Source: Levilactobacillus enshiensis (GTDB lineage: Bacteria > Bacillota > Bacilli > Lactobacillales > Lactobacillaceae). From it: DNA of 64,000 nt. The stretch covers positions 124,001 through 188,000 of the forward strand of contig NZ_SULH01000004.1 of assembly GCF_007115095.1 (NCBI RefSeq), given 5' to 3'. The translations under genes and the position numbers were made by a program. This document shows, one piece after another, positions 1-64,000 of this stretch (positions are counted from its first letter, which is position 1; each line of letters starts with the position of its first letter). The notes below the pieces were generated by a model. It did not search any database, had not been told where the DNA came from, and saw only the letters and a program-made list of their open reading frames with translations.

Positions 1-1534
1 CAATATCATGGCTCCAGAATGCAAATCCGGAACTCAAGAAGGACAAGCCGCCGTGTAACGTATCGGACATGTTCTTGAAGTTAGATAAGGCGTCACCACC
101 CCAGTGAACTGGGTACTTTTGGGAACCGACAGTAGCGGAACGAGCAAAGACAACTGCTTGATCCTTACCCTTGTTTTCAGCAATGGTGTCAAAGACAGCC
201 TTGTTGTATTGCAGGGTGTAGTAGTTGTGTTCGCGCTTAGGATCTGAACCGTCAAAGAAGACAGCATCTTCGACAGGAATCCGTTCACCGAAGTCGGTCT
301 TGAAGCAGTCAACACCCATGTCTAACAGGGCTTTTAACTTGCTCTTGTACCACTTAACGGCATCTGGGTTGGTAAAGTCAACGAAGGCATTACCAGCTTG
401 CCAGAGGTCCCATTGCCAAAGGTTACCATTTGCACGCTTGATGAAGTAACCGTTCTTCTTGCCTTCTTCAAACATCTTACCCTTTTGGGCGATGTAAGGG
501 TTAATCCAGACACAAACCTTGATACCCCGGTCATGAATCTTCTTGATCAAGCTTTCAGGGTCTGGGAATTCATCGCGGTCCCATTCCATGTTGCTCCATT
601 CAAAGCCCTTTTGCCAGAAGCAATCGAAATGGAAGACATCTAGTGGAATGTTGCGTTCCTTCATGCCGTCGATAAACTTCAAAACGGTCTTTTCACTGTA
701 GTCAGTGGTAAAGGAAGTCGTCAACCAAAGACCGAATGACCATGCAGGTGGTAATTGCATGTTACCAGTGAGTTCGGTGTAACGATGTAAGATTTCTTGA
801 GGAGTTGGTCCGTAGATGACGTAGTACTGTAGGGATTCACCTTCAGAACTAAATTGAACGGCATCCACATTTTCTGAGGTGACTTCAAAGTCGACCGTTT
901 GTGGTTCGTCAACAAAGACACCGTAACCAGCATCGGTTAAGTAGAATGGAATGTTCTTGTAAGATTGTTCAGAAGCAGTCCCACCATCTTGGTTGGTGAT
1001 CTTAACTTCTTGACCGTTCTTGATAAAGTTTCCAAAGCGTTCACCTAAGCCATAAACCTTGTCTTCAACGCCAACAGCAAGTTGTTCACGCATGTAGTGG
1101 ACATTGGTATCGTGGTTTAAGATTTCACCTTGTGCTTTGTTCCGAGAAGCGGTCAATACCTTACCGTTAGCAGTGAATTCCATATCGAAGTCTTCACGCA
1201 ATGGCAGGGTAACCGTTAAGTCGCCACTCTTCAATGAAGCTTTCTTTTCCGTAACGTCAATGTCAACGTCAGGATCTGAGTTGTTAAGCTGATATGAAGG
1301 ACCTTTGGTATCTTGATCAAAGTGGGTTAACTTAACACCGATAACATTTTCGATAGGGGAGGTGAGCTTAATCGTGCTCATCCCGAGGTTTAATTCGTCC
1401 CCCCGAGTTTGAATCCGTTTGTAAGGTGCGTAGACGTTTAAGGTCTTGCCATCCTTTTCGGCTTCGAATGCTTCAGCCGGTGAGTTAACGTCGTACTCTT
1501 CACGAGTTAACCAATAACCATTAGTAAACTTCAA
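1..1534 (-). CDS. yicI: alpha-xylosidase, GH31 (YicI type), 3' end outside window
   Basis: This is a glycoside hydrolase family 31 enzyme, expected to release alpha-D-xylose from isoprimeverose-type xyloglucan oligosaccharides in the cytoplasm. The visible 511 codons hold the N-terminal beta-sandwich and most of the catalytic barrel. The nucleophile motif KTDFGE places Asp at about residue 414. The acid/base motif HWGGD places Asp at about residue 481. Both agree with E. coli YicI (416 and 482). The start is TTG at 1534-1532, about six bases after AGGAAG. An upstream ATG at 1554-1552 is out of frame and closes within eight codons. The gene runs off the left edge. There is no signal peptide. 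The family call is firm; xylosidase rather than glucosidase specificity rests on the close match to YicI as remembered. Confidence 0.9.
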   Translation of the reverse strand, partial: MKFTNGYWLTREEYDVNSPAEAFEAEKDGKTLNVYAPYKRIQTRGDELNLGMSTIKLTSPIENVIGVKLTHFDQDTKGPSYQLNNSDPDVDIDVTEKKASLKSGDLTVTLPLREDFDMEFTANGKVLTASRNKAQGEILNHDTNVHYMREQLAVGVEDKVYGLGERFGNFIKNGQEVKITNQDGGTASEQSYKNIPFYLTDAGYGVFVDEPQTVDFEVTSENVDAVQFSSEGESLQYYVIYGPTPQEILHRYTELTGNMQLPPAWSFGLWLTTSFTTDYSEKTVLKFIDGMKERNIPLDVFHFDCFWQKGFEWSNMEWDRDEFPDPESLIKKIHDRGIKVCVWINPYIAQKGKMFEEGKKNGYFIKRANGNLWQWDLWQAGNAFVDFTNPDAVKWYKSKLKALLDMGVDCFKTDFGERIPVEDAVFFDGSDPKREHNYYTLQYNKAVFDTIAENKGKDQAVVFARSATVGSQKYPVHWGGDALSNFKNMSDTLHGGLSFLSSGFAFWSHDI

Positions 1535-2290
1535 AGTAGCCACTTCCTATTCATAATATTTGATAACTTAATTAACGTTCAACATCACGTTCAACTAGCG
1601 CAACGCTGAGGATGAAACCACCATAACAACATCGTAATTGGAAAGTTTAAGTACCGGATAGTTCGACATACGGATTGTTGGAACCGCATACATACTTAAG
1701 ATCATCACCAGAACCAAACCGTCAATTACTGCCAACCAGCCAATTCAAGGAATCTCCTTCAAACTGACCTTTAACATTTGCCAACGTGTGAGTAAAGTTA
1801 CTCGCTCATACGCCTGAAGCTTGTCCAGAAGGTATCTTGTAGCCAATTACGGATTGAATGTAATGGGAAACGAGATAGCAATACTGGCAATTCTTGGCAC
1901 GTTTTGCGTGGAAGAATTGCAGATACATTAGAAATATAAAAACAAACCGTGCGTAAAATCTCCAGTAGCCCAACCGAATCTTTCACGCCATGAAAGCAAC
2001 ACGCTAGTTTAATGCTAACGAATTAGATGATGAAACCAATCTGTTTTCACCGCCTATAATTATTTAAGTCGGCCAACCAAAGTTGGTTGGTTGTTTACTC
2101 CAACATACTAACACGTTTTGAAAACGCATACAAATGGTAAATGGTTTTACTCAACTGATTTTATTTTTGGGAGGCTAGACTGTAAGCATACCACATAGGG
2201 TGTTTGATAGACATTTTCACTGGCAGTCTGCGGAAATGTGGCAAAGTGAGCATGTGTGCGATGAATGGCATGCAGGAAGACTAGCATGTA
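1535..2290. other. intergenic region, possible decayed gene remnant
   Basis: About 750 bases without a convincing gene. On the minus strand, roughly 1760-1611, a stretch translates as one hydrophobic segment (WLAVIDGLVLVMILSMYAV) after a GAAGGAG, but it has no good start and ends abruptly. It may be the stump of a membrane protein. A cre-like site lies at 2119-2132. A short CCAAC/GTTGG hairpin lies near 2076-2092. Confidence 0.4.
2119..2132. promoter_or_regulatory. candidate cre (CcpA) site
   Basis: The sequence TGAAAACGCATACA matches the cre consensus TGWAANCGNTNWCA at 13 of 14 positions. It lies far upstream of both the alpha-xylosidase (585 bases) and the PTS gene (406 bases), so its target is uncertain. 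Confidence 0.45.
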
Positions 2291-2444
2291 TCGGGTGTTG
2301 ACATAGTGGTAGCTGACGCACAGCCACTAAATGGGCGCTAGGCTGCTGGTCGATAAAGTGATCCAACCACCATATTGCCTGGATTTAGGTCCAAGCGGGT
2401 GGTTACATCAGCCATGACGGTAGTTTGGAACTTTCGACCTTTAG
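2285..2444 (-). repeat. divergent copy of the A-type intergenic element
   Basis: The right edge CTTTCGACCTTTAG (2431-2444), preceded by TTTGGAA, is the reverse complement of the left terminal repeat seen intact at 7250. The interior is strongly diverged, keeping only blocks such as the CCACCA and CATGACGG segments. The other edge is not recognisable. Confidence 0.5.
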
Positions 2445-2537
2445 TTAAGTATTGTAAAAATTATAAGACGTTTAGACCGAGTTGTGCGGGTTGCGTGGGT
2501 ATAATGAAAACAAAGTGAAGCGAAGGGGTGTAACACC

Positions 2538-3824
2538 TTGCGAAAATTATGGGGATTGAATCAACGGCTCAGTCAATGGCGAGCAATTCGCGCCATTAAA
2601 GAGGCGTTACGGGTAGTTTACCCATTTATCTTACTCATGACGGTCGTCGATGTTTTAGGGCAAAGTATTTTGGCCAACGACGGCTTCTTTTTTCAAATTT
2701 ATCATATTGGTAGTTGGTTGCCGGCCATTGCGGTCTGGCGGATGGCTGCCCGTGTGATCAGTATCGTTATTAACGGATTAGTGGCCGTGACGGTGGCATT
2801 TATGACGGCCAATCAGCTTGCACGAAGCTACCGTAGTGATGCGTTAGCAGTCGGCATTATCAGTGCGTTGTCGTTTTTAACGCTCAATGTGAATTATCAG
2901 GCTTTAGGGCGTAAAACGACTGGTATGTCACAATTTATGGAAGAGAACTTGGGGCCACAAGGAATCTTTCTGGCAATCGTTGTCGGCTTGGGCGTTGGCT
3001 GGGGCGCAAGTCATCTCATGACTAGGTTCAGTCGGTGGCGCTTGCACCATCCGCGATTCGGCCAACCCTCTTGGACTGGCCGGGTCATTTGGCCGCTGAC
3101 CGTGATTTTACTGATGATGGTGGCTATAGGGTATGGGCTGAGCCTGCTGACACCATATGGTATTAATGGACTCGTCTATCAGGGGTTGAGTAGTCTGGTA
3201 GCCAATCCAGGGCACCAAGGCGTGGTCATTGTGGCCGTTACTACCATCAGCAACTTTTTGTGGTGGATTGGGTTTGTCGGTCCCGTAAGCCTTGCCGGCA
3301 ACAGTTCCGTTACGTCACTGCAGAACTTGTCCTATGCCATTCAGCATGGTTCCGGCTGGGGGGCACCAAACTTAGTGACGCTACATACTTTGGGTGATGC
3401 ATACGCTAACTTTGGGGGCGCCGGAATGACCCTATCACTGGTTATCGCCATCTGGATTGGATCGCGACAGGCCAGCTATCGACGGGTCGCAAATCAGACA
3501 TTTCTGCCAAACTTGGTCAATTTGAACCAGCCGACCTTATTGGGATTGCCCTTACTGTTCAATCCTATTTTGTTAGTGCCATTTTTGGTTGCACCGGCCG
3601 TCAACATCACGTTGGCGTGGTTTGCGCTGACCTGGAAACTAGTACCACCAATTGTCTATCCCGTGCCCCGAACGACACCGGGACCACTGATCGCCTATTT
3701 GGGAACCGGTGGTGATTGGCGAGCGCTGGCACTGAGTCTGGTGTGCCTGACGGTTTCCGTCTTGATTTACCTGCCGTTCGTACGGCTGCTCAACCAGGAA
3801 GGGGGCGGCAACCATGCGGCATAG
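2538..3824 (+). CDS. PTS sugar transporter subunit IIC, lactose/cellobiose type
   Basis: This is the membrane channel (EIIC) of a lactose/cellobiose-family phosphotransferase system, 428 residues with about ten hydrophobic segments. The C-terminal signature TPGPLIAYLGTGGDWRAL is characteristic of the family, as is the GNSSVTSLQNLSYAI region near residue 255. No EIIA or EIIB lies nearby, so the protein must borrow those subunits. The start is TTG at 2538 behind AAGGGGTG. The gene overlaps the downstream hydrolase by 11 bases, which suggests translational coupling. The substrate is probably a beta-glucoside or another disaccharide and cannot be read from the sequence. Upstream lies a diverged A-type repeat. 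Confidence 0.88.
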   Translation: MRKLWGLNQRLSQWRAIRAIKEALRVVYPFILLMTVVDVLGQSILANDGFFFQIYHIGSWLPAIAVWRMAARVISIVINGLVAVTVAFMTANQLARSYRSDALAVGIISALSFLTLNVNYQALGRKTTGMSQFMEENLGPQGIFLAIVVGLGVGWGASHLMTRFSRWRLHHPRFGQPSWTGRVIWPLTVILLMMVAIGYGLSLLTPYGINGLVYQGLSSLVANPGHQGVVIVAVTTISNFLWWIGFVGPVSLAGNSSVTSLQNLSYAIQHGSGWGAPNLVTLHTLGDAYANFGGAGMTLSLVIAIWIGSRQASYRRVANQTFLPNLVNLNQPTLLGLPLLFNPILLVPFLVAPAVNITLAWFALTWKLVPPIVYPVPRTTPGPLIAYLGTGGDWRALALSLVCLTVSVLIYLPFVRLLNQEGGGNHAA

Positions 3825-4719
3825 TTGGTGGCGGTGGCTAGTCGGCATCCTCTTGGTACTGGCCGTTTTTCTGCCCAGTATGACTTGGATGCGACACCAG
3901 ATCACCCAATACAAAACGAATTATAAAACGCCATTGGATCCAACCATCATGGTGCCCGGGTCTAGCGCTAGTCAGAATCGATTTGATGCGTTGATCAAGG
4001 AACTACGTAAAGAAACCAAGACCGGCCACAGTGTGTTGAAGGTCAAAGTTGCAGAAAATGGGCAACTTTCCTATACGGGATCGATTCGGCGGGGTGACAA
4101 TCAGCCCTTTATCGTCGTGGCTTTTGAGAATAACCGTGATGGTTACGCGAATATCGTCAAGCAGGCGCAGTGGTTGAACATTGCGATGAAGGATTTGGTT
4201 AAGACGTATCATTTCAATCACTTTTCGACGTTGGGTCATTCCAATGGGGGACTGATTTTGAGCCTATTTTTGGAACGCTACCTCAGTCAACTTAAGGACG
4301 TTAAAGTTGAACGGCTGATGACGATTGCCACACCGTACAACATGGAGTCGGACAGTACGACGACCCAGACGGCTATCCTAAAAGAATTGATCAAGTACCG
4401 CAAACAATTGCCGAAGTCGCTGACGGTGTACTCCGTTGCCGGAACTGAGAACTATTCAAGTGACGGCACCGTGCCCGCCAATAGTGTCAATCAGGGAAAG
4501 TATGTCTTTCAAAATCAGGTGGCCCACTATACGCAGATTACGGTGACCGGGGATGAGACGACCCATTCGGCCCTGCCACAAAACAAGCAGATTGTGCTGT
4601 TGATTCGGCAATACCTCTTACAAGAAACGCTACCGGCGAAGGATCGGTATCAAAATCAGGCCCAGAATCAGGTGGATAGTCGCAATGCAACGGATGATCC
4701 GGGGTTGCCTCAAAAATGA
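3814..4719 (+). CDS. DUF915 alpha/beta hydrolase, membrane-anchored or secreted
   Basis: A 301-residue protein of the DUF915 family of alpha/beta hydrolases, typical of lactobacilli. Residues 7-25 form an N-terminal membrane segment, so the catalytic part lies outside the cell. The nucleophile elbow GHSNGG places Ser at residue 143. A late His is expected near ETTHSAL (about 252). The start ATG at 3814 sits inside the end of the EIIC gene with a GGGGGCGG binding site. The substrate is unknown; members are annotated as lipase or esterase-like. A second paralogue is at 28353. The coupling to a PTS channel is unexplained. Confidence 0.8.
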   Translation: MRHSWWRWLVGILLVLAVFLPSMTWMRHQITQYKTNYKTPLDPTIMVPGSSASQNRFDALIKELRKETKTGHSVLKVKVAENGQLSYTGSIRRGDNQPFIVVAFENNRDGYANIVKQAQWLNIAMKDLVKTYHFNHFSTLGHSNGGLILSLFLERYLSQLKDVKVERLMTIATPYNMESDSTTTQTAILKELIKYRKQLPKSLTVYSVAGTENYSSDGTVPANSVNQGKYVFQNQVAHYTQITVTGDETTHSALPQNKQIVLLIRQYLLQETLPAKDRYQNQAQNQVDSRNATDDPGLPQK

Positions 4720-4739
4720 AGTAAAGGTGGATGGTGACG

Positions 4740-5597
4740 GTGAACTTTCGTCAATTAGAATATTTTCTGGCGGTGGCAAATGCTGGGCAGATCACGGCAG
4801 CCGCTCGACAACTGCATATGGCCCAGCCTCCGTTGAGCTATCAGTTGAAGCAACTGGAAAATGAAATGGGAGTGGCACTATTGAACCGAACCGCTGGGGG
4901 CACGACGCTCACGCCGGCCGGGAAATTACTGCGGGATTACGCACAACAGTTGTTGGATCTGCGTGACCGGGCAGACAGTCAGGTGCGGTCACTGGGACAG
5001 GGCCTCGCAGGTGTTCTCTCGGTGGGGGTCATTTCATCGTCGATTGGGGCCACGCCTAACGCCAAGTTACGGACATTGACGCGGCACTACCCCAAGGTTC
5101 AGATTCGCTTATTTGAGGACAATACGTATGGATTGATCGACCGGTTGGACAAACGCCTCATTGACGTTGCCATTGTCCGAACACCATTTACAGCTCCGGG
5201 ATTGGCTAGCAAGGAATTGACCACTGAGTCGATGGCGGCGGTCGTGCCCCAGAAGTACGATCACTTCCAGGGGGCCACGTTGCGTGTGGAGGACTTGGCA
5301 ACGGTGCCGTTGATCATCTATCGGCGCTTCGAGCACCTCTTTGAAACGACCTTTGCCGAAAAGAAGATGACGCCGTTCATCGCGTGCACTTGTGACGATG
5401 CGCGGACGGCCGTCCAGTGGGCCAATAACCGCATGGGCGTTGCCATCGTGCCCCGGTCGGTGGCGGAGGGGGTCAGTGGCGTTGGCACGGTGGTTCGGCC
5501 CATTCGCTATCAGCCATGGCGGACGACGCTGAAATTGGTGTGGCCAGAGCAGCTTGCGCCGAGCCCGCTGCTGCAACGGTTTATTGATAGCTATTGA
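4740..5597 (+). CDS. LysR family transcriptional regulator
   Basis: A LysR-type DNA-binding regulator. It has an N-terminal winged helix-turn-helix (MNFRQLEYFLAVANAG, then AARQLHMAQPPLS) and a C-terminal type 2 periplasmic-binding-protein-like effector domain. I chose GTG at 4740 because AAAGGTGG ends at 4730, giving nine bases of spacing, and because MNFRQLEYFL is the family's usual beginning. ATG at 4731 in the same frame is the alternative. The gene follows the hydrolase by about 20 bases in the same direction, so it may be co-transcribed. Target and inducer are unknown. A strong terminator follows at 5641. Confidence 0.87.
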   Translation: MNFRQLEYFLAVANAGQITAAARQLHMAQPPLSYQLKQLENEMGVALLNRTAGGTTLTPAGKLLRDYAQQLLDLRDRADSQVRSLGQGLAGVLSVGVISSSIGATPNAKLRTLTRHYPKVQIRLFEDNTYGLIDRLDKRLIDVAIVRTPFTAPGLASKELTTESMAAVVPQKYDHFQGATLRVEDLATVPLIIYRRFEHLFETTFAEKKMTPFIACTCDDARTAVQWANNRMGVAIVPRSVAEGVSGVGTVVRPIRYQPWRTTLKLVWPEQLAPSPLLQRFIDSY

Positions 5598-5640
5598 CGC
5601 GAAAAAACGTTGTGGCCATATCATATTTGAAATACAAAAT

Positions 5641-5684
5641 AGACGATTCTCCCATACTTTTTTAGTATAGGAGAATCGTTTTCT
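5641..5684 (+). terminator. rho-independent terminator after the LysR gene
   Basis: GACGATTCTCC pairs with GGAGAATCGT across a short loop (stem extended by CATACT/AGTATAG), followed by TTTTC. The remaining gap to 5948 shows nothing further that I can support. Confidence 0.75.
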
Positions 5685-5947
5685 TCTGTAACCGGTTTAA
5701 TGGTTGTCAGGGTGGGACTGTGCAATGATGGTGCTTATTCAGTTCCAGGTAACCGGCGAAACCAATGCTAAGCGTGATAATTCACAATGGAATGGCTTTG
5801 AATTTTTTAATGCTTATTCTACAGGGACTATTTCTTGTGATAAAAGTTCGACTGACTTATTTCAGGGTCAGCTCCCAAGGTTGCCTCCGCTCGCAGAAAA
5901 GTTGATAATCAGATTTGTACTTTGGTTCATGAGGAGGATAAATCGCT

Positions 5948-6793
5948 ATGATTCAAACAGCCTTAATCATGTTGGCCGTGGGTGTCTTCGCTGGTATCGC
6001 CGGGTCAATCCTGGGTATCGGTGGGGGAATGATCATCACGCCAATCCTGACCCTGGGAATGGGATTAAATATTAAATACGCAATTGGGGCCAGTATCATC
6101 GCCGTGATTGCAACGAGTTCGGGCTCAACCATTGCCTATTTACGGGACAACGTGTTGAATTTACGGGTCGCGATGTTTTTGGAAATTGCAACGACTACTG
6201 GTGCCATCGTGGGTGCTTTACTGACGGGGGTGCTGGACCCGAAGTACTTGTACCTCTTGTTCGGATGCCTGTTGGTCTTTTCCGGATGGAACATGTATCG
6301 CAAGTTACGGCGGGGGTCGGAAGTCTTACAACGGGTCGAACCGGATAAGATTGCATCCAAGCTGAAATTGAATGGCAGCTATTTCGACAAGGCCGAGATG
6401 AAGACTATCGATTATCAAGTGGAAAACGTTCCGGCCGGGTTCTCCGTCATGTTCGGTGCCGGGGTAGCCAGTGGCTTGTTAGGTATTGGTTCTGGTGCCT
6501 TCAAGGTCATGGCAATGGATACCTTTATGAAGATGCCGCTCAAGCCTTCCAGCTCAACATCCAACTTGATGATGGGGGTCACGGCGGCGGCCAGTGCGAC
6601 GGTGTACTTCTTTAACGGTGCTATTTTGCCAGGAATCGCGGTCCCAATGGCATTAGGCATCTTGGTGGGAGCGGTGATCGGTTCGCGAATCATGCAGATC
6701 CTGCCAGCACGATGGATTCGTATCGTGTTCATCCCAATCATTTTATACATTGGGTTACAGATGCTGTTTAAGGGATTGGGGGTTCATTTCTAA
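5948..6793 (+). CDS. TauE/SafE family sulfite/sulfonate exporter-like permease
   Basis: A 281-residue polytopic membrane protein of the TauE/SafE (former DUF81/UPF0721) family, which includes anion exporters for sulfite and organosulfonates. It shows two glycine-rich half-repeats: GVFAGIAGSILGIGGGMIITP near the N terminus and GAGVASGLLGIGSGAFKV in the second half. GAGGAGG lies ten bases before the ATG. The stop overlaps the next start (TAATG), so the pair with the DUF1634 protein is translationally coupled, a common arrangement for this family. The substrate is not evident. A second, unlinked TauE paralogue is at 43772. Confidence 0.87.
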   Translation: MIQTALIMLAVGVFAGIAGSILGIGGGMIITPILTLGMGLNIKYAIGASIIAVIATSSGSTIAYLRDNVLNLRVAMFLEIATTTGAIVGALLTGVLDPKYLYLLFGCLLVFSGWNMYRKLRRGSEVLQRVEPDKIASKLKLNGSYFDKAEMKTIDYQVENVPAGFSVMFGAGVASGLLGIGSGAFKVMAMDTFMKMPLKPSSSTSNLMMGVTAAASATVYFFNGAILPGIAVPMALGILVGAVIGSRIMQILPARWIRIVFIPIILYIGLQMLFKGLGVHF

Positions 6794-7167
6794 TGGCACA
6801 AAATAAATCGACTGCAAATGAAATGGCACAGGTGGAAACGGTCATCGGTCGGATCTTACAGGTCGGCGTCATCTTTTCCGCCATCGTCATGTTGATTGGC
6901 CTCGTGATGTTCCTGACAACTGGCTTTTCGGGTTATGCTGGCAGTTATGTGCCCCGGCGTATGGGCCAGATTTTAGTTGGCACCTGGCAGCTAAGACCGT
7001 ACGCCATCATGATGCTAGGCGTATACTGTCTCATCTTGACGCCTGTCTTACGAGTCGTGGTCTCCATTTACGCCTTTTACAAGGAACGCGACCACCTGTA
7101 CGTGGCAATTACAACGTTGGTCTTATTTATCTTATTGGTGGCTCTGGTCATCGGAATCAATGGTTAA
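6793..7167 (+). CDS. DUF1634 membrane protein, partner of the TauE/SafE permease
   Basis: A 124-residue protein with three hydrophobic segments (about residues 23-45, 70-95 and 100-121). It fits the DUF1634 family, usually encoded right after a TauE/SafE permease and probably its membrane partner. The start codon overlaps the permease stop in TAATG. Its specific role is not known. A terminator follows directly at 7192-7230. Confidence 0.8.
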   Translation: MAQNKSTANEMAQVETVIGRILQVGVIFSAIVMLIGLVMFLTTGFSGYAGSYVPRRMGQILVGTWQLRPYAIMMLGVYCLILTPVLRVVVSIYAFYKERDHLYVAITTLVLFILLVALVIGING

Positions 7168-7191
7168 GCAATTTTAGTAGAATAGAAGATT

Positions 7192-7230
7192 AAAAATCCT
7201 CCGCGGCGAATTGGCTGTGGAGGATTTTTT
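7192..7230 (+). terminator. rho-independent terminator
   Basis: AAAAATCCTCC pairs with GGAGGATTTTTT around a GC-rich loop, closing the permease/DUF1634 operon. The A/B repeat element begins 20 bases further on. Confidence 0.8.
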
Positions 7231-7249
7231 AGTTTGAAATTTTAAATGA

Positions 7250-7870
7250 CTAAAGGTTGAAAGTTCCGGCTAGGCCTGTTCTAACAGCAATAGTGGGACT
7301 AAATTCAGGCAACCTAGTGGTCCGGTCGCCTTACCGGCCGGCAGATATGAGCTGGATCGGTGCGAACACAACTTGAAGCCTCGAAAGGTCCGAGTCTACA
7401 AGCTTGGTTTTCTACTAAGCCAGTAAGAAAACCACTTACTGACTAAGTAGAACGACGCGCCTGAGCTCATATCTGCCGACCTTTCGGCTTACATTGTGCT
7501 TTCGGACGACAATGAAAATGCAATGTAACGGTTGTTATCAGCTGAATCAAAAAATTTCAGGTAGCAGTGGTCTATAACCGTTGTCGTGATAAAACACAGT
7601 CAGCGTCGGAGGAGGCCAGGGATGGAGCCGGCCGTGAAAGTGGTGTTGGCTGGCGTTTTTTTCAGCCAGCTTACACCACGGGCGACTTTGAAGACACGCG
7701 TTCTTCGTGGCTCCAAATCGAGCGAGAAGACTGGTGGTCTGCCAGTCTGAAGCGTCCCCACAGCAGGCGGAATTCCTGGCAGCCGGAGTGCGCCTAATTT
7801 AGCCTAATTTAACGGTGCGACTGCTAATCCACGCCGAGATGAGACCTGAATTTTATCTTTCATGTCTTTG
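7250..7870 (+). repeat. full-length A+B intergenic element with terminal inverted repeats
   Basis: This is the most complete copy of a dispersed element. The left terminus CTAAAGGTTGAAAG (7250-7263) is matched, imperfectly, by CTTTCATGTCTTTG at 7857-7870; the copy at 51787 shows the better pair. Module A (to about 7530) contains a stem GGCAGATATGAGCT (7340-7353) with AGCTCATATCTGCC (7464-7477), enclosing TTCTACT...AGTAGAA and CAGTAAG...CTTACTG hairpins. Module B (about 7567-7812) contains GTGGTGT (7640-7646) with ACACCAC (7673-7679), followed by a CTTTGAAGACACG/CGTGGCTCCAAA stem. There is no credible open reading frame, so it appears to be a non-autonomous element or structured RNA. Confidence 0.8.
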
Positions 7871-7931
7871 GATCGAAAAAAAGGCCACTAGCAATCGCCA
7901 GTGGTCTTCCAATTTTAAATTTAAATGGCGC

Positions 7932-8690
7932 TTATTGTGCGGTGTAACCACCATCGACAACGAATTCAGCACCCGTAGCGAACTTGGATTCGTTGGAAGC
8001 CAAGTAAACACAGATGTAGGCGATATCGTTAGGTTCACCGATGTGGCCCATTGGTGTCTTCGTCCGGTCAGACATTGCAGCTTCAGCACCTGGAAGGTCA
8101 TCAACGAGTGGTGTCTTGATGTAACCAGGGTGCACAGTGTTGACCCGAACATCGTAGTCCTTCAATGCACAGTCAAGGGCGGCTGACTTGGACATGATCC
8201 GTACGGCACCCTTAGATGCGTTGTAAGCGCCCAAGTTAGGATCGCCGACGAAGCCTTCAATAGAAGACATGTTGATGATGGAGGCACCCAGACCCTTGTT
8301 CTTCATCCGCTTGATTCCTAAACGCGTTCCGAAGAAGACACCGTCCAAGTTAACGGAAAGTTGTTTGCGCCATTCTTCAGTAGTGGTTTCTTCAACACTC
8401 TTGTTAACGGCGATACCAGCGTTGTTAACAACAGTTGAAACGGGACCGAAAGCTTTTTCGGTGGCATCAAATAAGTTGATCCAACCTTCTTCGTCTGAAG
8501 AGTCGTGTTGGAAGAATTGGATAACGTCTGGTGTGCCAACACTCTTTGCAGCTTTTTCACCAACATCACTGTGGCGACCAGTAATCATAACCTTGGCGCC
8601 TTCTTCAACAAACTTGGTAGCAATGGCTAAACCAATACCAAGCGTACCACCCGTAACGATTGCAACTTTTCCGTCTAAACGATGAGCCAT
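7932..8690 (-). CDS. R-specific alcohol dehydrogenase, SDR family (L. brevis RADH-like)
   Basis: A 252-residue classical short-chain dehydrogenase, nearly identical by eye to the R-specific, NADPH- and magnesium-dependent alcohol dehydrogenase of Lactobacillus brevis, which reduces ketones such as acetophenone to R-alcohols. Visible features are the cofactor loop TGGTLGIG (residues 13-20), the NNAG motif (89-92) and the catalytic Ser143, Tyr156 and Lys160. The C-terminal Gln252 corresponds to the magnesium-binding residue in the L. brevis tetramer. The start is ATG at 8690, preceded by GGAGG; an in-frame ATG 15 bases upstream lacks a binding site. It is monocistronic with its own promoter at 8741-8769. 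The physiological substrate is unknown. Confidence 0.95.
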   Translation of the reverse strand: MAHRLDGKVAIVTGGTLGIGLAIATKFVEEGAKVMITGRHSDVGEKAAKSVGTPDVIQFFQHDSSDEEGWINLFDATEKAFGPVSTVVNNAGIAVNKSVEETTTEEWRKQLSVNLDGVFFGTRLGIKRMKNKGLGASIINMSSIEGFVGDPNLGAYNASKGAVRIMSKSAALDCALKDYDVRVNTVHPGYIKTPLVDDLPGAEAAMSDRTKTPMGHIGEPNDIAYICVYLASNESKFATGAEFVVDGGYTAQ

Positions 8691-8740
8691 CTGAATTACC
8701 TCCATAAAATTAAAGTGAACTCTCTCACATGTATGAGCCT

Positions 8741-8783
8741 ATTATGCAACTTATTTACAAAAATGACAAGTAATTTTGTAAAT
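8741..8783 (-). promoter_or_regulatory. promoter of the alcohol dehydrogenase with an overlapping inverted repeat
   Basis: On the minus strand, TTGTCA (8769-8764) and CATAAT (8746-8741) are separated by 17 bases. A perfect ten-base inverted repeat, ATTTACAAAA (8753-8762) and TTTTGTAAAT (8774-8783), brackets the -35 box and looks like an operator for an unidentified regulator. Confidence 0.7.
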
Positions 8784-8909
8784 TTTTTTCAAGAGGCCTA
8801 GACAGCCTGCCTTTTTTTGCCCGAACGAACTTGCCTGGATATGCTAAACTAATAAGTAATATTGCAAAAGTATCCGGAGTGGGTTTGAGAAAGAAGAGGC
8901 GATTACGTC

Positions 8910-10133
8910 GTGGGAACACGAAAGACAGAACAGTGGCGGCGCAACCTAGCTGTTCTATGGTTAGGAACATTTATTGCGGGCATGGGGTTTAGTGAAATCA
9001 TGCCGTTTTTATCGTTGTATGTGGACGATTTGGGAACCTTTACCAAGGGTCAACTGACCATCTATAGTGGGGTGACTTACGCGGCAACTTTTCTGGTTAT
9101 CGCGTTAGTTTCACCGCTATGGGGTAAATTAGCCGATCGGAAGGGACGTAAGCTAATGCTGCTCCGTTCCTCAATGGGGATGGCGATCGTCATTGGTCTG
9201 ATGGGCTTTGTCACTAACATTTGGCAACTGATTGGGTTGCGATTTTTACAAGGGTTCTTTGCGGGCTATATCCCCAATGCCAGCGCCCTGATTGCAGCGG
9301 AGACGCCGCCAGAGAAGAGTGGTAATGCGCTAGGCATCCTGACAACGGGGTACGTCAGTGGAAATCTGATTGGGCCAGTATTGGGAGGAATCTTAGCGCA
9401 GGTCTTTTCCATTCGCTGGACCTTCTTACTCACCGGGATTTTTCTGATTATCGTGTTCTTCTTGAGCGCAACTTTAGTGCACGAACACTTTACGCCGATC
9501 ACGAAGGAGAAGCAGGCACAGGCTGGTAGTTTCTTAAAGCAAGTGGAAAATCCGACCCTGATTGTCGTGTTGCTGGTCTCGACCATGATTATTCAGATGG
9601 GAAATAACTCCATCACGCCAATTATTAGTCTGTACGTTAAACAACTGATGAACAATACCGGGCCAATTACGTTGGTGGCGGGAATCATTGCGGCATTGCC
9701 AGGACTGTCAACGTTGCTTGCTGCCCCCAGGTTAGGGGAATATGGTGACCGCCGTGGTACCCAACGGGTCTTGGTCTTCGGTTATGTGTTTGCCGTCCTC
9801 ATGTACTTCCCTCAAGGGTTCGTTACAAGCGTTTGGCTATTGGGTATCTTCCGGTTTATGATTGGGGTGTCCGATGGGGCACTGTTCCCAGCCGTGCAAA
9901 CGATGTTGACTAAGAATTCGCCGCATTCATTGACGGGGACGGTTTTTAGTTGGAATCAATCGTTTCAAGCACTGGGCAGTATGTTTGGTGCCATGCTGGG
10001 TGGCTTAGTGGCCAACTGGTTCAACTATAATGGGGTCTTTACGTTTACGGCAATCACTCTGTTACTGAATTTCCTACTACTGTGGTGGTTGGTGCCGGAC
10101 ATTCGGCATTGGCGCAGTCAGCAGGCTAATTAG
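8910..10133 (+). CDS. MFS transporter, drug:H+ antiporter type
   Basis: A 407-residue major facilitator superfamily protein with twelve predicted membrane segments. The loop between segments 2 and 3 carries GKLADRKGRKLMLL, matching the MFS motif GxLaDrxGrkxxl. Segment 5 holds GYVSGNLIGPVLGG, the drug:H+ antiporter motif C. Multidrug efflux of the PmrA/Bmr kind is therefore likely. The start is GTG at 8910 behind AAGAGG. The alarmone synthetase begins nine bases after the stop, so the two probably form an operon. The substrate is not evident. Confidence 0.87.
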   Translation: MGTRKTEQWRRNLAVLWLGTFIAGMGFSEIMPFLSLYVDDLGTFTKGQLTIYSGVTYAATFLVIALVSPLWGKLADRKGRKLMLLRSSMGMAIVIGLMGFVTNIWQLIGLRFLQGFFAGYIPNASALIAAETPPEKSGNALGILTTGYVSGNLIGPVLGGILAQVFSIRWTFLLTGIFLIIVFFLSATLVHEHFTPITKEKQAQAGSFLKQVENPTLIVVLLVSTMIIQMGNNSITPIISLYVKQLMNNTGPITLVAGIIAALPGLSTLLAAPRLGEYGDRRGTQRVLVFGYVFAVLMYFPQGFVTSVWLLGIFRFMIGVSDGALFPAVQTMLTKNSPHSLTGTVFSWNQSFQALGSMFGAMLGGLVANWFNYNGVFTFTAITLLLNFLLLWWLVPDIRHWRSQQAN

Positions 10134-10142
10134 GAGAGAATA

Positions 10143-10817
10143 ATGACGAACACGAATTTACCCGCACAGAATTTACCGGCACAATTTCCCAATGATCCAA
10201 CTTCGCTGGAAGCCATTGACCGATTTCGGTCGTTGATGCTGAACTACAACAGTGCCGTTCAAGTCGTGACGACTAAGATTCACTATCTCGACCAAGAATA
10301 CCAGATTCAACATGGGCACACGCTGGTCGATAGCTTGCAGTCACGCATCAAGTCGCCGAAAAGTATCTTGGAAAAGGTCCAGCGTAAGCACTTTGATTTT
10401 AACTTCGACACGTTGCCCAAACAGATGCATGACATTGCAGGAATCCGCATCATCGTGCGCTTTGAGGACGACATGGTCGCCATGGAACGCCGATTGGCCA
10501 AACAGCCAGATATTAAAATTTTACGGCGCAAGGATTACGTGACGAATCCGAAACCTAATGGCTACCGGAGTCTCCATTTGATTCTAGCCGTACCAGTCTA
10601 TCTGGATGCCGGCGTCGCAGAAGTCACGGTCGAGGTCCAGATCCGGACGATTGCGATGAATTTCTGGGCATCTTTGGAACACGAGCTGAATTATAAGAAG
10701 AACGTGCAACATCAAGACGAACTGCGCCAGGAGTTGATTGCCAAGGCTGAGCTGGTCCACCAGCTTGACCAAGATATGAACGCGATCAAGAATCAGATCC
10801 GGGCACAGGACAGCTAA
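10143..10817 (+). CDS. small alarmone synthetase (RelA/SpoT synthetase domain)
   Basis: A 224-residue single-domain (p)ppGpp synthetase: it transfers pyrophosphate from ATP to GDP or GTP in the stringent response. It lacks the HD hydrolase, TGS and ACT domains of long RelA. Visible synthetase motifs are HDIAGIRIIVRF (about residues 97-108), the RRKDYVTNPKPNGYRSLH loop that binds substrate, and EVQIRTIAMNFWASLEH with the catalytic Glu. A C-terminal helix suits RelQ- or RelP-type oligomers. I do not assign which of the two. The coupling with an MFS pump upstream is unusual. A strong terminator follows. Confidence 0.88.
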   Translation: MTNTNLPAQNLPAQFPNDPTSLEAIDRFRSLMLNYNSAVQVVTTKIHYLDQEYQIQHGHTLVDSLQSRIKSPKSILEKVQRKHFDFNFDTLPKQMHDIAGIRIIVRFEDDMVAMERRLAKQPDIKILRRKDYVTNPKPNGYRSLHLILAVPVYLDAGVAEVTVEVQIRTIAMNFWASLEHELNYKKNVQHQDELRQELIAKAELVHQLDQDMNAIKNQIRAQDS

Positions 10818-10861
10818 AAAGACTGGCTAAGGCTAGTTGGTGTACCAATTATTAACAAGCT

Positions 10862-10910
10862 TAAAAGGGCCGGACAACGCTTCGTTAACTGAAGGGTGTC
10901 CGGCCTTTTG
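10862..10910 (+). terminator. rho-independent terminator after the alarmone synthetase
   Basis: AAAAGGGCCGGACA pairs with TGTCCGGCCTTTT across a loop of about 20 bases. Confidence 0.85.
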
Positions 10911-10911
10911 G

Positions 10912-11280
10912 TGAAAAGTTGAGAGCTTCAAAGCACGATTCAGACTGGTTCTAACCAGAGTGGGTCTAAAACTAGGCAACATGGTGGTTAGGTTGTCTTA
11001 CCGGCCGGCAGATATGGGCTGGATCGGTGCGAACACAACTTGAAGCCTTGAAGAACACGAGTCTACAAGCTTGGTTTTCGACTAAGCCCACATTTGCCGA
11101 CCTCTCAGCTTGCATTTTACTCTCAGACGACTTTGAGAATAACCGTAACGGTCGTTATCAATCGAATTCAGAAATGCCAGGTAGCTGTAGTCTACAGCTG
11201 GAGTGCGCCAAGTTTAATCCAATTTAACGGTATGACTACTTACTAATACTGGAGTAAGACCTAGATTTTAGCGGTTAGAC
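10912..11280 (+). repeat. A-type element with a collapsed B module
   Basis: From about 10945 the sequence follows the element at 7250: GGTTCTAAC, GTGGGTCTAAA, the CCGGCCGGCAGATATGGGCT arm, AACACAACTTGAAGCC, CTACAAGCTTGGTTTTC. It then skips the CAGTAAG hairpin and nearly all of module B, jumping from TCTACAGCTG to GAGTGCGCC at about 11190-11205. It resumes the common right-hand end (ATTTAACGGT, AAGACCTAGATTTTA). The left terminal repeat is degraded. It is an internal-deletion copy. Confidence 0.75.
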
Positions 11281-11283
11281 ACA

Positions 11284-11316
11284 AAATAAAAAACCCTGGC
11301 AGCTGCCAAGGTTGGT
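11284..11316 (-). terminator. terminator of the DUF2929 gene
   Basis: Read on the minus strand: ACCTTGGCAGC pairs with GCTGCCAGGGT, followed by TTTTTATTTT. It lies 27 bases after the stop of the small membrane protein gene. Confidence 0.75.
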
Positions 11317-11342
11317 TGTTTAGGTCATGCTTAATGAACTGC

Positions 11343-11549
11343 TTATTTCTTCGAAGTCTGGTCGTCACGACTGAGTAAGAACCACCCATTGACGGCGATC
11401 ACGCCAACAATTGCCATCATGACACCAATTTGCATAGGTTGCCAGGTCATCTGTTTCAACGTACCACCGATATAACCAATAACTTCTCCGAAGATAACCG
11501 CCCAGAAAATCACGACTAAATTAGATTCAAGCCACTTCACACGCGTCAC
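11343..11549 (-). CDS. small membrane protein, DUF2929 (YjzD) like
   Basis: A 68-residue protein with two membrane segments (about residues 9-29 and 38-60) and a basic tail. The pattern VIFWAVIFGEVIGYIGGTL followed by a second hydrophobic helix resembles the DUF2929/YjzD family of small Firmicute membrane proteins of unknown function. The start ATG at 11549 is preceded by TGAGGTGACGCG. The gene is monocistronic. The family assignment is by eye only. Confidence 0.6.
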   Translation of the reverse strand: MTRVKWLESNLVVIFWAVIFGEVIGYIGGTLKQMTWQPMQIGVMMAIVGVIAVNGWFLLSRDDQTSKK

Positions 11550-11730
11550 CTCACAATCGTTATTAGTTTACCACGATTGCCGGTCAACAGGTAGTTAAGT
11601 TTTGGCGAGAATTCTTTTAGACAAAAAATGGTGAGTGGGCTTGTGACTAGTCGGAAATTTTGGCGAATTAAAGTAGGACCATTACGTGTCGCGGGTAAGT
11701 TAACCGACGAACTGACTGGAACGGGAAGTT

Positions 11731-11871
11731 TGCTTTGCTAGAAAAATTCCCGTATAATATAAACTAACTAAATTAATGATGGTTGAAGCGACTGCTTTCA
11801 AGAACGGTGTCCTCCTTGGGTTGGGGGGGCCATTTTTGGCGGTCGCTTTTTGTTTGCAAAGGAGGAAGCGC
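11731..11871 (+). promoter_or_regulatory. promoter and structured leader of the antiporter gene
   Basis: The promoter is TTGCTT (11731-11736), 17 bases, then TATAAT (11754-11759). The roughly 105-base leader contains AAGCGAC (11786-11792) able to pair with GTCGCTT (11842-11848) followed by a T run, like an attenuator. It also has TCCTCCTT (11810-11817), a perfect complement of the ribosome binding site AAGGAGGA (11859-11866). Two exclusive folds, one hiding the start signal, are possible. I cannot assign it to a named riboswitch class. Confidence 0.6.
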
Positions 11872-13068
11872 GTGGACTTATTAAGAGATTTAACGTTAAT
11901 TTTATTGGCAACAACGGTTGTGGGCCATTATAGTACCCGAATTGGGATTCCAGCCGTGATCGGTCAATTGGTCGTCGGTGTATTGATGGGTCCTGCCGTT
12001 TTGGGGTGGCTCCATTTGACCCATGACCTGGAGAGCTTTGCGGAAATTGGGGTCATTGTCCTCATGTTCATCGCTGGGTTGGAAAGCGACCTGCAGCTGT
12101 TGAAACGCTACCTAAAGCCTAGCGTGTTGGTGGCCATTATGGGGGTTCTGGTGCCAGTAGCTGGGACGTATCTAGTCGGCGTCTTTTACCAGTTGAACAT
12201 GACGGAAAGTCTGTTTCTGAGCGTGATTTTCGCCGCAACGTCCGTTTCGATTTCCGTGGAAGTGTTAAAGGAAATGAACGCTTTGAACAGTCGTGAGGGG
12301 ACCACGATTCTGGGGGCGGCGGTCGTCGATGATGTCCTCGCTGTGGTAATTTTGAGTGTGTTGGTCAGTACGACGGGGACAGCGGTCGCTGATGGTGCCG
12401 CGGCGTCCAGTAGCCTGCTCCTGACCACGTTTGAACAAATCATCTACTTTGCGGCCATTTACTTTGTCGTACGGTGGGTGGCCCCGTACTTGGTCAAAAT
12501 TGGCAATCGCCTGATGATTCCAATGGGGGCAACGTTGATGGCGGTTATCCTGTGTTTTGGCATGGCCTACGTGGCTGAATTAGTTGGCCTGAGTAATGTT
12601 GTGGGGGCCTTCTTCGCCGGAATCGCCATTTCGCAAACATCGGCGAAATCGACCGTGGATCAACACATCGAGCCGATTGGTTACGCGCTGTTCATCCCCG
12701 TATTCTTTGTCAGCATTGGTCTCAATATGGACTTCAAGGGACTGGGCAATCAGCTGGGATTCATTGTGGTCTTGACGATTGTTGCCGTACTGACTAAGCA
12801 ATTTGGTGCCGGTCTGGGTGCCAAAATGGCTGGTTTTCACTGGGGCAGTTCGATGGCCGTGGGGGCCGGGATGGTCTCCCGGGGTGAAATGGCGCTGATC
12901 ATTGCTCAGATTGGGTATCAGGCTAAATTAATGTCGCCGGTTCGTTACTCGGCCATCGTGGCGGCCATCATCTTGGCCACATTACTTGCCCCATTCCTGC
13001 TCCGTTTTTACATGGATCGTGTCCGTAAGGGGCAGGTCGACAAGTCGAAGGTGCGTCCCGCAGAATAG
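11872..13068 (+). CDS. cation:proton antiporter, CPA2 family
   Basis: A 398-residue integral membrane antiporter of the CPA2 (Kef/NapA) family, exchanging Na+ or K+ for H+ across the plasma membrane. It has about twelve membrane segments. The paired acidic motif VVDDV (about residues 151-155 from this start) is typical of electrogenic CPA2 Na+/H+ exchangers such as NapA. No C-terminal TrkA-N domain is present, so it is not a full-length Kef protein. GTG at 11872 is the start: AAAGGAGG ends six bases earlier. An in-frame ATG at 11776 would place the protein start inside the leader. Ion specificity is inferred from the DD motif. Confidence 0.88.
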   Translation: MDLLRDLTLILLATTVVGHYSTRIGIPAVIGQLVVGVLMGPAVLGWLHLTHDLESFAEIGVIVLMFIAGLESDLQLLKRYLKPSVLVAIMGVLVPVAGTYLVGVFYQLNMTESLFLSVIFAATSVSISVEVLKEMNALNSREGTTILGAAVVDDVLAVVILSVLVSTTGTAVADGAAASSSLLLTTFEQIIYFAAIYFVVRWVAPYLVKIGNRLMIPMGATLMAVILCFGMAYVAELVGLSNVVGAFFAGIAISQTSAKSTVDQHIEPIGYALFIPVFFVSIGLNMDFKGLGNQLGFIVVLTIVAVLTKQFGAGLGAKMAGFHWGSSMAVGAGMVSRGEMALIIAQIGYQAKLMSPVRYSAIVAAIILATLLAPFLLRFYMDRVRKGQVDKSKVRPAE

Positions 13069-13169
13069 CCGCTAAGTTAGGTCACCGAACTTAGGTGGCT
13101 TGGCCGATGAGAAAGTTTACCCTTTTGACTAATTATCCCTTATAATAAAGTCAAAAGGGGGCGGCTTCG

Positions 13170-13355
13170 ATGATTTTCAATCGGCGATTTTATCGTAGTT
13201 TGTCGTTTTGGTTGGGGCTGATCTTAATCGTCCTAAACGCCGCACTCGGCTGGCCGGTTCAGATTCATAGCCTCTTCTGGTGGGGAACGTTAGTAATGTT
13301 AATTGCGGGGCTGGTTTTCTTAACGACCGGTCTGATCAGTGACGCCGCTGAGTAA
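13170..13355 (+). CDS. small two-helix membrane protein, unknown function
   Basis: A 61-residue protein with two hydrophobic segments (about residues 11-30 and 36-55), a basic N terminus and an acidic tail. AAAAGGGGGCGG lies before the ATG. TATAAT about 30 bases upstream, with TTTACC-like sequence before it, suggests its own promoter. I do not recognise the family. A short GTCGGC/GCCGAT hairpin followed by T residues ends it at about 13441. Confidence 0.55.
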   Translation: MIFNRRFYRSLSFWLGLILIVLNAALGWPVQIHSLFWWGTLVMLIAGLVFLTTGLISDAAE

Positions 13356-13413
13356 CTTGGAATAGTCTGCTGGTCGTCGCGATAGTCAAGCCGTAATACT
13401 GAAATTAGGTCAT

Positions 13414-13441
13414 AAAAAGTCGGCCGGTGAGCCGATTTTTT
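13414..13441 (+). terminator. short terminator after the small membrane protein gene
   Basis: AAGTCGGC and GCCGATTT pair around CGGTGA, followed by a T run. Confidence 0.65.
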
Positions 13442-13444
13442 TGT

Positions 13445-13622
13445 GGGACGGATTTAGGGTGCCTGCGGGTGGTAAATGAGACGAGCAACTAGTTGGCCGA
13501 CACTAGGCTGCAAGTCGTGTGCGCACCGATCAGTAAGCCCATAGCTGCCGACTGGTAGGATGTCCAGCCATGATGGTGCTTAGAGCAGGCATGACCGCCG
13601 GCTTGGAACTGTCGACCTTTAG
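13445..13622 (-). repeat. divergent A-type intergenic element
   Basis: It ends with GGAACTGTCGACCTTTAG (to 13622), the reverse complement of the A-type left terminus. Inside, GAGCAGGCATGACCGCCGG, GCCCATAGCTGCCGAC and GCGCACCGATC are recognisable relics of the A module stem GGCAGATATGGGCT and of CGGTGCG. Confidence 0.5.
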
Positions 13623-13645
13623 ATGAGACTAAAAAGAGTCCGGGA

Positions 13646-13731
13646 TATAACTCAAAAAGCAGTTTTTTCAGAAGGTATCTCTTCTGAAAAAAACTGCTTT
13701 TTTGCCATTATCGTGTCGAAACGTGCGTCAC
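13646..13731. repeat. hairpin plus conserved 28-base tail (copy 1)
   Basis: ACTCAAAA is followed by a long perfect stem AAGCAGTTTTTTCAGAAG/CTTCTGAAAAAAACTGCTT, a T run, and a 28-base tail at 13704-13731 beginning GCCATTATCGTG and ending GTGCGTCAC. The same tail occurs at 37157-37184 behind a different stem. It sits between two convergent genes and probably terminates transcription of yfhO (minus strand). Confidence 0.7.
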
Positions 13732-13737
13732 AAAAAC

Positions 13738-16443
13738 TCAATTCTTTTTATGCTTACCTACGGGTCGTAACCATTCAACCGTGAACCAGAAGAGCAGGAA
13801 CAGCGCTGCACTGATTAGGCTGATCAGGGCCCCAATTTTGAGCCCTGGCGTCTGGTAGGTCAGGGTGACGTGATTGGCCCCCAACTTCAATGGAACGCCA
13901 ATCATGCCCTTATACGACTGTTTGACGGGAATCAATGACTCAGCGTGCATGACGGACTTGATGGCAACGGGTTTGCCGTTGACCTTAGCCGTCCACCCCG
14001 GTGTATCCGGAATCGAGACATACAATAGTTTACGACTGGCCGTCCCGGTGACGTCACCGGAGAGCCAAGTCACCCCACTGTTGACACGGAGCTTGTAGCG
14101 TTGCTGTTTAAGACTAGCAACGAGCTTCAGATATTTGGCCTGATTGAGCGTGGCAAATTGGTTGTTGTGGCCCGCTGCGGGGTCGCGGGTGACGTAACTG
14201 ATGGTCATGACCGTTCCCTGGGTGTGTTCACCAAAGTTGATAATGTAACGGAAACCGTCGGCATTGACCAGCGGTTTGGCCTTCTTACCATTGACCTTCA
14301 AGCTCGAATAGATCAGTGTGTCGGATGGCGAATAACCATGTAACAGGCCAGTCGCGTTGACGCGGACGGTAAATGTTTGCAGATACCGCGGTCCTGGGAC
14401 CTGTGTTCGTTTAGGAATGGCAGCGAGGTCCGCCACACTGGCTCGTTTAGTCGTTACTTTGAGCACAGAGACGGGGGCGAGGGTGTTCCGCGGGGCGCCA
14501 AGCGCGGTCAGCACACGCTGTTGATTGACTAGTGCCTGTTGGTCGGCTAAGTTCAGCTGAGCCAGCTTGTCCGGCACGGTAAAGCCGATTCCCGCGTAAG
14601 AATTGAGCGCGTTAACCACTGGCTTCTTATTGGCGTTCAGGCGGTACTTCACCCCAAACAGCGTGTCGGTCAGGTGCGTATATCCCTGGGAACTGATCCG
14701 GCGAACATTAGGACTGAAGTAGCCGAGGTCGTGTTGGAAAACACGGGCCTGTTCAACCAGAGTGGAACTATACGAACTGTTGCCAGCGTACCCGTAAAGT
14801 AGCGGGTCGTTGTAATGGTTGTAGGTATCACTGTAGGCGGCACCAATCTGTGAATGTAAGAACTCAACGCGATGCAGATTTGGCTTGCGGCGGGTGGCCG
14901 TCACTTGATGGAGCATGGCAGTATCCGCTTGGTAATACTTTTCAAACTTGGTCTGGGAGCCAAAATTAATGCCATGCGTGGCTGCGAGAAAATTACCGCC
15001 CAATTCAAACGAAATAATGATTCCCAGCAGGCCAATTCGAATGGGTCGCCATTCACTCACGAATAGAAGCATCGTGTTGACCAATAAGAGGGCTAAAGAC
15101 AGCCATAGCAAATGAAAATCAGGCTGACTCTGTAGGTAGAGTTCGTTATTGTAGCTGGGCAGTGCCCGTTCCCAAATGCGGGGGATGACCTGTGTGGACA
15201 GGTAGCCAATGGTCAATAATCCCGCTCCCCAGACCAATGCGAGGACCTTTTGGGGATCATTCATGGTCTGCGCTGGGCGTGTTTGCCAAGCGCGGTAGGC
15301 CGCCGTTAACGCCAAGAACGTAAAGAAGTAGACGTTACGGAACGGGAAGCCAGCTGGTTGTTGGAACATGTGCCAGGCGGTGTTGAAGAGGGTAATCAGT
15401 AACCCTAGTCCCATCGCGATGAGCAACCACATGGTCCGCCGTTTTTCGACCGCTAGAATCTTGGGCGAGACGAAGTAAACGATCAAAAGTAAAAACATCA
15501 AGGTGCCCATAAACAGGGTTGGTGCGTGGTACAAGTGGGTCACGTAGTTGCTACTCCCCAGGCCAAATTGGGCCAGAACTTCCGGCCCAAAGAGTGGGGT
15601 GGGGAGGTAGTTGTTGACGAAGACGGTGCTTTTTCCCGTCAGCAGCATGCCCAGTGCCGTCGGAATCAAGACGATCATCGCCATGCCACCCGCGAGCACC
15701 GAGCCAATCAGAAACTGGCGAATTGCTGCCCAGTGCATGCGCCAAACTTCTTTGAACGGCGTTGCGGTCGGCTGATGTTCGATGACTAGATAGATGAAGT
15801 ACATCACCGAGAAGAGACAGGTCATGTAACCCATATAGTAATTGGAAAGGATCGTTGCGGTGAGGCTTAACGTGTACAGCCCATAATGGTGCAGACTGAC
15901 TAAGCGATGCAACCCTAACGCGACTAAAGGTAGCCAGATCAGGGCGTCCAGCCACATAATGTCGTAGAAATACATGGCGGTAAAGCCACACAGACTGAAT
16001 GCAGTGGAGAAGAGAATCAACGACCAACCACTACGCAGAAAGGTGTGGCGAATAAATACGGCCATGGTCAACCCAATCGTACTGATCTTTAGAATAACGA
16101 TCCAGGTGACCGCCAACGGTAGTTTCGTCGCTGGAAAGAGAAAAATTAACAGGTTAAACGGACTGATGACATAGTACGTGAGTAACGGGATGATCCCGCT
16201 GCCCGTCCCCAAAGAAAACGAAAATAAATGGAACTGTCCGGTTGTGACGGTCGATCGCAGATATTCCAGAATCGGAACATACTGGGCCCCCATGTCACTA
16301 AACATCAAATTTCGGTTGCCGAATGGCGTGATCTTTAGTTGCCAGAAGATAACGACCATGATGGCAAGTGGTACGAAAAATGCCCCCAAATACACCCAAC
16401 GGCTCACTCTTAGTGCCGCGAGGGTGTTTCGCTGTTGCTTCAT
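13738..16443 (-). CDS. yfhO: YfhO family membrane protein (GT-C type glycosyltransferase)
   Basis: A 901-residue polytopic membrane protein of the YfhO family. Members are GT-C-fold enzymes implicated in glycosylating lipoteichoic acid or other wall polymers at the outer face of the membrane. The first extracytoplasmic loop holds DMGAQYVPILEYLRS, an Asp-containing motif expected for GT-C catalysis. About a dozen membrane segments follow, then a large extracellular domain (about residues 520-860) and a final membrane helix near the C terminus with a basic tail. The start is ATG at 16443 behind GGAGGGG; an upstream in-frame extension to 16566 has no binding site. The exact sugar and acceptor are unknown. 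Confidence 0.88.
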   Translation of the reverse strand: MKQQRNTLAALRVSRWVYLGAFFVPLAIMVVIFWQLKITPFGNRNLMFSDMGAQYVPILEYLRSTVTTGQFHLFSFSLGTGSGIIPLLTYYVISPFNLLIFLFPATKLPLAVTWIVILKISTIGLTMAVFIRHTFLRSGWSLILFSTAFSLCGFTAMYFYDIMWLDALIWLPLVALGLHRLVSLHHYGLYTLSLTATILSNYYMGYMTCLFSVMYFIYLVIEHQPTATPFKEVWRMHWAAIRQFLIGSVLAGGMAMIVLIPTALGMLLTGKSTVFVNNYLPTPLFGPEVLAQFGLGSSNYVTHLYHAPTLFMGTLMFLLLIVYFVSPKILAVEKRRTMWLLIAMGLGLLITLFNTAWHMFQQPAGFPFRNVYFFTFLALTAAYRAWQTRPAQTMNDPQKVLALVWGAGLLTIGYLSTQVIPRIWERALPSYNNELYLQSQPDFHLLWLSLALLLVNTMLLFVSEWRPIRIGLLGIIISFELGGNFLAATHGINFGSQTKFEKYYQADTAMLHQVTATRRKPNLHRVEFLHSQIGAAYSDTYNHYNDPLLYGYAGNSSYSSTLVEQARVFQHDLGYFSPNVRRISSQGYTHLTDTLFGVKYRLNANKKPVVNALNSYAGIGFTVPDKLAQLNLADQQALVNQQRVLTALGAPRNTLAPVSVLKVTTKRASVADLAAIPKRTQVPGPRYLQTFTVRVNATGLLHGYSPSDTLIYSSLKVNGKKAKPLVNADGFRYIINFGEHTQGTVMTISYVTRDPAAGHNNQFATLNQAKYLKLVASLKQQRYKLRVNSGVTWLSGDVTGTASRKLLYVSIPDTPGWTAKVNGKPVAIKSVMHAESLIPVKQSYKGMIGVPLKLGANHVTLTYQTPGLKIGALISLISAALFLLFWFTVEWLRPVGKHKKN

Positions 16444-17147
16444 GAAAACCCCTCCGTTAATGACAATCAAAATGTCTATCCTTAATAGAATACCATGCAG
16501 ACTGCTTTGACAAAAGTCTACCGCACTTTTCGAACAGTTCCGTGAACAATGGGTTAATCTTGGCAAAAACTTAGCGTTTAGTTAGGTGACAAAACATAGG
16601 CGCTGACCTGTGATGCGGGTGGTAGCAACTGACACCTTGTAACGGCCAAAGATTGTGCCTGTTGTGGCGGTATTTCAACTCGTGGTAATGGTTTATATTT
16701 TTAAGTTTGACTATAAAATGAGGAGGACGTTTTCAACCCGGTTCATGGTCAACGCAAGGGTTATTTTAGTGCAGGTGGGACGGGTTGAAATTTGATGTGT
16801 CGGGGCCGACTTAAGGTTCCGTTATCGTTGGGTCTGTAAACTGTAAAATTAACTGGAAGTTTTGCCGATTTAACTGTCACGACCTCAAAGAGATTGCCGC
16901 CAAGTAGCGGCGTTGAGTTGCCATTAACGCTCAGAATGGTTAGGCGAAAGCAATTGGGTCCTGACTAGCGGTATACTATGACGTGAGAGGTGCCACGACT
17001 CTCTAGTCATGCAATGAGTCAGCGTAAAAATAAGTACCCTTTTCGGGGGGCAGAAAACGTAACCGGTTTTTCCTAATTCGTGGGAAAGACAGGATGATTT
17101 TTCTGGCCACCCTGAAAAATCAAGAGATGTTAAAGGAGGAATGCCCG
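16444..17147. other. intergenic region between yfhO and the two-component genes
   Basis: About 700 bases with no credible gene. Visible structure: an inverted repeat TTTCAACCCG (16731-16740) and CGGGTTGAAA (16781-16790) just after TTTGACTATAAAATGAGGAGG-like sequence, and a GCCGC/GCGGC hairpin near 16900. TATACT near 16971 could be the -10 box of the regulator gene. Confidence 0.4.
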
Positions 17148-17840
17148 TTGCCGACCACAGCGAAAGTGTTAGTTGTTGAAGATGAGCGCGAATTATCCGC
17201 GGACATTGTTGAACTGATTAAACCGATTTGTGAAGTCACGACTGCGTTTGATGGGGAACAGGGAGAATTTTTAGCGAGCCAAGATGTTTTTGACGCCATC
17301 ATTTTGGACCTGATGTTACCCGGTGAGAGTGGGTTGGACCTGCTCTTGCATATCCGCAGTAAGGGGGTAAAGACGCCCGTATTGATTCTGACCGCCAAAG
17401 ATACGATTGCCGATAAATTGCGGGGCTTTAACGATGGTGCCGACGACTACGTGACCAAGCCGTTTCACCGCGAAGAATTACTAGCCCGGATGAAGGCTCT
17501 GTTGAAGCGCACCGGCCATTTGAATGACAGTGACACAATTACCTTAGGACAGTTGGAAATCAATACCAGTCGGCACTTAGCCACGTTTAACGGTGCACCG
17601 TTGACACTCAAGGGGCGGGAGTTTGATTTGTTGGCGTACCTCGTCGCCAATCCCGGAACGATCATTACCAAGGAACAGATTTTTAATCGCCTTTGGGGAT
17701 TTGACTCGGAGACAAGCCTCTCCGTGGTCGAAGTCTATATGAGTAACCTGCGAAAGGAGCTCAAGCACGCCGGAAGTGACCTATCGTTGCGGACGATTCG
17801 TAATGCCGGTTACATTGTGGAGGCGCCAGATGAGCAATAA
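17148..17840 (+). CDS. two-component response regulator, OmpR family
   Basis: A 230-residue response regulator. It has an N-terminal receiver domain with the acidic pair Glu11-Asp12, phosphoacceptor Asp54 (IILDLMLPGESG) and Lys104 (YVTKPF). A C-terminal winged helix of the OmpR/PhoB type follows (LTLKGREFDLLAYL through VYMSNLRKEL and IRNAGYIV). The start chosen is TTG at 17148, eight bases after GGAGG; an out-of-frame ATG lies between. The stop overlaps the kinase start by 11 bases. The stimulus and targets are unknown. Confidence 0.88.
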   Translation: MPTTAKVLVVEDERELSADIVELIKPICEVTTAFDGEQGEFLASQDVFDAIILDLMLPGESGLDLLLHIRSKGVKTPVLILTAKDTIADKLRGFNDGADDYVTKPFHREELLARMKALLKRTGHLNDSDTITLGQLEINTSRHLATFNGAPLTLKGREFDLLAYLVANPGTIITKEQIFNRLWGFDSETSLSVVEVYMSNLRKELKHAGSDLSLRTIRNAGYIVEAPDEQ

Positions 17841-19167
17841 GGTCAATCGAGCCCAACGGCGACGCTTGTTTCTCAGCAGTTTTATTGGGTTCACCATTAT
17901 CTTTATTCTGCTAGGAATCATCGTGTTCGTGCTGTTTAGACGGGCGATGTTGACGAGTACGGACCAAGCATTACGGGTGGAACGTTCGGCACGGTTGGCG
18001 GGACCACCTAAGCCAAGTACGAATAAACTGCAGCCATTCACTCAGCACAACCAGCAGGCGATGCAAGCACAAAAGCAGACGATTCATCCGTTTATTACGA
18101 CCACGTTGATTTTCAATGATAGCGGGAAAATTATGAATAAGTCGCAATTGGGGTCCCGCTATGATACGTTACGCGGAATTACCTTGAATCGGTCGCAGGT
18201 GGGCCAGTTACACACCATCGTGGTGGGTGGCAAGTACAATTTCCGAACGTTACTGGTGAAGGTGCCCCAGAGTAATACGGACAAGTCAGTTGCCGGTCGG
18301 TACCTGTTGATTATGGAAAATATCGATCCACAAAAGGCTGCCATGAGTAACTTCGTGCGGGTCATGCTGATTACGATGGGAGTTTTCTGGCTCCTGTCGA
18401 TCATCATGAGTATTTGGATGTCGCGGATGACCATGCGCCCGATTCTACGGTCGTGGGGCCGTCAGACCGAGTTCGTGGGGAATGCGGCACATGAGTTGCG
18501 GACACCACTGACGATCATTCAAAATAAGCTGGAAATTCTCCTCACAAAGCCAAACGATAAAATTATTGATCAGGCGGAGAATATTGCGATTGCGAATAGC
18601 GAAAGCCAGCGATTACAGAAGTTGACGCAGGATCTGCTGGCACTCGCCCGGTCAGACTCCAATACGCTGCAGACGAACTTTGAGGTGACCCACGTGGCCC
18701 CATTTTTGACGCGGACCGTGGAGCCGTATATCGAAATTGCCGCGAGTCAGGGGAAGACGCTGGTCTTGGCCCCGGTAACTGACTTTAAGGCAACGCTGGA
18801 TCAAAATCTGATTCACCAGCTCATGAACATTTTGATCGACAATGCGCTGAAGTACTCGCCACGCGACAGGACCATAACGATTTCGGCCAAACCAGTCGGC
18901 CGAAAATGGCAACTGATTGTGGCCGACCAGGGAATTGGCATTAAGAATGCCGACCGGCAACGAATCTTTGACCGCTTCTATCGCGTTGACACGTCTCGTA
19001 GTCGTCAGAGCGGCGGTAACGGGCTAGGACTGTCCATTGCCCACTGGATCGTCAATCTCCATCACGGGACGATTATGGTCAAGGAAAATCACCCTCAAGG
19101 GAGCCAATTTGTGACAACCCTGCCGCTGAATCCGGATGCCGGGATTACAACGCGGCATGGTAAATGA
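17830..19167 (+). CDS. sensor histidine kinase
   Basis: A 445-residue membrane histidine kinase, partner of the regulator at 17148. Two membrane segments (about residues 14-37 and 177-197) enclose an extracellular sensor of about 140 residues. A short HAMP-like linker follows, then the H box with His221 (NAAHELRTPLT), the N box LMNILIDNALKYSP, the G1 box DQGIGI and the G2 box GGNGLGLSIAH. All catalytic elements are intact. ATG at 17830 overlaps the regulator's stop, and GGAGG lies nine bases upstream. The architecture is that of CiaH/YclK-type kinases, but the signal cannot be inferred. A terminator-like hairpin follows at about 19222-19268. Confidence 0.88.
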   Translation: MSNKVNRAQRRRLFLSSFIGFTIIFILLGIIVFVLFRRAMLTSTDQALRVERSARLAGPPKPSTNKLQPFTQHNQQAMQAQKQTIHPFITTTLIFNDSGKIMNKSQLGSRYDTLRGITLNRSQVGQLHTIVVGGKYNFRTLLVKVPQSNTDKSVAGRYLLIMENIDPQKAAMSNFVRVMLITMGVFWLLSIIMSIWMSRMTMRPILRSWGRQTEFVGNAAHELRTPLTIIQNKLEILLTKPNDKIIDQAENIAIANSESQRLQKLTQDLLALARSDSNTLQTNFEVTHVAPFLTRTVEPYIEIAASQGKTLVLAPVTDFKATLDQNLIHQLMNILIDNALKYSPRDRTITISAKPVGRKWQLIVADQGIGIKNADRQRIFDRFYRVDTSRSRQSGGNGLGLSIAHWIVNLHHGTIMVKENHPQGSQFVTTLPLNPDAGITTRHGK

Positions 19168-19199
19168 CGTCAATGAGATTAACGCGTGGCTCAGCTGAG

Positions 19200-19385
19200 A
19201 TGGCTGACCACCAAAAAACCAGGCGTTGCGCTTGTCCACTGCGGATAAGCGCAACGCTTTTTGCGGCTGGCTTACAGCACGGCTGACTTGGGAAACACGG
19301 GGGCTTCGTGACTTCAAAACGAGCGAGAAGGCAGGTCTTCTTCCAGGTTGAAGCGGGCAACCGGCATGCGCCCCGAACAAGCTGC
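19200..19385 (+). repeat. divergent B-type element including a terminator-like hairpin
   Basis: GCGTTGCGCTT and AAGCGCAACGC form a strong stem with TTTTTG after it, probably terminating the kinase operon. The next 110 bases follow module B of the repeat family: GGCTGACTTGGGAAACACG, CTTCGTGACTTCAAAACGAGCGAGAAG, then CTTCCAGGTTGAAGCG. In the better copies the equivalent first stem is GTGGTGT/ACACCAC. The rest of the gap to 19649 shows nothing I recognise. Confidence 0.55.
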
Positions 19386-19648
19386 AATCTATTTAAGCGA
19401 TTAGAACTTCGCAGGCCACGCAAAGAAGCTTACCGAACAAAACGGGGGTCAATCGTTCGGCCCATATGGGAAAGAGTTTCAATGGGGACGCTTATATGGT
19501 AAGATTTAAGGCATTAAGAGTACGGTGGGCTTAAGCACAATGGCCCGAGTTTCAGCCGTTTGTCGGGCCAGATGGTAACGGGGATGAGGGGTTATCTCGT
19601 GGTCGACGTCCGGAACTGTCTAAGCGTATAAGGAGCTTCGAAATTAAA

Positions 19649-20614
19649 ATGTTAACTATTCGTGATATTGCTGCCAAGGCGGGGGTGTCGGTCTCGACTG
19701 CCTCGCGGGCACTTAATAATAATCCGCGCATCAGTCAGGCGACTCGTGAGCGCATTCAGGCATTGGCTGCCGCTGAGGGGTATTTGCCCAACTATAATGC
19801 TAAAAATTTAACGTCTGGTGAAGCTAACGCGGTGGGCGTCGTTTTCCCGACCGCTGAACATAGTTCGCCTGAAAATCCGTTTTACATTGATCTGCTTCGG
19901 GGCATCAATTCAGAATTAGTGGCGCGGCATTATGTGCTATCCGTGGCGATCAGCAAAACGGCCGCGGGGCTGTTAAAAAACGTCAAGTCGATGGTCGCCC
20001 AAGGAAAAATCAAGCGCTTTGTGCTCTTTTATGCGCACAAGGACGATCCCATCGCCAGCTTTCTGCGGCAAAATCAGTTGCGGTTTGTCACAATCGGTCA
20101 ACCCGTAGACAATGCCAACGATTATTACGTCGATAATGATAATTTGCAGGCTGGTATCGGGGGTGCTAATTTCCTCTTGAATCAGTTGGGAGTAACCCAT
20201 CCCGTTTTCGTCGAGTCGACACATGACTGGGCCTATGAAGAGCAACGCCGCGCCGGTTACGAACGGGTGGCTGCTAGTTTTAACGTCGAGCCGTTGACCT
20301 GTAAATTGGGGCCGCTTGACCGTGTCAGTCGGTTCATCAAACAGCATCCGGAAATCGACGGCATCATGGCGACTGATGATTTCAACGCGATTGAATTTTA
20401 TCGGTTGGTTCGTGAACAGTTTGGGGTACGCCATTTTCCCATTGTCAGCTTTAACCAGTCGTTGCCAGCTGGTTTAACGGATGCCGATTTGCACTCGGTC
20501 AATTTGTTCCCGGAAAAGATGGGGTCGGCAACCGTGGCGTTGCTGTTTAGCGACCGCGAACCATTGGAAACGGCAACCCCTGGTCAGATTAAAATTCCAT
20601 ACGAAATTAAATAA
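19649..20614 (+). CDS. LacI family regulator of the maltose locus
   Basis: A 321-residue LacI/GalR repressor. The helix-turn-helix IRDIAAKAGVSVSTASRALNNNP occupies residues 3-26, with the hinge helix near NYNAKNLTSG. A periplasmic-binding-protein-like effector domain follows. It reads in the same direction as the maltose transporter and phosphorylase genes 200 bases downstream, whose promoter carries a LacI-type operator (20712-20728), so it is probably the local maltose regulator (MalR type). The start ATG follows AAGGAGC. Effector identity is inferred from context only. Confidence 0.87.
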   Translation: MLTIRDIAAKAGVSVSTASRALNNNPRISQATRERIQALAAAEGYLPNYNAKNLTSGEANAVGVVFPTAEHSSPENPFYIDLLRGINSELVARHYVLSVAISKTAAGLLKNVKSMVAQGKIKRFVLFYAHKDDPIASFLRQNQLRFVTIGQPVDNANDYYVDNDNLQAGIGGANFLLNQLGVTHPVFVESTHDWAYEEQRRAGYERVAASFNVEPLTCKLGPLDRVSRFIKQHPEIDGIMATDDFNAIEFYRLVREQFGVRHFPIVSFNQSLPAGLTDADLHSVNLFPEKMGSATVALLFSDREPLETATPGQIKIPYEIK

Positions 20615-20711
20615 ATTTTTGAGGTCGGTTCGATTGGCGGTGAAGTCAACGGGCGGGCCTTTTTTAATTGTCACGGTTTGTAAGCAGTAGACCAATTTTT
20701 GAAAAAAAGAT

Positions 20712-20752
20712 TTGCGCAAACGGTTGCATTAAAATGAAAGCGGTGCCATAAT
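20712..20752 (+). promoter_or_regulatory. maltose transporter promoter with LacI-type operator and cre
   Basis: TTGCAT (20724-20729), 17 bases, CATAAT (20747-20752) form a promoter. TTGCGCAAACGGTTGCA (20712-20728), a near-palindromic LacI-type operator, covers the -35 box. TGAAAGCGGTGCCA (20735-20748), matching cre at 13 of 14 positions, lies in the spacer. Local induction and catabolite repression are both expected. Confidence 0.65.
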
Positions 20753-20821
20753 AACACATGTACTTAAGTGATTTGCCATTATAGGTTAAAAGATATTGAA
20801 CAGGTTTGAGGAGGTAGTCGT

Positions 20822-22195
20822 ATGTCAGAAAACGCAGCTACAGCAACCACGACATCAGCTGAAAAGCATAAAAGTGGTCTGCCAACACTGTCTGCTAGCA
20901 CGATTTGGATGATCAACTTTGGTTACTTGGGAGTCCAAACCGCCTTTACATTACAGAGTTCCCAAATGAGTCGGATTTTCCAGACCATTGGGGCTGACCC
21001 GAACAGTTTAGGGTGGTTCTTCATTTTGCCACCACTGGCTGGGTTGATCGTCCAACCCATCGTCGGGTATTATTCCGACCGGACTTGGGCACCAAAATTT
21101 GGTGGTCGCCGGTTGCCTTACTTGTTACTGGGAACCATTGTTGCGGTCATCGTCATGTGTCTGTTACCAAACTCAGGAAGTATGGGCTTTGGTTACGCCT
21201 CATTAGCCGCACTGCTCTTTGGGGCCATCACCGTGGCCTTCCTGGACTTGTCTTCTAACGTTGCGATGCAGCCGTTCAAGATGATGGTCGGGGACATGGT
21301 CAACGATGACCAGAAGAGTTACGCTTACGGGATTCAAAGTTTCTTATCCAACACGGGTGCCGTTTTAGCCGCCATCCTACCATTCTTATTCGCCGCTATT
21401 GGGATTGCCAACACGGCCAGCAAGGGTGTTGTTCCAGCCACGGTTAAGGTGGCCTTCTACGTTGGAGCCGTTCTCTTAGTCATTACGAGTCTGTTCACCA
21501 TCTTCCGGGTCAAGGAATATGATCCAGATACGTATGCGAAATATCATGGGATTACCAAGGAAGATAACGCTGAAGGTGGAAACTGGTGGACGTTACTGAA
21601 GTCCGCACCAAAGGTTTTCTGGACCGTTACCTTAGTTCAATTCTTCTGCTGGGTCGCTTTCCAATACCTGTGGACTTACTCAGCCGGTGCCATTGCTTCT
21701 AACGTTTGGCACACCACGAACGCCGCTTCTGCTGGTTACCAGGCTGCTGGGAACTGGTATGGGGTCTTGGCCGCCGTACAATCAATTGCTGCCGTTGCTT
21801 GGTCTTACTTGTTAGCTAAGTTGCCTAACAAGTTCCACAAGTTGGGTTACGCGGGTAGCTTAGGTTTAGGTGCACTCGGATTCATCTCCGTCTTCTTCCT
21901 ACACAACCAATACGCCTTGATCGTTTCCTTCATCTTGGTCGGCATTGCTTGGGCAGCGATGAACACTTACCCATTGACGATGGTCACCAATGCCTTATCT
22001 GGTGCCCACATGGGGACTTACTTGGGTCTGTTTAACGGCTCAATCTGCTTGCCACAAATCGTGGCTTCCTTAGCCAGCTTCGCACTGTTCCCATTACTGG
22101 GTGGTGCACAAGCGAACATGTTCTTATTAGGTGGGATCATCATGGCCATTGGTGCCTTGTCCGTCTTCACCATTAAGGAAACGTTCCGCGCTTAG
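20822..22195 (+). CDS. MFS maltose/oligosaccharide transporter
   Basis: A 457-residue major facilitator with twelve membrane segments, of the type related to sucrose/maltose carriers (SLC45-like, sugar:H+ symport). Near the N terminus it shows FGYLGVQTAFTLQSSQMSRIFQ and PPLAGLIVQPIVGYYSDR, hallmarks of this subgroup. It is followed by the maltose phosphorylase gene and preceded by a LacI regulator, so uptake of unphosphorylated maltose is the likely role; that matches intracellular phosphorolysis, which needs free maltose. GAGGAGG precedes the ATG. The 3' half uses the optimal lactobacillus codons of a highly expressed gene. Confidence 0.85.
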   Translation: MSENAATATTTSAEKHKSGLPTLSASTIWMINFGYLGVQTAFTLQSSQMSRIFQTIGADPNSLGWFFILPPLAGLIVQPIVGYYSDRTWAPKFGGRRLPYLLLGTIVAVIVMCLLPNSGSMGFGYASLAALLFGAITVAFLDLSSNVAMQPFKMMVGDMVNDDQKSYAYGIQSFLSNTGAVLAAILPFLFAAIGIANTASKGVVPATVKVAFYVGAVLLVITSLFTIFRVKEYDPDTYAKYHGITKEDNAEGGNWWTLLKSAPKVFWTVTLVQFFCWVAFQYLWTYSAGAIASNVWHTTNAASAGYQAAGNWYGVLAAVQSIAAVAWSYLLAKLPNKFHKLGYAGSLGLGALGFISVFFLHNQYALIVSFILVGIAWAAMNTYPLTMVTNALSGAHMGTYLGLFNGSICLPQIVASLASFALFPLLGGAQANMFLLGGIIMAIGALSVFTIKETFRA

Positions 22196-22441
22196 CATGA
22201 ATTAAAAAAATCACAGACGTTAACATTAACTGGTACGCGATGTATGGGTCGATGTTAGCGTTTGGTCGTCACAAGCTCATTTCTAATGGGGATTGAACGC
22301 TTATTTAAACCCGTGATGAGCTTGCCGTCCGCGATTAAAAGACGCGAATTTACTTGAGTCAGTTAAAATTTACAATTCAGATTGGCCGGCATCATCGGTC
22401 ACGATTGATAGTTAAAACGTAGGAAAAGGAGAATGTATAGC

Positions 22442-24697
22442 ATGAAACGAATTTTTGAAGTGCAACCGTGGAACGTTATTACCCACACGTTTGACCCCAA
22501 GGATAAGCGCCTCCAGGAATCCATGACCAGCCTTGGTAATGAATACATGGGGATGCGGGGTGACTTTGAAGAAGGTTACAGTGGCGATTCCCTGCAAGGA
22601 ATTTACTTAGGTGGCGTCTGGTATCCAGACAAGACTCGGGTCGGCTGGTGGAAGAACGGTTATCCAAAGTACTTTGGGAAAGTGGTCAACGCCGTCAATT
22701 TCATCAAATTACCGATTGAAGTCAACGGTGAACCAATCGACCTTGCCAAGGACCAGATCAGTGATTTCACCCTGGACCTTGACATGAAGACGGCCGTGTT
22801 GACCCGATCATTTACGCTGGAACGTGGGGCGACCCGGGTGGCCTTCAAATTCGAACGGTTCTTGAGTGTTAGTCAACAACAACTCTCCGTTCAACGAGTC
22901 AGTGTCAAGAACCTCAGTGACACCAACGTTGACATTACCATCAAGCCAAGTATCGATGCCGATGTTAAGAACGAAGAAGCCAACTATGACGAACGCTTCT
23001 GGGATGTCTTGGCGACCGACCAACAAGCCGACAGAGGAAGTATTGTTGCCAAGACCACGCCGAACCCATTCGGCACGCCTCAATTTACGTCTGGCATGGA
23101 AATGCGGATGGTTACAGCGCTTACCAACGTGACCATAACGCAACCTAATGACAAGGAAGTTGTTACGGCCTATACCGGCAACTTAGCCCCTCAAGCCGAA
23201 ACGCAGTTAGAAAAGCGGGTCATCGTTGTGACTTCTCGTGACTACGATACGCAGGACAAGCTCACGGCGGCCATGCACGACCTTAGCGATCAGGTCGCTC
23301 AGGAAAGTTACGATGATCTTCTCCAAGCCCACACTGATGTCTGGGCTGCCCGTTGGGAAAAGTCCGACGTTATTATCAAAGGCGACGACGAATCACAACA
23401 GGGGATTCGGTTTAACCTGTTCCAACTCTTCTCCACTTATTATGGGAAAGATTCGCGTTTGAATATCGGACCAAAAGGGTTCACCGGCGAAAAGTATGGT
23501 GGTGCGACCTACTGGGATACTGAAGCCTTCGCCGTTCCAGTTTACCTGGGAATCACGAATCCAGAAGTTACCCGCAACTTGTTGATGTACCGTTATAAGC
23601 AACTTGACGGGGCTTACATCAATGCCAAGGAACAAGGCTTAAAAGGGGCATTGTTCCCAATGGTCACATTTGACGGGATCGAATGCCACAACGAATGGGA
23701 AATTACCTTTGAAGAAATTCACCGGAATGGGGACATTGCGTTCGCCATTTATAACTACACGCGTTACACTGGTGATACTAGCTATGTCTTGCATGAAGGG
23801 GCTAAAGTTCTGAGCGAAATGTCTCGCTTCTGGGCCGACCGCGTTCACTTCAGCAAGCGGAACCAACAGTACATGATTCATGGGGTCACGGGTGCTGACG
23901 AATACGAAAACAACGTGGACAACAACTGGGACACGAACATGTTGGCACAATGGACGTTGAAGTATACGCTGGAGATCTTGGGCCAAGTCGATAAGGAAAC
24001 GGCGAAGAAGCTTAACGTTTCCGCGGAAGAAAAGGCCAAGTGGCAAGATATTGTTGACCGGATGTACCTGCCGTATGACAAAGACCTGAATATCTTTGTC
24101 CAACACGATGGCTTCCTCGACAAGGACATCGAACCAGCGAGTGCCATTCCTGCTGACCAGCGGCCAATCAATCAACACTGGTCATGGGATAAGATCTTGC
24201 GGTCACCTTACATCAAGCAAGGGGATGTGCTCCAAGGTATCTGGGACTTCATCGATGATTACACGCAGGCGCAAAAGAAGGCTAACTTTGACTTCTACGA
24301 ACCACTGACGGTTCACGAGTCCAGTCTGTCACCAGCGATTCACTCGGTCTTGGCTTCTGACCTGGGTTACGAAGACAAAGCCGTGGAACTCTACTCACGG
24401 ACGGCTCGGTTGGACCTGGACAACTACAACAATGACACGACGGATGGCCTGCACATCACAGCCATGACCGGTGGCTGGATTGCCGTTGTTCAAGGATTCG
24501 CTGGCATGCGGGTTCGCAATGGTAAACTACACTTTGATCCATTCCTACCGAAGACTTGGACGAGTTACACGTTCCGTCAGGTCTTCCATGGTCGCTTGAT
24601 TGAAGTCAGCGTTCATGCTGATGGTCCACACTTCAAGCTGATCAGCGGGGATCCCCTGACCATCGACGTTGCCGGTGCGGATGTTAATTTGAAGTAA
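22442..24697 (+). CDS. mapA: maltose phosphorylase, GH65
   Basis: A 751-residue glycoside hydrolase family 65 phosphorylase converting maltose and phosphate to glucose and beta-glucose 1-phosphate in the cytoplasm. It is almost collinear with the structurally characterised L. brevis enzyme as I remember it. The general acid is the Glu of TGADEYENN (about residue 487). The N-terminal beta-sandwich, (alpha/alpha)6 barrel and C-terminal sheet are all complete. I place the start at ATG 22442, eleven bases after AAAAGGAG; an in-frame ATG at 22433 lies too close to the binding site. No beta-phosphoglucomutase gene lies next door. The stop codon TAA (24695-24697) coincides with the terminal repeat of the following element. 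Confidence 0.95.
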   Translation: MKRIFEVQPWNVITHTFDPKDKRLQESMTSLGNEYMGMRGDFEEGYSGDSLQGIYLGGVWYPDKTRVGWWKNGYPKYFGKVVNAVNFIKLPIEVNGEPIDLAKDQISDFTLDLDMKTAVLTRSFTLERGATRVAFKFERFLSVSQQQLSVQRVSVKNLSDTNVDITIKPSIDADVKNEEANYDERFWDVLATDQQADRGSIVAKTTPNPFGTPQFTSGMEMRMVTALTNVTITQPNDKEVVTAYTGNLAPQAETQLEKRVIVVTSRDYDTQDKLTAAMHDLSDQVAQESYDDLLQAHTDVWAARWEKSDVIIKGDDESQQGIRFNLFQLFSTYYGKDSRLNIGPKGFTGEKYGGATYWDTEAFAVPVYLGITNPEVTRNLLMYRYKQLDGAYINAKEQGLKGALFPMVTFDGIECHNEWEITFEEIHRNGDIAFAIYNYTRYTGDTSYVLHEGAKVLSEMSRFWADRVHFSKRNQQYMIHGVTGADEYENNVDNNWDTNMLAQWTLKYTLEILGQVDKETAKKLNVSAEEKAKWQDIVDRMYLPYDKDLNIFVQHDGFLDKDIEPASAIPADQRPINQHWSWDKILRSPYIKQGDVLQGIWDFIDDYTQAQKKANFDFYEPLTVHESSLSPAIHSVLASDLGYEDKAVELYSRTARLDLDNYNNDTTDGLHITAMTGGWIAVVQGFAGMRVRNGKLHFDPFLPKTWTSYTFRQVFHGRLIEVSVHADGPHFKLISGDPLTIDVAGADVNLK

Positions 24698-25000
24698 AGG
24701 TTGAAAGATGAAATTCAGGTTTCAACCCAGTATTGGTAAGTAGTCGTACCCTTAAATTAGTTTAAATCTGGCGCACTACGGCTGTCAGGAATTCCGCCTG
24801 CTGTGGGGACGCTTCAGACTGGAAGAACACCAGTCTTCTCGCTCGATTTGAAGCCACAAAGAACATGTGTCTCCAAAGTCGCCCGTGATGTAAGTTGGCT
24901 TCAAAAACGCCAACTAACATCACCTTCACGGCCAGCTCCATCCCTGACTTCCTCCGGCGCTGACTGTGTTTTATCAGGCAAACAGCTGTAGAACACGGTT
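24694..25000 (-). repeat. B-type element abutting the maltose phosphorylase stop codon
   Basis: On the plus strand it begins TAAAGGTTGAAAGATGAAATTC at 24695, identical in form to the right terminus of the copies at 7250 and 51787. It then carries module B in reverse: CAGACTGG/CCAGTCT hairpin arms, TTTGAAGCCAC...GTGTCTCCAAAG, and the stem GTGATGT (24885-24891) with ACATCAC (24917-24923). Module A is absent. The terminal repeat supplies the phosphorylase stop codon. Between 25000 and 25180 I see nothing else. Confidence 0.75.
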
Positions 25001-25181
25001 ACTTAGCGTTTAGGGGTCAAGTGATAGCGACGGTTAAAAAGTTAGTCCAGTATTGCGTGAGTACACTACGTAAGCCAATGCCAATCACTGCGTTACCTAA
25101 TTTTTGCTGGTGATAATAGAACTGGCGATAATTTAAACCTTGAATCGGTCAGGGCTGACAACGATTTGAGTCACAGCTTAG

Positions 25182-25234
25182 AAGCAAAAGAAACGTCTCA
25201 TCAACGATTAGGTTGGTGAGGCGTTTCTTTTGTG
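25182..25234. terminator. bidirectional terminator
   Basis: AAAAGAAACGTCTCA pairs with TGAGGCGTTTCTTTT, with A residues before and T residues after. Confidence 0.75.
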
Positions 25235-25244
25235 TACAAGTCGA

Positions 25245-25450
25245 TTGTGATAACTTCTGACTCAATTTGGCTAAACGACCGCCTTACCGTTCGATAAATT
25301 TGGACTGAACGCGGTGGGGAGACCGGCCAAAGCCTGAGGGGCGGTCTTTGACCTCGCTTTGAACCCGAAGGCCACGGTCTCAAAGACGCCATTTTTCAAG
25401 GAGAACACTTGAAAAATCCCACGACTGGGTCCAGATTTGACGCACTCACG
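25245..25450 (-). repeat. distant B-like element
   Basis: Read on the minus strand, a TTTTTCAAG/CTTGAAAAA hairpin precedes GGCGTCTTTGAGACCGTGG, CTTCGGGTTCAAAGCGAG and GTCAAAGAC. The order and motifs mirror module B (hairpin, GGCGACTTTGAAGACACG, CTTCGTGGCTTCAAAGCGAG), but identity is low. It may be an older family member. Confidence 0.4.
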
Positions 25451-25503
25451 GTTGCGTGAACATTTAACAATTAAGGTGGTGAAATATCGGTATCTTAGCC
25501 TTG

Positions 25504-25938
25504 TTAGAAGTCTTTAGGGAGGTTCTCTTGTTGCTGTTGCTTAGCTTTGACGAGAGGCGCGTCTTCGTGCCAGAAGAGGAGCCATTCCCCACTGGTGGTC
25601 AGGCTTTCCAATTCCAATTGATTGTTGATGAGCAGTTCCTTTTCAACCCGTTGCTTGAAGGTTGAAATCATGGCCTGAAAGACTTGGAAGGTTTGGTTGA
25701 TGTCGCCACCACCCATGTCGATCATTTCAACGTGGAATTGGTCGCGAATTTCATTTTCAATGGTACGCAGTTGCCGTTCGATCTGCCGGCCCAGCTTGGG
25801 TTGGTTGTGAACGTCGAAAGCCATGGCCGGCTCGACACCGACAAATTGGGCGTTGATCTTAGGTGTTTCGATACCATACTGTGATGAGTCACCGCCAAAT
25901 AGGTCGAACTCACGGATTACCGTTAAAACTTCACTCAT
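25504..25938 (-). CDS. conserved-looking hypothetical protein
   Basis: A 144-residue soluble protein I do not recognise. It has a charged central helix (GRQIERQLRTIENEIRDQF) and a Gln/Lys-rich C terminus (KAKQQQQENLPKDF). There are no membrane segments, signal peptide or cysteines. GGGAG lies about eight bases upstream of the ATG at 25938. Codon use and amino-acid composition look like a real gene. The next gene upstream on this strand is S14, 276 bases away. No function is proposed. Confidence 0.6.
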   Translation of the reverse strand: MSEVLTVIREFDLFGGDSSQYGIETPKINAQFVGVEPAMAFDVHNQPKLGRQIERQLRTIENEIRDQFHVEMIDMGGGDINQTFQVFQAMISTFKQRVEKELLINNQLELESLTTSGEWLLFWHEDAPLVKAKQQQQENLPKDF

Positions 25939-26214
25939 ATTTGAAAACTCCCTTTAAATTGATTGAATTGGTGCAGTACTGATCGTTTAAACGACCAAGC
26001 AACCAGTCATGGACGTTATGGTATCTATTATACACGTGCCAATTATGACGGTGAAAGTGACTTTATGTAAAAAAAACCACCCACAACCGCTAATTGGTGG
26101 CGGCTGTGGGTGGGGTTGACGGGAAGCATAGTTAATTGCTGAGGGCTGCCACCAATCCGAATTCCGCGGGGTGTCCGAGGTGACTAGCGCTCAGGAGTTC
26201 ATGCATGATGTCGC

Positions 26215-26484
26215 TTACCAACTGGCCTTCTTAACACCCGGAATCTTTCCGGCATGGGCCAATTCTCGAAAGTTCAAGCGGGATAGCCCGAACTTGCGCA
26301 TGTAGGCGTGGGGCCGACCATCGAGGTGGTCACGCCGATGAATACGGGTCGGTGAAGCGTCGCGTGGGAGTAGCGCCAGTGCGGCGTAGTCGCCAGTCGC
26401 CTTAAGTTCTGCGCGGCGTTCTGCATAGCGATCAACGGTTGCAGCGATGCGCTTTGCTTTTGCAATTTTGGATTTCTTTGCCAA
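26215..26484 (-). CDS. rpsN: 30S ribosomal protein S14, zinc-independent (C-minus) form
   Basis: An 89-residue S14 protein of the small ribosomal subunit. It lacks the two CxxC pairs of the zinc-binding form and is longer, so it is the C-minus paralogue. The C-terminal [27 protein letters not shown] is diagnostic. The TTG start at 26484 follows AAGGAG by about eleven bases; no ATG is available. In many Firmicutes this form replaces the zinc protein when zinc is scarce, and a Zur-like box lies upstream at 26590-26610. The gene stands alone. Confidence 0.95.
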
Positions 26485-26589
26485 GGTAATGAAGTCTCCT
26501 TTTTCTAATATATGATGAAACGAAAACGGGTTGTGCGGCACCCAATCACGGGTAGCGCACGGTTTTTAGAGTCGCTATTCAAGCAAATT

Positions 26590-26642
26590 AAATGATAATA
26601 ATTACGTTTTAATAACTTATCATGCACACCTAAAAGTGTCAA
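26590..26642 (-). promoter_or_regulatory. Zur-like box in the S14 promoter
   Basis: The 21 bases at 26590-26610 match AAATCGTAATNATTACGATTT at 17 of 20 scored positions, with TAAT-A-ATTA at the centre. On the minus strand TTGACA (26642-26637) lies upstream and a weak -10 (TAAGTT) about 17 bases on, so a bound repressor would block the start region. The consensus is that of Bacillus Zur. Confidence 0.6.
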
Positions 26643-26977
26643 TCATCTCGACTCGGCGATTAGACGGTAAAATAGTTTAGGGGTTGGGTGATTTTTAGTG
26701 TACTTCTCAAAAATCGTATGATAGACTAATTGAAGAACTGTGTTTTTACTATTAGCTAGTTTTAATGTTTAGGTTAGATAAGGTTGACACTGTCACGGTT
26801 AACGGCCTAAACAGAGATAATTATCTGGATAACCAAAGCGAGAGTGGGACAAAGGGCGGTTAGTCAATGAGTATGAACGATGCGTCGATAGACGAATAAT
26901 CCCGGACTGGGATTGTTTGCCTATCGGGGTTAAGTGGAGTTGACTGCCTTGGGTTCCACGTTTCAGCCATAGCCATG

Positions 26978-27016
26978 CGGAGCGCAAAAAGAGTCCGGGA
27001 GTTTTGTCCCGGACTC
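26978..27016 (-). terminator. terminator of galM
   Basis: On the minus strand GAGTCCGGGAC pairs with a CCCGGACTC arm, followed by TTTTTG, 16 bases beyond the galM stop. The stretch 26645-26975 shows no gene I can support. Confidence 0.75.
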
Positions 27017-27031
27017 GCTTCACTTGTTGTC

Positions 27032-28063
27032 TTAGTAGGTGATATCGTATTTGATTTGGTAACGTTGGGTCTTGCCTGCAGGTAAGGTGATGTCGCCAAA
27101 TTCTGGATGGTTCGGTGAGTCTGGCAACGTCTGTGGTTCAAGCGCAACCCCCATGTAAGGTTGACCGGCACCGGCAGCGAGCTTCATGTTTGACGTGAAG
27201 GAGTTGGCGGTGAAGACGACCAATGCGTTGCGGTCGGATTTGATGGTCAATGACCGGTTGGATTGCGGATCGGTCAATTTGGCAATGGTGTCATCAGCTG
27301 CTGGGGTGACGTGATAGACGTCGTCAAACCCCTTTTCAGGGATGGCTTGCATACCCCGAATGGCTTGACCGAGGTTTTGACCCTTGGCGAAGTCAAATGG
27401 GGTGCCGGCGTTAGCGACCATTTTCCCGGTTGGCAATTTCTCATCATCGAGGTCCAAGTGTTCCGTACTGTTGACCTGTAGCGTCTGCCCGGAGATCAAT
27501 TGGTCGTCACTCAGGTTGAAATAGCAGTGTGACGTTGGGTTAAACAGAGTCGTGTCAGTCGAATTGGCTTCGAAAGTCAGGGTGACCTCATCGTGATTGT
27601 CTAGCGTGTATGTCATCTTGGCGGTCAAATCACCAGGGTATGAGTCCTCGCTAGACTTGAACGTGTGGGTCAGTACGATCTTGGCAATTGCCGGATCACT
27701 GGCGTCTAATTCGCCGGCCCAGTTGACCGTATTGAAACCGTGAGGACCGCCGTGAAGCGTGTTGCGGCCTTCGTTGGTGTCAACGTTGTAGGTCGTGCCA
27801 TTCAGTGGGAAAGTCCCACGGGTGATCCGGCCACCCGTTCGGCCAATACCCATGCAAACGTAGAAGGGGTTGTCCAAGTAGTGGGCCATCTTATGGTAAG
27901 ACAGGACCAGGTTCTTGTCGCCCTTGTCAGTCGGCACGCAGAGGGCATGTAACGTTGCCCCCCAGCTTAAGACGGCCAATTTGACGCCATTGTCGTTTTC
28001 AATCGCATACTCCGTTACAGCTTGATCTTGATACGTATCCCAATGTTTCGTCGTAGTTTGCAT
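27032..28063 (-). CDS. galM: aldose 1-epimerase (mutarotase)
   Basis: A 343-residue galactose mutarotase-like enzyme interconverting alpha and beta anomers of free hexoses. Key motifs are GRTGGRITRGTF, NTLHGGPHGFN, the catalytic His in NPTSHCYFNL and the catalytic Glu in MGVALEPQT. In maltose phosphorolysis, anomer conversion of the released glucose and glucose 1-phosphate chemistry make a nearby mutarotase sensible, though it is a separate transcript. The start is ATG at 28063, seven bases after GAGG; an in-frame upstream ATG has no binding site. The promoter is at 28113-28142 and a cre-like site at 28088-28101. Confidence 0.93.
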   Translation of the reverse strand: MQTTTKHWDTYQDQAVTEYAIENDNGVKLAVLSWGATLHALCVPTDKGDKNLVLSYHKMAHYLDNPFYVCMGIGRTGGRITRGTFPLNGTTYNVDTNEGRNTLHGGPHGFNTVNWAGELDASDPAIAKIVLTHTFKSSEDSYPGDLTAKMTYTLDNHDEVTLTFEANSTDTTLFNPTSHCYFNLSDDQLISGQTLQVNSTEHLDLDDEKLPTGKMVANAGTPFDFAKGQNLGQAIRGMQAIPEKGFDDVYHVTPAADDTIAKLTDPQSNRSLTIKSDRNALVVFTANSFTSNMKLAAGAGQPYMGVALEPQTLPDSPNHPEFGDITLPAGKTQRYQIKYDITY

Positions 28064-28087
28064 AGTAAGTCCTCGATTTCTAATGTA

Positions 28088-28142
28088 ATAAAGCGTTTTC
28101 ATATTTAGCTCTATTATAAATTTTTATACGGACAACTGTCAA
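28088..28142 (-). promoter_or_regulatory. galM promoter with cre-like site
   Basis: On the minus strand TTGACA (28142-28137) and TATAAT (28118-28113) are 18 bases apart. TGAAAACGCTTTAT just downstream matches cre at 12 of 14 positions, at a location suited to roadblock repression by CcpA. Confidence 0.6.
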
Positions 28143-28352
28143 CTGAACTTCCATTAAAAATCAATAATTGACGGTTAGATTTGGGCAAAGTTGGTCAAAT
28201 CACTAATGATAACGCTATTTTACAGTTGTTGGTTTATGCGGATAAATTTCAATTGACAAAGGTTAACCATCATAAATGTTGACTGAACCAATTTTCGCTT
28301 GTACACAATCACAATAACTGGCATAATAAGTGAGCTACTGGGGGCTTTAAAC

Positions 28353-29162
28353 ATGATCAAAAAATGGCATGTTGCTGTGGCATTGAGTTTGATGAGTGGG
28401 CTGGGCCTGCGGTTGGCAAGTCGGCCGGGACAGCCAGAGCCTTTAACGACACGGCGGGCGGACGTTCGCTATGCGGCAACGCCGACCTTATTCATCCCAG
28501 GTTGGGGTGGCGGTGCGATTACCTATAACGGGATGTTGCGCTGGTTCGCGCGGCACGGGTACGGCCATAAGGTGGTCACGATACGTGTTGATTGGGCTGG
28601 TAGGCGACATTTTTCTGGAAAGTGGGACCCGGAGGCAACTAATCCCCTGATTCAGGTGTTATTTGATCACAGCCTGACGCGGGATTATCAACCACAGGTG
28701 CAATGGATCACGGCGATTCTCAGAGATCTTTACCGTCAGTATGGGGTTCGTCAGTACAATCTGGTAGGTCATTCTTGGGGCGGCAGTGCAGCCGTGAATA
28801 GTCTGGTCTTACACGGACCGGCTGCAGATATTCCCCGTCTAAATCGGTTAGTCCTACTGGGGGCACCGGTGGATGAGGGTACAGCACGTCACCCGGTGGA
28901 TGCTACCTTTGAACGGCTAAGAGCCGCGCGGCACCAACTGCAGGCCAATGCGCAAGCCCAACTGTTTAACGTCTATGGGACGCTCCCTGGACGGTACACG
29001 GATGGCTCTGTGCCGGTGAAACAGGTCACGGCGCTGCGGCAGATTGTCGCTGACAGTGCTGTTCGTTACCACGAACAGCACGTTGCGGGTTTGGGTCACG
29101 GTCGGTTACATTCGGCACGGCAGATGTATCGGCTGGTGGCCCAGCTTCTGTGGGTGAATTAA
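28353..29162 (+). CDS. DUF915 alpha/beta hydrolase, secreted
   Basis: A 269-residue paralogue of the hydrolase at 3814. Residues 4-22 form a signal-anchor or signal peptide. The oxyanion region FIPGWGGGAITYNGM is followed by the nucleophile elbow GHSWGG with Ser141. A C-terminal His is expected at GLGHGRLH (about 249). ATG at 28353 follows GGGGGC; the promoter TTGTAC, 17 bases, CATAAT lies about 30 bases upstream. Activity is probably esterase or lipase-like, substrate unknown. It is monocistronic. Confidence 0.8.
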   Translation: MIKKWHVAVALSLMSGLGLRLASRPGQPEPLTTRRADVRYAATPTLFIPGWGGGAITYNGMLRWFARHGYGHKVVTIRVDWAGRRHFSGKWDPEATNPLIQVLFDHSLTRDYQPQVQWITAILRDLYRQYGVRQYNLVGHSWGGSAAVNSLVLHGPAADIPRLNRLVLLGAPVDEGTARHPVDATFERLRAARHQLQANAQAQLFNVYGTLPGRYTDGSVPVKQVTALRQIVADSAVRYHEQHVAGLGHGRLHSARQMYRLVAQLLWVN

Positions 29163-29213
29163 AAAAGTCACCGACCAAATTAGGTCAATGACTGAAAGGT
29201 TTAGGTGACTTTA
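29163..29213. terminator. bidirectional terminator between convergent genes
   Basis: AAAAAGTCACC pairs with GGTGACTTTAAA, with an inner GACC/GGTC pair. It serves the hydrolase gene and the convergent HAD gene. Confidence 0.7.
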
Positions 29214-30029
29214 AACTTCACCTGCTAAAATAGCATCGATAACGTCTAATACACCATCGTGATTATTATCAGTAGGAGTTACTAAATCGGCAACATTGCG
29301 GACGGCTGCTGTCCCGTTGCGCATGGCAACACCTAGACCAACGTGAGCGATCATTTCCTTATCGTTGCCGTTGTCCCCAAAGGCCGCCACTTCACTCGGG
29401 TCAATTCCCCATGATTTGGCAAGCTGCGTGACGCCGACAGCTTTGTTCATGTGTGGTGCGATGATGTCGATACTGCCAAAGCCGCTAGGAGTCGCATGAA
29501 CTTGACCGGCAAACCGTGTGTTGAGTTGGTCAGCAACAAATTGAACCGAATTGTGGGGCCATTCACCATTGACTTTGTAGATGGTATCGTTGACCTCACG
29601 CAGATCATCAACGGGGACCAGATTGTTGAAGAAATAGTTCTGCGCGTCTAAATCGAGAGGCTTGCTATCGCGACTGATGTAGGTTCCGTGGGCACCAGAT
29701 AAACGGAATGCCTGTGGTCGTAAGTTGGCGTCACGCATTAGGGTGTCCACGACGGCGTGGGCCACGTCCGTTGGTACTGGAGACTCAAACAACGTATGGT
29801 GCTGATCAACGATCAAGCCACCGTTTTCGGCCACGAACGTCTGCACGGCGGGGGTGGCAGCAAAAACCTTGCGCAAATGGCCAATGTGGTTCCCACTGGC
29901 GACCACAAAGTGAATGTTGGCGGCTTCTAGACGGTTGAGCTGTTCGGTGAACCGCTTGTGATTATATTGTCGCTGGTCGTTTAGAAACGTCCCGTCGACA
30001 TCGGTTGCAATCATTTTAATTTGTGTCAT
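29211..30029 (-). CDS. Cof-type HAD phosphatase
   Basis: A 272-residue haloacid dehalogenase superfamily sugar-phosphate phosphatase of the Cof/YidA type. Motif I is DVDGTFLN with Asp10 and Asp12. Motif II lies near VVASGNH, motif III is the Lys at MNKAVGV, and motif IV is AFGDNGNDKEMI. A C2 cap lies between. The start ATG at 30029 follows GGGAGACTGG. A 33-base inverted repeat sits just upstream (30046-30078) and may control it. The physiological substrate is unknown. Confidence 0.9.
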   Translation of the reverse strand: MTQIKMIATDVDGTFLNDQRQYNHKRFTEQLNRLEAANIHFVVASGNHIGHLRKVFAATPAVQTFVAENGGLIVDQHHTLFESPVPTDVAHAVVDTLMRDANLRPQAFRLSGAHGTYISRDSKPLDLDAQNYFFNNLVPVDDLREVNDTIYKVNGEWPHNSVQFVADQLNTRFAGQVHATPSGFGSIDIIAPHMNKAVGVTQLAKSWGIDPSEVAAFGDNGNDKEMIAHVGLGVAMRNGTAAVRNVADLVTPTDNNHDGVLDVIDAILAGEV

Positions 30030-30045
30030 ACCAGTCTCCCTCAGT

Positions 30046-30078
30046 TGATTAAAGTTTAAATATTGTTAACTTTAATCA
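30046..30078 (-). promoter_or_regulatory. perfect 11-base inverted repeat upstream of the HAD gene
   Basis: TGATTAAAGTT (30046-30056) and AACTTTAATCA (30068-30078) are perfect arms around an 11-base spacer, 17 bases before the HAD start codon. This is a likely operator for an unidentified dimeric regulator, possibly the MarR protein encoded divergently. Confidence 0.55.
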
Positions 30079-30296
30079 TAAGGGGTTGTTACGGGGAATT
30101 CAATGCCGTAGTTTGGTGTAAATATAACAAATTGATTGCAATCACTAGTTTTTTCATTCGTAATGTTATAAACTATTAATGAATCGGTAACATAAAGACT
30201 GAAAATAAGGGCTATAATGAATGGTTAGCGGGTCAGAATAGTAACAGCTACAGGTTCTGGGCCCTAGTCTTTAATGTGGAAAGGAAGAGTAATTCA

Positions 30297-30680
30297 ATGA
30301 CGCAAACTAACGATTTAAACCAATCCTTGGAATGGTTCTCACAACTCCAAAAAATTATGCGGCCAGTGACGACAATCAAAACGGAGGATATTACAATTTC
30401 TCTGGAACAATTTAATCTGCTACACGCCATCACCGATCAACGTGAAGACTTCACGCCGACAAAATTTGCCGGCCAAATCGGTGTGTCCAAGTCGATGATC
30501 TCCGGTCAGATCTCGCGGTTACTGCGGGCTGGTTTGATTGAAAGCATCGCGTCACAAGTAGACCGTCGTCAACACAATTTAAAGTTGACGCCAGATGGTG
30601 TTAAAGTTTACACGCAAGTGCGCGGCCAAGTGGTTACGCGTTTAAACGGTTTACATGACGACATTGCCAAATTAATGTAA
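30297..30680 (+). CDS. MarR family transcriptional regulator
   Basis: A 127-residue winged-helix regulator of the MarR family. The recognition region reads PTKFAGQIGVSKSMISGQISRLLRAGLIE (about residues 54-82), and the wing has VDRRQHNLKLTPDG. ATG at 30297 follows AAGGAAGAG. It is divergent from the HAD gene, and the 33-base inverted repeat between them could be its operator. The ligand is unknown. Confidence 0.83.
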   Translation: MTQTNDLNQSLEWFSQLQKIMRPVTTIKTEDITISLEQFNLLHAITDQREDFTPTKFAGQIGVSKSMISGQISRLLRAGLIESIASQVDRRQHNLKLTPDGVKVYTQVRGQVVTRLNGLHDDIAKLM

Positions 30681-30828
30681 AGCCAAGTTAATTTACAATT
30701 AAAAAATGATTCCCCTTTACGTCCGGAATCTTTCAATCGTGTAACAATTAGGTTAAGATGACCCAACGCTTTCATGTCTTAGCTTATAATGGAACCGATA
30801 GAAAGAATTTGGAACTGGAGGGGATTTT

Positions 30829-32685
30829 TTGAAATTGAGGGCAAAACTTGGCCTGTTCGTGACAGTTGCTGTGGGAGCAACGTTACTGGGACTAAATGTC
30901 AATTCAGTAACACCACGACTGGCTACTGGGGAAACTGTTGCTTACGCTGATACCACGGTCAACGCCGTTCACCAAGGGATGACTGGTGATGCCAAGACGA
31001 GTAACAACGACGCTCTACAGAAGTTAATTGATAAGTGGAACAATGGTGCCGTAACGGTGCACGTTCCCAAGGGAACCTATGTGTTTGACGCAGGTAACAT
31101 TATCCTACATGGCAATATGACCTTTAAGTTTGATAAGGGCGCTGTGTTCCGGATTACGGACGGTAATCGGGTGAACTTCGTCTATCCAAGTCCTGAAGCG
31201 GGCTACGATGGCGGAATTAGCAACGTGACTTGGCAGGGCGCGACGTTCCAAGGGGACAACACGTCTGCTGGCCAAAGTGTCTTTACGCAGAGTATTCACC
31301 ACGCGAAGAACATTTCGTTTGATAAGTGTGTGTTCGATAACGCGGAATCACCAACTGGGCACTACATCGATATCGATGGAAGCCATGATGTCAACGTGAC
31401 GAACTCTGTTTTCACTGGATTCAATGGGTCTCAAGATTTCAAGGAAGCCATTCAAGTTGACTACTCAAACAAAAAGGCAATGTCGCATAAGAACCCTGGC
31501 GATAAGTATGATAATCTGCCAAGTTATGATGTGACGGTTGATAATAACCAATTCTTGCCAGTGTCAAAGAAGTCTGGGCAAGTTGACTCCTACGCGCCAA
31601 ATCCAATTGGTGAACATGCGGTTTATGGTCACGGTGCTGCCGGAATCATCCACAACGTGTACTTTACCAATAACACGGTCGTTGATCCTAAGCCATTATT
31701 GGCAGATGGGGTAGCCACGATTCACTTTAAGTGTGTTTCTAACCTCTGGATCACCGGGAACAAATTCATCAACCAACACGTCTTGGGTTCCGGGAACTAC
31801 ATTTATCTCTACAATTCCGAACCGGGTTACCAAATGGCGAACTTAAATATTACGGATAACACGTTTACCAACGTTAACCCAACCAAACAGTACGTTTATC
31901 TCGATACGAAAGACCCAGACACGCCAATGACTGGGGTGACGATTCAGAATAACAACGTTACCACGCAGCAAAAGGGTGCAACTTTTGTGGAAGGTAACTT
32001 CCCATTGACGGGAACTGGCATGAACATCAGTAAGAACAAGATCACGGTGGGCAAGGTCGTCTCAACCAGTGTCACGTCACAACAGACGATTACGGACACG
32101 TCAGTTGATAACACGGCGGCTAGCAACAGTAAGCCAAAACCCAAGCCAACGTCACAAAAGTTGAAGAAGCGTAAGCAGACCAACAAGAGTGAACAATACG
32201 TGGGCGGGTTGAACACGCAACACGCCCAGTTGGCAAGCACCTATAAGACGTATTCGTTGTACAACCATATTCGTGGTCACAAGAACTGGAACATTATGAA
32301 GTTTGACTGGAAGAAGCTGAAGACTAAGCGGGCCTACATTGACATGCGGGCCACGGCCGATACTGGTAAGTGGTACCGGATTCGATTCGGCAAGAATTCA
32401 ACAACGAAGTACTGGATTCGGGCGGGAGCTTTGGACTTTGACGAGTTTGATAACGAAGTCTACGATCGTGATTTAAACTTGATGAAGATCTACCCCGTTT
32501 ACACGCGACCATTCAATGATCCCCTGTTAGCAAAGCAGGAGGGGACCACGGCGGATATCGCAGAACGGCGCGTTACGATTACGCACCGGGTTAAGCGAAC
32601 CGACTCTAATGGTCAGGTAACGACTTACTACCAGATGGCCAACGGTCTCTGGACACGGGCATTGGCTTTTGACTTAGATTCATAA
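30829..32685 (+). CDS. secreted right-handed beta-helix protein
   Basis: A 618-residue exported protein. Residues 1-41 form a signal peptide ending near AYA-DT. Residues about 45-410 read as a right-handed parallel beta-helix of the pectate lyase/GH28-like superfamily: repeated segments with NVTWQGATF, NISFDKCVF, NVTNSVF, NVYFTNNTV, LWITGNKF, LNITDNTF and VTIQNNNV. A Lys/Pro/Ser-rich linker (about 430-455) leads to a C-terminal domain with Trp/Tyr-rich SH3-like repeats that may bind the wall. The start is TTG after GGAGGGG. It is probably a surface polysaccharide lyase or hydrolase, but I cannot assign catalytic residues or substrate. Confidence 0.75.
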   Translation: MKLRAKLGLFVTVAVGATLLGLNVNSVTPRLATGETVAYADTTVNAVHQGMTGDAKTSNNDALQKLIDKWNNGAVTVHVPKGTYVFDAGNIILHGNMTFKFDKGAVFRITDGNRVNFVYPSPEAGYDGGISNVTWQGATFQGDNTSAGQSVFTQSIHHAKNISFDKCVFDNAESPTGHYIDIDGSHDVNVTNSVFTGFNGSQDFKEAIQVDYSNKKAMSHKNPGDKYDNLPSYDVTVDNNQFLPVSKKSGQVDSYAPNPIGEHAVYGHGAAGIIHNVYFTNNTVVDPKPLLADGVATIHFKCVSNLWITGNKFINQHVLGSGNYIYLYNSEPGYQMANLNITDNTFTNVNPTKQYVYLDTKDPDTPMTGVTIQNNNVTTQQKGATFVEGNFPLTGTGMNISKNKITVGKVVSTSVTSQQTITDTSVDNTAASNSKPKPKPTSQKLKKRKQTNKSEQYVGGLNTQHAQLASTYKTYSLYNHIRGHKNWNIMKFDWKKLKTKRAYIDMRATADTGKWYRIRFGKNSTTKYWIRAGALDFDEFDNEVYDRDLNLMKIYPVYTRPFNDPLLAKQEGTTADIAERRVTITHRVKRTDSNGQVTTYYQMANGLWTRALAFDLDS

Positions 32686-32687
32686 GC

Positions 32688-32735
32688 GTTATTTAAAAAT
32701 GGCTCACCACAATTTAGTGGTGGGTCATTTTTTTT
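32688..32735 (+). terminator. terminator after the beta-helix gene
   Basis: ATGGCTCACCAC pairs with GTGGTGGGTCAT, followed by a run of T residues. Confidence 0.8.
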
Positions 32736-32744
32736 TGCGCAAGG

Positions 32745-32880
32745 TTGAGCGCTGGCTAAATCGTCTAAGAACCTGTGCTGGCCGGTAAAGTGCACCAACC
32801 ACCACGCCGCCAAGCTTGGGGGCTACTGTTATTGCTGAACCGGCATGGCTAGTACTTTGGAACTTTTAACCGTTAATTGA
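32745..32880 (-). repeat. divergent A-type intergenic element
   Basis: GCTGGCCGGTAAAGTGCACCAACCACC followed by CTGAACCGGCATGGCTAGTACTTTGGAACTTTTAACC is the reverse complement, much diverged, of the first 110 bases of module A as seen at 51850-51959. Only this end of the element is present. Confidence 0.5.
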
Positions 32881-32948
32881 CTATCACGCTGCACCTCTGA
32901 CAGTACTAGTCGTAGGTGACAATTCAAAGTCAGTTCTAGTTAGTAGGC

Positions 32949-33042
32949 GTTCTCCGTTAATTTTAATGATTTGGGTGCGACTGATGAATTGAGTGGCGGC
33001 GATTGGTCAGAATTCATCAGTTTGTTTGGGGAGAACTTTTTT
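32949..33042 (+). other. nested hairpin with terminator-like end, possible small RNA
   Basis: GTTCTCC (32949-32955) pairs with GGAGAAC (33030-33036). Inside it, ACTGATGAATT (32980-32990) pairs perfectly with AATTCATCAGT (33011-33021). Six T residues follow. The shape is that of a short transcript ending in an intrinsic terminator. No coding sequence is visible. Confidence 0.45.
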
Positions 33043-33145
33043 GACGAAAAATCGGTGAATTGATTTGCGTCAATTTGAAAAATAATGTAAGCTGTTACAA
33101 TACTAATAGAGCAGCATTTAACATCTTCAAAAAAAAATCAAATTT

Positions 33146-33265
33146 AGGGCGCAAAACCGGTGCATTCACCTGTTAAAGTGAGCGTGAGCCCGAAGAATTA
33201 GGGTTTATAGACGATCGCAAGCCAGTGAGTTTCTTGAGAAAGTATTAAAAGGTGCGCAATACTGA
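33146..33265 (+). other. leader-like GC-richer stretch upstream of the Spx-like gene
   Basis: A block from GGGCGCAAAACCGGTG to about GTGCGCAATACTGAGAG shows several pairing segments (GGGC/GCCC, ACCGGTG/CACCTGT) but no gene. It resembles a structured RNA; I could not place it in a known riboswitch class. It lies upstream of the proposed promoter, so it would be a separate transcript. Confidence 0.3.
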
Positions 33266-33274
33266 GAGTTATGG

Positions 33275-33341
33275 GTTTCATCATTTCCTAATGTGGTGTA
33301 CAATGATTAACATAATTAGCACTCAAACAAAAGAGTGCTAA
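33275..33341 (+). promoter_or_regulatory. promoter with CIRCE-type HrcA operator
   Basis: TACAAT (33298-33303) preceded by TTTCAT at 17 bases forms the promoter. Immediately downstream, TTAGCACTC (33316-33324) and GAGTGCTAA (33333-33341) are perfect CIRCE half-sites. The spacer is eight bases, one shorter than the canonical nine. Confidence 0.8.
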
Positions 33342-33386
33342 TCTGAAGTACCTCATCGAAAACAAACAAATGGAGGGCGATTCTAT

Positions 33387-33812
33387 ATGATTAAAATGTA
33401 CTTTCATGCTAAAACAACGGCGGTTACTAAAGCGATGAAGTGGCTTGCCAACCACGATGCCATTTTCACCGCCCGTGACATTAAAAAACAACCCTTAACG
33501 AGAGACGAGATTCTTTACATGTTGTCTCTGACTGAAGAAGGGACCGACGACTTGATTTCAACGCGGTCCAAGGCTTACAAGGCACTTCCTGCTTCTGTTC
33601 AGGACATGGGGATGAACGAACTCGTTGATCTCTTGCAAAAGAATCCGGGAATCTTAAAGAACCCGATTGTGGTCGACCGTAATAAGTTGGCAACCGGGTT
33701 TGATCTCGAAACCATTCGTGAATTCGTACCTGCTGCCTACCGGAAGAAGGAACTGGCTAGTTTCTTCAAGATTTTAAATGGGGGCAACAAGTTGGGCGTT
33801 TCACCAGCTTAA
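33387..33812 (+). CDS. Spx/ArsC family protein lacking the CxxC motif
   Basis: A 141-residue thioredoxin-fold protein of the Spx/ArsC family, whose members bind the C-terminal domain of the RNA polymerase alpha subunit. The Spx-type core TEEGTDDLISTRSKAYKAL and PGILKNPIVVDRNKLATGFD are well preserved. The N-terminal redox site is missing: the position of PSCTSCRKA holds FHAKTTAVTKA, with no cysteine. Thiol-disulfide sensing is therefore impossible at the usual site. A CIRCE operator indicates heat or protein-stress control by HrcA. GGAGGGCG precedes the ATG. It could be a redox-blind Spx paralogue. Confidence 0.85.
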   Translation: MIKMYFHAKTTAVTKAMKWLANHDAIFTARDIKKQPLTRDEILYMLSLTEEGTDDLISTRSKAYKALPASVQDMGMNELVDLLQKNPGILKNPIVVDRNKLATGFDLETIREFVPAAYRKKELASFFKILNGGNKLGVSPA

Positions 33813-33824
33813 TAGAAGCGTATT

Positions 33825-33976
33825 GATTGAAAGGGTCTGAGATGAATATCTCGGCCTTTTTTGTGCGCCAATGTACGTAGCCGAAACGGCGCTGAGTAGG
33901 GTGTTGGTTCACCCTAAAAATACAAAAAAGCTCGCTAAAACTGTCTGGATTACAGACAAATTTAGCGAGCTTTTTG
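33825..33976. terminator. two terminators between convergent genes
   Basis: AAAGGGTCTGAGAT/ATCTCGGCCTTTTTT at about 33828-33862 ends the Spx-like gene. AAAAAGCTCGCTAAA/TTTAGCGAGCTTTTT at 33929-33976 can serve the convergent NlpC/P60 gene. Confidence 0.75.
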
Positions 33977-33998
33977 CTGGTGAATGCTTATCCGCGAC

Positions 33999-34775
33999 CT
34001 AGCTTAAACTTGCTGGTCGTGAGTAGCCAACGGCGTGCCACCAAGAGACATTGGTGGCTTCGGTGATGACGCCGTTCAGTTGCGCATCGATCATTCGGTG
34101 ATTGCCGAGATAAATGCCACAGTGGGTGATATTGGCGGTACTGGTTCCGAAGAAAATGAGGTCGCCAGGCTTGGCGTTAGCCGCACTGACGTGGGTGTAA
34201 CTGTCGTACTGCTGTTGCGCGGTCCGCGGCAGAGTTTGGCCGAGGGCTTTGTTGAAGACGTACTTGGTGAAGCCGGAACAGTCAAATGCGCTGGGGCCGT
34301 TGCCACCGTACGAATAAGGTTTCCCTAATTGGGCTTGGGCCGCGCTCAAGATTGCGGCGTACGTGCCGTTACCCGTGGTCGAGGTGCTCGTCGTGGCAGT
34401 GTGGGCGTAGCTCTTGGGCGTCAGGTAACCGTGCCAGATCCAACCAGCGGCGGTGCCGCGACCGTTGGTGACATAGTAATAGAGGTATTTCACACCGTTC
34501 TTCTTGACGATATAGCGCTTCTGGGTCGCATGCCAAGTGGTGTTAGGGTAATTCTTCAGGTAGTGGGTCTTCTTGCCAAAAGTCATGTTGCTGGCAGTGC
34601 CCCCCAGGTTATAGGTCCAGCCGGTCGCACTCTTGCGAACGTAACTGGTGTTGGTCATGGGTGTGGTGCTGAGAATCGTGTTCGTACTGTTGGCCTGAGC
34701 GGTGGTGCTTAAGTTCAGGACCGGTACGACGGCTGCGGCAAATGCCACGGCTAAACTGAGTTGTTTAATTTTCAT
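33999..34775 (-). CDS. secreted NlpC/P60 cell wall endopeptidase
   Basis: A 258-residue exported peptidoglycan hydrolase. Residues 1-28 are a signal peptide (cleavage near AQA-NS). Residues 40-122 form an SH3-like or SLAP-like wall-binding region rich in Tyr and Trp. A Thr/Ser linker (125-136) follows. The C-terminal NlpC/P60 domain has catalytic Cys166 (FDCSGF) and His218 (THCGIYLGN). It should cut gamma-D-glutamyl-diamino acid bonds in stem peptides during wall turnover. It is monocistronic. The upstream 390-base gap contains GTTACAG/CTGTAAC inverted arms near 34840-34900. Confidence 0.9.
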   Translation of the reverse strand: MKIKQLSLAVAFAAAVVPVLNLSTTAQANSTNTILSTTPMTNTSYVRKSATGWTYNLGGTASNMTFGKKTHYLKNYPNTTWHATQKRYIVKKNGVKYLYYYVTNGRGTAAGWIWHGYLTPKSYAHTATTSTSTTGNGTYAAILSAAQAQLGKPYSYGGNGPSAFDCSGFTKYVFNKALGQTLPRTAQQQYDSYTHVSAANAKPGDLIFFGTSTANITHCGIYLGNHRMIDAQLNGVITEATNVSWWHAVGYSRPASLS

Positions 34776-35041
34776 TGACTAGTGTCATCCCTCATATGTA
34801 TTTTTTAGTGTTGCTACATCTACTAAGATAGTCGTTTGGGGTTACAGAATAGTTGCGGGGCAATATCATTGTCATTACTGTTCTGTGCGGCAACTGTAAC
34901 TTATCAAGGAGCCGGCTACAGCTGGGTTCCCAGCGGATACAACGTGGGATTTTGTTGATTTGACTAAACTTTTGCCGAAAACCTTGCCCGATTGTCTCTT
35001 GTACGTCCTACGTGAAAGAATTAACATTATAGTCGTAAAGT

Positions 35042-35055
35042 TGAAAGCGCTTAAT
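35042..35055 (+). promoter_or_regulatory. candidate cre site upstream of the altronate dehydratase gene
   Basis: TGAAAGCGCTTAAT matches the cre consensus at 12 of 14 positions, 110 bases before the start codon, consistent with carbon catabolite control. Confidence 0.5.
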
Positions 35056-35164
35056 TAGAGTGGTGGCACGCCTGCTGCTGATCTCTAAGTACGCATTAAA
35101 ACTGGATTACATAGGGATATATCCCGAAATTTGCAGTTGTTTCTAAGCTGAGGAGGTTGCATCC

Positions 35165-36676
35165 ATGCTCAAACATGTTGTGAAAATGCGCCCAAACGAT
35201 AACGTTGCCATTGCGGTTCACGATTTACACGTCGGGGACAAGATTAAAGGCGACATTACCGTCAATGACGAAATTCCCCAAGCCCACAAGATTGCCTTGG
35301 TTAATTTAGCTAAAGGCGATGCTGTTTTACGTTACGGTGTCGTGCTCGGTTACGCCAAGAGTGATATTCAAGCCGGGGACTGGATCAATGAAAACAGTCT
35401 GGAATTACCACCGTCGCCAGACCTGAACAAGCTGACATACGGCACGAACATTCGTAAGGACTTGCCCAAGCCTAAGCGGACGACATTTATGGGGTATGAC
35501 GTTCCCGGCAACAAGTACGCCGGTACCCGGAATATCTTGGGAATTCAGACCACGGTACAGTGTGTGGTCGGCGTCTTGAAGATTGCCGTGGATCGCATCA
35601 AACAGGAACTTTTACCAAAGTATCCGCACGTGGATGACGTCACGGTCGTCAGTCATCAATATGGTTGTGGGGTCGCCATCGATGCCCCCGAAGCCAAGGT
35701 GCCAATCCGTGAGATTAGAAATATCGTGAAGAACCCGAACTTCGGTGGCCAAATCATGGTCGTCGGCCTGGGCTGTGAAAAGTTGACGCCGGATCGAATC
35801 TTGGATCCTGAGGACATCAACGACGACAACCTCTTGTACCTCCAAAACTACAAGGGCTTTGAGAAAATGATTGCGGCGATTATGGAAATGGCTGACAAGA
35901 AACTGGCCATTTTGGAAACACACCGGCGAACGGAACAACCGCTGTCGAAACTGTCCGTTGGTTTCCAGTGTGGTGGGAGTGATGCCTTCTCTGGCGTGAC
36001 GGGGAATCCATCTGCTGGTTATGCCTCTGACTTGTTAGTTGCCGGTGGTGGGACCGCCATGTTCTCTGAAGTGACGGAAGTTCGTGACGGGGTCAATTTC
36101 ATCGCCCAACGGATTCCAGACCAACCTAACTGTAATAAGCTGGTCAAGGAAATGTCTTGGTTCGATAACTACTTGGCGAAGGGCGGCGTTGACCGTTCAG
36201 CCAATCCAACGCCGGGTAACCGGAAGGGCGGCTTGTCCACCATCGTTGAGAAGTCTATGGGCTCCATTGCGAAGTCCGGGACCGCGCCAATTTCTCAAGT
36301 GGTCAGCGCTGGTGAGATTCCAACGAAACGCGGCTTGATCTTTAACGCGACGCCAGCTGGGGACTTCACGACGGGACCGATGCAATTGGCCTCTGGAATG
36401 GGCCTAGAAGTCTTCGTTACGGGTCGGGGCACGCCTTACAACCTGCAAGCTGCACCGGTCATCAAGGTCTGCACGCGGACGGATTTGAAGGAATTCTGGA
36501 GTGACTTGATCGACATTAACGCCGGTAAAGTTGCGACGGGTGACCTGACCGTTGAAGAACTGGGGACGGAATTGTTCAACTTCATTCTGGACGTCGCTAG
36601 TGGTGAAAAGCCAGCTGCGGAACGGTTGAAGTTGTACAACGATATCTGCATCTTCAACCCGGCACCAATGACTTAA
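35165..36676 (+). CDS. uxaA: UxaA family altronate/galactarate dehydratase
   Basis: A 503-residue iron-dependent sugar-acid dehydratase of the UxaA/GarD family. It has the N-terminal SAF-like domain (about residues 10-90) fused to the large C-terminal catalytic region, as in altronate dehydratase. Conserved segments include GYDVPGNKYAGTRNILGI, SHQYGCGV, VGLGCEKL, FQCGGSDAFSGVTGNP and the late TGRGTPYNLQAAPVIKV. Cysteines at QYGCG, GLGCE and FQCGG are likely metal ligands. Altronate would be dehydrated to 2-keto-3-deoxygluconate in galacturonate catabolism. The other genes of that pathway are not adjacent, so the substrate is tentative. GAGGAGG precedes the ATG. Confidence 0.85.
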   Translation: MLKHVVKMRPNDNVAIAVHDLHVGDKIKGDITVNDEIPQAHKIALVNLAKGDAVLRYGVVLGYAKSDIQAGDWINENSLELPPSPDLNKLTYGTNIRKDLPKPKRTTFMGYDVPGNKYAGTRNILGIQTTVQCVVGVLKIAVDRIKQELLPKYPHVDDVTVVSHQYGCGVAIDAPEAKVPIREIRNIVKNPNFGGQIMVVGLGCEKLTPDRILDPEDINDDNLLYLQNYKGFEKMIAAIMEMADKKLAILETHRRTEQPLSKLSVGFQCGGSDAFSGVTGNPSAGYASDLLVAGGGTAMFSEVTEVRDGVNFIAQRIPDQPNCNKLVKEMSWFDNYLAKGGVDRSANPTPGNRKGGLSTIVEKSMGSIAKSGTAPISQVVSAGEIPTKRGLIFNATPAGDFTTGPMQLASGMGLEVFVTGRGTPYNLQAAPVIKVCTRTDLKEFWSDLIDINAGKVATGDLTVEELGTELFNFILDVASGEKPAAERLKLYNDICIFNPAPMT

Positions 36677-36752
36677 AACTTAAAAAGAATAGATGGTAGG
36701 CCAATAGCTGGTAAACTGGCTATTGGTTTTTCCATTAAAGGAGATCACGCGG

Positions 36753-37067
36753 ATGGCTGAAAATGAACAGGCAGAAGAAGCCGTTATGACAGCACTAGAA
36801 GGGGTCATTGACCCGGAATTGACGATTGATATTGTGAATTTGGGCCTCATTTATGGGGTTACCGTTGAAGGCAATGAATGCACCGTTAAAATGACGTTGA
36901 CGACGATGGGTTGCCCATTAAGTGACCTGTTAAATGACCAGATTACGGCGGCCGCGTTGTCGGTAGCTGGTGTCGAACACTGTGATATTGATCTGGTCTG
37001 GGAACCGGCCTGGGATATCGGCCAAATGACTCGGTATGCGAAGGTATCATTGGGGGTTCACGGTTAA
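36753..37067 (+). CDS. MIP18/DUF59 family metal-sulfur cluster assembly factor
   Basis: A 104-residue protein of the MIP18 (DUF59, PaaD/SufT-like) family that assists iron-sulfur cluster assembly. The signature GVIDPELTIDIVNLGLIYGV is followed by MTLTTMGCPLSDLL with the conserved Cys, and VWEPAWDIGQMT near the end. ATG at 36753 has AAAGGAG eleven bases before it. It follows an iron-sulfur-type dehydratase by 76 bases in the same direction, so it might help mature that enzyme; this is inference. Confidence 0.87.
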   Translation: MAENEQAEEAVMTALEGVIDPELTIDIVNLGLIYGVTVEGNECTVKMTLTTMGCPLSDLLNDQITAAALSVAGVEHCDIDLVWEPAWDIGQMTRYAKVSLGVHG

Positions 37068-37105
37068 TACCAGTGTATTGATGAAACGAAATGAGTCGGG
37101 TACAG

Positions 37106-37184
37106 AACTCAAAAGTCAGTTTTTTCGGATCTTTTTCTGAAAAAACTGACTTTTTTGCCATTATCGTGTCGAAACGTGCGTCAC
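37106..37184 (+). repeat. hairpin plus conserved 28-base tail (copy 2)
   Basis: ACTCAAAA is followed by AGTCAGTTTTTTC/GAAAAAACTGACT, a T run, then the tail GCCATTATCGTG...GTGCGTCAC at 37157-37184, identical over 28 bases to 13704-13731. It likely terminates the MIP18 gene. The stem differs from copy 1 while the flanks stay constant. Confidence 0.7.
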
Positions 37185-37201
37185 CAGGCAGTTTGTTGCG
37201 C

Positions 37202-37258
37202 TTAACCTGAGAACCGGAATGATGCCAAAACCAGGCATAACCCCGGTTCTCATGTTAA
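37202..37258. other. 57-base near-perfect hairpin with symmetric internal loops
   Basis: TTAAC, TGAGAACCGG (37208-37217) and ATGCC (37222-37226) pair with GGCAT (37234-37238), CCGGTTCTCA (37243-37252) and GTTAA. Twenty pairs are interrupted only by a 1/1 and a 4/4 internal loop. No T run follows, so it is not an obvious terminator. Confidence 0.6.
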
Positions 37259-37299
37259 TGTTGAAAACTAACCGCCTGATGGCCCACTCTTTTTCTGCC

Positions 37300-37313
37300 T
37301 GAAAGCGGTTCAA
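37300..37313 (+). promoter_or_regulatory. candidate cre site upstream of the aquaporin gene
   Basis: TGAAAGCGGTTCAA matches the cre consensus at 12 of 14 positions, 79 bases before the GTG/ATG region of the channel gene. Confidence 0.4.
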
Positions 37314-37391
37314 AATAAACCAGCGTTGACGTTTCAGCTATGGTAAACTGGGTTCAGTTATTTTTTATTTAATACATAAGGAGTGTTTGGT

Positions 37392-38102
37392 ATGAGCGGC
37401 TTTATCGGTGAGTTTTTTGGCACCATGATTTTGATGGTTCTCGGTGCGGGAACGGGGGCTAGCATTAACTTAAATAAAACCTACGCAAAGGGGGGCAATT
37501 GGACGTTTGTGTGTGTGGCTTGGGGAATGGCGGTCACCATGGGCGTCTACGTTGCGGGCTTACTAGGCTCACAGGGCCATTTGAATCCAGCCGTGACCAT
37601 TGGTTTTGCCGTATTTGGGTATTTCCCATGGGCGGACGTGGTCCCTTATTTATTGGGCCAATTTCTCGGAGCTTTCGTGGGGGCAGCCTTGGTCGCTGTT
37701 CAATTTTACCCACACTTTAAAGCGACACCAGATGAAGAATCCGGCAACATGGTGGGGATTTTTGCAACGCGTCCAGCGATTAAGAGCCCGCTGTTCAATT
37801 TTCTATCAGAAGTGATCGCCACGTGGGCCTTTGTTTTCATTCTGCTCAACTTAGGAAACTTCACGCAGGGCTTAAAGCCATTTATTGTGGGTATCCTGAT
37901 TATGGTCGTGGGGATGGGATTAGGAACCACGACTGGTTTCGCCCTGAACCCCGCACGTGACTGGGCGCCCCGGTTGGCCTACACCATCTTACCAATTCCC
38001 AACAAAGGCAGTGCCGAATGGGATTATGCATGGGTACCGATGTGTGGACCACTGGTTGGGGGCGTCTTGGCCGCTGGCCTGCAGTACTGGATCACCTACT
38101 AA
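37392..38102 (+). CDS. aquaglyceroporin, MIP family
   Basis: A 236-residue major intrinsic protein with six membrane helices and both pore motifs, NPA in HLNPAVT and NPAR in FALNPARDWAPR. The Asp after NPAR (NPARD) is typical of the glycerol-facilitator branch. In lactobacilli such channels carry glycerol, water, dihydroxyacetone or lactic acid (GlpF1 or LarD types), and I cannot choose between these. The start ATG at 37392 lies eight bases after AAGGAG; an upstream GTG overlaps that site. It is monocistronic. Confidence 0.9.
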   Translation: MSGFIGEFFGTMILMVLGAGTGASINLNKTYAKGGNWTFVCVAWGMAVTMGVYVAGLLGSQGHLNPAVTIGFAVFGYFPWADVVPYLLGQFLGAFVGAALVAVQFYPHFKATPDEESGNMVGIFATRPAIKSPLFNFLSEVIATWAFVFILLNLGNFTQGLKPFIVGILIMVVGMGLGTTTGFALNPARDWAPRLAYTILPIPNKGSAEWDYAWVPMCGPLVGGVLAAGLQYWITY

Positions 38103-38127
38103 GTATATTTCAGCAATATAAGTTTAA

Positions 38128-38167
38128 ACACGATGGGACTGGTGCAGTTAACACGGTCCCATTTTTG
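38128..38167 (+). terminator. terminator after the aquaporin gene
   Basis: GATGGGAC pairs with GTCCCATTTTT around a loop of about 16 bases. The rest of the gap to 38383 is AT-rich, without a gene. Confidence 0.7.
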
Positions 38168-38382
38168 ATTAGCGTTCGGTTGTGAGGCGACAATTGCTGG
38201 TGTATGCTTAAGAAAGCAAGTTAAAAAAATTAGAGGCTTAGTGAAAATTAAAATGCCGGTGTATCAGCGCTTGTTTAGCGTATTCTCCGTGTATACGGGG
38301 GTGTTTCGAATAGAGCCATGATATATGCTTATTACATAATATTTTTAATCACAAATCTACATACTACGAGGAGACTATTATC

Positions 38383-39015
38383 GTGTTATCAAATAAAGCT
38401 AAGGAATCAATAAAGTTCATTACGATGATTGGTATCGGCGTAAGTTTGCTATGTGCCGGTAGTGTTACTGCGAATGCATCTAATAAGGGCTATTGGGCAA
38501 ATTATACGCAGAAGACAATTTCCTATAAAATTAAGAGCTCATCAAGACATTATAAAAGCATTTGGGGAAAGGCAATTAAGAACTGGAACAACACGAAAAT
38601 CGTTCGTCTTCGTTCAGCTAAAACAAACAAGAAAGCAGATATCCATTTAACGACCGTCGATGAATTCAATAATCAATGGAAAGGGATATTTTTAGAACCC
38701 AATCTTACTGGAGCAACCTCAGTTGACTCTTATACATGGACAAATATTGTTAATAAAAAGGCTAGTCGAGAACTTATTTCAAAGTCATCAGTCTACTTAA
38801 ACCTAGAAAAATTAAACAGTGACCAATACTCTGACAAACAAATTGTAAATGTAGCCACTAGAGAAATTGGCTATGCAATGGGACTCACATACCAAAAAAG
38901 TGGAGTTATGAGTAAAAATAATCGAAATAGCCAAATCTCCAAAACAGACAAGAAGCATTTGGCTAAGGCCTATAAAGGTTATCCATTTAAAAATTACATT
39001 ATTGAACCTAAATAA
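38383..39015 (+). CDS. secreted matrixin-like pseudo-metalloprotease
   Basis: A 210-residue exported protein. Residues 1-32 look like a signal peptide (cleavage near ANA-SN). The layout is that of small matrixin/metzincin domains of lactobacilli: an early WGKAIKNWNN segment, ADIHLTTVD, and a C-terminal active-site-like helix. Where the family has HExxHxxGxxH, this one has R160-E-I-G-Y164-A-M-G-L-T-Y170, so all three zinc histidines are replaced. The Glu, the glycine and the Met-turn (SGVM, Met176) remain. It is probably catalytically dead. Base composition is clearly more AT-rich than its neighbours. The start is GTG at 38383 behind GAGGAG. Confidence 0.7.
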   Translation: MLSNKAKESIKFITMIGIGVSLLCAGSVTANASNKGYWANYTQKTISYKIKSSSRHYKSIWGKAIKNWNNTKIVRLRSAKTNKKADIHLTTVDEFNNQWKGIFLEPNLTGATSVDSYTWTNIVNKKASRELISKSSVYLNLEKLNSDQYSDKQIVNVATREIGYAMGLTYQKSGVMSKNNRNSQISKTDKKHLAKAYKGYPFKNYIIEPK

Positions 39016-39377
39016 ACTACATTATTTTCAGTTCATTCAGAGTAAACTTATGAAATTTGTTGTGGTCTACGGTTATCACTTATCGTCCTTTCCATCAGGT
39101 AAGGCCCGAGTGAGTTAAGAAGCTGAGAGTATGTGTCTTCATAGCTAACGTTCGACGCAACTAATTTCCTATTACCGAGTTGCAGATGATGTTAATTTAC
39201 AAAGAAATCTGCAACGTTCTCCAATGTTTCGTGCTCATTTGCCCACCGCAACTGAAATTCAAAGGTCAGAAACCTGCATGCAATGTAATCCCATTGGTTT
39301 TGGAATTTTGTATCGTGAGTTAAAGTGTTTCCGTGTATACAGGTGGTCTGTTGGCGCCGATAACAGCAATAGCACCA
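39016..39377. other. AT-rich intergenic region
   Basis: No gene is visible. TCCGTGTATAC at 39330-39340 repeats the same eleven bases found at 38286-38296, on the other side of the pseudo-protease gene. Confidence 0.4.
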
Positions 39378-39412
39378 TTAAAAAAGGTCCGACATTTTGC
39401 CGGGCCTTTTTT
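39378..39412. terminator. bidirectional terminator
   Basis: AAAAAAGGTCCG pairs with CGGGCCTTTTTT. It can serve the arabinofuranosidase gene on the minus strand. Confidence 0.75.
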
Positions 39413-39444
39413 GCTAACTAATTTATGAATGTAGATACGACTAG

Positions 39445-40947
39445 TTATTTCACCTTAAACCGGAGCATATTCCATGACAGCGGCTGAAGGGTCACTGTAG
39501 CGGCGTGGTCCTGAGCATTGACTGGCAAGGCTTGGAGCTGCATCTTGCCGTCACGGTTGTCGGCCTTAACGTCGTAGCCGTAGAACTGGGTGGCTTCAAT
39601 CAAGTGGTCGACCGTAAAGTCGGTCAGGTCGATGTCGAAGTCTAGCGTATCCGTCTGGTGCTTATTCTCAGCGAAGACCGTCAACGTTTGACTGGCGGCG
39701 TCATAAGTGGACACTGTGTCGAGGTAAGGAATGTCCTTGAATTCACGTGAGTTGTAGGTGGCAGACTGGCTGTGGTCGACTAGGACTTCACCTTGGCCGT
39801 GGTTAGCGACTTGCATGAAGGGGTAGAAGATGGACTGCTTCCAAACGCCGCCATCTGTGTCCGTCATGATTGGTGCGATGACGTTGACGAGTTGAGCCAA
39901 GCAGGCAATCTTAACCCGGTCGGCATTGCGTAGCAGCGTCATCAACAGGCTACCAACCAAGAGGGCATCTTCAAAGTTGTAGACATCTTCCAGCAAATGG
40001 GGGCCAACTTGCCAAGGGGTGACCTTGGTGTCGGCGTCGTTGGAGTGGTACCAGACGTTCCATTCGTCAAAGGACAGGTTGATGGTCTTAGTAGAGCGCT
40101 TGCGGGCCTTAACGGCATCACACATGGCAACAACGCCCTTGATAAAGGCATCCAGGTCGAGGTTTTTACCTAAGAAATTGTCGAGTTCAGTCGGGTCATC
40201 ATCGTTGTAGTAACCGTAGTAGCGGTGCAGTGACAGGTAATCTACGTTGTCATAACATTCGTCTAGGACGGTTTCTTCCCATTCACCGAACGTCGGGTTG
40301 TCCATGGAAGAACTCCCACAGGCCACAAGTTCGAGGGAATCATCGACTCGACGCATGGCCTTAGCCGTTTCGTTGGCGAGGTGTGCGTATTCCGTAGCGG
40401 TTTTGGCACCGATTTCCCACGGACCATCCATTTCATTACCCAGACACCAGGTCTTAATGGCAAATGGGTCTTCGGCACCGTTCTTGCGGCGCAGATCACT
40501 GAGGTAGGTGCCCTTAGGGAAGTTACAGTATTCCACGAGATCGGCGGCTTCCTGAATACCCCGGGTCCCGAGGTTAACGGCCATGTTGGGCACAGCGTTG
40601 ACCTTATCTGCCCAGTGCATGAATTCATGGAGGCCAAACTGGTTGGTTTCGAGTTCACGCCAAGCCAAGTCTAGCCGAACTGGGCGTTGATCCTTAGGTC
40701 CAATGCCGTCTTCCCACCGGTATTGGGACAGAAAATTGCCGCCGGGGTAGCGAATTAGTGGCACGTTAAGTTCCTTAACAGCTTCGATCACGTCAGTTCG
40801 AAACCCTTCTTCATCGGCAGCAGGATGACCGGGTTGGTAGACACCGGTGTAGACTGCTCGGCCAAGTTGTTCGATAAATGAGCCGTAAAGTCGTCGGTCG
40901 ATGGGCGCAACCACGTCTTGGGGCTGAATCTTCGTTGAACCTTTCAT
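39445..40947 (-). CDS. abfA: alpha-L-arabinofuranosidase, GH51
   Basis: A 500-residue cytoplasmic glycoside hydrolase family 51 enzyme releasing L-arabinose from arabino-oligosaccharides. The acid/base is Glu172 in CLGNEMDGPWEIG and the nucleophile Glu295 in SFDEWNVWY, close to the positions in the Geobacillus enzyme. A C-terminal beta-sandwich completes the normal length. The start is ATG at 40947 behind TTTGGAGG. It is monocistronic, with no transporter or arabinose genes adjacent. A perfect cre site lies upstream at 41020-41033. Confidence 0.94.
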   Translation of the reverse strand: MKGSTKIQPQDVVAPIDRRLYGSFIEQLGRAVYTGVYQPGHPAADEEGFRTDVIEAVKELNVPLIRYPGGNFLSQYRWEDGIGPKDQRPVRLDLAWRELETNQFGLHEFMHWADKVNAVPNMAVNLGTRGIQEAADLVEYCNFPKGTYLSDLRRKNGAEDPFAIKTWCLGNEMDGPWEIGAKTATEYAHLANETAKAMRRVDDSLELVACGSSSMDNPTFGEWEETVLDECYDNVDYLSLHRYYGYYNDDDPTELDNFLGKNLDLDAFIKGVVAMCDAVKARKRSTKTINLSFDEWNVWYHSNDADTKVTPWQVGPHLLEDVYNFEDALLVGSLLMTLLRNADRVKIACLAQLVNVIAPIMTDTDGGVWKQSIFYPFMQVANHGQGEVLVDHSQSATYNSREFKDIPYLDTVSTYDAASQTLTVFAENKHQTDTLDFDIDLTDFTVDHLIEATQFYGYDVKADNRDGKMQLQALPVNAQDHAATVTLQPLSWNMLRFKVK

Positions 40948-41019
40948 GTGATGACCTCCAAATGTGTTTTTTAAGTGGCTATCGTCATTGCCGCCGAGTA
41001 ATGCCAACCTTAACGTTTT

Positions 41020-41044
41020 TGTCAGCGCTTACAATATTATAACC
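41020..41044 (-). promoter_or_regulatory. arabinofuranosidase promoter with a perfect cre
   Basis: On the minus strand TATAAT (about 41041-41036) is followed at once by TGTAAGCGCTGACA (41033-41020), matching the cre consensus at all 14 positions. CcpA bound here would cover the transcription start. Confidence 0.75.
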
Positions 41045-41276
41045 ACTTAGCATACTTATAATATAACTGAGGGATAACGTCGTGAGAATTGAAGATCTCA
41101 ACGGCTATTTATAATTTTTACCACGATTGTGTAACTTGTTACAAGCGATAAAACATCATGGCATAAGTAGTTTGTTTTTGAAATAATTTCGTTGTTGATA
41201 TTGATTGTTTCTATTAGTAGTACGAGAATGGAGAGGGGGAATTTTAATTAGTAGGAAAGGTAGGGATTGATTCAAT

Positions 41277-43562
41277 ATGGAAACGAAACGCACACATTTT
41301 AAGATGTATAAGGATGGCCGCAAATGGGTCTTCGCCTGTGCTATTGTGCTGGCACTGGGTGGCGCCACGGTCACAGCTCACGCCGATACCGCTGATAGCA
41401 GCAGTAGTCATGCAACTGTCACGTCGGTCAGTGGGTCATCAGCTAGCAGTGGTGAGTCACAGGAGAGCCATTCAGAAAGTCTGAGTGGAATGGCTAGTCA
41501 GTCTAGTAGTGATGACACAACCAGCAGTTCTGCTGAATCCGTAAAGGAAAACAAGGTGGACCAACCAGCAACGCAAGCGACGAATGCGGACGTGACGACT
41601 GGGCAGGATGCCGCCAATCAGACGAGCACGACTGATTCGACAACGACCAATGATGAGTCGCAGCAGAATGAGAATCATGATGTGGCAAAAGCCAAGCTAC
41701 AGTCGCGGCAAAAGTTAGCCCGGTTTGCAGCCATGGCGCCAACGACAGAGAAGCCAGCGGTGACGACACCACAAACACCAACTGTGACGACACCAACGAC
41801 GGATACTGATACCGCAACGACGGACCAACCAGCCAAGGATATTTTTAAGGATCTTGAAGACACGTCGACGACAACGACAGCAATCGAACCGTATGCCGAG
41901 ACTGGTATTCAAGCCGGCGGCAGCGTCTACGATGATTTTCCAGACCTGAACAACATTTTGGGAGTCTCCTCGGTCTTTCATATCTTTGCGCGGGATGCTG
42001 AGCTGAATGCGCATACCAATGGGAACTTAGCCGTTCAGAATCTGACCGGGAACGTTAACTTTGGGACGAATATCGTTGAGGAACTCCTGGACAAGGATAT
42101 TTCTTACATACAGAACATCGTGAACATCGCGAATAGTTCCTTCGTTTCGGCTGGGGACACGCGGGAAAACAAAGTTATTTTCGGTGAAGGTAACGAAATT
42201 GACCTCAGTAATCCGAACCGGCCGAAAGTGAATGGTGTCGATATTGATCACTTGTTGGCATCCGAAGTGTACCAAGACCAGAATGGGCAGACGTATATTG
42301 ATTTCGATGCCGAATTTGCAAAACTGAAGGCCCTTAACGAACAGTTAACGACGATTAATAGCAATGCCAGTTATAGCGATGCTGATTTTGACGACCGCAA
42401 CAACCGGGTCATTGATGTGAGCGAGATGACGCCAGACGCTAACGGCCACATCGTCATCAACCTGTCACCGGATGTGTTGGCGGGGGATACGCCACTGACC
42501 ATTTCTGGACTGTCACCAGATGCTGATGGTGATACCGTCATCATCAACGTGGATACGGGTGGTCAAGAAGATTACCACGTAAAGTCACAGATCAAGATTA
42601 TCTACAGCGATGGTAGCGAACGTAATAATCAGGAAACCGAAGACTTCGGTGATAACCATTTGCTGTGGAACTTTTATGACAGTACGGCTAGCGATAAGCA
42701 ATACGGCGGCACGGTTCACATTGACCGGCCATTCCAAGGTAGCATTCTAGCACCTTCTGCTGAGGTGATTGCGAACGCGAATATTGATGGGAACATTATC
42801 GCGGACAAGGTTGTCGTTAACGCTGAAACTCACCGTTGGGACTTGCAAGATAACAAGGACAACGAAGAGGACGAAGACGAGAATGTCGATGAGGAAGATG
42901 AATTCGATCTGCCAAACACGGAATTGCCAAGCGTTGAGTTGCCAAACATTGAAGAACCCGAAGCGCCGGACAAGCCGAATATCGACAAGCCAAACGTTGA
43001 GGAACCCGAAGCGCCAGATAAGCCGAATATCGACAAACCAAACGTTGAGGAACCCGAAGCCCCTGACAAGCCCAACATCGACAAACCCGATGTCGAATTG
43101 CCAAGTACTGAGGAACCCGATGTTGAGGAGCCAGATACTGATAAGCCCGACGTTGAAGAACCGACTACAGAAGAACCCAACGTCGAGGAACCGAATACGG
43201 AAGAACCGGATGTCGATTATGGACACGAAAGCCCGGACGAAGAGGAACTCTTGTCAGAGTTGGAAGATGAAGTTGTCGACTTCGAAGCTGAACAAGCGGC
43301 TGATTCCGTTGATGCTAACGCGGATGGCGAAGCACTTTTGAGCAGAATCGATACGGCCATTGCCAAGGCGCAAGCTGAACATAATGTGGCACTAGTGGCT
43401 AAGCTTGAAGCGATTCGTGCACAACTGTTGAAGGACATGGGCTTATCTGCTGGTCTGCCACAGACCGGCGAAGCACATGTAGGTTGGCTACAAGCACTCG
43501 GCTTGTTATTAGCTGGTGGCCTCGGGGGGACGTTTGTCTACCGAAAGAAGCGCCAAGATTAA
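41277..43562 (+). CDS. LPxTG surface protein with choice-of-anchor A domain
   Basis: A 761-residue sortase-anchored surface protein. Residues 10-20 match the KxYKxGKxW extended signal peptide motif (FKMYKDGRKW), with cleavage expected after AHA near residue 37. A long Ser/Thr/Gln-rich stretch extends to about 200. A choice-of-anchor A domain covers about 220-525 (FHIFARDAELNAHTNGNLAV through GNIIADKVVVNA). A Pro/Glu/Asp repeat region (about 548-660) has three near-identical 16-residue units (EEPEAPDKPNIDKPNV). LPQTG is at 727-731, with a hydrophobic helix and RKKRQD tail. It is probably an adhesin; the ligand is unknown. Confidence 0.88.
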   Translation: METKRTHFKMYKDGRKWVFACAIVLALGGATVTAHADTADSSSSHATVTSVSGSSASSGESQESHSESLSGMASQSSSDDTTSSSAESVKENKVDQPATQATNADVTTGQDAANQTSTTDSTTTNDESQQNENHDVAKAKLQSRQKLARFAAMAPTTEKPAVTTPQTPTVTTPTTDTDTATTDQPAKDIFKDLEDTSTTTTAIEPYAETGIQAGGSVYDDFPDLNNILGVSSVFHIFARDAELNAHTNGNLAVQNLTGNVNFGTNIVEELLDKDISYIQNIVNIANSSFVSAGDTRENKVIFGEGNEIDLSNPNRPKVNGVDIDHLLASEVYQDQNGQTYIDFDAEFAKLKALNEQLTTINSNASYSDADFDDRNNRVIDVSEMTPDANGHIVINLSPDVLAGDTPLTISGLSPDADGDTVIINVDTGGQEDYHVKSQIKIIYSDGSERNNQETEDFGDNHLLWNFYDSTASDKQYGGTVHIDRPFQGSILAPSAEVIANANIDGNIIADKVVVNAETHRWDLQDNKDNEEDEDENVDEEDEFDLPNTELPSVELPNIEEPEAPDKPNIDKPNVEEPEAPDKPNIDKPNVEEPEAPDKPNIDKPDVELPSTEEPDVEEPDTDKPDVEEPTTEEPNVEEPNTEEPDVDYGHESPDEEELLSELEDEVVDFEAEQAADSVDANADGEALLSRIDTAIAKAQAEHNVALVAKLEAIRAQLLKDMGLSAGLPQTGEAHVGWLQALGLLLAGGLGGTFVYRKKRQD
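42954..43097 (+). repeat. three 48-base tandem repeats in the LPxTG gene
   Basis: Units start GAACCCGAAGC and encode EPEAPDKPNIDKPNVE. The three copies differ mainly at third codon positions, so the repeat number could vary between strains. Confidence 0.75.
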
Positions 43563-43589
43563 GTCACGTAGATAGTTAAATTCATAAAC

Positions 43590-43645
43590 AAAGTCCAGGA
43601 AACTGTTACGCATTAAACGCGAACAGTTTCCTGGACTTTATGTAT
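43590..43645 (+). terminator. strong terminator after the LPxTG gene
   Basis: AAAGTCCAGGAAACTGTT pairs perfectly over 18 bases with AACAGTTTCCTGGACTTT. Confidence 0.85.
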
Positions 43646-43771
43646 AAATGGGCCTGGGGCAAAAGCTACCCATATTGCGTATCATATATATGGCCGAGAG
43701 GTGGGTCAGCAGGCAACCAAGGGCTAATCCATGTAACTAATCGGCCTCGGTCTACGTGCTTTAAAAATAGT

Positions 43772-44515
43772 TTACAGAATCATTTTGAGCCCCATGACCA
43801 TGAGTAAAATTCCCATGAAGGGTTTGACGTAGATATTTAATTTTTCCGGATCAATGTGGGCCAGTAGACGTGGCGCGCAAAATGCACCGATCATGGCGCC
43901 AATCATGAGACTCAGGCCAATCGACCAATCGATATTGTGCGCTGACAAGTGAAAGAGTAGGCCAACAAATGTGTTACCGACTAAAACGTAGGAGGAGGTG
44001 GCGGCAGCGGGAATCATATCCAGACCGAGGACTAGGAGACCAGCAATGATGGGACCACCGCCACTCAAACCGGCGACCCCTACCATAATTCCGCTAATAA
44101 TTCCGTATAGAACAGCTTGGACACTTTGGTGCCGAGCGGGCTTATTTTGGTGGACAAAGAAACGTTTGTAAAGAATCTGAACTCCCAGGGTGGTTAAAAT
44201 AATGGCGACTAGCCACGTGTAGATGGTTGTCGGAATGTAGGGGGCAAGCAGGGCCCCGACAATGGTTGCGGGTACTGCTGCCAATAACATCTGGTTACCA
44301 ACTTTAAAGTGAATTTGTCCCGTTCGATAGTGACCATATGCGCCCACGAGCAATGAGGGGAAGGCCGTGACTAACGACGTTGCGGCTGCCACGGCTGGGG
44401 CCAGGTTGAACACGGCGGTCAATAGACCGAGGTAAATTGCGGCACCGCCCCCTCCCGTTGAAATAACCAAGATGCCAACTAAAAATCCGGTAATAAGTAA
44501 AGCTAACCATTCCAT
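43772..44515 (-). CDS. TauE/SafE family permease
   Basis: A 247-residue polytopic membrane protein of the TauE/SafE family, shorter than the paralogue at 5948. The two half-repeats are LVGILVISTGGGGAAIYLGL near the N terminus and GIMVGVAGLSGGGPIIAGLLVLG in the middle. It is expected to move small organic or sulfur anions. The ATG at 44515 follows AAGGAGACGACAG. No DUF1634 partner is present. It is divergent from the interrupted SDR gene. Confidence 0.87.
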   Translation of the reverse strand: MEWLALLITGFLVGILVISTGGGGAAIYLGLLTAVFNLAPAVAAATSLVTAFPSLLVGAYGHYRTGQIHFKVGNQMLLAAVPATIVGALLAPYIPTTIYTWLVAIILTTLGVQILYKRFFVHQNKPARHQSVQAVLYGIISGIMVGVAGLSGGGPIIAGLLVLGLDMIPAAATSSYVLVGNTFVGLLFHLSAHNIDWSIGLSLMIGAMIGAFCAPRLLAHIDPEKLNIYVKPFMGILLMVMGLKMIL

Positions 44516-44677
44516 AAATACTGTCGTCTCCTTAACGTCTAATCATGTTGACTAGTGTACTGTTTCTAGTATGGACCGTCAATTTTTCCTGGTTTGGTGA
44601 GATATTTATTGGTGATTGAAACTTGTTGTATGATGGACGTTAAAGATGATTAGGAGGTATGAATGATGGGATTAGAG

Positions 44678-44900
44678 CGTCAATGACCTCCGAATGAATT
44701 CGGAGGCTTGTCGCTCACGTGTCTGGCGACACAGTAGTCCAACATCCCACTTGGGACTCCTACTCGTAGTGGCAACATCATCGGGTAATTGACAGGTACC
44801 CGTTTAGCTACTAGGTTTACCCGGTAGCTGTTATTTTTTAATTTGGGGACGCTTGACCCCACGCAACCATTCTTCACCTAACAGCCTAATGTTCATGGCC
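44678..44900 (-). ncRNA. predicted omega RNA (reRNA) of the TnpB element
   Basis: TnpB proteins use an RNA made from the 3' part of tnpB and the right end of the element. Here that region is compact and hairpin-rich (GGGTAAACC/GGGTACC arms, CCCAAGTGGG, GTGTCGCCAGACAC and the terminal CCTCCGAATTCATTCGGAGG), on the same strand as tnpB. The guide would begin where the element ends. The exact 5' end is unknown. Confidence 0.5.
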
Positions 44901-46039
44901 CCTAGCCGGTCATCGTTGGAGCGATATTGGCATCGGCAACAGTGATACTCATGAACCTCATGATGCCGATTAGCTTTCTTAATCAAGCCACACTGCGGAC
45001 AACGCTGAGAGGTGAAGACTGGACTGACATTCAAAACTTTACTTTGAACCGCTGCTGCCTTATAGCTTAGAAAAGATTCAAGTTGGAAAAAGGACCAAGA
45101 ACGGTGGCTGTTACGTAAAGCCTTAGACAGATCGTCCGTGTTGAACGTCACATTAGTTAAATCTTCTAAAACAAAGAGCGTACGTGAGCCATAGATACTA
45201 ACGAGTGTCTTAGCTAACCGATGATTCACATCAGTCATCCAGCGGTTCTCTCGTTGTGCCAATTGCTTCAGTTTTTTCTTAGCAGATTTGGTCCCTTTAC
45301 TTTGTAACTGTCGTCGCGTATCTTGAAATTTTTTGCGTTTGCGTAAGATTTTCTTACCATCGAAAAACAGCGTCTTCCCAAGATGGTCATGGATTGTTGC
45401 TAGGAAACGCAATCCCCGGTCAATACCGACGACTTTAGGTGCCTTGGTTGATTCAAAATCAGCGACTTCTTTCGTAACCCCAATGTGTAAGTACCACTTG
45501 CCTCGAGCATGAATCAGTTTAGCCGTTCCCATCTTCCAGCCGTTCTGAAAGTATTGTTCGAAGCCTTTGCTGGTAAAGCTCATCTTGGTTCTTTTACCCA
45601 AGGTCGTGAGTGAAATTTTGGTCAGTCCGTTGACAAAAGAATAATTGCTTTGGCGGACCAAATCTGCTTGGGGCCGCGAAAAATGGATAGGCTTGAACAA
45701 CCAGGTCAGGTCCTTGGGAGTTTGAATCCATTTCTTAGTCTCATCTTGGTAACGGAAAGGATGTTGTCTCATCTGCTCTAAGACGGTCTTGTAACGCGCG
45801 ACAACGGTCCGGAAGACTGACTGGATCAATTGACTGTTCAAAGGAGATTCTTGCCGGAGCTTTTGATACAGGGCATGATTGATTTTTAAACAGTTCATTG
45901 GAAACCCATGGTTAAAGACCCATTCACTAACAACGTTGGCTAATCGCTGATACTCTTGGCTTTCATCTGAGAGTTGAATGGCTTGAATCTCGCTAGGATA
46001 GAGTCTGAGTTTTGCTGTTCGACCTAATGTTGTCATCAT
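44831..46039 (-). CDS. tnpB: TnpB RNA-guided nuclease (IS605 OrfB)
   Basis: A 402-residue TnpB with all catalytic parts visible: RuvC Asp207 (VVGIDRGL), Glu292 (FVLEDLTN) and Asp377 (NDDRLGAMNI), and a zinc ribbon with Cys347/Cys350 (CPQC) and Cys367/Cys370 (CCRC). The start is ATG-ATG behind GGGGAGG (46039 or 46036). TnpB cuts DNA next to a short transposon-associated motif using the omega RNA and promotes retention of the element; it is an ancestor of Cas12. The coding sequence appears intact. Codon use is slightly more AT-rich than the surrounding genes, consistent with a mobile origin. Confidence 0.93.
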   Translation of the reverse strand: MMTTLGRTAKLRLYPSEIQAIQLSDESQEYQRLANVVSEWVFNHGFPMNCLKINHALYQKLRQESPLNSQLIQSVFRTVVARYKTVLEQMRQHPFRYQDETKKWIQTPKDLTWLFKPIHFSRPQADLVRQSNYSFVNGLTKISLTTLGKRTKMSFTSKGFEQYFQNGWKMGTAKLIHARGKWYLHIGVTKEVADFESTKAPKVVGIDRGLRFLATIHDHLGKTLFFDGKKILRKRKKFQDTRRQLQSKGTKSAKKKLKQLAQRENRWMTDVNHRLAKTLVSIYGSRTLFVLEDLTNVTFNTDDLSKALRNSHRSWSFFQLESFLSYKAAAVQSKVLNVSPVFTSQRCPQCGLIKKANRHHEVHEYHCCRCQYRSNDDRLGAMNIRLLGEEWLRGVKRPQIKK

Positions 46040-47025
46040 GTACCTCCCCTGAAGATTGGATTCAGTATAGCACATTTTAATCATCGATAGGGGAACGTAT
46101 GTTTCAGAAATGATTAAGCTTTCGCATTCATCCTTTGATTAAAATCAAAGGTTTTCTGCTGAAGTTATATAAACGAGTCTTAATTGTAGGTGGGACTTTC
46201 GGATTTGGTCAGACAGTCGTGGCATGAGTTTTAGCAAGTGGTGCTGATGTACACGTCATTGGCCACAACCAGGCACGTGTTGCGCGGGCAGTTACGCAAT
46301 TGAAGACCCCGGGATCAATGGTCGTTGGTACGGCGTTGGATGCAGAAGATACACAAGAACTGACCGCTTTTTTTACGCAAACCGGTTCGTTTGACCACAT
46401 TCTATCGTTTCTCGGCGGTGCAATGGGTGGCGGTTTTCTGGATAATTCGGTGGCGGCGATTTGCCAGGCAATCGAGGACAAGTTTTTTGAGAATCTTCAG
46501 TTGGCCAAACTTGCTGCGACGCATCTAAATGCGCATGGCTCATTGATCTTTACCTCTGGCGCCGGTGGTCACCCATACGATGCATCTGGGGCCATAGTTG
46601 GCAATCAAGCCATCAATACCATGGTTACCGGATTGGCTGTCGAAATGGCACCGACGTTACGGGTCAATGCGGTAGCACCAACTTGGACGCCAACGGGCTT
46701 GTGGCGGCAACTGACCCCTGCGCAGCTTGCCAAGCAAGCTACCACCTTTGCGCAGGGCGTGCCCCTGAACCGAGTGGCGACGACGGAAGAGGTTGCATCG
46801 GCTTATCTCTTTTTGATGCAAAATGCGTTCGTTACGGGCCAGGTCCTGCACGTTGACGGCGGTGTTGATCTGGGTACTAAGTAGACGCCCAATCTGGTGA
46901 TTGCAACGGTTGATAAGTTGTGTGGTTTTAAGATCGTGAAGATAAAATGCGTACACCGATGCGCATTAAAAAGGTAGCGGGAAATGAAACTAAACCGTCA
47001 TTTAAAGAATCGCCACTCAGACGTA

Positions 47026-47082
47026 AGAATAGCCAGTAAAGCGGACAAAATTCCCGGCTTTACTGGCTATTTACGATATATC
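47026..47082. terminator. terminator between convergent genes
   Basis: AATAGCCAGTAAAGC pairs with GCTTTACTGGCTATT across a 20-base loop, between the SDR pseudogene and the LacI gene. Confidence 0.7.
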
Positions 47083-47170
47083 TTGGATTTCAATTTTTAA
47101 ATTTCTGACTTTATCCTCGCGCCTGATCGGGTCAACTTTTTTCCAGGTGGGCTTAAGGCAATCATTCCCC

Positions 47171-48181
47171 CTAGTTCACTAAGGATTGTTTCACTTGAAA
47201 ATCACTGGGAACGGTTAAGGAATCGCTGGGTAAGCTTGTATCGGCAAGCAGGGCCAATAGGGCTTTGGCGGCCCTTTTCCCTAGCTCTTGGGGGTTTTGC
47301 TGAATAGTGGTAATTTGGGGCTGTACCAAGGTCGACCAGTCCCAATCGTCAAAGGCAGCCAGACCAACCTGATCGGGGTACGTGATGTGATATTGTGACA
47401 AGGTCCGAACAACCTGCATTAACAGGGTTCCCTTGAGCACGTAGAAAGCGGTTTTTACGTCTAGGTCGTCACTGGCACGCATAATTTCCGCGTAGATTTG
47501 CGCGTTAGTGGTTTGCTTATCAACGGTGATTAATTTTAAGTCGAGGGACTTTTTTTGACACGTTTCTTTAACGGCCTGATACCGTTCATAACGGGCTGAG
47601 TTGCCATCGATAGCTTCACTGACAACTGCCAAGCGTTGGTAACCCAAGCGTGAAATGTACTCGCTGATCATCTTGGAGTAGGCGTAGTTATCCGTGGTCA
47701 CTTCAGTCCACACTTGGGGTTGAATCTTACGGTCGACAATGATAGTGGGGGTATTACTGTCTTTAAGAAATTGGTAGTCTGCGGCACTTTGGCTCATGGG
47801 CTGCAAGATAATACCATCGACTTGTAAGCCCAATAGGCGTTCAATTTCGGTGCGCTCGCGTTCTAGTGAGTTATCCGAATTCGTTAGGAGAATTTGGTAA
47901 TTTTCGTTTTCGAGAATGGTATCAGCACCCTTGAAAAGAATCGACGAAAAGATGTTTTCAATATCTGCCACGACCATGCCGATGATAAAAGTCCGTTTTT
48001 GAATCAAAGACTTGGCCTGCGTATTGACGTGATAATTATTTTCGCGAATGACCCGTTCGATGGTCTGACGAGTGGTGGCCGACATTTTACCATAGTGCCC
48101 ATTGAGGTAACGGGAGACGGTTGCAATGGAGACGCCGGCAATCTTAGCCACGTCCTTGATGGTGGTTGGTTTATTTTTCAT
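47171..48181 (-). CDS. LacI family regulator of the sugar-acid island
   Basis: A 336-residue LacI/GalR repressor with helix-turn-helix TIKDVAKIAGVSIATVSRYLNG (residues 7-28). Its continuation (NYHVNTQAKSLIQKRTFIIGMVVADIENIFSS) resembles KdgR-type regulators of keto-sugar-acid genes. ATG at 48181 is chosen; an in-frame ATG at 48199 with GGTGGAAG before it is equally possible. It lies at the edge of a cluster whose central promoter region carries two LacI-type palindromes (50854 and 50974), so it is the obvious candidate to bind them. The effector is unknown. Confidence 0.87.
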   Translation of the reverse strand: MKNKPTTIKDVAKIAGVSIATVSRYLNGHYGKMSATTRQTIERVIRENNYHVNTQAKSLIQKRTFIIGMVVADIENIFSSILFKGADTILENENYQILLTNSDNSLERERTEIERLLGLQVDGIILQPMSQSAADYQFLKDSNTPTIIVDRKIQPQVWTEVTTDNYAYSKMISEYISRLGYQRLAVVSEAIDGNSARYERYQAVKETCQKKSLDLKLITVDKQTTNAQIYAEIMRASDDLDVKTAFYVLKGTLLMQVVRTLSQYHITYPDQVGLAAFDDWDWSTLVQPQITTIQQNPQELGKRAAKALLALLADTSLPSDSLTVPSDFQVKQSLVN

Positions 48182-48310
48182 GACTTCACTTTCTCTCATT
48201 TTGAGTCTTCCACCAATTATACCTTAGATTGGCGTCGGGTGCTGTCTCGGTCTGTCGTACCTAAAAAGGCGCCGGCTTCTAAGAAACAGAATGGCCAGCG
48301 TCTGGTGGGA

Positions 48311-49327
48311 CTAGTTAGAAATGAACTTGATGCATACGGGCTCGGGAACCCCCAGCGATTCTGGGGTGGCTGACAGTTGACCAGTAGTTGCATCAATTTG
48401 AAAGGCTGTGAGGCGACTTGATTTCTGGTTCGCGACGACTAGGTAGTCGTCGTTAGGACTCAGACAAAAATCACGTGGGAAGTCTCCCCGACTAGCGACG
48501 TGCTGAATGGTCGTGAGTTGGCGATGCTGTGGGAATCCGTCAATTCGATAAACGGTGAGGGAGTTGTGTCCTCGGTTGGAGACGTAGAGGTAGTGACCAT
48601 TGTGAGCGAGGTGAATGGCACCACCACCATTTTGCCCGGTCCAATCAACGGGAAGGGTCGCGACTAGCTGGGTCTGCTGAAAGGTTCCGGTAGCCGAATC
48701 GTAATTCAGAACGGCAACGGCACTAGCCAATTCACCTAGCACATAGATACAGTGGCCGGCCGGATCAAAGCGGAGATGGCGGGGACCAAATCCGGGTCGA
48801 AAGTGGTATGTTGCCATTAGTCGTTGCAGGTGTCCGTTAGCACTGACTGCAAAGGTGAAGAGGCAGTCCGTACCCAGATCTAATACCAATAAGTGGCCAT
48901 CTGGCGTCAAGCAGGTAAAGTGGACGTGAGAAGTGTTTTGTTGTGGTAGTGGTCCCTGGCCCACGTTAACGAAGGTGTCCGTTTGTTGAAGGGAACCGGC
49001 GGCCGTAAACGCATAGATTGTGGTGAATCCGCCTTGATAGTTACTAGCGAAAAGAAAATGATGGGCATTATCCACGGTGAGGTGGACGGGGGCGGGGCTG
49101 AATGAGAGGTAGTCCTGACAGGGAAGCAACTGATCTTGCGTGAGCTTGAAGGTCGAAATGCCCCCAGATTTTCCGGATTGATTAGCGGCAAAGAGAACGC
49201 CATCCTGGGAATAGTTAAAATAAGTCGGCTGAGAGGTGTTTGCAAGTAAGGTTGCCGCTGCAAACTTGCCCGTCGTTAAGTCGGTCTGGTAGATGCCTTG
49301 AGTATAAGTGCTAACGATAATTTTCAT
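48311..49327 (-). CDS. lactonase, seven-bladed beta-propeller family
   Basis: A 338-residue protein of the 6-phosphogluconolactonase (YkgB/Pgl) lactonase family, a cytoplasmic seven-bladed propeller that opens sugar or sugar-acid lactones. Blade motifs are regular: VHLTVDNAHHFLFASNY, FGPRHLRFDPAGHCIYVLGE, IHLAHNGHYLYVSNRG and FPRDFCLSPNDDYLVVANQ. The sequence starts at ATG 49327, about eight bases after AAGAAG. It lies in a cluster with a carboxylate permease and sugar-acid type dehydrogenases, so an aldono- or keto-lactone is a fair guess rather than phosphogluconolactone itself. Confidence 0.85.
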   Translation of the reverse strand: MKIIVSTYTQGIYQTDLTTGKFAAATLLANTSQPTYFNYSQDGVLFAANQSGKSGGISTFKLTQDQLLPCQDYLSFSPAPVHLTVDNAHHFLFASNYQGGFTTIYAFTAAGSLQQTDTFVNVGQGPLPQQNTSHVHFTCLTPDGHLLVLDLGTDCLFTFAVSANGHLQRLMATYHFRPGFGPRHLRFDPAGHCIYVLGELASAVAVLNYDSATGTFQQTQLVATLPVDWTGQNGGGAIHLAHNGHYLYVSNRGHNSLTVYRIDGFPQHRQLTTIQHVASRGDFPRDFCLSPNDDYLVVANQKSSRLTAFQIDATTGQLSATPESLGVPEPVCIKFISN

Positions 49328-49404
49328 GTGAACAACTTCTTTCTGACGTATAGGGTGAGCTGATGATTATTTGAGGAATGATTAACTAAAAGCTATAAGT
49401 TGAA

Positions 49405-49428
49405 AAAATAGCTATCATGCTATGATTT
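49405..49428 (-). terminator. short terminator between permease and lactonase genes
   Basis: On the minus strand ATAGC ATGATA GCTAT is followed by TTTTTTC. The stem is only five pairs, so the call is tentative. Confidence 0.45.
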
Positions 49429-49532
49429 TACGGATAGTGGCCGTCTAGTAATAGAAGTAACGTTGATGAACCCGCTGACTTACAAGTCGTTAAATTTGAT
49501 GGACGCACGGCTACCTAGAAATCAGGTATAAA

Positions 49533-50813
49533 TTAATTAAACATGACGGCGGCTATTAGCAGATTAATGATGCTGGCAAGCCAGCCGTAGGGTACCCCAG
49601 TTATTAAGAACTTTTTCACATTCAACTTGACGTGTTCAACGACCCAGAGGTTCCAGGACTGTGTGATACAAGTAGAAATCGCAATGGAGACGCCGGGAAC
49701 AAGGATGGCCGCGAAAGCGAAATACTGGTTGAAGAAACCAGTTGCCGCAAGCACGGCTGCCGTTGCTGAACCGGCACCCCAGACCATTAGTGGCCCCCGA
49801 AACAAGGCAAGCGGTGCTAAGATGCCAAAGACAATGGCTAGTACCATGGGACTGTGGGGAACGATGGCTTGCAAGAGCGTGCTGAACCGGGCCGTATTTT
49901 TAACGGCTGCGGCACTAAACATAGTTAAAAATAGCAACATGACAATCAGACCAGAAATATCGGAGACCGCCTTTTGGATGGTATCGTTAATGATGGCGAG
50001 TGCCCCCGTATAACTCTTAAGGTGCCCAGTGACGAGGAGAACGAGAAAAATCGAGATCATGAGGGCGGGAATCGGTTGCCATTTGAAGGCTAAGTTCATA
50101 AAGACTGGAAAAATAGGGAGAATGTAAGCAACTTTAGGAATTGTGGGGCGGTCAACCTCAGGAGTTGCCGCTTGATTGGGTGCTTGCTCGTTCTTGTGAA
50201 TCGATTTGGCATGCAGCAAAACTAATAAAACGACGACTAACATTTGAACGGCCATTGCGCTGAAGCCATAAACTAAGTATTTTGGACCGTAGACAACTTT
50301 AGGGAAGAATAACTGCAATTGCTTAATAATGACGATGTTGACATACATGGGTGCACCAATTGACATGACAAATGCAACCACGGCAACATTTTTAGAGAGG
50401 CCCAAGGATTGTAGAATGGGGAGCAAGATGACAGCGATAGCAATCACCGCACCAACACCATAGGAACTGGTAAAAATAAATGAAGTCACAAAGCAAATCA
50501 AGATAGTGGCTAAAATGGGCCGTTTATAACTAATCTTAACGGTCTGTTCACTGATCTCACCGGCAATGCCAGTGTCAACTAAAACGCGACCAAACCAGGA
50601 ACCAAAGACGATGACCATGATTGTGGACCCGTAATCTAGAGCTGGCTGCGAAAAAATGTCGTTGATGGCGACCTTATAGGGGATGCCACCAATGACGGTC
50701 CAAAGAATTGCCATCACTAGGAAGCCAAGCATGATGTTGCCGCCCCGCATGACAAAAGCGATAAAACCAATAAAGGTGAGAATAAGTAGAATTCCGATAA
50801 TTGTGTTGGCCAT
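49533..50813 (-). CDS. GntP/ion-transporter-superfamily carboxylate permease
   Basis: A 426-residue polytopic membrane protein with about eleven helices. Segments such as VIFGSWFGRVLVDTGIAGEIS, SSYGVGAVIAIAVILLPIL and the C-terminal FAAILVPGVSIAISTCITQSWNLW give the two inverted halves of the ion transporter superfamily (GntP/CitM/ArsB relatives), which move gluconate, citrate or similar acids with protons or sodium. Its divergent promoter region shares LacI-type operators with the isomerase gene at 51034. Gluconate or another sugar acid is the likely substrate by context. The ATG at 50813 follows a weak GAGGCG. Confidence 0.75.
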   Translation of the reverse strand: MANTIIGILLILTFIGFIAFVMRGGNIMLGFLVMAILWTVIGGIPYKVAINDIFSQPALDYGSTIMVIVFGSWFGRVLVDTGIAGEISEQTVKISYKRPILATILICFVTSFIFTSSYGVGAVIAIAVILLPILQSLGLSKNVAVVAFVMSIGAPMYVNIVIIKQLQLFFPKVVYGPKYLVYGFSAMAVQMLVVVLLVLLHAKSIHKNEQAPNQAATPEVDRPTIPKVAYILPIFPVFMNLAFKWQPIPALMISIFLVLLVTGHLKSYTGALAIINDTIQKAVSDISGLIVMLLFLTMFSAAAVKNTARFSTLLQAIVPHSPMVLAIVFGILAPLALFRGPLMVWGAGSATAAVLAATGFFNQYFAFAAILVPGVSIAISTCITQSWNLWVVEHVKLNVKKFLITGVPYGWLASIINLLIAAVMFN

Positions 50814-50853
50814 GAGCTAACGCCTCGTTTCAAGTTTTATAAAATAAAGTTTA

Positions 50854-50867
50854 GGAAAACGTTTACC
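50854..50867. promoter_or_regulatory. LacI-type operator 1 of the sugar-acid island
   Basis: GGAAAACGTTTACC is a palindrome with one mismatch (compare GGTAAACGTTTACC), 41 bases upstream of the permease start codon. Confidence 0.65.
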
Positions 50868-50870
50868 TTT

Positions 50871-50884
50871 TGAAAACGCTTATA
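50871..50884. promoter_or_regulatory. candidate cre site in the divergent promoter region
   Basis: TGAAAACGCTTATA matches cre at 13 of 14 positions and lies between the two LacI-type operators. Confidence 0.55.
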
Positions 50885-50938
50885 TTAAACCATGGAATTT
50901 GCTCAATGTCAAACAAAAATATTAAATCGCCATCGCTA

Positions 50939-50992
50939 TTGACATTATCAGGATTTGTAATAGTATATGCGTTGGGAAAACGTTTACCCAAC
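50939..50992 (+). promoter_or_regulatory. promoter and LacI-type operator 2
   Basis: TTGACA (50939-50944) is a consensus -35 box, with AGTATA or GTATAT 17-18 bases on. GTTGGGAAAACGTTTACCCA, extended by AC to 50992, is a 22-base palindrome with one mismatched pair. It shares the core of operator 1 and lies over the expected transcription start of the isomerase gene. Confidence 0.7.
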
Positions 50993-51033
50993 GGGGGTAA
51001 CGTTGAAAAGCCATTTTTTGAAGGAGTGATCGG

Positions 51034-51783
51034 ATGTTTGATCGTAATCGCTTAGTGTTAAATACATTGGTTTCACAGCAACAGCAGCAACAAGGCCAGT
51101 CCCAATTGAAGTTGGTCACAGACTTGCTAACAACGGGGATTCGCAACATTGAGCTCCGTCGCGAATATAATGCGCAAGGCGTGAGTGAGCTTCACCGGTT
51201 GAATCAATTACGACTGGCTAATCGGCTGATTTACTTCTATTCCGTGCCAGACAATCTCTTTGTTGATCACCGCTTAAATCAGCACCTATTACAGTACATT
51301 AGCGAGGCCCAACTCTTGGGGGCAAGCTATCTTAAAATGACATTGGGTGATTTTGAACAGACCACCTCTGCAACTCAAATTCCAGAATTGCTAGCTCTGT
51401 TGCCTAACGGTATGGAGCTGAACATCGAAAATGACCAAACCAGTGCCAACAGTGACGTTGCTAAGCTCATGGCGTTCTTCGATTTATTTGATCAGTACGA
51501 CCGCCGTGTGGGATTCGTCAATGATTTGGGGAATTGGATCTTTACGGATCAAGATGCACTAACGACAACGGCTAAGCTGGTGAAGGATACGCGTTTTGTT
51601 CACCTTAAAAGCTATGTTTTGCAGAACACGACGCCCACCACGGTGTCCTTTACTCAGGGAGCGCTGGATTGGCAAACGTTACTCGCTAAGTTCAGTACGA
51701 CAATTCCTGTCGCACTAGAATATCCAACCAATGCCGCTGATCTTCAACGGGATATGACCACACTGTTCACGTCAGGCGATTAG
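51034..51783 (+). CDS. TIM-barrel sugar isomerase/epimerase-like protein
   Basis: A 249-residue protein that reads as a xylose-isomerase-like TIM barrel (AP endonuclease 2 superfamily). It shows strand-like blocks with acidic ends: IRNIELRREYNA, GASYLKMTLGDFE, GMELNIENDQT, VGFVNDLGNW, RFVHLKSYV and IPVALEYPT. These Glu, Asp and His residues are plausible metal ligands. GAAGGAG precedes the ATG by eight bases. It is the first gene of the plus-strand arm of the sugar-acid island. A keto-acid or hydroxypyruvate isomerase is possible; substrate unknown. Confidence 0.72.
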   Translation: MFDRNRLVLNTLVSQQQQQQGQSQLKLVTDLLTTGIRNIELRREYNAQGVSELHRLNQLRLANRLIYFYSVPDNLFVDHRLNQHLLQYISEAQLLGASYLKMTLGDFEQTTSATQIPELLALLPNGMELNIENDQTSANSDVAKLMAFFDLFDQYDRRVGFVNDLGNWIFTDQDALTTTAKLVKDTRFVHLKSYVLQNTTPTTVSFTQGALDWQTLLAKFSTTIPVALEYPTNAADLQRDMTTLFTSGD

Positions 51784-51786
51784 TGA

Positions 51787-51959
51787 CTAAAGGGTGAAAG
51801 ATGAAATTCAGACCTCATCCTAATTTTGTTGGGTATTCATGCCATTTTTACCCATATCTGCCGGCCGGTAAGGTGAAGGTACCACCAAGTTGCCTAGTTT
51901 TAGTCTCACTATTGTTGCTAGAACAGGTATGGGCCGTACTTTGGAACTTTCAACTTTAG
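51787..51959 (-). repeat. 173-base internal-deletion element with intact terminal repeats
   Basis: The termini CTAAAGGGTGAAAG (51787-51800) and CTTTCAACTTTAG (51947-51959) are clear inverted repeats. About 50 bases of the family's right end are joined to about 110 bases of its left end (CATATCTGCCGGCCGGTAAGG, AGTTGCCTAGTTTTAGTC, TTGGAAC). All of module B and most of module A are missing. It separates two genes of the sugar-acid island. Confidence 0.8.
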
Positions 51960-51986
51960 TTAGTAAGTAAAGAAGGAGATTTTAAT

Positions 51987-52766
51987 ATGGAAAACTTAGA
52001 TTTTGATACCACTAAATTTCGCTTGGATGGCAAGGTCGCCGTTATCACGGGCGGTGCGTCTGGCTTAGGTTCTTATTATACCAAGGCCATGCTGCGGTCT
52101 GGTGCGGCTGTCTTCATTGTTAGTTACGACGAACGAGGCTGGGACGAGACGAAGGCCTTTGCGGAAGCGAATGAAGGTCAGGTCGCTTTTCTGAAGATGG
52201 ATGTCACCGCGCCAGAAGCACCACAACAGATTGTAAAGGCCGCTCTAGCCGCCTTTAACCATATCGATATCCTGGTCAACAACGCGGGAATCCAGTTGCG
52301 AGAAAACTGGCAAGATTTTAAGGATGAAAATTGGCGGAAAGTGATTGAAATCAACTTGAACGCGGTTTACTTTTTGTCGCATGTCGTTGCGCAAGAGATG
52401 GCGAAACAGGGTGGCGGCAAAATCATCAATATTGGGTCGATGCAGTCCTTCCGTGCTGGGAAGTTTATTTTCCCTTATACGGCTAGCAAGCACGGTGTTG
52501 TTGGCCTGACGAAGGCTTATGCGGACGCGTTGGCACCGGAAAATATTCAAGTGAACGCCATTGCACCAGGATATATTGATACACCGATGACGAAGGCCTT
52601 ACAGCATGATCAGGAACGTAATACGGAAATTTTAGCGCACATTCCGGCCGGTCATTGGGCCAATCCAGCAGAGTTGATGGGGACGGTCGTTTTTCTAGCT
52701 AGTGCGGCGTCGAATTATGTGACTGGGATCACAATTCCGGTCGATGGTGGTTACTTATTACGTTAA
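51987..52766 (+). CDS. SDR oxidoreductase, gluconate 5-dehydrogenase/KduD-like
   Basis: A 259-residue classical short-chain dehydrogenase. The cofactor loop is TGGASGLGSYYTKAM, followed by NNAG (ILVNNAGIQ) and a Ser...Tyr-x-x-x-Lys set (IGSMQSFRAG, PYTASKHG). The N-terminal extension (MENLDFDTTKFRLDGKVAVITGG) and the whole layout resemble KduD and 5-keto-gluconate reductase (IdnO/Gno) proteins. AAGGAG lies seven bases before the ATG. The 2-hydroxyacid dehydrogenase starts 23 bases after the stop, so they are co-transcribed. Reduction of a keto-sugar acid is the likely role. Confidence 0.85.
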   Translation: MENLDFDTTKFRLDGKVAVITGGASGLGSYYTKAMLRSGAAVFIVSYDERGWDETKAFAEANEGQVAFLKMDVTAPEAPQQIVKAALAAFNHIDILVNNAGIQLRENWQDFKDENWRKVIEINLNAVYFLSHVVAQEMAKQGGGKIINIGSMQSFRAGKFIFPYTASKHGVVGLTKAYADALAPENIQVNAIAPGYIDTPMTKALQHDQERNTEILAHIPAGHWANPAELMGTVVFLASAASNYVTGITIPVDGGYLLR

Positions 52767-52788
52767 ATTAGCGAAGTGGAGGAAAATA

Positions 52789-53739
52789 ATGATGAATCAA
52801 ACAGTTGTCATTCCTAAGGGCCTTTCACAGGCTGGTAAAGATTACCTGAAAAATCACGGGTTAGCAACGATAGAGTTAGCCGATTTGCGTGAAGAAAACA
52901 TTTTAGCTCAAGCACCTGCTGCGGCGGGTATTGTACTAATGATGGACCCATTCAGCGCGGCCACGGCTAAAAAAATGCCCAATTTAAAAGTCGTCGCACG
53001 CCACGGTGTGGGGTACGATAACGTTGACCCAGCCACGATGGCACAAGCCGGTGTTTGGGTAACGATTACGCCCAATGCCAATGCGTCAACAGTTGCTGAA
53101 ACGACCTTGGCGGAAATCCTGGATTTGTCCAAGAACCTAACCGCCATCTCGACGCACATGCGCCAGGGTGATTTTGACTACAAAGGCCAACACATGGGAT
53201 TTGACCTAAGCGGAAAGAAATTGGGAATCATGGGCTTTGGCCGCATTGGCCGGATGGTGGCCCAGAAGGTCAGCGGTCTTGGCATGGATATTCTCATCTA
53301 TGATCCATTTGTTAAACAGACCGATATTGGTCGTCTCGTTGATCGGGAGACTCTATTTAAAGCGGCGGATGTGATAACACTACACATGGCAGTAACACCG
53401 GAAAACACCAACGGTATTGGGCAAAAAGAATTTGCAGCGATGAAGAAGCAAGCCGTTTTGATCAATCTGGGACGGGGAGCTTTGGTCGATCAACCGGCAC
53501 TACTGACGGCACTCAAAACTGGTGAAATTGGTGGGGCGGCCTTAGATGTCTTTGACGAGGAACCGCTCCCACTGTCAAGTGAATTTTATACGCTGAACAA
53601 CGTCTTATTAACCCCCCACATTGCTTCCAACACGCAGGAATGCATGTCCAGAATGGCAGTGGATGCGGCCAGTGAAGTAGTACGGGTCTTAAACGGTGAT
53701 CAACCACAATGGCCAGTGAATCACCCGGCAAAGGACTGA
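52789..53739 (+). CDS. D-2-hydroxyacid dehydrogenase (copy 1)
   Basis: A 316-residue NAD(P)-dependent D-isomer-specific 2-hydroxyacid dehydrogenase. It has the Rossmann motif GIMGFGRIGRMV in the middle and catalytic Arg (NLGRGALVD), Glu (DVFDEEPLP) and His (LTPHIASNTQE). ATG at 52789 follows GGAGG; an in-frame start 45 bases upstream is inside the SDR gene. It is closely similar to the gene at 54226. Glyoxylate/2-keto-gluconate reductases (GhrB-like) belong to this family, and the neighbours favour a keto-sugar acid as substrate. Confidence 0.88.
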   Translation: MMNQTVVIPKGLSQAGKDYLKNHGLATIELADLREENILAQAPAAAGIVLMMDPFSAATAKKMPNLKVVARHGVGYDNVDPATMAQAGVWVTITPNANASTVAETTLAEILDLSKNLTAISTHMRQGDFDYKGQHMGFDLSGKKLGIMGFGRIGRMVAQKVSGLGMDILIYDPFVKQTDIGRLVDRETLFKAADVITLHMAVTPENTNGIGQKEFAAMKKQAVLINLGRGALVDQPALLTALKTGEIGGAALDVFDEEPLPLSSEFYTLNNVLLTPHIASNTQECMSRMAVDAASEVVRVLNGDQPQWPVNHPAKD

Positions 53740-53744
53740 TCAGC

Positions 53745-54006
53745 ATGGCAACGGTAGAGACCAAAATTGATCCGGATACATTTGCTTACCAAGCCTTACA
53801 GACGGTTCATTTCCGCGAATCGGTCCGACTATGAGGCGCAGCTCAAAGAACGGTTGACAGTCTTCCTCATGGCCAAATATCTGGTCGACGATTTTAATCA
53901 GTTGGAAGCACAGTCATTTGTGGCAACGGACGCGACCGGGAAAACGCGTGCCCAACTTGGCTTTGATGAGCTGCTGACAAAGATCAGTCAACTTAATCAG
54001 TACTGA
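53745..54006 (+). pseudogene. small hypothetical gene with a frameshift
   Basis: It starts ATG at 53745, five bases after the dehydrogenase gene, and reads MATVETKIDPDTFAYQALQT. It then runs to a stop in that frame. The natural continuation (FISANRSDYEAQLKERLTVF through the end ISQLNQY at 54006) is one base out of phase. Deleting one G in ACGGTTC (about 53803-53806) joins the halves into a protein of about 86 residues. I do not recognise it. It could be a true frameshift, a sequencing error, or programmed shifting; no slippery heptamer is evident. Confidence 0.55.
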
Positions 54007-54108
54007 TCACTATTGGATAGGCGCGACGCTGCTTAACTTGGGCTTCAAACAACGACGTTCCAGTCAGCAACAGCTCGTGTTAAACGGCGTGATGCCTAAT
54101 CCGACATA

Positions 54109-54141
54109 AATGGGACAGCTGTCAGTGCAGCTGCCCTATTT
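54109..54141 (+). terminator. terminator after the small frameshifted gene
   Basis: GGGACAGCT pairs with AGCTGCCC around GTCAGTGC, followed by TATTT. Confidence 0.6.
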
Positions 54142-54225
54142 GCGGTTCTACATTTTGTCTGCGTGACAATTGCCGGTCCAACTGGTCTGCGGTAGGCTTA
54201 AGGTAAAAACAATGGAGGCGATTAC

Positions 54226-55194
54226 ATGAATGGCGTTGTGGGAATTCCCCAAAGCTTGGCGCAGGCTGGTAAGGATTATTTAACGGCGCACGGCTTAAAA
54301 ACAGTTGAATTAACGAGTTTGAAGGCAACCGATATTGCGGTTCAGGTACCGCAAGCCGACGCCTTAATTTTGTTAACTGATCCGTTTGATACGGCCGTGG
54401 CTGCCCGGCTTCCCAACTTAAAAATTATTGCTCGTCATGGTGTGGGAATCGATAATGTTGATCCGTTGGCGCTGGCAAGAAGGGGCGTGTGGGTGACAAA
54501 TACGCCCAATGCCAACGCTTCGACGGTTGCTGAAACCACGTTAGCAGAGATTCTCGATGTGTCTAAAAACGTGACCCGCGCGTCAATCCAGATGCGCCGT
54601 GGCAACTTTGCTTATCGCAGCAATCACATGGGTTTTGATTTGAGTGGTAAGCGGTTGGGCATTATGGGCTATGGGCGCATCGGGCGGCTGGTTGCCCAGA
54701 AGGCTAGTGTCTTAGGAATGACCGTATTAATTTACGATCCTACTGCCCAGCAGACTGATGTTGGGACGCTGGTTGACCGCGAAACGCTCTTGCGGGCGGC
54801 CGACATTGTCACGTTACATATGGCGGTGACGCCGGAAAATAAACGCGGAATTGATGCCCGGTCGCTAGCCCTTATGAAGAAGAGCGCCGTCCTAATCAAT
54901 TTGGGACGGGGGGTCCTCATCGATACTCCTGCGCTGATTGCGGCACTAAAATCCGGTGAGCTCAGTCAAGCTGCTCTAGATGTGTATGACGAAGAGCCGC
55001 TTCCCATGACGAGTGAGCTCTATCAGCTGGATAACGTCTTACTGACACCCCACATTGCGTCGAATACATTCGAAGCGCGTTCGCGGATGGCCCGGGATGC
55101 CGCTAGCGAAGTCGTGCGGGTACTGGCAGGTGACCAGCCACAATGGCCAGTTAATCGGCCAGCCAAGCCTAGACAAAGTAACAAACTGAAATGA
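54226..55194 (+). CDS. D-2-hydroxyacid dehydrogenase (copy 2)
   Basis: A 322-residue paralogue of the enzyme at 52789; long blocks are shared (SLAQAGKDYL, NANASTVAETTLAEILD, MGFDLSGK, TPENKRGI, DVYDEEPLPMTSELY, LTPHIASNT). The Rossmann motif is GIMGYGRIGRLV, with catalytic Arg in NLGRGVLID, Glu in DEEPLP and His in TPHIAS. GGAGG lies seven bases before the ATG. The two copies probably arose by tandem duplication of a gene plus spacer and have since diverged, so different substrates or cofactors are likely. Confidence 0.88.
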   Translation: MNGVVGIPQSLAQAGKDYLTAHGLKTVELTSLKATDIAVQVPQADALILLTDPFDTAVAARLPNLKIIARHGVGIDNVDPLALARRGVWVTNTPNANASTVAETTLAEILDVSKNVTRASIQMRRGNFAYRSNHMGFDLSGKRLGIMGYGRIGRLVAQKASVLGMTVLIYDPTAQQTDVGTLVDRETLLRAADIVTLHMAVTPENKRGIDARSLALMKKSAVLINLGRGVLIDTPALIAALKSGELSQAALDVYDEEPLPMTSELYQLDNVLLTPHIASNTFEARSRMARDAASEVVRVLAGDQPQWPVNRPAKPRQSNKLK

Positions 55195-55198
55195 TCAC

Positions 55199-55277
55199 AA
55201 AAAAGTCGTTACGACTTGGCCCGTTCTCCTGATGTCTCGAAGGGAAGGCTAAGTGGTAACGACTTTTAAGCACTTTT
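55199..55277. terminator. long terminator between convergent genes
   Basis: AAAAGTCGTTACGACTT pairs, with small bulges, with AAGTGGTAACGACTTTT across a loop of about 35 bases. Confidence 0.65.
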
Positions 55278-55394
55278 TCTTGATTATAGAGTTGAAAGAT
55301 GGAAATCATGGATTGAACCCCAGCTGACAGTGATTGCTACTTCTTAAATGGTCTCATAGCTGCCACCTGCGGCTAAACCGCCGCCATCGCTGGA

Positions 55395-56159
55395 CTAGTA
55401 ACTCGTCCACCCGCCGTCGACCGGAACAATTGTCCCGTTAACGTAACTGGCAGCGTCGGAACACAGGAAGAGTGCGGTTTGGGCGATCTCATCGCCAGTC
55501 CCGGGTGCTGGCGATAGTGGCATACCCACACTCTGGCGTTCCATTCCCTGCTGGTCAACGCCAGTCATGGACTCCGTGATATTGGTCTTAATGCCACCGG
55601 GAGCGATGGCGTTGGTGCGAATACCAGCGTTTTCGTACATGTAAGCTGTGTTTTTCGTCAGACCAACGACCGCATGCTTAGAGGCCGTGTAGGCGGCACC
55701 GGCACGACCGCCACCTAGACCACCAACGGAAGCAATATTCAAGATGACGCCTGACTTTTGTTTCGTGAAGAGTTTCAAAGCTTCTCGCGTGGCCAACATC
55801 ACACTGGTGGTGTTGACGGTCATGACTTTATCCCATAACTCGTTGGTCAAAGTACCCACGGGGGCCATGTTATCCATGATGCCAGCATTGTTGACTAAAA
55901 TATCGAGGTGGCCGAAATTATCGACAGCGGTTTGCACCATAGCGACAACATCAGCTTCCTTGGTGACGTTGGTGATACTTGCAACGGCTTGGCCGCCGGC
56001 ATCTTTAATGGCAGCGACGACTTCGTTTAACCGGTCGGCATTAATGTCTGCGGCAACGACTTGGGCACCTTCCTTGGCAAACAGTTCGGCCATAGAACGG
56101 CCCATGCCAGAACCGGCACCCGTAATGATTGCAACTTTACCTGGTAATTGTTGAACCAC
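55395..56159 (-). CDS. SDR family oxidoreductase
   Basis: A 254-residue classical short-chain dehydrogenase with cofactor loop TGAGSGMGRSM, NNAG, and catalytic Ser (IASVGGLGG), Tyr-x-x-x-Lys (YTASKHA). The C-terminal FLCSDAASYVNGTIVPVDGGW is canonical. I choose GTG at 56159, eight bases after AAGGAG; a GTG nine bases upstream overlaps the binding site. It is divergent from the NmrA-like gene. The substrate cannot be read; glucose-dehydrogenase-like or diacetyl-reductase-like relatives are possible. Confidence 0.85.
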   Translation of the reverse strand: MVQQLPGKVAIITGAGSGMGRSMAELFAKEGAQVVAADINADRLNEVVAAIKDAGGQAVASITNVTKEADVVAMVQTAVDNFGHLDILVNNAGIMDNMAPVGTLTNELWDKVMTVNTTSVMLATREALKLFTKQKSGVILNIASVGGLGGGRAGAAYTASKHAVVGLTKNTAYMYENAGIRTNAIAPGGIKTNITESMTGVDQQGMERQSVGMPLSPAPGTGDEIAQTALFLCSDAASYVNGTIVPVDGGWTSY

Positions 56160-56330
56160 GTTACTCACTCCTTATCAAAACATGTTTTTGGGTAATGTTT
56201 CTACCGTCTATTATAATCTTTCTCCTAAAGGAAAGCGCTTAATATGCTGGCAGCCAGACCACATTCTTTGACATTTGGCGAATCAGTTGTAACATATAGA
56301 GTAACATTAGATCGTAAAGGAGTTTTTAAT

Positions 56331-57194
56331 ATGAAAATTGTAGTCACTGGCGCCACAGGCCATCTGGGCCAACAAATCGTTAAGCAATTGGGACAACGCG
56401 TCAGCCCACAGGCCATCACGTTAGGTGTCCATACACCAGCTAAAGCAGCGGCATTTCAGCAGCAGGGGATGCAGGTGCGACCTCTGGACTATCGTGATCA
56501 GACTAGTATTGTGACGGTCTTGCAGGCTGCGGATGTGGCCATTTACGTGCCCAGTAAGAGTCACGATAGCTTTAGTCGGGTGACGGAGTTTGAAAATGTC
56601 ATTGGTGCGGCTGAAAAGGCGGCAGTCGGCCATTTGATTGTGATGGGGTTTATTGCCGATCAGGCCAACAATCCGTTTGACCTGTCTGCATTTTACGGGT
56701 ACGTTCCGCGACGTTTGGCCGCCACGGACCTTTCCTATACGATTTTACGGAATGCGCTGTACGCCGATCCACTGGTCCCTTATCTGCCTGAATTAATCGA
56801 ACGCAAGAATGTGATCTATCCATTGGGGGATGCTTCACTGAGCTTTATCAGCTTGGCAGAAAGTGCGGCGGCGTTTGCGCAGGTAGCCGTTACACCAAGT
56901 CTTTGGACGCAACCGATCTATACGTTGACGCAAGAACGTTCCTACACGATGCCAGCGTTAGCACGCGTATTAAGTGACGTGTCTGGGCAACCGATTGGCT
57001 ACGCCCCGGTCACGCTAAAGCAATTCGGTGAAATGTACAATCAGGGCAACGAGGGCCACATGTTAGCCTCAATGTATGCCGGTGGTGCACAAGGACTTTT
57101 GGCCACTGTGACGGATGATTTCCGCAAAATCATGGATCGGCCCGCGCAGTCGTTACCAGACTTTTTGGCGGCGAAACTTGCACCCAACGCTTAA
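56331..57194 (+). CDS. NAD(P)-binding NmrA/QOR2-like oxidoreductase
   Basis: A 287-residue atypical short-chain dehydrogenase (NmrA-like). It begins MKIVVTGATGHLGQQIVKQL, the NADP-binding loop GATGHLG. FYGYVPRRLAATDLSYTILRNALY resembles quinone oxidoreductase QorB/YtfG. AAAGGAG lies ten bases before the ATG. The Rrf2 regulator follows 39 bases on in the same direction, a common arrangement for redox-stress sensor and enzyme pairs, so the regulator probably controls this gene. Confidence 0.85.
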   Translation: MKIVVTGATGHLGQQIVKQLGQRVSPQAITLGVHTPAKAAAFQQQGMQVRPLDYRDQTSIVTVLQAADVAIYVPSKSHDSFSRVTEFENVIGAAEKAAVGHLIVMGFIADQANNPFDLSAFYGYVPRRLAATDLSYTILRNALYADPLVPYLPELIERKNVIYPLGDASLSFISLAESAAAFAQVAVTPSLWTQPIYTLTQERSYTMPALARVLSDVSGQPIGYAPVTLKQFGEMYNQGNEGHMLASMYAGGAQGLLATVTDDFRKIMDRPAQSLPDFLAAKLAPNA

Positions 57195-57233
57195 TTAGGT
57201 ATACTGTTTTGGTAAGTATAAGGGGGAATTGAT

Positions 57234-57689
57234 GTGCGCTATTCGCACCGTTTAAGTGACGCAGTTCATGTGTTGGCTTATATAGATATTTATCATGACG
57301 GTAATCTGTCCAGTACGGCGATTGCGGCCAGTGTCGAGTCGAATCCTGCCTTAGTTCGACGGTTGATGGTAGCGTTGCGGCGAGCGGGGTTGCTAACGAC
57401 CCAGCAGGGAACGGCACAGCCACGACTAACGCGTGATCCTGCAGCAATTTCTTTATTGGATGTGTACCAAGCGGTCGAAGAAGATGGTCGCCTATTGCAC
57501 GTAGACGACAAGACCAATCTGCAATGTATTGTGGGCAGAAATATTCAAGAAACGTTGCGGACGGCCTATGATGAAGTTCAACAGGCTGCAGAAGCTAAAA
57601 TGGCCCGCATTACGCTAGCTAGTCTTATCAAGACGATTTGGACGCGGGAACATGAGAAGCGTGCCGCTGAAGAAGATAGCTCGCGGTAG
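57234..57689 (+). CDS. Rrf2 family transcriptional regulator
   Basis: A 151-residue winged-helix regulator of the Rrf2 family. The recognition part is SSTAIAASVESNPALVRRLMVALRRAG (about residues 25-51), with the wing GTAQPRLTRDP. Only one cysteine is present (NLQCIVG), so the three-cysteine iron-sulfur site of IscR/NsrR is missing; sensing may depend on a single thiol, as in YwnA-like members. The start is GTG at 57234 behind GGGGGAATTGAT. It probably regulates the oxidoreductase gene upstream. Confidence 0.85.
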   Translation: MRYSHRLSDAVHVLAYIDIYHDGNLSSTAIAASVESNPALVRRLMVALRRAGLLTTQQGTAQPRLTRDPAAISLLDVYQAVEEDGRLLHVDDKTNLQCIVGRNIQETLRTAYDEVQQAAEAKMARITLASLIKTIWTREHEKRAAEEDSSR

Positions 57690-57752
57690 AAAAGCACATG
57701 GTGACGGCTTCACTGTTTGGTGCTTTCAATCTTTAATTAGTAAATCAGTCTA

Positions 57753-57798
57753 GCCAAAAGTGGACCGGGAGGATATGCTCTCGGTCCACTTTTGGCGT
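57753..57798 (+). terminator. terminator after the Rrf2 gene
   Basis: GCCAAAAGTGGACCG pairs perfectly with CGGTCCACTTTTGGC around a short loop. Confidence 0.8.
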
Positions 57799-57802
57799 TG
57801 TT

Positions 57803-58318
57803 TTTAAGGTTTGAAGTTTTCAAGCACTGGTGTCATGCCGGTGCTAACAACACTGGCAACAATGGGACTAAAACTGGGCAACATGGAGGTTAAGTCGCCT
57901 TACCGGCCGGCAGATATGGGCTGAATCGGTGCGAACGACGCGCCTGAGCCCATATCTGCCGACCTCTCGGCTTACATTTTGCGCTCAGACAACTCTAAGA
58001 ATAACCATAACGGTCGTGTCGAATCCAAAAACGCTAGGTAGCAGTGGTCTACAGCCGTTGTCTTGACTAAACACCATCAGCGCCGGAGGAGGCCAGGGAT
58101 GGAGCCGGCCGTGAAGGGGTTGTTAGCTGGTGTTTTTAGCCAGCTTACAACCCTGGCGACTTTGGAGACACGTGGTTTTCGTGGCTTCAAAGCGAGCGAG
58201 AAGACTGGTGTTCTTCCAGGCTGAAGCGTCCTCACAGCAGGTGGAATCCCTGGCAGCCGTAGTGCGCCCAATTTAGCCTAATTTAATGGCGCAGATGTTT
58301 ACCACTACTGGTTGTTGG
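57803..58318 (+). repeat. A+B intergenic element lacking the inner A hairpin
   Basis: Module A keeps the stem GGCAGATATGGGCT (57909-57922) with AGCCCATATCTGCC (57947-57960) but jumps from GTGCGAAC to GACGCGCC, omitting about 80 bases present at 7250. Module B is complete: GGGTTGT (58118-58124) with ACAACCC (58148-58154), then CTTTGGAGACACG/CGTGGCTTCAAAG and AGACTGG/CCAGGCT. Both stems differ from the 7250 copy by paired changes. The right terminus is degraded. Confidence 0.8.
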
Positions 58319-58322
58319 AAAC

Positions 58323-58685
58323 TTAAACGTCATCTCTGCTCATGAGCGTGATGGGTTCTCCCGCGGCTTGACGGCGGTCGATATTATCTTCACCCCAGAC
58401 ACAGAGCTCGTGGAGAATGCCAGACAAGGACTCACCATAGTCCGTTAAGGCGTAATCGACACGTGGGGGAACTTGTTTGTAGACGTGGCGAGACACGATG
58501 TTAGCGGCTTCCAATTCGCGCAGCTGTTGTGTCAGCATCTTTTGCGAAATTTGCGGGATGGCACGGGCCAATTCACCGGTCCGCATGGCGTGGTGGCGTA
58601 AGTGGCAAAGAATAATGGATTTCCACTTGCCGCCAATGATTTCCATCGTGGCCTCAACGCCAATATGATAAGTTTTTGTAGGCAT
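58323..58685 (-). CDS. HxlR family transcriptional regulator
   Basis: A 120-residue winged-helix protein of the HxlR (DUF24, MarR-like) family. The signature MEIIGGKWKSIILCHLRHHAMRTGEL is followed by PQISQKMLTQQLRELEAANIVSR. ATG at 58685 follows AGGAGACGG. It is divergent from an MFS pump, and a perfect 12-base palindrome in the shared promoter region is its likely operator. HxlR members often sense aldehydes, quinones or disulfide stress through a thiol; the two cysteines (LCHL and LCVW) might act so. Confidence 0.9.
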   Translation of the reverse strand: MPTKTYHIGVEATMEIIGGKWKSIILCHLRHHAMRTGELARAIPQISQKMLTQQLRELEAANIVSRHVYKQVPPRVDYALTDYGESLSGILHELCVWGEDNIDRRQAAGEPITLMSRDDV

Positions 58686-58727
58686 CAAACCGTCTCCTGT
58701 CTAATTATTACCTTTTGGTGGGTAGCG

Positions 58728-58739
58728 CACTTTAAAGTG
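58728..58739. promoter_or_regulatory. palindromic operator candidate between hxlR-type and MFS genes
   Basis: CACTTTAAAGTG is a perfect 12-base palindrome lying 43 bases before the regulator start and 77 bases before the transporter start. Confidence 0.5.
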
Positions 58740-58815
58740 GCTTCTTGTTCTTAAGTTCCTAACCAGTATAATCATTACTTATCACGTTAGCAAACGAAAG
58801 AACGAGGAGGTCATT

Positions 58816-60027
58816 ATGACAAAATCAAAATCTATTTCACCAACGTTTACATTACTCGCACTGGCCGTTAGTGCCTTTGCCATCGGCTCCACGGAATTCA
58901 TTAGCGTCGGCCTGATTCCGTTGCTGATTCAGAGCTTTCACGTCAGCATGGCCCAGGCCGGCTTGACGGTGTCGGTTTATGCCATGGGAATTATGGTGGG
59001 TGCGCCATTGATGACACTATTGACCGGGCAGATCAATCGCCACACGTTGATGATCGTAATCATGTTGCTATTTATTACGGGGAATGTGGTCGCAGCGGCG
59101 GCACCAACATTTATTATCCTACTCGCAGGTCGGGTCATTGCCGCATTGGCCCACGGCATCTTTATGACCGTGGCGAGTGTTATTGCAGCGGACGTGGTGG
59201 CGCCATCTAAACGGGCGTCGGCCATTGCCGTGATGTTTACGGGACTGACGGTGGCTACTGTGACCGGTGTACCGCTGGGAACCCTGATCGGTCAGCTGGG
59301 CGGTTGGCGTTTATCTTTTATCTTCATTAGTCTGATTGGTGTCGTTGGGTTGGTTGCGGACTATATTTTGGTTCCACGCAATTTACCACTTCCTAGCAAG
59401 GCCACGGCCATGGGAATCATCCGTGTTTTACGAAATCCACAATTGTTGCTGGCTTTATTGGTAACGGCTTTAGGATACGGGGGAACGTTTGTCGTTTATA
59501 CCTACCTGTCTCCCTTACTGGAACAAAAAATGGGGTGGTCCGCGAGTGCCGTCGTCATCATTCTGGTTGTTTATGGTTTGATGGTGGCAGCGGGTAACAC
59601 TGTGGGGGGCCGGTTGGCAAATGCCAAGCCGTTAGCTGCCTTATTAAAAATGTTTATGGGGCTCTTTGCCACGTTACTGGTGTTGACGTTTACGGCAAAT
59701 AGCCAATGGCTGGGTCTGTTAACGGTACTGGTCATGGGGTTCTTCGCCTTTATGAACGTACCGGGCCTGCAACTGTACATTGTGCAGTTGGCGGAAAAGG
59801 AGACGCCCAATGACATCACGATGGCATCGGCATTGAATATCTCGGCATTCAACGTGGGGATTGCCATGGGATCTGGCATTGGTGGTCAAGTCACGAGTCA
59901 ATTCGGATTGGGCATGACGCCGGTCTTTGGGGCAGCCATGGTTGCCGTTAGTCTTGTCCTGACCTGGGGGCTGATCCAGTTGGCTCGGCCAGCCCGGCGA
60001 TTGATTCGTAAATTTAATCACGACTAG
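58816..60027 (+). CDS. MFS transporter, sugar/drug efflux (AraJ/YdhP type)
   Basis: A 403-residue major facilitator with twelve helices. FAIGSTEFISVGLIP in helix 1 is the hallmark of the AraJ/YdhP/Bcr-like efflux group, and ALAHGIFMTVASVIAADVV marks helix 4. GTGVPLGTLIGQLGGWRLSF in helix 5 is the antiporter motif (TGVPLGT). GAGGAGG precedes the ATG. It is probably induced through the divergent HxlR regulator and exports a toxic compound; the substrate is unknown. Confidence 0.87.
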   Translation: MTKSKSISPTFTLLALAVSAFAIGSTEFISVGLIPLLIQSFHVSMAQAGLTVSVYAMGIMVGAPLMTLLTGQINRHTLMIVIMLLFITGNVVAAAAPTFIILLAGRVIAALAHGIFMTVASVIAADVVAPSKRASAIAVMFTGLTVATVTGVPLGTLIGQLGGWRLSFIFISLIGVVGLVADYILVPRNLPLPSKATAMGIIRVLRNPQLLLALLVTALGYGGTFVVYTYLSPLLEQKMGWSASAVVIILVVYGLMVAAGNTVGGRLANAKPLAALLKMFMGLFATLLVLTFTANSQWLGLLTVLVMGFFAFMNVPGLQLYIVQLAEKETPNDITMASALNISAFNVGIAMGSGIGGQVTSQFGLGMTPVFGAAMVAVSLVLTWGLIQLARPARRLIRKFNHD

Positions 60028-60098
60028 TTGGATGTAGTTATTCTAGAAAATAGTTGTTAATGAGCACTATTTTAAAATAATTCCACTTATAAAGAGTG

Positions 60099-60137
60099 GC
60101 TTTAGCGGTGAGAGGGCGACCTTCTCACCGCTTTTTG
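60099..60137 (+). terminator. terminator after the MFS gene
   Basis: TAGCGGTGAGA pairs with TCTCACCGCT, followed by TTTTTG. Confidence 0.8.
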
Positions 60138-60139
60138 CG

Positions 60140-60578
60140 AATATTAGGAAAGTGTTTTTATAAGTATTTTATTATTTAAATAATTATAATCAGCAACTTT
60201 CACTAGCCTTGTGGAAATATCTCTGTATAATTTGGTCGTGGAAAGTCTATTGAGAAATTTATTGAAAGAAGTAATCACTGCAAAAGAGGGGTTGCTGAGC
60301 GGATCGGAAGCTGCGGTGTTAGCCAGTCAGAATATCAACGTGGCTGGGATAAAATCAGAATGCAGCGAGACCGGGGGGCCAGCTAAAGTCATTTTTTAAC
60401 GGCTAGGCTTCGATTTTAGAAGTAGCGTCAAACGTAGGCACACACCTGATTACACAAGGTGGGCGTGCCGCTTTCACTGTGAATTTAGAGTGGCAATGAC
60501 GCGATTTCTGCTTATTTGCTGGTAAAAGTGGCTGATCACTGTATAATGCAATGTCGATTGGAAAAATGGGGGCGTGGA
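60140..60578. other. intergenic region upstream of the WxL gene
   Basis: There is no convincing gene. A 62-codon open frame from 60211 lacks a binding site. GGCACACACCT...AGGTGGGCGTGCC near 60437-60470 forms an imperfect hairpin. TATAAT at 60542-60547 is the probable -10 box of the downstream surface gene. Confidence 0.4.
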
Positions 60579-62804
60579 ATGAAGTGGATTTGGACGCTGG
60601 TCGTCTGTTTGGTGGTACTGATTGGTGGGGAGTGCCGGGCAGCAGCCATGGAAGACGATGGGTTAACAACGGCTTTGCGGACGGCGCCGAATGGTATCCC
60701 ACTGACGGATCTCTATGAGGTGGATCAAGTCATGAACTCTTCAGCAAGTCGTCAAGACGGGCCCCGAGTGGCACAATCAATCGCGCAACTGACCAGTGGG
60801 GTGCGTCCCGGCACGCAAGTCAGTGCACTATGGTCTAAGGCAAACGGAAATGATTCGGTCGGGTCAAATCAGGTTGATTTAACCCAAGATGCGTTGTGGG
60901 GATTTTGGCTGTACTTTGGCAATCAGGGAGACAAGTCAAGTGAGGGGCTGGCCTTTGTCCTCCAGAATGCGAACCAGAAAATAGTGCCGATCGCCAAGAC
61001 CTTTTCCGGTCAATCCATCGGCGCTTGGGGTAGCGCACCAGAGAGTGGTGTGCACGTGAGTTCTGAAACGGTTGCTCTGCGTGGACTCAGTAATAGCTGG
61101 GCACTAGAGTTTGATACGCACGTGAATAGTAGTGAAGGGACCAATATTAATGATTTTTTGGATTATCAGGCCAGATTGGGCCCCCACATTGCGAGCGGCT
61201 ATCCAGGAAAAACAGAAAGCTACAAGCTGATATATAAGCAGGGAAGAGCGCGGCCAGCGTTACAGCACCAGCAACTGAGATACATGAAAAACAGTCCAGC
61301 TGATGGCCACTGGCGACACGTGACCATGAGTTGGAAACCGGCGACTAAGCAGATGACCTATGCGTATCATGATCGGGATGTGGCAACCAATTTACCAATT
61401 AAGCCAGAGATTACCGATAAAGTGACGATTGAAACGAAATTTTTAACCCCAGCCGCCAAGACGGAAAGTGCGCAGAAAGCCCAATCAGGGGTGACGGATG
61501 CGCTACAGGAAGATGGGGCAACGCGGGTTAATTGGGGGATTACCAGCGCGAGTACGTCGCAGGACAATCAAATGGTCATTGTGGACCAAGATCCTCGCTG
61601 GCCGCAGATACGCGTCAATTCTAAGGTGGAATTAATCGGTGAACACGCGCGCGAGATTACGGAGGGCGACCTCGTGGCACAGTTGACGGCCCAGGACGTG
61701 GTGCGGTTCAGTTCCCAAATTGATTTTTTCAATACGGGTGTCCTGACTGGCAATCATCAGCTTTCCAATGCCGTAACCGTTGAATCAGGACTGCCGCGGC
61801 CGGCAGTTGTGACGGGCATTACGATTAAGAACGGGGAAACAACTCTTTTTAACGTGCGCGACCATTCGGATACTGGGATAACTGGGGATCGTCACGTTCA
61901 GGCATTAGCGCATCAGGGGCAGAACCGGCAACTGACAACTGAACGTGAGGCCACCTTCTCCGGTAGCAATCAAGTGACTACGATCAGAACGCCACCGACT
62001 CTGTTCTATGGGCGTAACTACTACGTTTCCGTGCCCACGCCGACCTTTAAAGTGGATAAATTGCTGGAGCTGAAATTAACGCGTCTCAGCGACCAACTGT
62101 TGACGACGGCTGATGATGACGTGGTGGTCAAAGGGCAACTGACGAATGGCAAGCTGCCGATTGAAGCGGTCGACCGAGATAATTGCCGGTTCGAGGTAGC
62201 TGTAAATGGCAAGTCCTATCAGCCACAAGAGTTGAAGCTGGGGTGGACCACCACCCATGATTTAGGAGAATTTGGTATGGTTGTGCCGCCGCGATTGCTA
62301 AGAGCAGGCGAAAATGAAGTGACGGTCCGCGTCAGTGATCAGCAGAATCGGACCTCAAATACGCTGAAAATTCCAATTTCCAAGACGGCCAGCAAGTTAG
62401 CCTTTGCAACGGTTCCAACGGATTGCGGCTTTGTACCGTTAACGCTGACGGGACGTGAAAGTATCGTGCAACGTGACCCCAGTCCGGGCTGGCAACTGAG
62501 TGTTCAGGATAATCGGGGAGCCGGTCATAAATGGCAACTACAGGTCAGTATGGACAAGGCCTTTCAGGACAAAACGGGGCGGCGTTTAGCGGGGAAGCTC
62601 ATCTACGTTCATGAGGATACCTCATATGAAATTGATAGCGCGCCAACGACCGTTATGACGCATCAGACCAGAGCCGCTAATGAGGTCACCGATATCTCCA
62701 AAAGCTGGACCAACATGTCTGGGCCGCTGATAGTGGTCAGTGGGCATGCGGTCGCGGGAAACTATGAGGGCGAGATTCGTTGGCATTTGACGGACGCACC
62801 GTGA
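60579..62804 (+). CDS. WxL-domain surface protein with L-type lectin-like region
   Basis: A 741-residue exported protein. Residues 1-26 are a signal peptide (cleavage near CRAAA). Residues about 60-300 resemble the bacterial L-type lectin-like domain found in WxL proteins (ALWGFWLYFGNQGDKSSEGLAFVLQN, WALEFDTHVN, HWRHVTMSWKP). Ig-like or fibronectin-like segments follow. The C-terminal 130 residues form a WxL domain with WQLSVQDNRGAGHKWQLQV containing the two W-x-L motifs, which binds peptidoglycan non-covalently. No DUF916 or other WxL partners are adjacent, which is unusual. The start is ATG at 60579 behind GGGGGCGTGG. The ligand is unknown. Confidence 0.8.
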   Translation: MKWIWTLVVCLVVLIGGECRAAAMEDDGLTTALRTAPNGIPLTDLYEVDQVMNSSASRQDGPRVAQSIAQLTSGVRPGTQVSALWSKANGNDSVGSNQVDLTQDALWGFWLYFGNQGDKSSEGLAFVLQNANQKIVPIAKTFSGQSIGAWGSAPESGVHVSSETVALRGLSNSWALEFDTHVNSSEGTNINDFLDYQARLGPHIASGYPGKTESYKLIYKQGRARPALQHQQLRYMKNSPADGHWRHVTMSWKPATKQMTYAYHDRDVATNLPIKPEITDKVTIETKFLTPAAKTESAQKAQSGVTDALQEDGATRVNWGITSASTSQDNQMVIVDQDPRWPQIRVNSKVELIGEHAREITEGDLVAQLTAQDVVRFSSQIDFFNTGVLTGNHQLSNAVTVESGLPRPAVVTGITIKNGETTLFNVRDHSDTGITGDRHVQALAHQGQNRQLTTEREATFSGSNQVTTIRTPPTLFYGRNYYVSVPTPTFKVDKLLELKLTRLSDQLLTTADDDVVVKGQLTNGKLPIEAVDRDNCRFEVAVNGKSYQPQELKLGWTTTHDLGEFGMVVPPRLLRAGENEVTVRVSDQQNRTSNTLKIPISKTASKLAFATVPTDCGFVPLTLTGRESIVQRDPSPGWQLSVQDNRGAGHKWQLQVSMDKAFQDKTGRRLAGKLIYVHEDTSYEIDSAPTTVMTHQTRAANEVTDISKSWTNMSGPLIVVSGHAVAGNYEGEIRWHLTDAP

Positions 62805-62814
62805 ATCTTTACAG

Positions 62815-62848
62815 AAAAAAAGCGAGTCAGCTGACTGCTGGACTCGCA
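62815..62848 (-). terminator. terminator of the TetR gene
   Basis: On the minus strand GCGAGTC pairs with GACTCGC, followed by seven T residues, just after the regulator's stop. Confidence 0.7.
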
Positions 62849-62852
62849 ATGA

Positions 62853-63503
62853 CTAGGGCTGTAAAACTTTTTCTAGTTCGGTAACTAAATACCCCGCCTC
62901 GACGTCGTCATCCCAGTCGCGGTTAGGGAACAGGACGTACCGGTCGATGACGTATCCCACGATGACGGCAATGATGTAGCGGAAGATTTCCGTAAACGGC
63001 CAATCGATCATCAGGTGACGGTGTTGGAGATCGGCAACAGTGTCCTTAAATGCGGCGATGAGTTCTTCGCGGGCAGTTTCAATGAACTCTTGGCGTAGGC
63101 TCTCGTTGTATAGCAATTCGCTGAAGAAGACCTTGATGGCGTCTTGATTCTCGGCGGCAAAGGCCATGCGATTACGGACAAAGTAGTCCAGAAATTCGTG
63201 GAGACTCTCCGTCGGGTGATTCAAGGTATCTTGTTTAAATTCGGCTTCAACATCCGGGATGATCTGTTTGATCAAAGGTTCCAAAGCCGTACGTAAGATA
63301 TTGGCTTTGGACTTAAAATGTTTAAACATGGTGCCCTCAGATTGATGGGCGGCCACGGCAATTTGATGCGTGCTGGTGTTGGCATACCCCTGTTCGGCAA
63401 ACAGGCGGATGCTGGCAATCAGCACGTCTTTTTGTTTCTGCGTTAATTCCTTATTCGCCTGGACGATGGCGGGAAATTCGTCCAGAATATTCTTCTTAGC
63501 CAT
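62853..63503 (-). CDS. TetR/AcrR family transcriptional regulator
   Basis: A 216-residue TetR-type regulator. The N-terminal helix-turn-helix reads IASIRLFAEQGYANTSTHQIAVAAHQSEGTMFKHFKSK (about residues 25-63). The ligand-binding half is helical and ends DVEAGYLVTELEKVLQP. ATG at 63503 follows AAGGTGG by eight bases. No obvious target gene adjoins it: the WxL gene converges, and an A-type repeat lies upstream. The ligand is unknown. Confidence 0.88.
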   Translation of the reverse strand: MAKKNILDEFPAIVQANKELTQKQKDVLIASIRLFAEQGYANTSTHQIAVAAHQSEGTMFKHFKSKANILRTALEPLIKQIIPDVEAEFKQDTLNHPTESLHEFLDYFVRNRMAFAAENQDAIKVFFSELLYNESLRQEFIETAREELIAAFKDTVADLQHRHLMIDWPFTEIFRYIIAVIVGYVIDRYVLFPNRDWDDDVEAGYLVTELEKVLQP

Positions 63504-63547
63504 GATCAAAACCACCTTCTGTAAAATATCATATTGTTTGAGCTATT

Positions 63548-63760
63548 TCTCGGTAACCTAGTGGGGATGTTGCTTTACCGGACACCAGATATGGGCTGGA
63601 AAATGGTGCGAACACAACTTGAGCCTCGCAAGTACCGAGTCTTCGAGATTGGTTTTCTACTAAGCCAGCGGGGAAACCACCCACTGACTAAGTAGAACGA
63701 CGCGCCTGAGCCCATATCCGGCGACCTCTCGGCTTACACGGTGGCTCTATCCGAAGCGTT
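63548..63760 (+). repeat. A-type element without module B
   Basis: It follows module A from AACCTAGTGG through CCAGATATGGGCTGG, AACACAACTTGAGCCTCG, CCGAGTCTTC, GGTTTTCTACTAAGC to GACGCGCCTGAGCCCATATC. The inner hairpin is CAGCGGG/CCCACTG where the copy at 7250 has CAGTAAG/CTTACTG. Module B and both termini are absent or degraded. Confidence 0.7.
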
Positions 63761-63835
63761 ATCAGTTAAATTCTGGTATAAGTGTATTGGTACATATCCT
63801 CATTTTACCAGTGACGGGAATGATTACCAGACCAA

Positions 63836-63877
63836 AAAGCGGTGATGTCTGTGTCCGGGACATCACCGCTTTTTAAT
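63836..63877. terminator. terminator at the right end of the window
   Basis: AAAAAGCGGTGATGTC pairs with GACATCACCGCTTTTT. It can end the minus-strand gene that enters from the right. Confidence 0.8.
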
Positions 63878-63893
63878 AGAGGTGGGATTATCG

Positions 63894-64000
63894 TTAGGCA
63901 TGGTGAACGGCGCCTGCTTGACGGTATACGAGGTAGAACTGGACGATAGCCAATACCACATTGACCCAGTTAACGACGGTAAACCAAACGCTCAGGGCAG
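63894..64000 (-). CDS. C-terminal end of a membrane protein, rest outside window
   Basis: The last 34 codons are visible. They encode a hydrophobic helix (VWFTVVNWVNVVLAIVQFYLV) and a short tail ending AGAVHHA before the stop at 63894-63896. This is the end of a membrane protein; the family cannot be told from this piece. Confidence 0.5.
   Translation of the reverse strand, partial: ALSVWFTVVNWVNVVLAIVQFYLVYRQAGAVHHA

Follow-up and report, generated by a model that had tools for sequence, protein, structure and literature searches.

Among the described systems closest to the locus studied here are the MITEs mobilised by insertion sequences (IS), of which RUP of Streptococcus pneumoniae is named in PMC10969869, and the inverted pairs of structured repeats called REPINs or BIMEs (PMC3116915). 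RUP is linked to IS630. The REPIN/RAYT system is usually defined by the absence of target duplication, and the present element has such duplications. Within the window, that is, the whole 64,000-nt stretch of DNA analysed (G000:C34:124001-188000, where G000 denotes its own genome), we found a mobile element that carries a divergent pair of conserved folded modules. The element is about 600 bp long. From its left end, CTAAAGGTTGAAAG, it runs through module A, some 120 bp of variable linker and module B to its right end, CTTTCAACCTTTAG, and the two modules point away from each other (<-A, B->).

An initial annotation had placed related sequence in nine intervals of the window, on both strands. 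All nine were re-found when a consensus of element copies was searched against the window, together with a tenth interval absent from that list (Table 1); three more weak pieces in the same search were self-matches or unconvincing. The annotation had also described modules A and B as occurring together, singly or with internal deletions, and window copies of each kind were confirmed by the consensus or by two covariance models, R1 for module A and R2 for module B. The models located three intact B modules and two A modules in the window. Window copies were included in building the models, so these hits are partly by construction. The complete ends that had been claimed were present in other copies; the copy at 7250-7870 had to be corrected, as its right end is degraded and reads CTTTCATGTCTTTG.

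Table 1. Copies and parts of the element in the window (window coordinates).
Feature	Position	Strand	Basis
Fullest window copy, with A, linker and B; intact left end, degraded right end	7250..7870	+	consensus match 7250-7862, 89%
Left terminal inverted repeat CTAAAGGTTGAAAG	7250..7263	+	same as ends of IS4-family IS in L. koreensis
Module A, inverted homologue of B, reads on minus strand	7334..7485	-	R1 at 7335-7483; R2 minus strand 7334-7485, 44.9 bits, E 5e-10
Variable linker between divergent modules	7486..7606		conservation profile
Module B, structured module of ~180 nt	7607..7786	+	R2 209 bits; fold and covariation
Internally deleted copy; A partial 11002-11104	10914..11270	+	consensus pieces 10914-11198, 11195-11270; covariance model
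Copy with A partly deleted (57904-57966), B intact (58084-58260)	57806..58310	+	consensus in two pieces; covariance models
Module A alone (63579-63728)	63549..63743	+	consensus; covariance model
Module B (24778-24956) plus right end	24694..25076	-	consensus match 24695-25076; covariance model
Left and right ends, core missing	51787..51959	-	consensus, two pieces
Left-end fragment	13505..13622	-	consensus, two pieces
Left-end fragment	32776..32875	-	consensus
Left-end fragment	2343..2444	-	consensus
Tenth interval, module B fragment	19255..19370	+	consensus; covariance model

One reading frame of 754 aa (22433-24697) has a TAA stop that falls inside an element end repeat (24694-24707 of the window), and here the insertion seems to supply the gene's stop codon.

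Globally, the element is abundant in its own genome. A blastn search of G000 with 7250-7870 gave 51 matches on both strands, representing about 40 distinct copies (40 of 163 candidates were scored). Covariance-model scans gave 70 matches for R1 and 75 for R2, corresponding to about 70-75 module copies; in the genus-wide scans with the same models, at most 89 and 77 candidates respectively were scored per genome. The end motif with up to two mismatches occurred at 122 places, compared with 28 for a reversed control. Sixteen regions around exact end motifs, drawn from part of the 122 places, were examined; 15 of them matched the element by blastn, and one (L070) held the end motif only. No transposase gene was seen between the ends in the copies viewed among these 16 regions (12 read by eye, open reading frames listed for three).

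Two properties of the interior had been missed by the initial annotation. The first is that the interior is better conserved than the rest of the element: across 30 blast-chosen copies, columns of A and B were mostly conserved above 90%, and those of the linker and ends at about 70-75%. Among 43 fuller copies, core divergence remained at 0.09-0.11 throughout, while linker-and-end divergence ranged from 0.13 to 0.37. The second is that A and B are homologous in inverted orientation and share a single fold of about 180 nt. Comparison of A, reverse complemented, with B gave 57, against 26.7 +/- 5.1 (maximum 56) in 2000 shuffles, and on the opposite strand the B model covered the whole of A, with scores up to 64 bits. 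The divergent pair was seen again in 12 of 20 distinct loci (18 from other genera, two from Levilactobacillus) and in 19 of 30 loci of G171, a genome of another genus.

The fold itself covaries. Compensatory base changes, a criterion for structured RNA, are present in the modules: RNAalifold reported changes on both sides in 13 of 57 pairs for A and 13 of 56 for B. For G171, 50 matches (main modules together with partners) were aligned by fitting to the model, and in this alignment 43 of 53 pairs changed on both sides; 92.5% of cells were paired versus 71.7% after shuffling, and the covariation score was 0.603 versus 0.223 shuffled and 0.05-0.10 slid. Between genera there were many different compensatory pair types as well as conserved unpaired positions. 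For the window copy, the folding energy of the plus strand was -243 kcal/mol (z -7.7) and that of the minus strand -223 (z -4.9), each compared with 20 shuffles. In searches of Rfam, none of the 4227 models of Rfam 15 reached its gathering score in the window, a permissive search of 7200-7900 returned only implausible eukaryotic hits, and 20 distant loci gave only tRNAs above gathering score, in two overlapping loci.

An alternative is that a short peptide, some 42 codons long, is encoded in B behind GGAGGAGG..ATG, a pattern that a script found in 37 of 46 B copies. Nevertheless, indels in the hairpin loops shift copies into different frames, with differing or absent stops. The coding reading was dropped: as a conserved peptide it is refuted, and little room for it remains. 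The earlier claim that no copy has a coding region therefore held, as the reading frame of B is not kept among copies.

Next to its abundance in G000, the module family is wide in distribution. Within the genus, R1 was found in 33 of 35 genomes (not G031 or G022) and R2 in 34 of 35 (not G022). At E 1e-4, R2 was found in 69 of 301 Lactobacillaceae genomes and 10 of 40 genera, 15 of the 69 belonging to the window's genus; this family-wide scan used stricter filters, with nine candidates scored per genome. Single-genome scans gave 149 matches in G343, which represents another genus, and 83 in G171 (150 scored in each). The family thus extends to at least ten genera. A DNA search found no match in 23 genomes of other genera, so the wider spread becomes visible through the structure model. 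The conserved pattern of B occurred in 15 named stretches, 14 from Levilactobacillus and one from Companilactobacillus. The annotation had proposed amplification in this lineage; copies are indeed plentiful here, but with this reach the family is not that of one lineage.

Phages gave no match to the window element, and plasmids none to window module B or to one L. koreensis copy. A G343 plasmid match was due solely to the rpsR-gene flank of the copy. One G171 copy matched five plasmid records at 77% (four from Loigolactobacillus backii and one from Pediococcus damnosus), and in the three records examined the copy is intergenic and lies in a gene cluster that they have in common. In these brewery plasmids (L334-L336) the module is a passenger, with a carboxymuconolactone decarboxylase gene on one side and a MerR regulator on the other. 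Between distant divergent modules of G343 and G171 we saw, by eye and without a family search, what look like ordinary host genes (14 regions, with open reading frames printed for five). Two tRNA genes lie about 100 bp from a divergent module pair in Companilactobacillus hulinensis (L099 1242-1401). Flank GC skew was positive for 6 of 30 copies in G171 (p 0.0014), 12 of 30 in G343 and 21 of 30 in G000; a replication-linked strand bias is inconsistent among the three and was not used. In G171, element orientation varies by contig (p 0.0065), and it opposes flank GC skew in that genome only.

The element is mobile, as its inverted ends, target duplications and an empty site show. Duplications of 7-9 bp flanked 17 of 42 end pairs, versus about 0.3 expected. 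Listed on both strands, these pairs make 84 entries (some loci give several doubtful pairs), of which 34 had a duplication at score >=6; 3000 shuffles gave a mean of 0.53 and a maximum of 6. Under stricter conditions, with shifts disallowed, the count was 2 of 14 versus 0.28 shuffled. The empty site was found in a sister species: the joined flanks of copy L028, the single site tested, align without gaps across the junction in G002 at 90% identity. Alignment in one piece across this junction was obtained in 14 of 34 other genomes, mostly at 67-73%. G017 carries a separate insertion of 606 bases, displaced from this site by a few bases, and G019 holds a 92-base piece that looks by eye like a remnant. 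Around this junction (G000:C3:41126; L328-L333), insertions or remnants that differ among three species all lie no more than a few bases from the 3' end of the same gene, and this clustering suggests a local target preference.

The ends are shared with an IS4-family insertion sequence. In G019 (L. koreensis), the end motif with at most one mismatch occurred 107 times versus 2 for the control, and an IS at G019:C114:14610-16168 has the same perfect ends, its 14-bp inverted repeats being identical to those of the element. It encloses a 450-aa protein with DDE domains, which matches NF049925 (IS4 family) at 470 bits against a cut-off of 250 and contains what we take to be a YREK motif, its spacing judged by eye. 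The IS is flanked by a duplication, CTGATTAA, also noted by eye. Relatives of this transposase, many of them fragments, are present in 14 of 35 genomes of the genus, and an exact end lies beside such a relative in five further genomes (G020, G008, G030, G012, G026), with a close end in G009. A protein search found none in G000 at E 1e-20, so the copies in G000 are probably relics. A second IS4-family subgroup, with a transposase about 50% identical (L238, L239, L240, L249), ends in CTGAAACTTGAAAG.

Outside the genus, the consensus of 30 copies from G343 has the same ends with moderate column support; no CTAAAGG end was visible by eye in 30 copies from G171. According to the initial annotation, its view would fail if copies were confined to the window, if ends did not coincide among genomes, or if the element matched a described one. 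None of this was the case: copies occur beyond the window, L. koreensis and (with that moderate support) another genus have the ends as well, and no described match was found in Rfam or in the literature searched. Its picture of a miniature element with deletion derivatives is supported by the inverted ends, the duplications, the empty site and the IS with the same ends. The models found no module inside the IS elements described above, and in 2 of 10 loci a module sits outside the IS end. Derivation of the element by internal deletion of the IS4 element was dropped on this ground. Because the intact IS itself has no modules, they are unnecessary for recognition by the transposase.

These observations bear on two rival explanations. 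In the first, the element is an ordinary MITE with IS4 ends and a passive folded interior, whose hairpin arms are kept matched by template switching or by conversion among copies. The element has the ends, target duplications and deletion derivatives usual for a MITE, and stable stem-loops are common in MITE transcripts (PMC10969869). However, the interior is better conserved than the ends, which is the reverse of what a passive MITE would lead one to expect; compensatory pair types vary and unpaired positions are conserved between genera; the fold occurs in G171, where no CTAAAGG end was visible by eye; and the intact IS lacks the modules. We consider this explanation unlikely. In the second, the element is an inverted doublet resembling a REPIN or BIME, which a Y1 transposase (RAYT or IS200 type) moves in the form of single-stranded DNA. 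An inverted doublet of a strand-specific fold is indeed what REPINs possess (PMC3116915). By contrast, the target duplications and IS4 ends speak against it, and although Y1 transposase is present in G000, G019, G022 and G343, Y1_Tnp was not found in copy-rich G171 and G002, and G022 has no copies. This rival has very little in its favour.

The pattern of changes was then used to ask how the fold is kept. In G000 (31 rows for A and 38 for B), changes shared among copies avoided stems, with 0.013 per cell in stems versus 0.121 in loops for A and 0.025 versus 0.084 for B (Fisher 1.5e-9 and 6e-4). Private changes, those in one copy only, were even between stems and loops, at 0.0101 and 0.0116 for A (p 0.78) and 0.0085 and 0.0109 for B (p 0.36). 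One-sided changes in module B, counted in the 70 best of 113 rows (the remainder being largely module A on the other strand), comprised 18 G-U and 2 A-C pairs among shared changes (p 0.0004) and 13 of each among private ones. Module A (98 rows), unlike B, showed no strand preference, with 10 G-U and 10 A-C shared (two G-U pairs are nearly fixed) and 12 and 14 private. The avoidance of stems by shared changes, together with their excess of G-U over A-C in B, suggests a strand-specific fold kept during propagation. Our reading for G000, probable and inferred from sequence alone, is that the fold is kept in propagating lineages and that individual copies then decay.

This argument rests on G000. 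In G343, shared one-sided changes were 13 G-U and no A-C and private ones 8 and 3, and private changes too avoid stems (0.0108 versus 0.0204 per cell), so the decay argument fails there; these private changes may be old. In G171 the result is mixed, as private types favour G-U: main modules gave 6 G-U and 2 A-C shared and 22 and 8 private, and partner modules 12 and 3 shared and 11 and 7 private. Two cautions apply: the counted pair types do not represent independent events, and similarity was the basis on which copies were found.

A further rival holds that the element is a dispersed RNA or regulatory element useful to the host and merely riding on transposon ends. Deep conservation and the stem avoidance of private changes in G343 favour it. 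Nevertheless, orientation to genes is not fixed: among 30 copies, by open reading frame calls only, 10 were convergent, 15 tandem (9 and 6), 4 divergent and 1 unclear. Moreover, G022 has no match, the orthologous site is empty in G002, and private changes in G000 are even across stems and loops. A host-useful element is thus unlikely.

The reading that we prefer, with moderate confidence, is a MITE-like element with IS4 ends that carries a new family of structured modules, the RNA function being an inference. The element is a DNA transposon of about 600 bp that is not autonomous and has the ends of one IS4-family insertion sequence; its copies would most likely have been inserted in trans by an IS4-type transposase, as inferred from the shared ends. 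Its interior is a divergent module pair around a variable linker and not a shrunken IS. On this reading, each module would act as folded RNA on its own strand, transcription being inferred, and the fold may raise the element's success in propagation and not benefit the host locus by locus. An RNA role for the modules, exercised in propagation, is the best reading and remains unproven: the window copy has no consensus promoter, and there are no expression data. A bolder reading, which we regard as possible and a little too venturesome to adopt, is a selfish RNA module family whose divergent pairs borrow transposon ends to spread; the ends would be of IS4 type in some genera and apparently different in others, and the fold would be needed for propagation. 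To our knowledge, no bacterial non-coding RNA is known to be kept by a need of its fold for propagation at tens to ~150 copies per genome across a family.

Were the RNA reading true, a structured RNA missing from the catalogues would be present at tens to ~150 copies in many genomes of the Lactobacillaceae, and these copies would constitute a natural covariation experiment within a genome. The question raised is why a MITE keeps a conserved fold that is missing from the IS with the same ends. In practice, a large class of intergenic repeats that now lack an explanation in food bacteria could be annotated with a covariance model. The annotation had recognised no named family, and this held: there was no Rfam match and the literature searched contained no description of the element. 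Subscription papers were largely uncovered, so an earlier description is not excluded.

Compared with known systems, the modules resemble Rfam structured RNAs in their covarying multibranch fold and conserved unpaired bases, and differ from the families of Rfam 15 in reaching no gathering score. The element shares with IS4-family IS elements (NCBIfam NF049925) identical 14-bp ends and short target duplications; unlike them, the copies examined have no transposase gene, and the intact IS has no module. With REPINs and BIMEs (PMC3116915) it shares an inverted structured pair with a spacer and a high extragenic copy number. By contrast with their short palindromes, its modules are about 180 nt long, it makes target duplications, and two element-rich genomes have no Y1 transposase. 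The element shows four features of a MITE, namely terminal inverted repeats, target site duplications, no transposase gene in the copies viewed and ends shared with an autonomous IS, with transposition in trans inferred. Like IS-mobilised MITEs such as RUP, it is non-autonomous and intergenic, with IS-shared inverted ends, target duplications, deletion derivatives and many copies. Unlike RUP-type MITEs, it is about 600 bp long, has an interior that is unrelated to the IS and better conserved than the ends, and carries two homologous multibranch modules common to at least ten genera.
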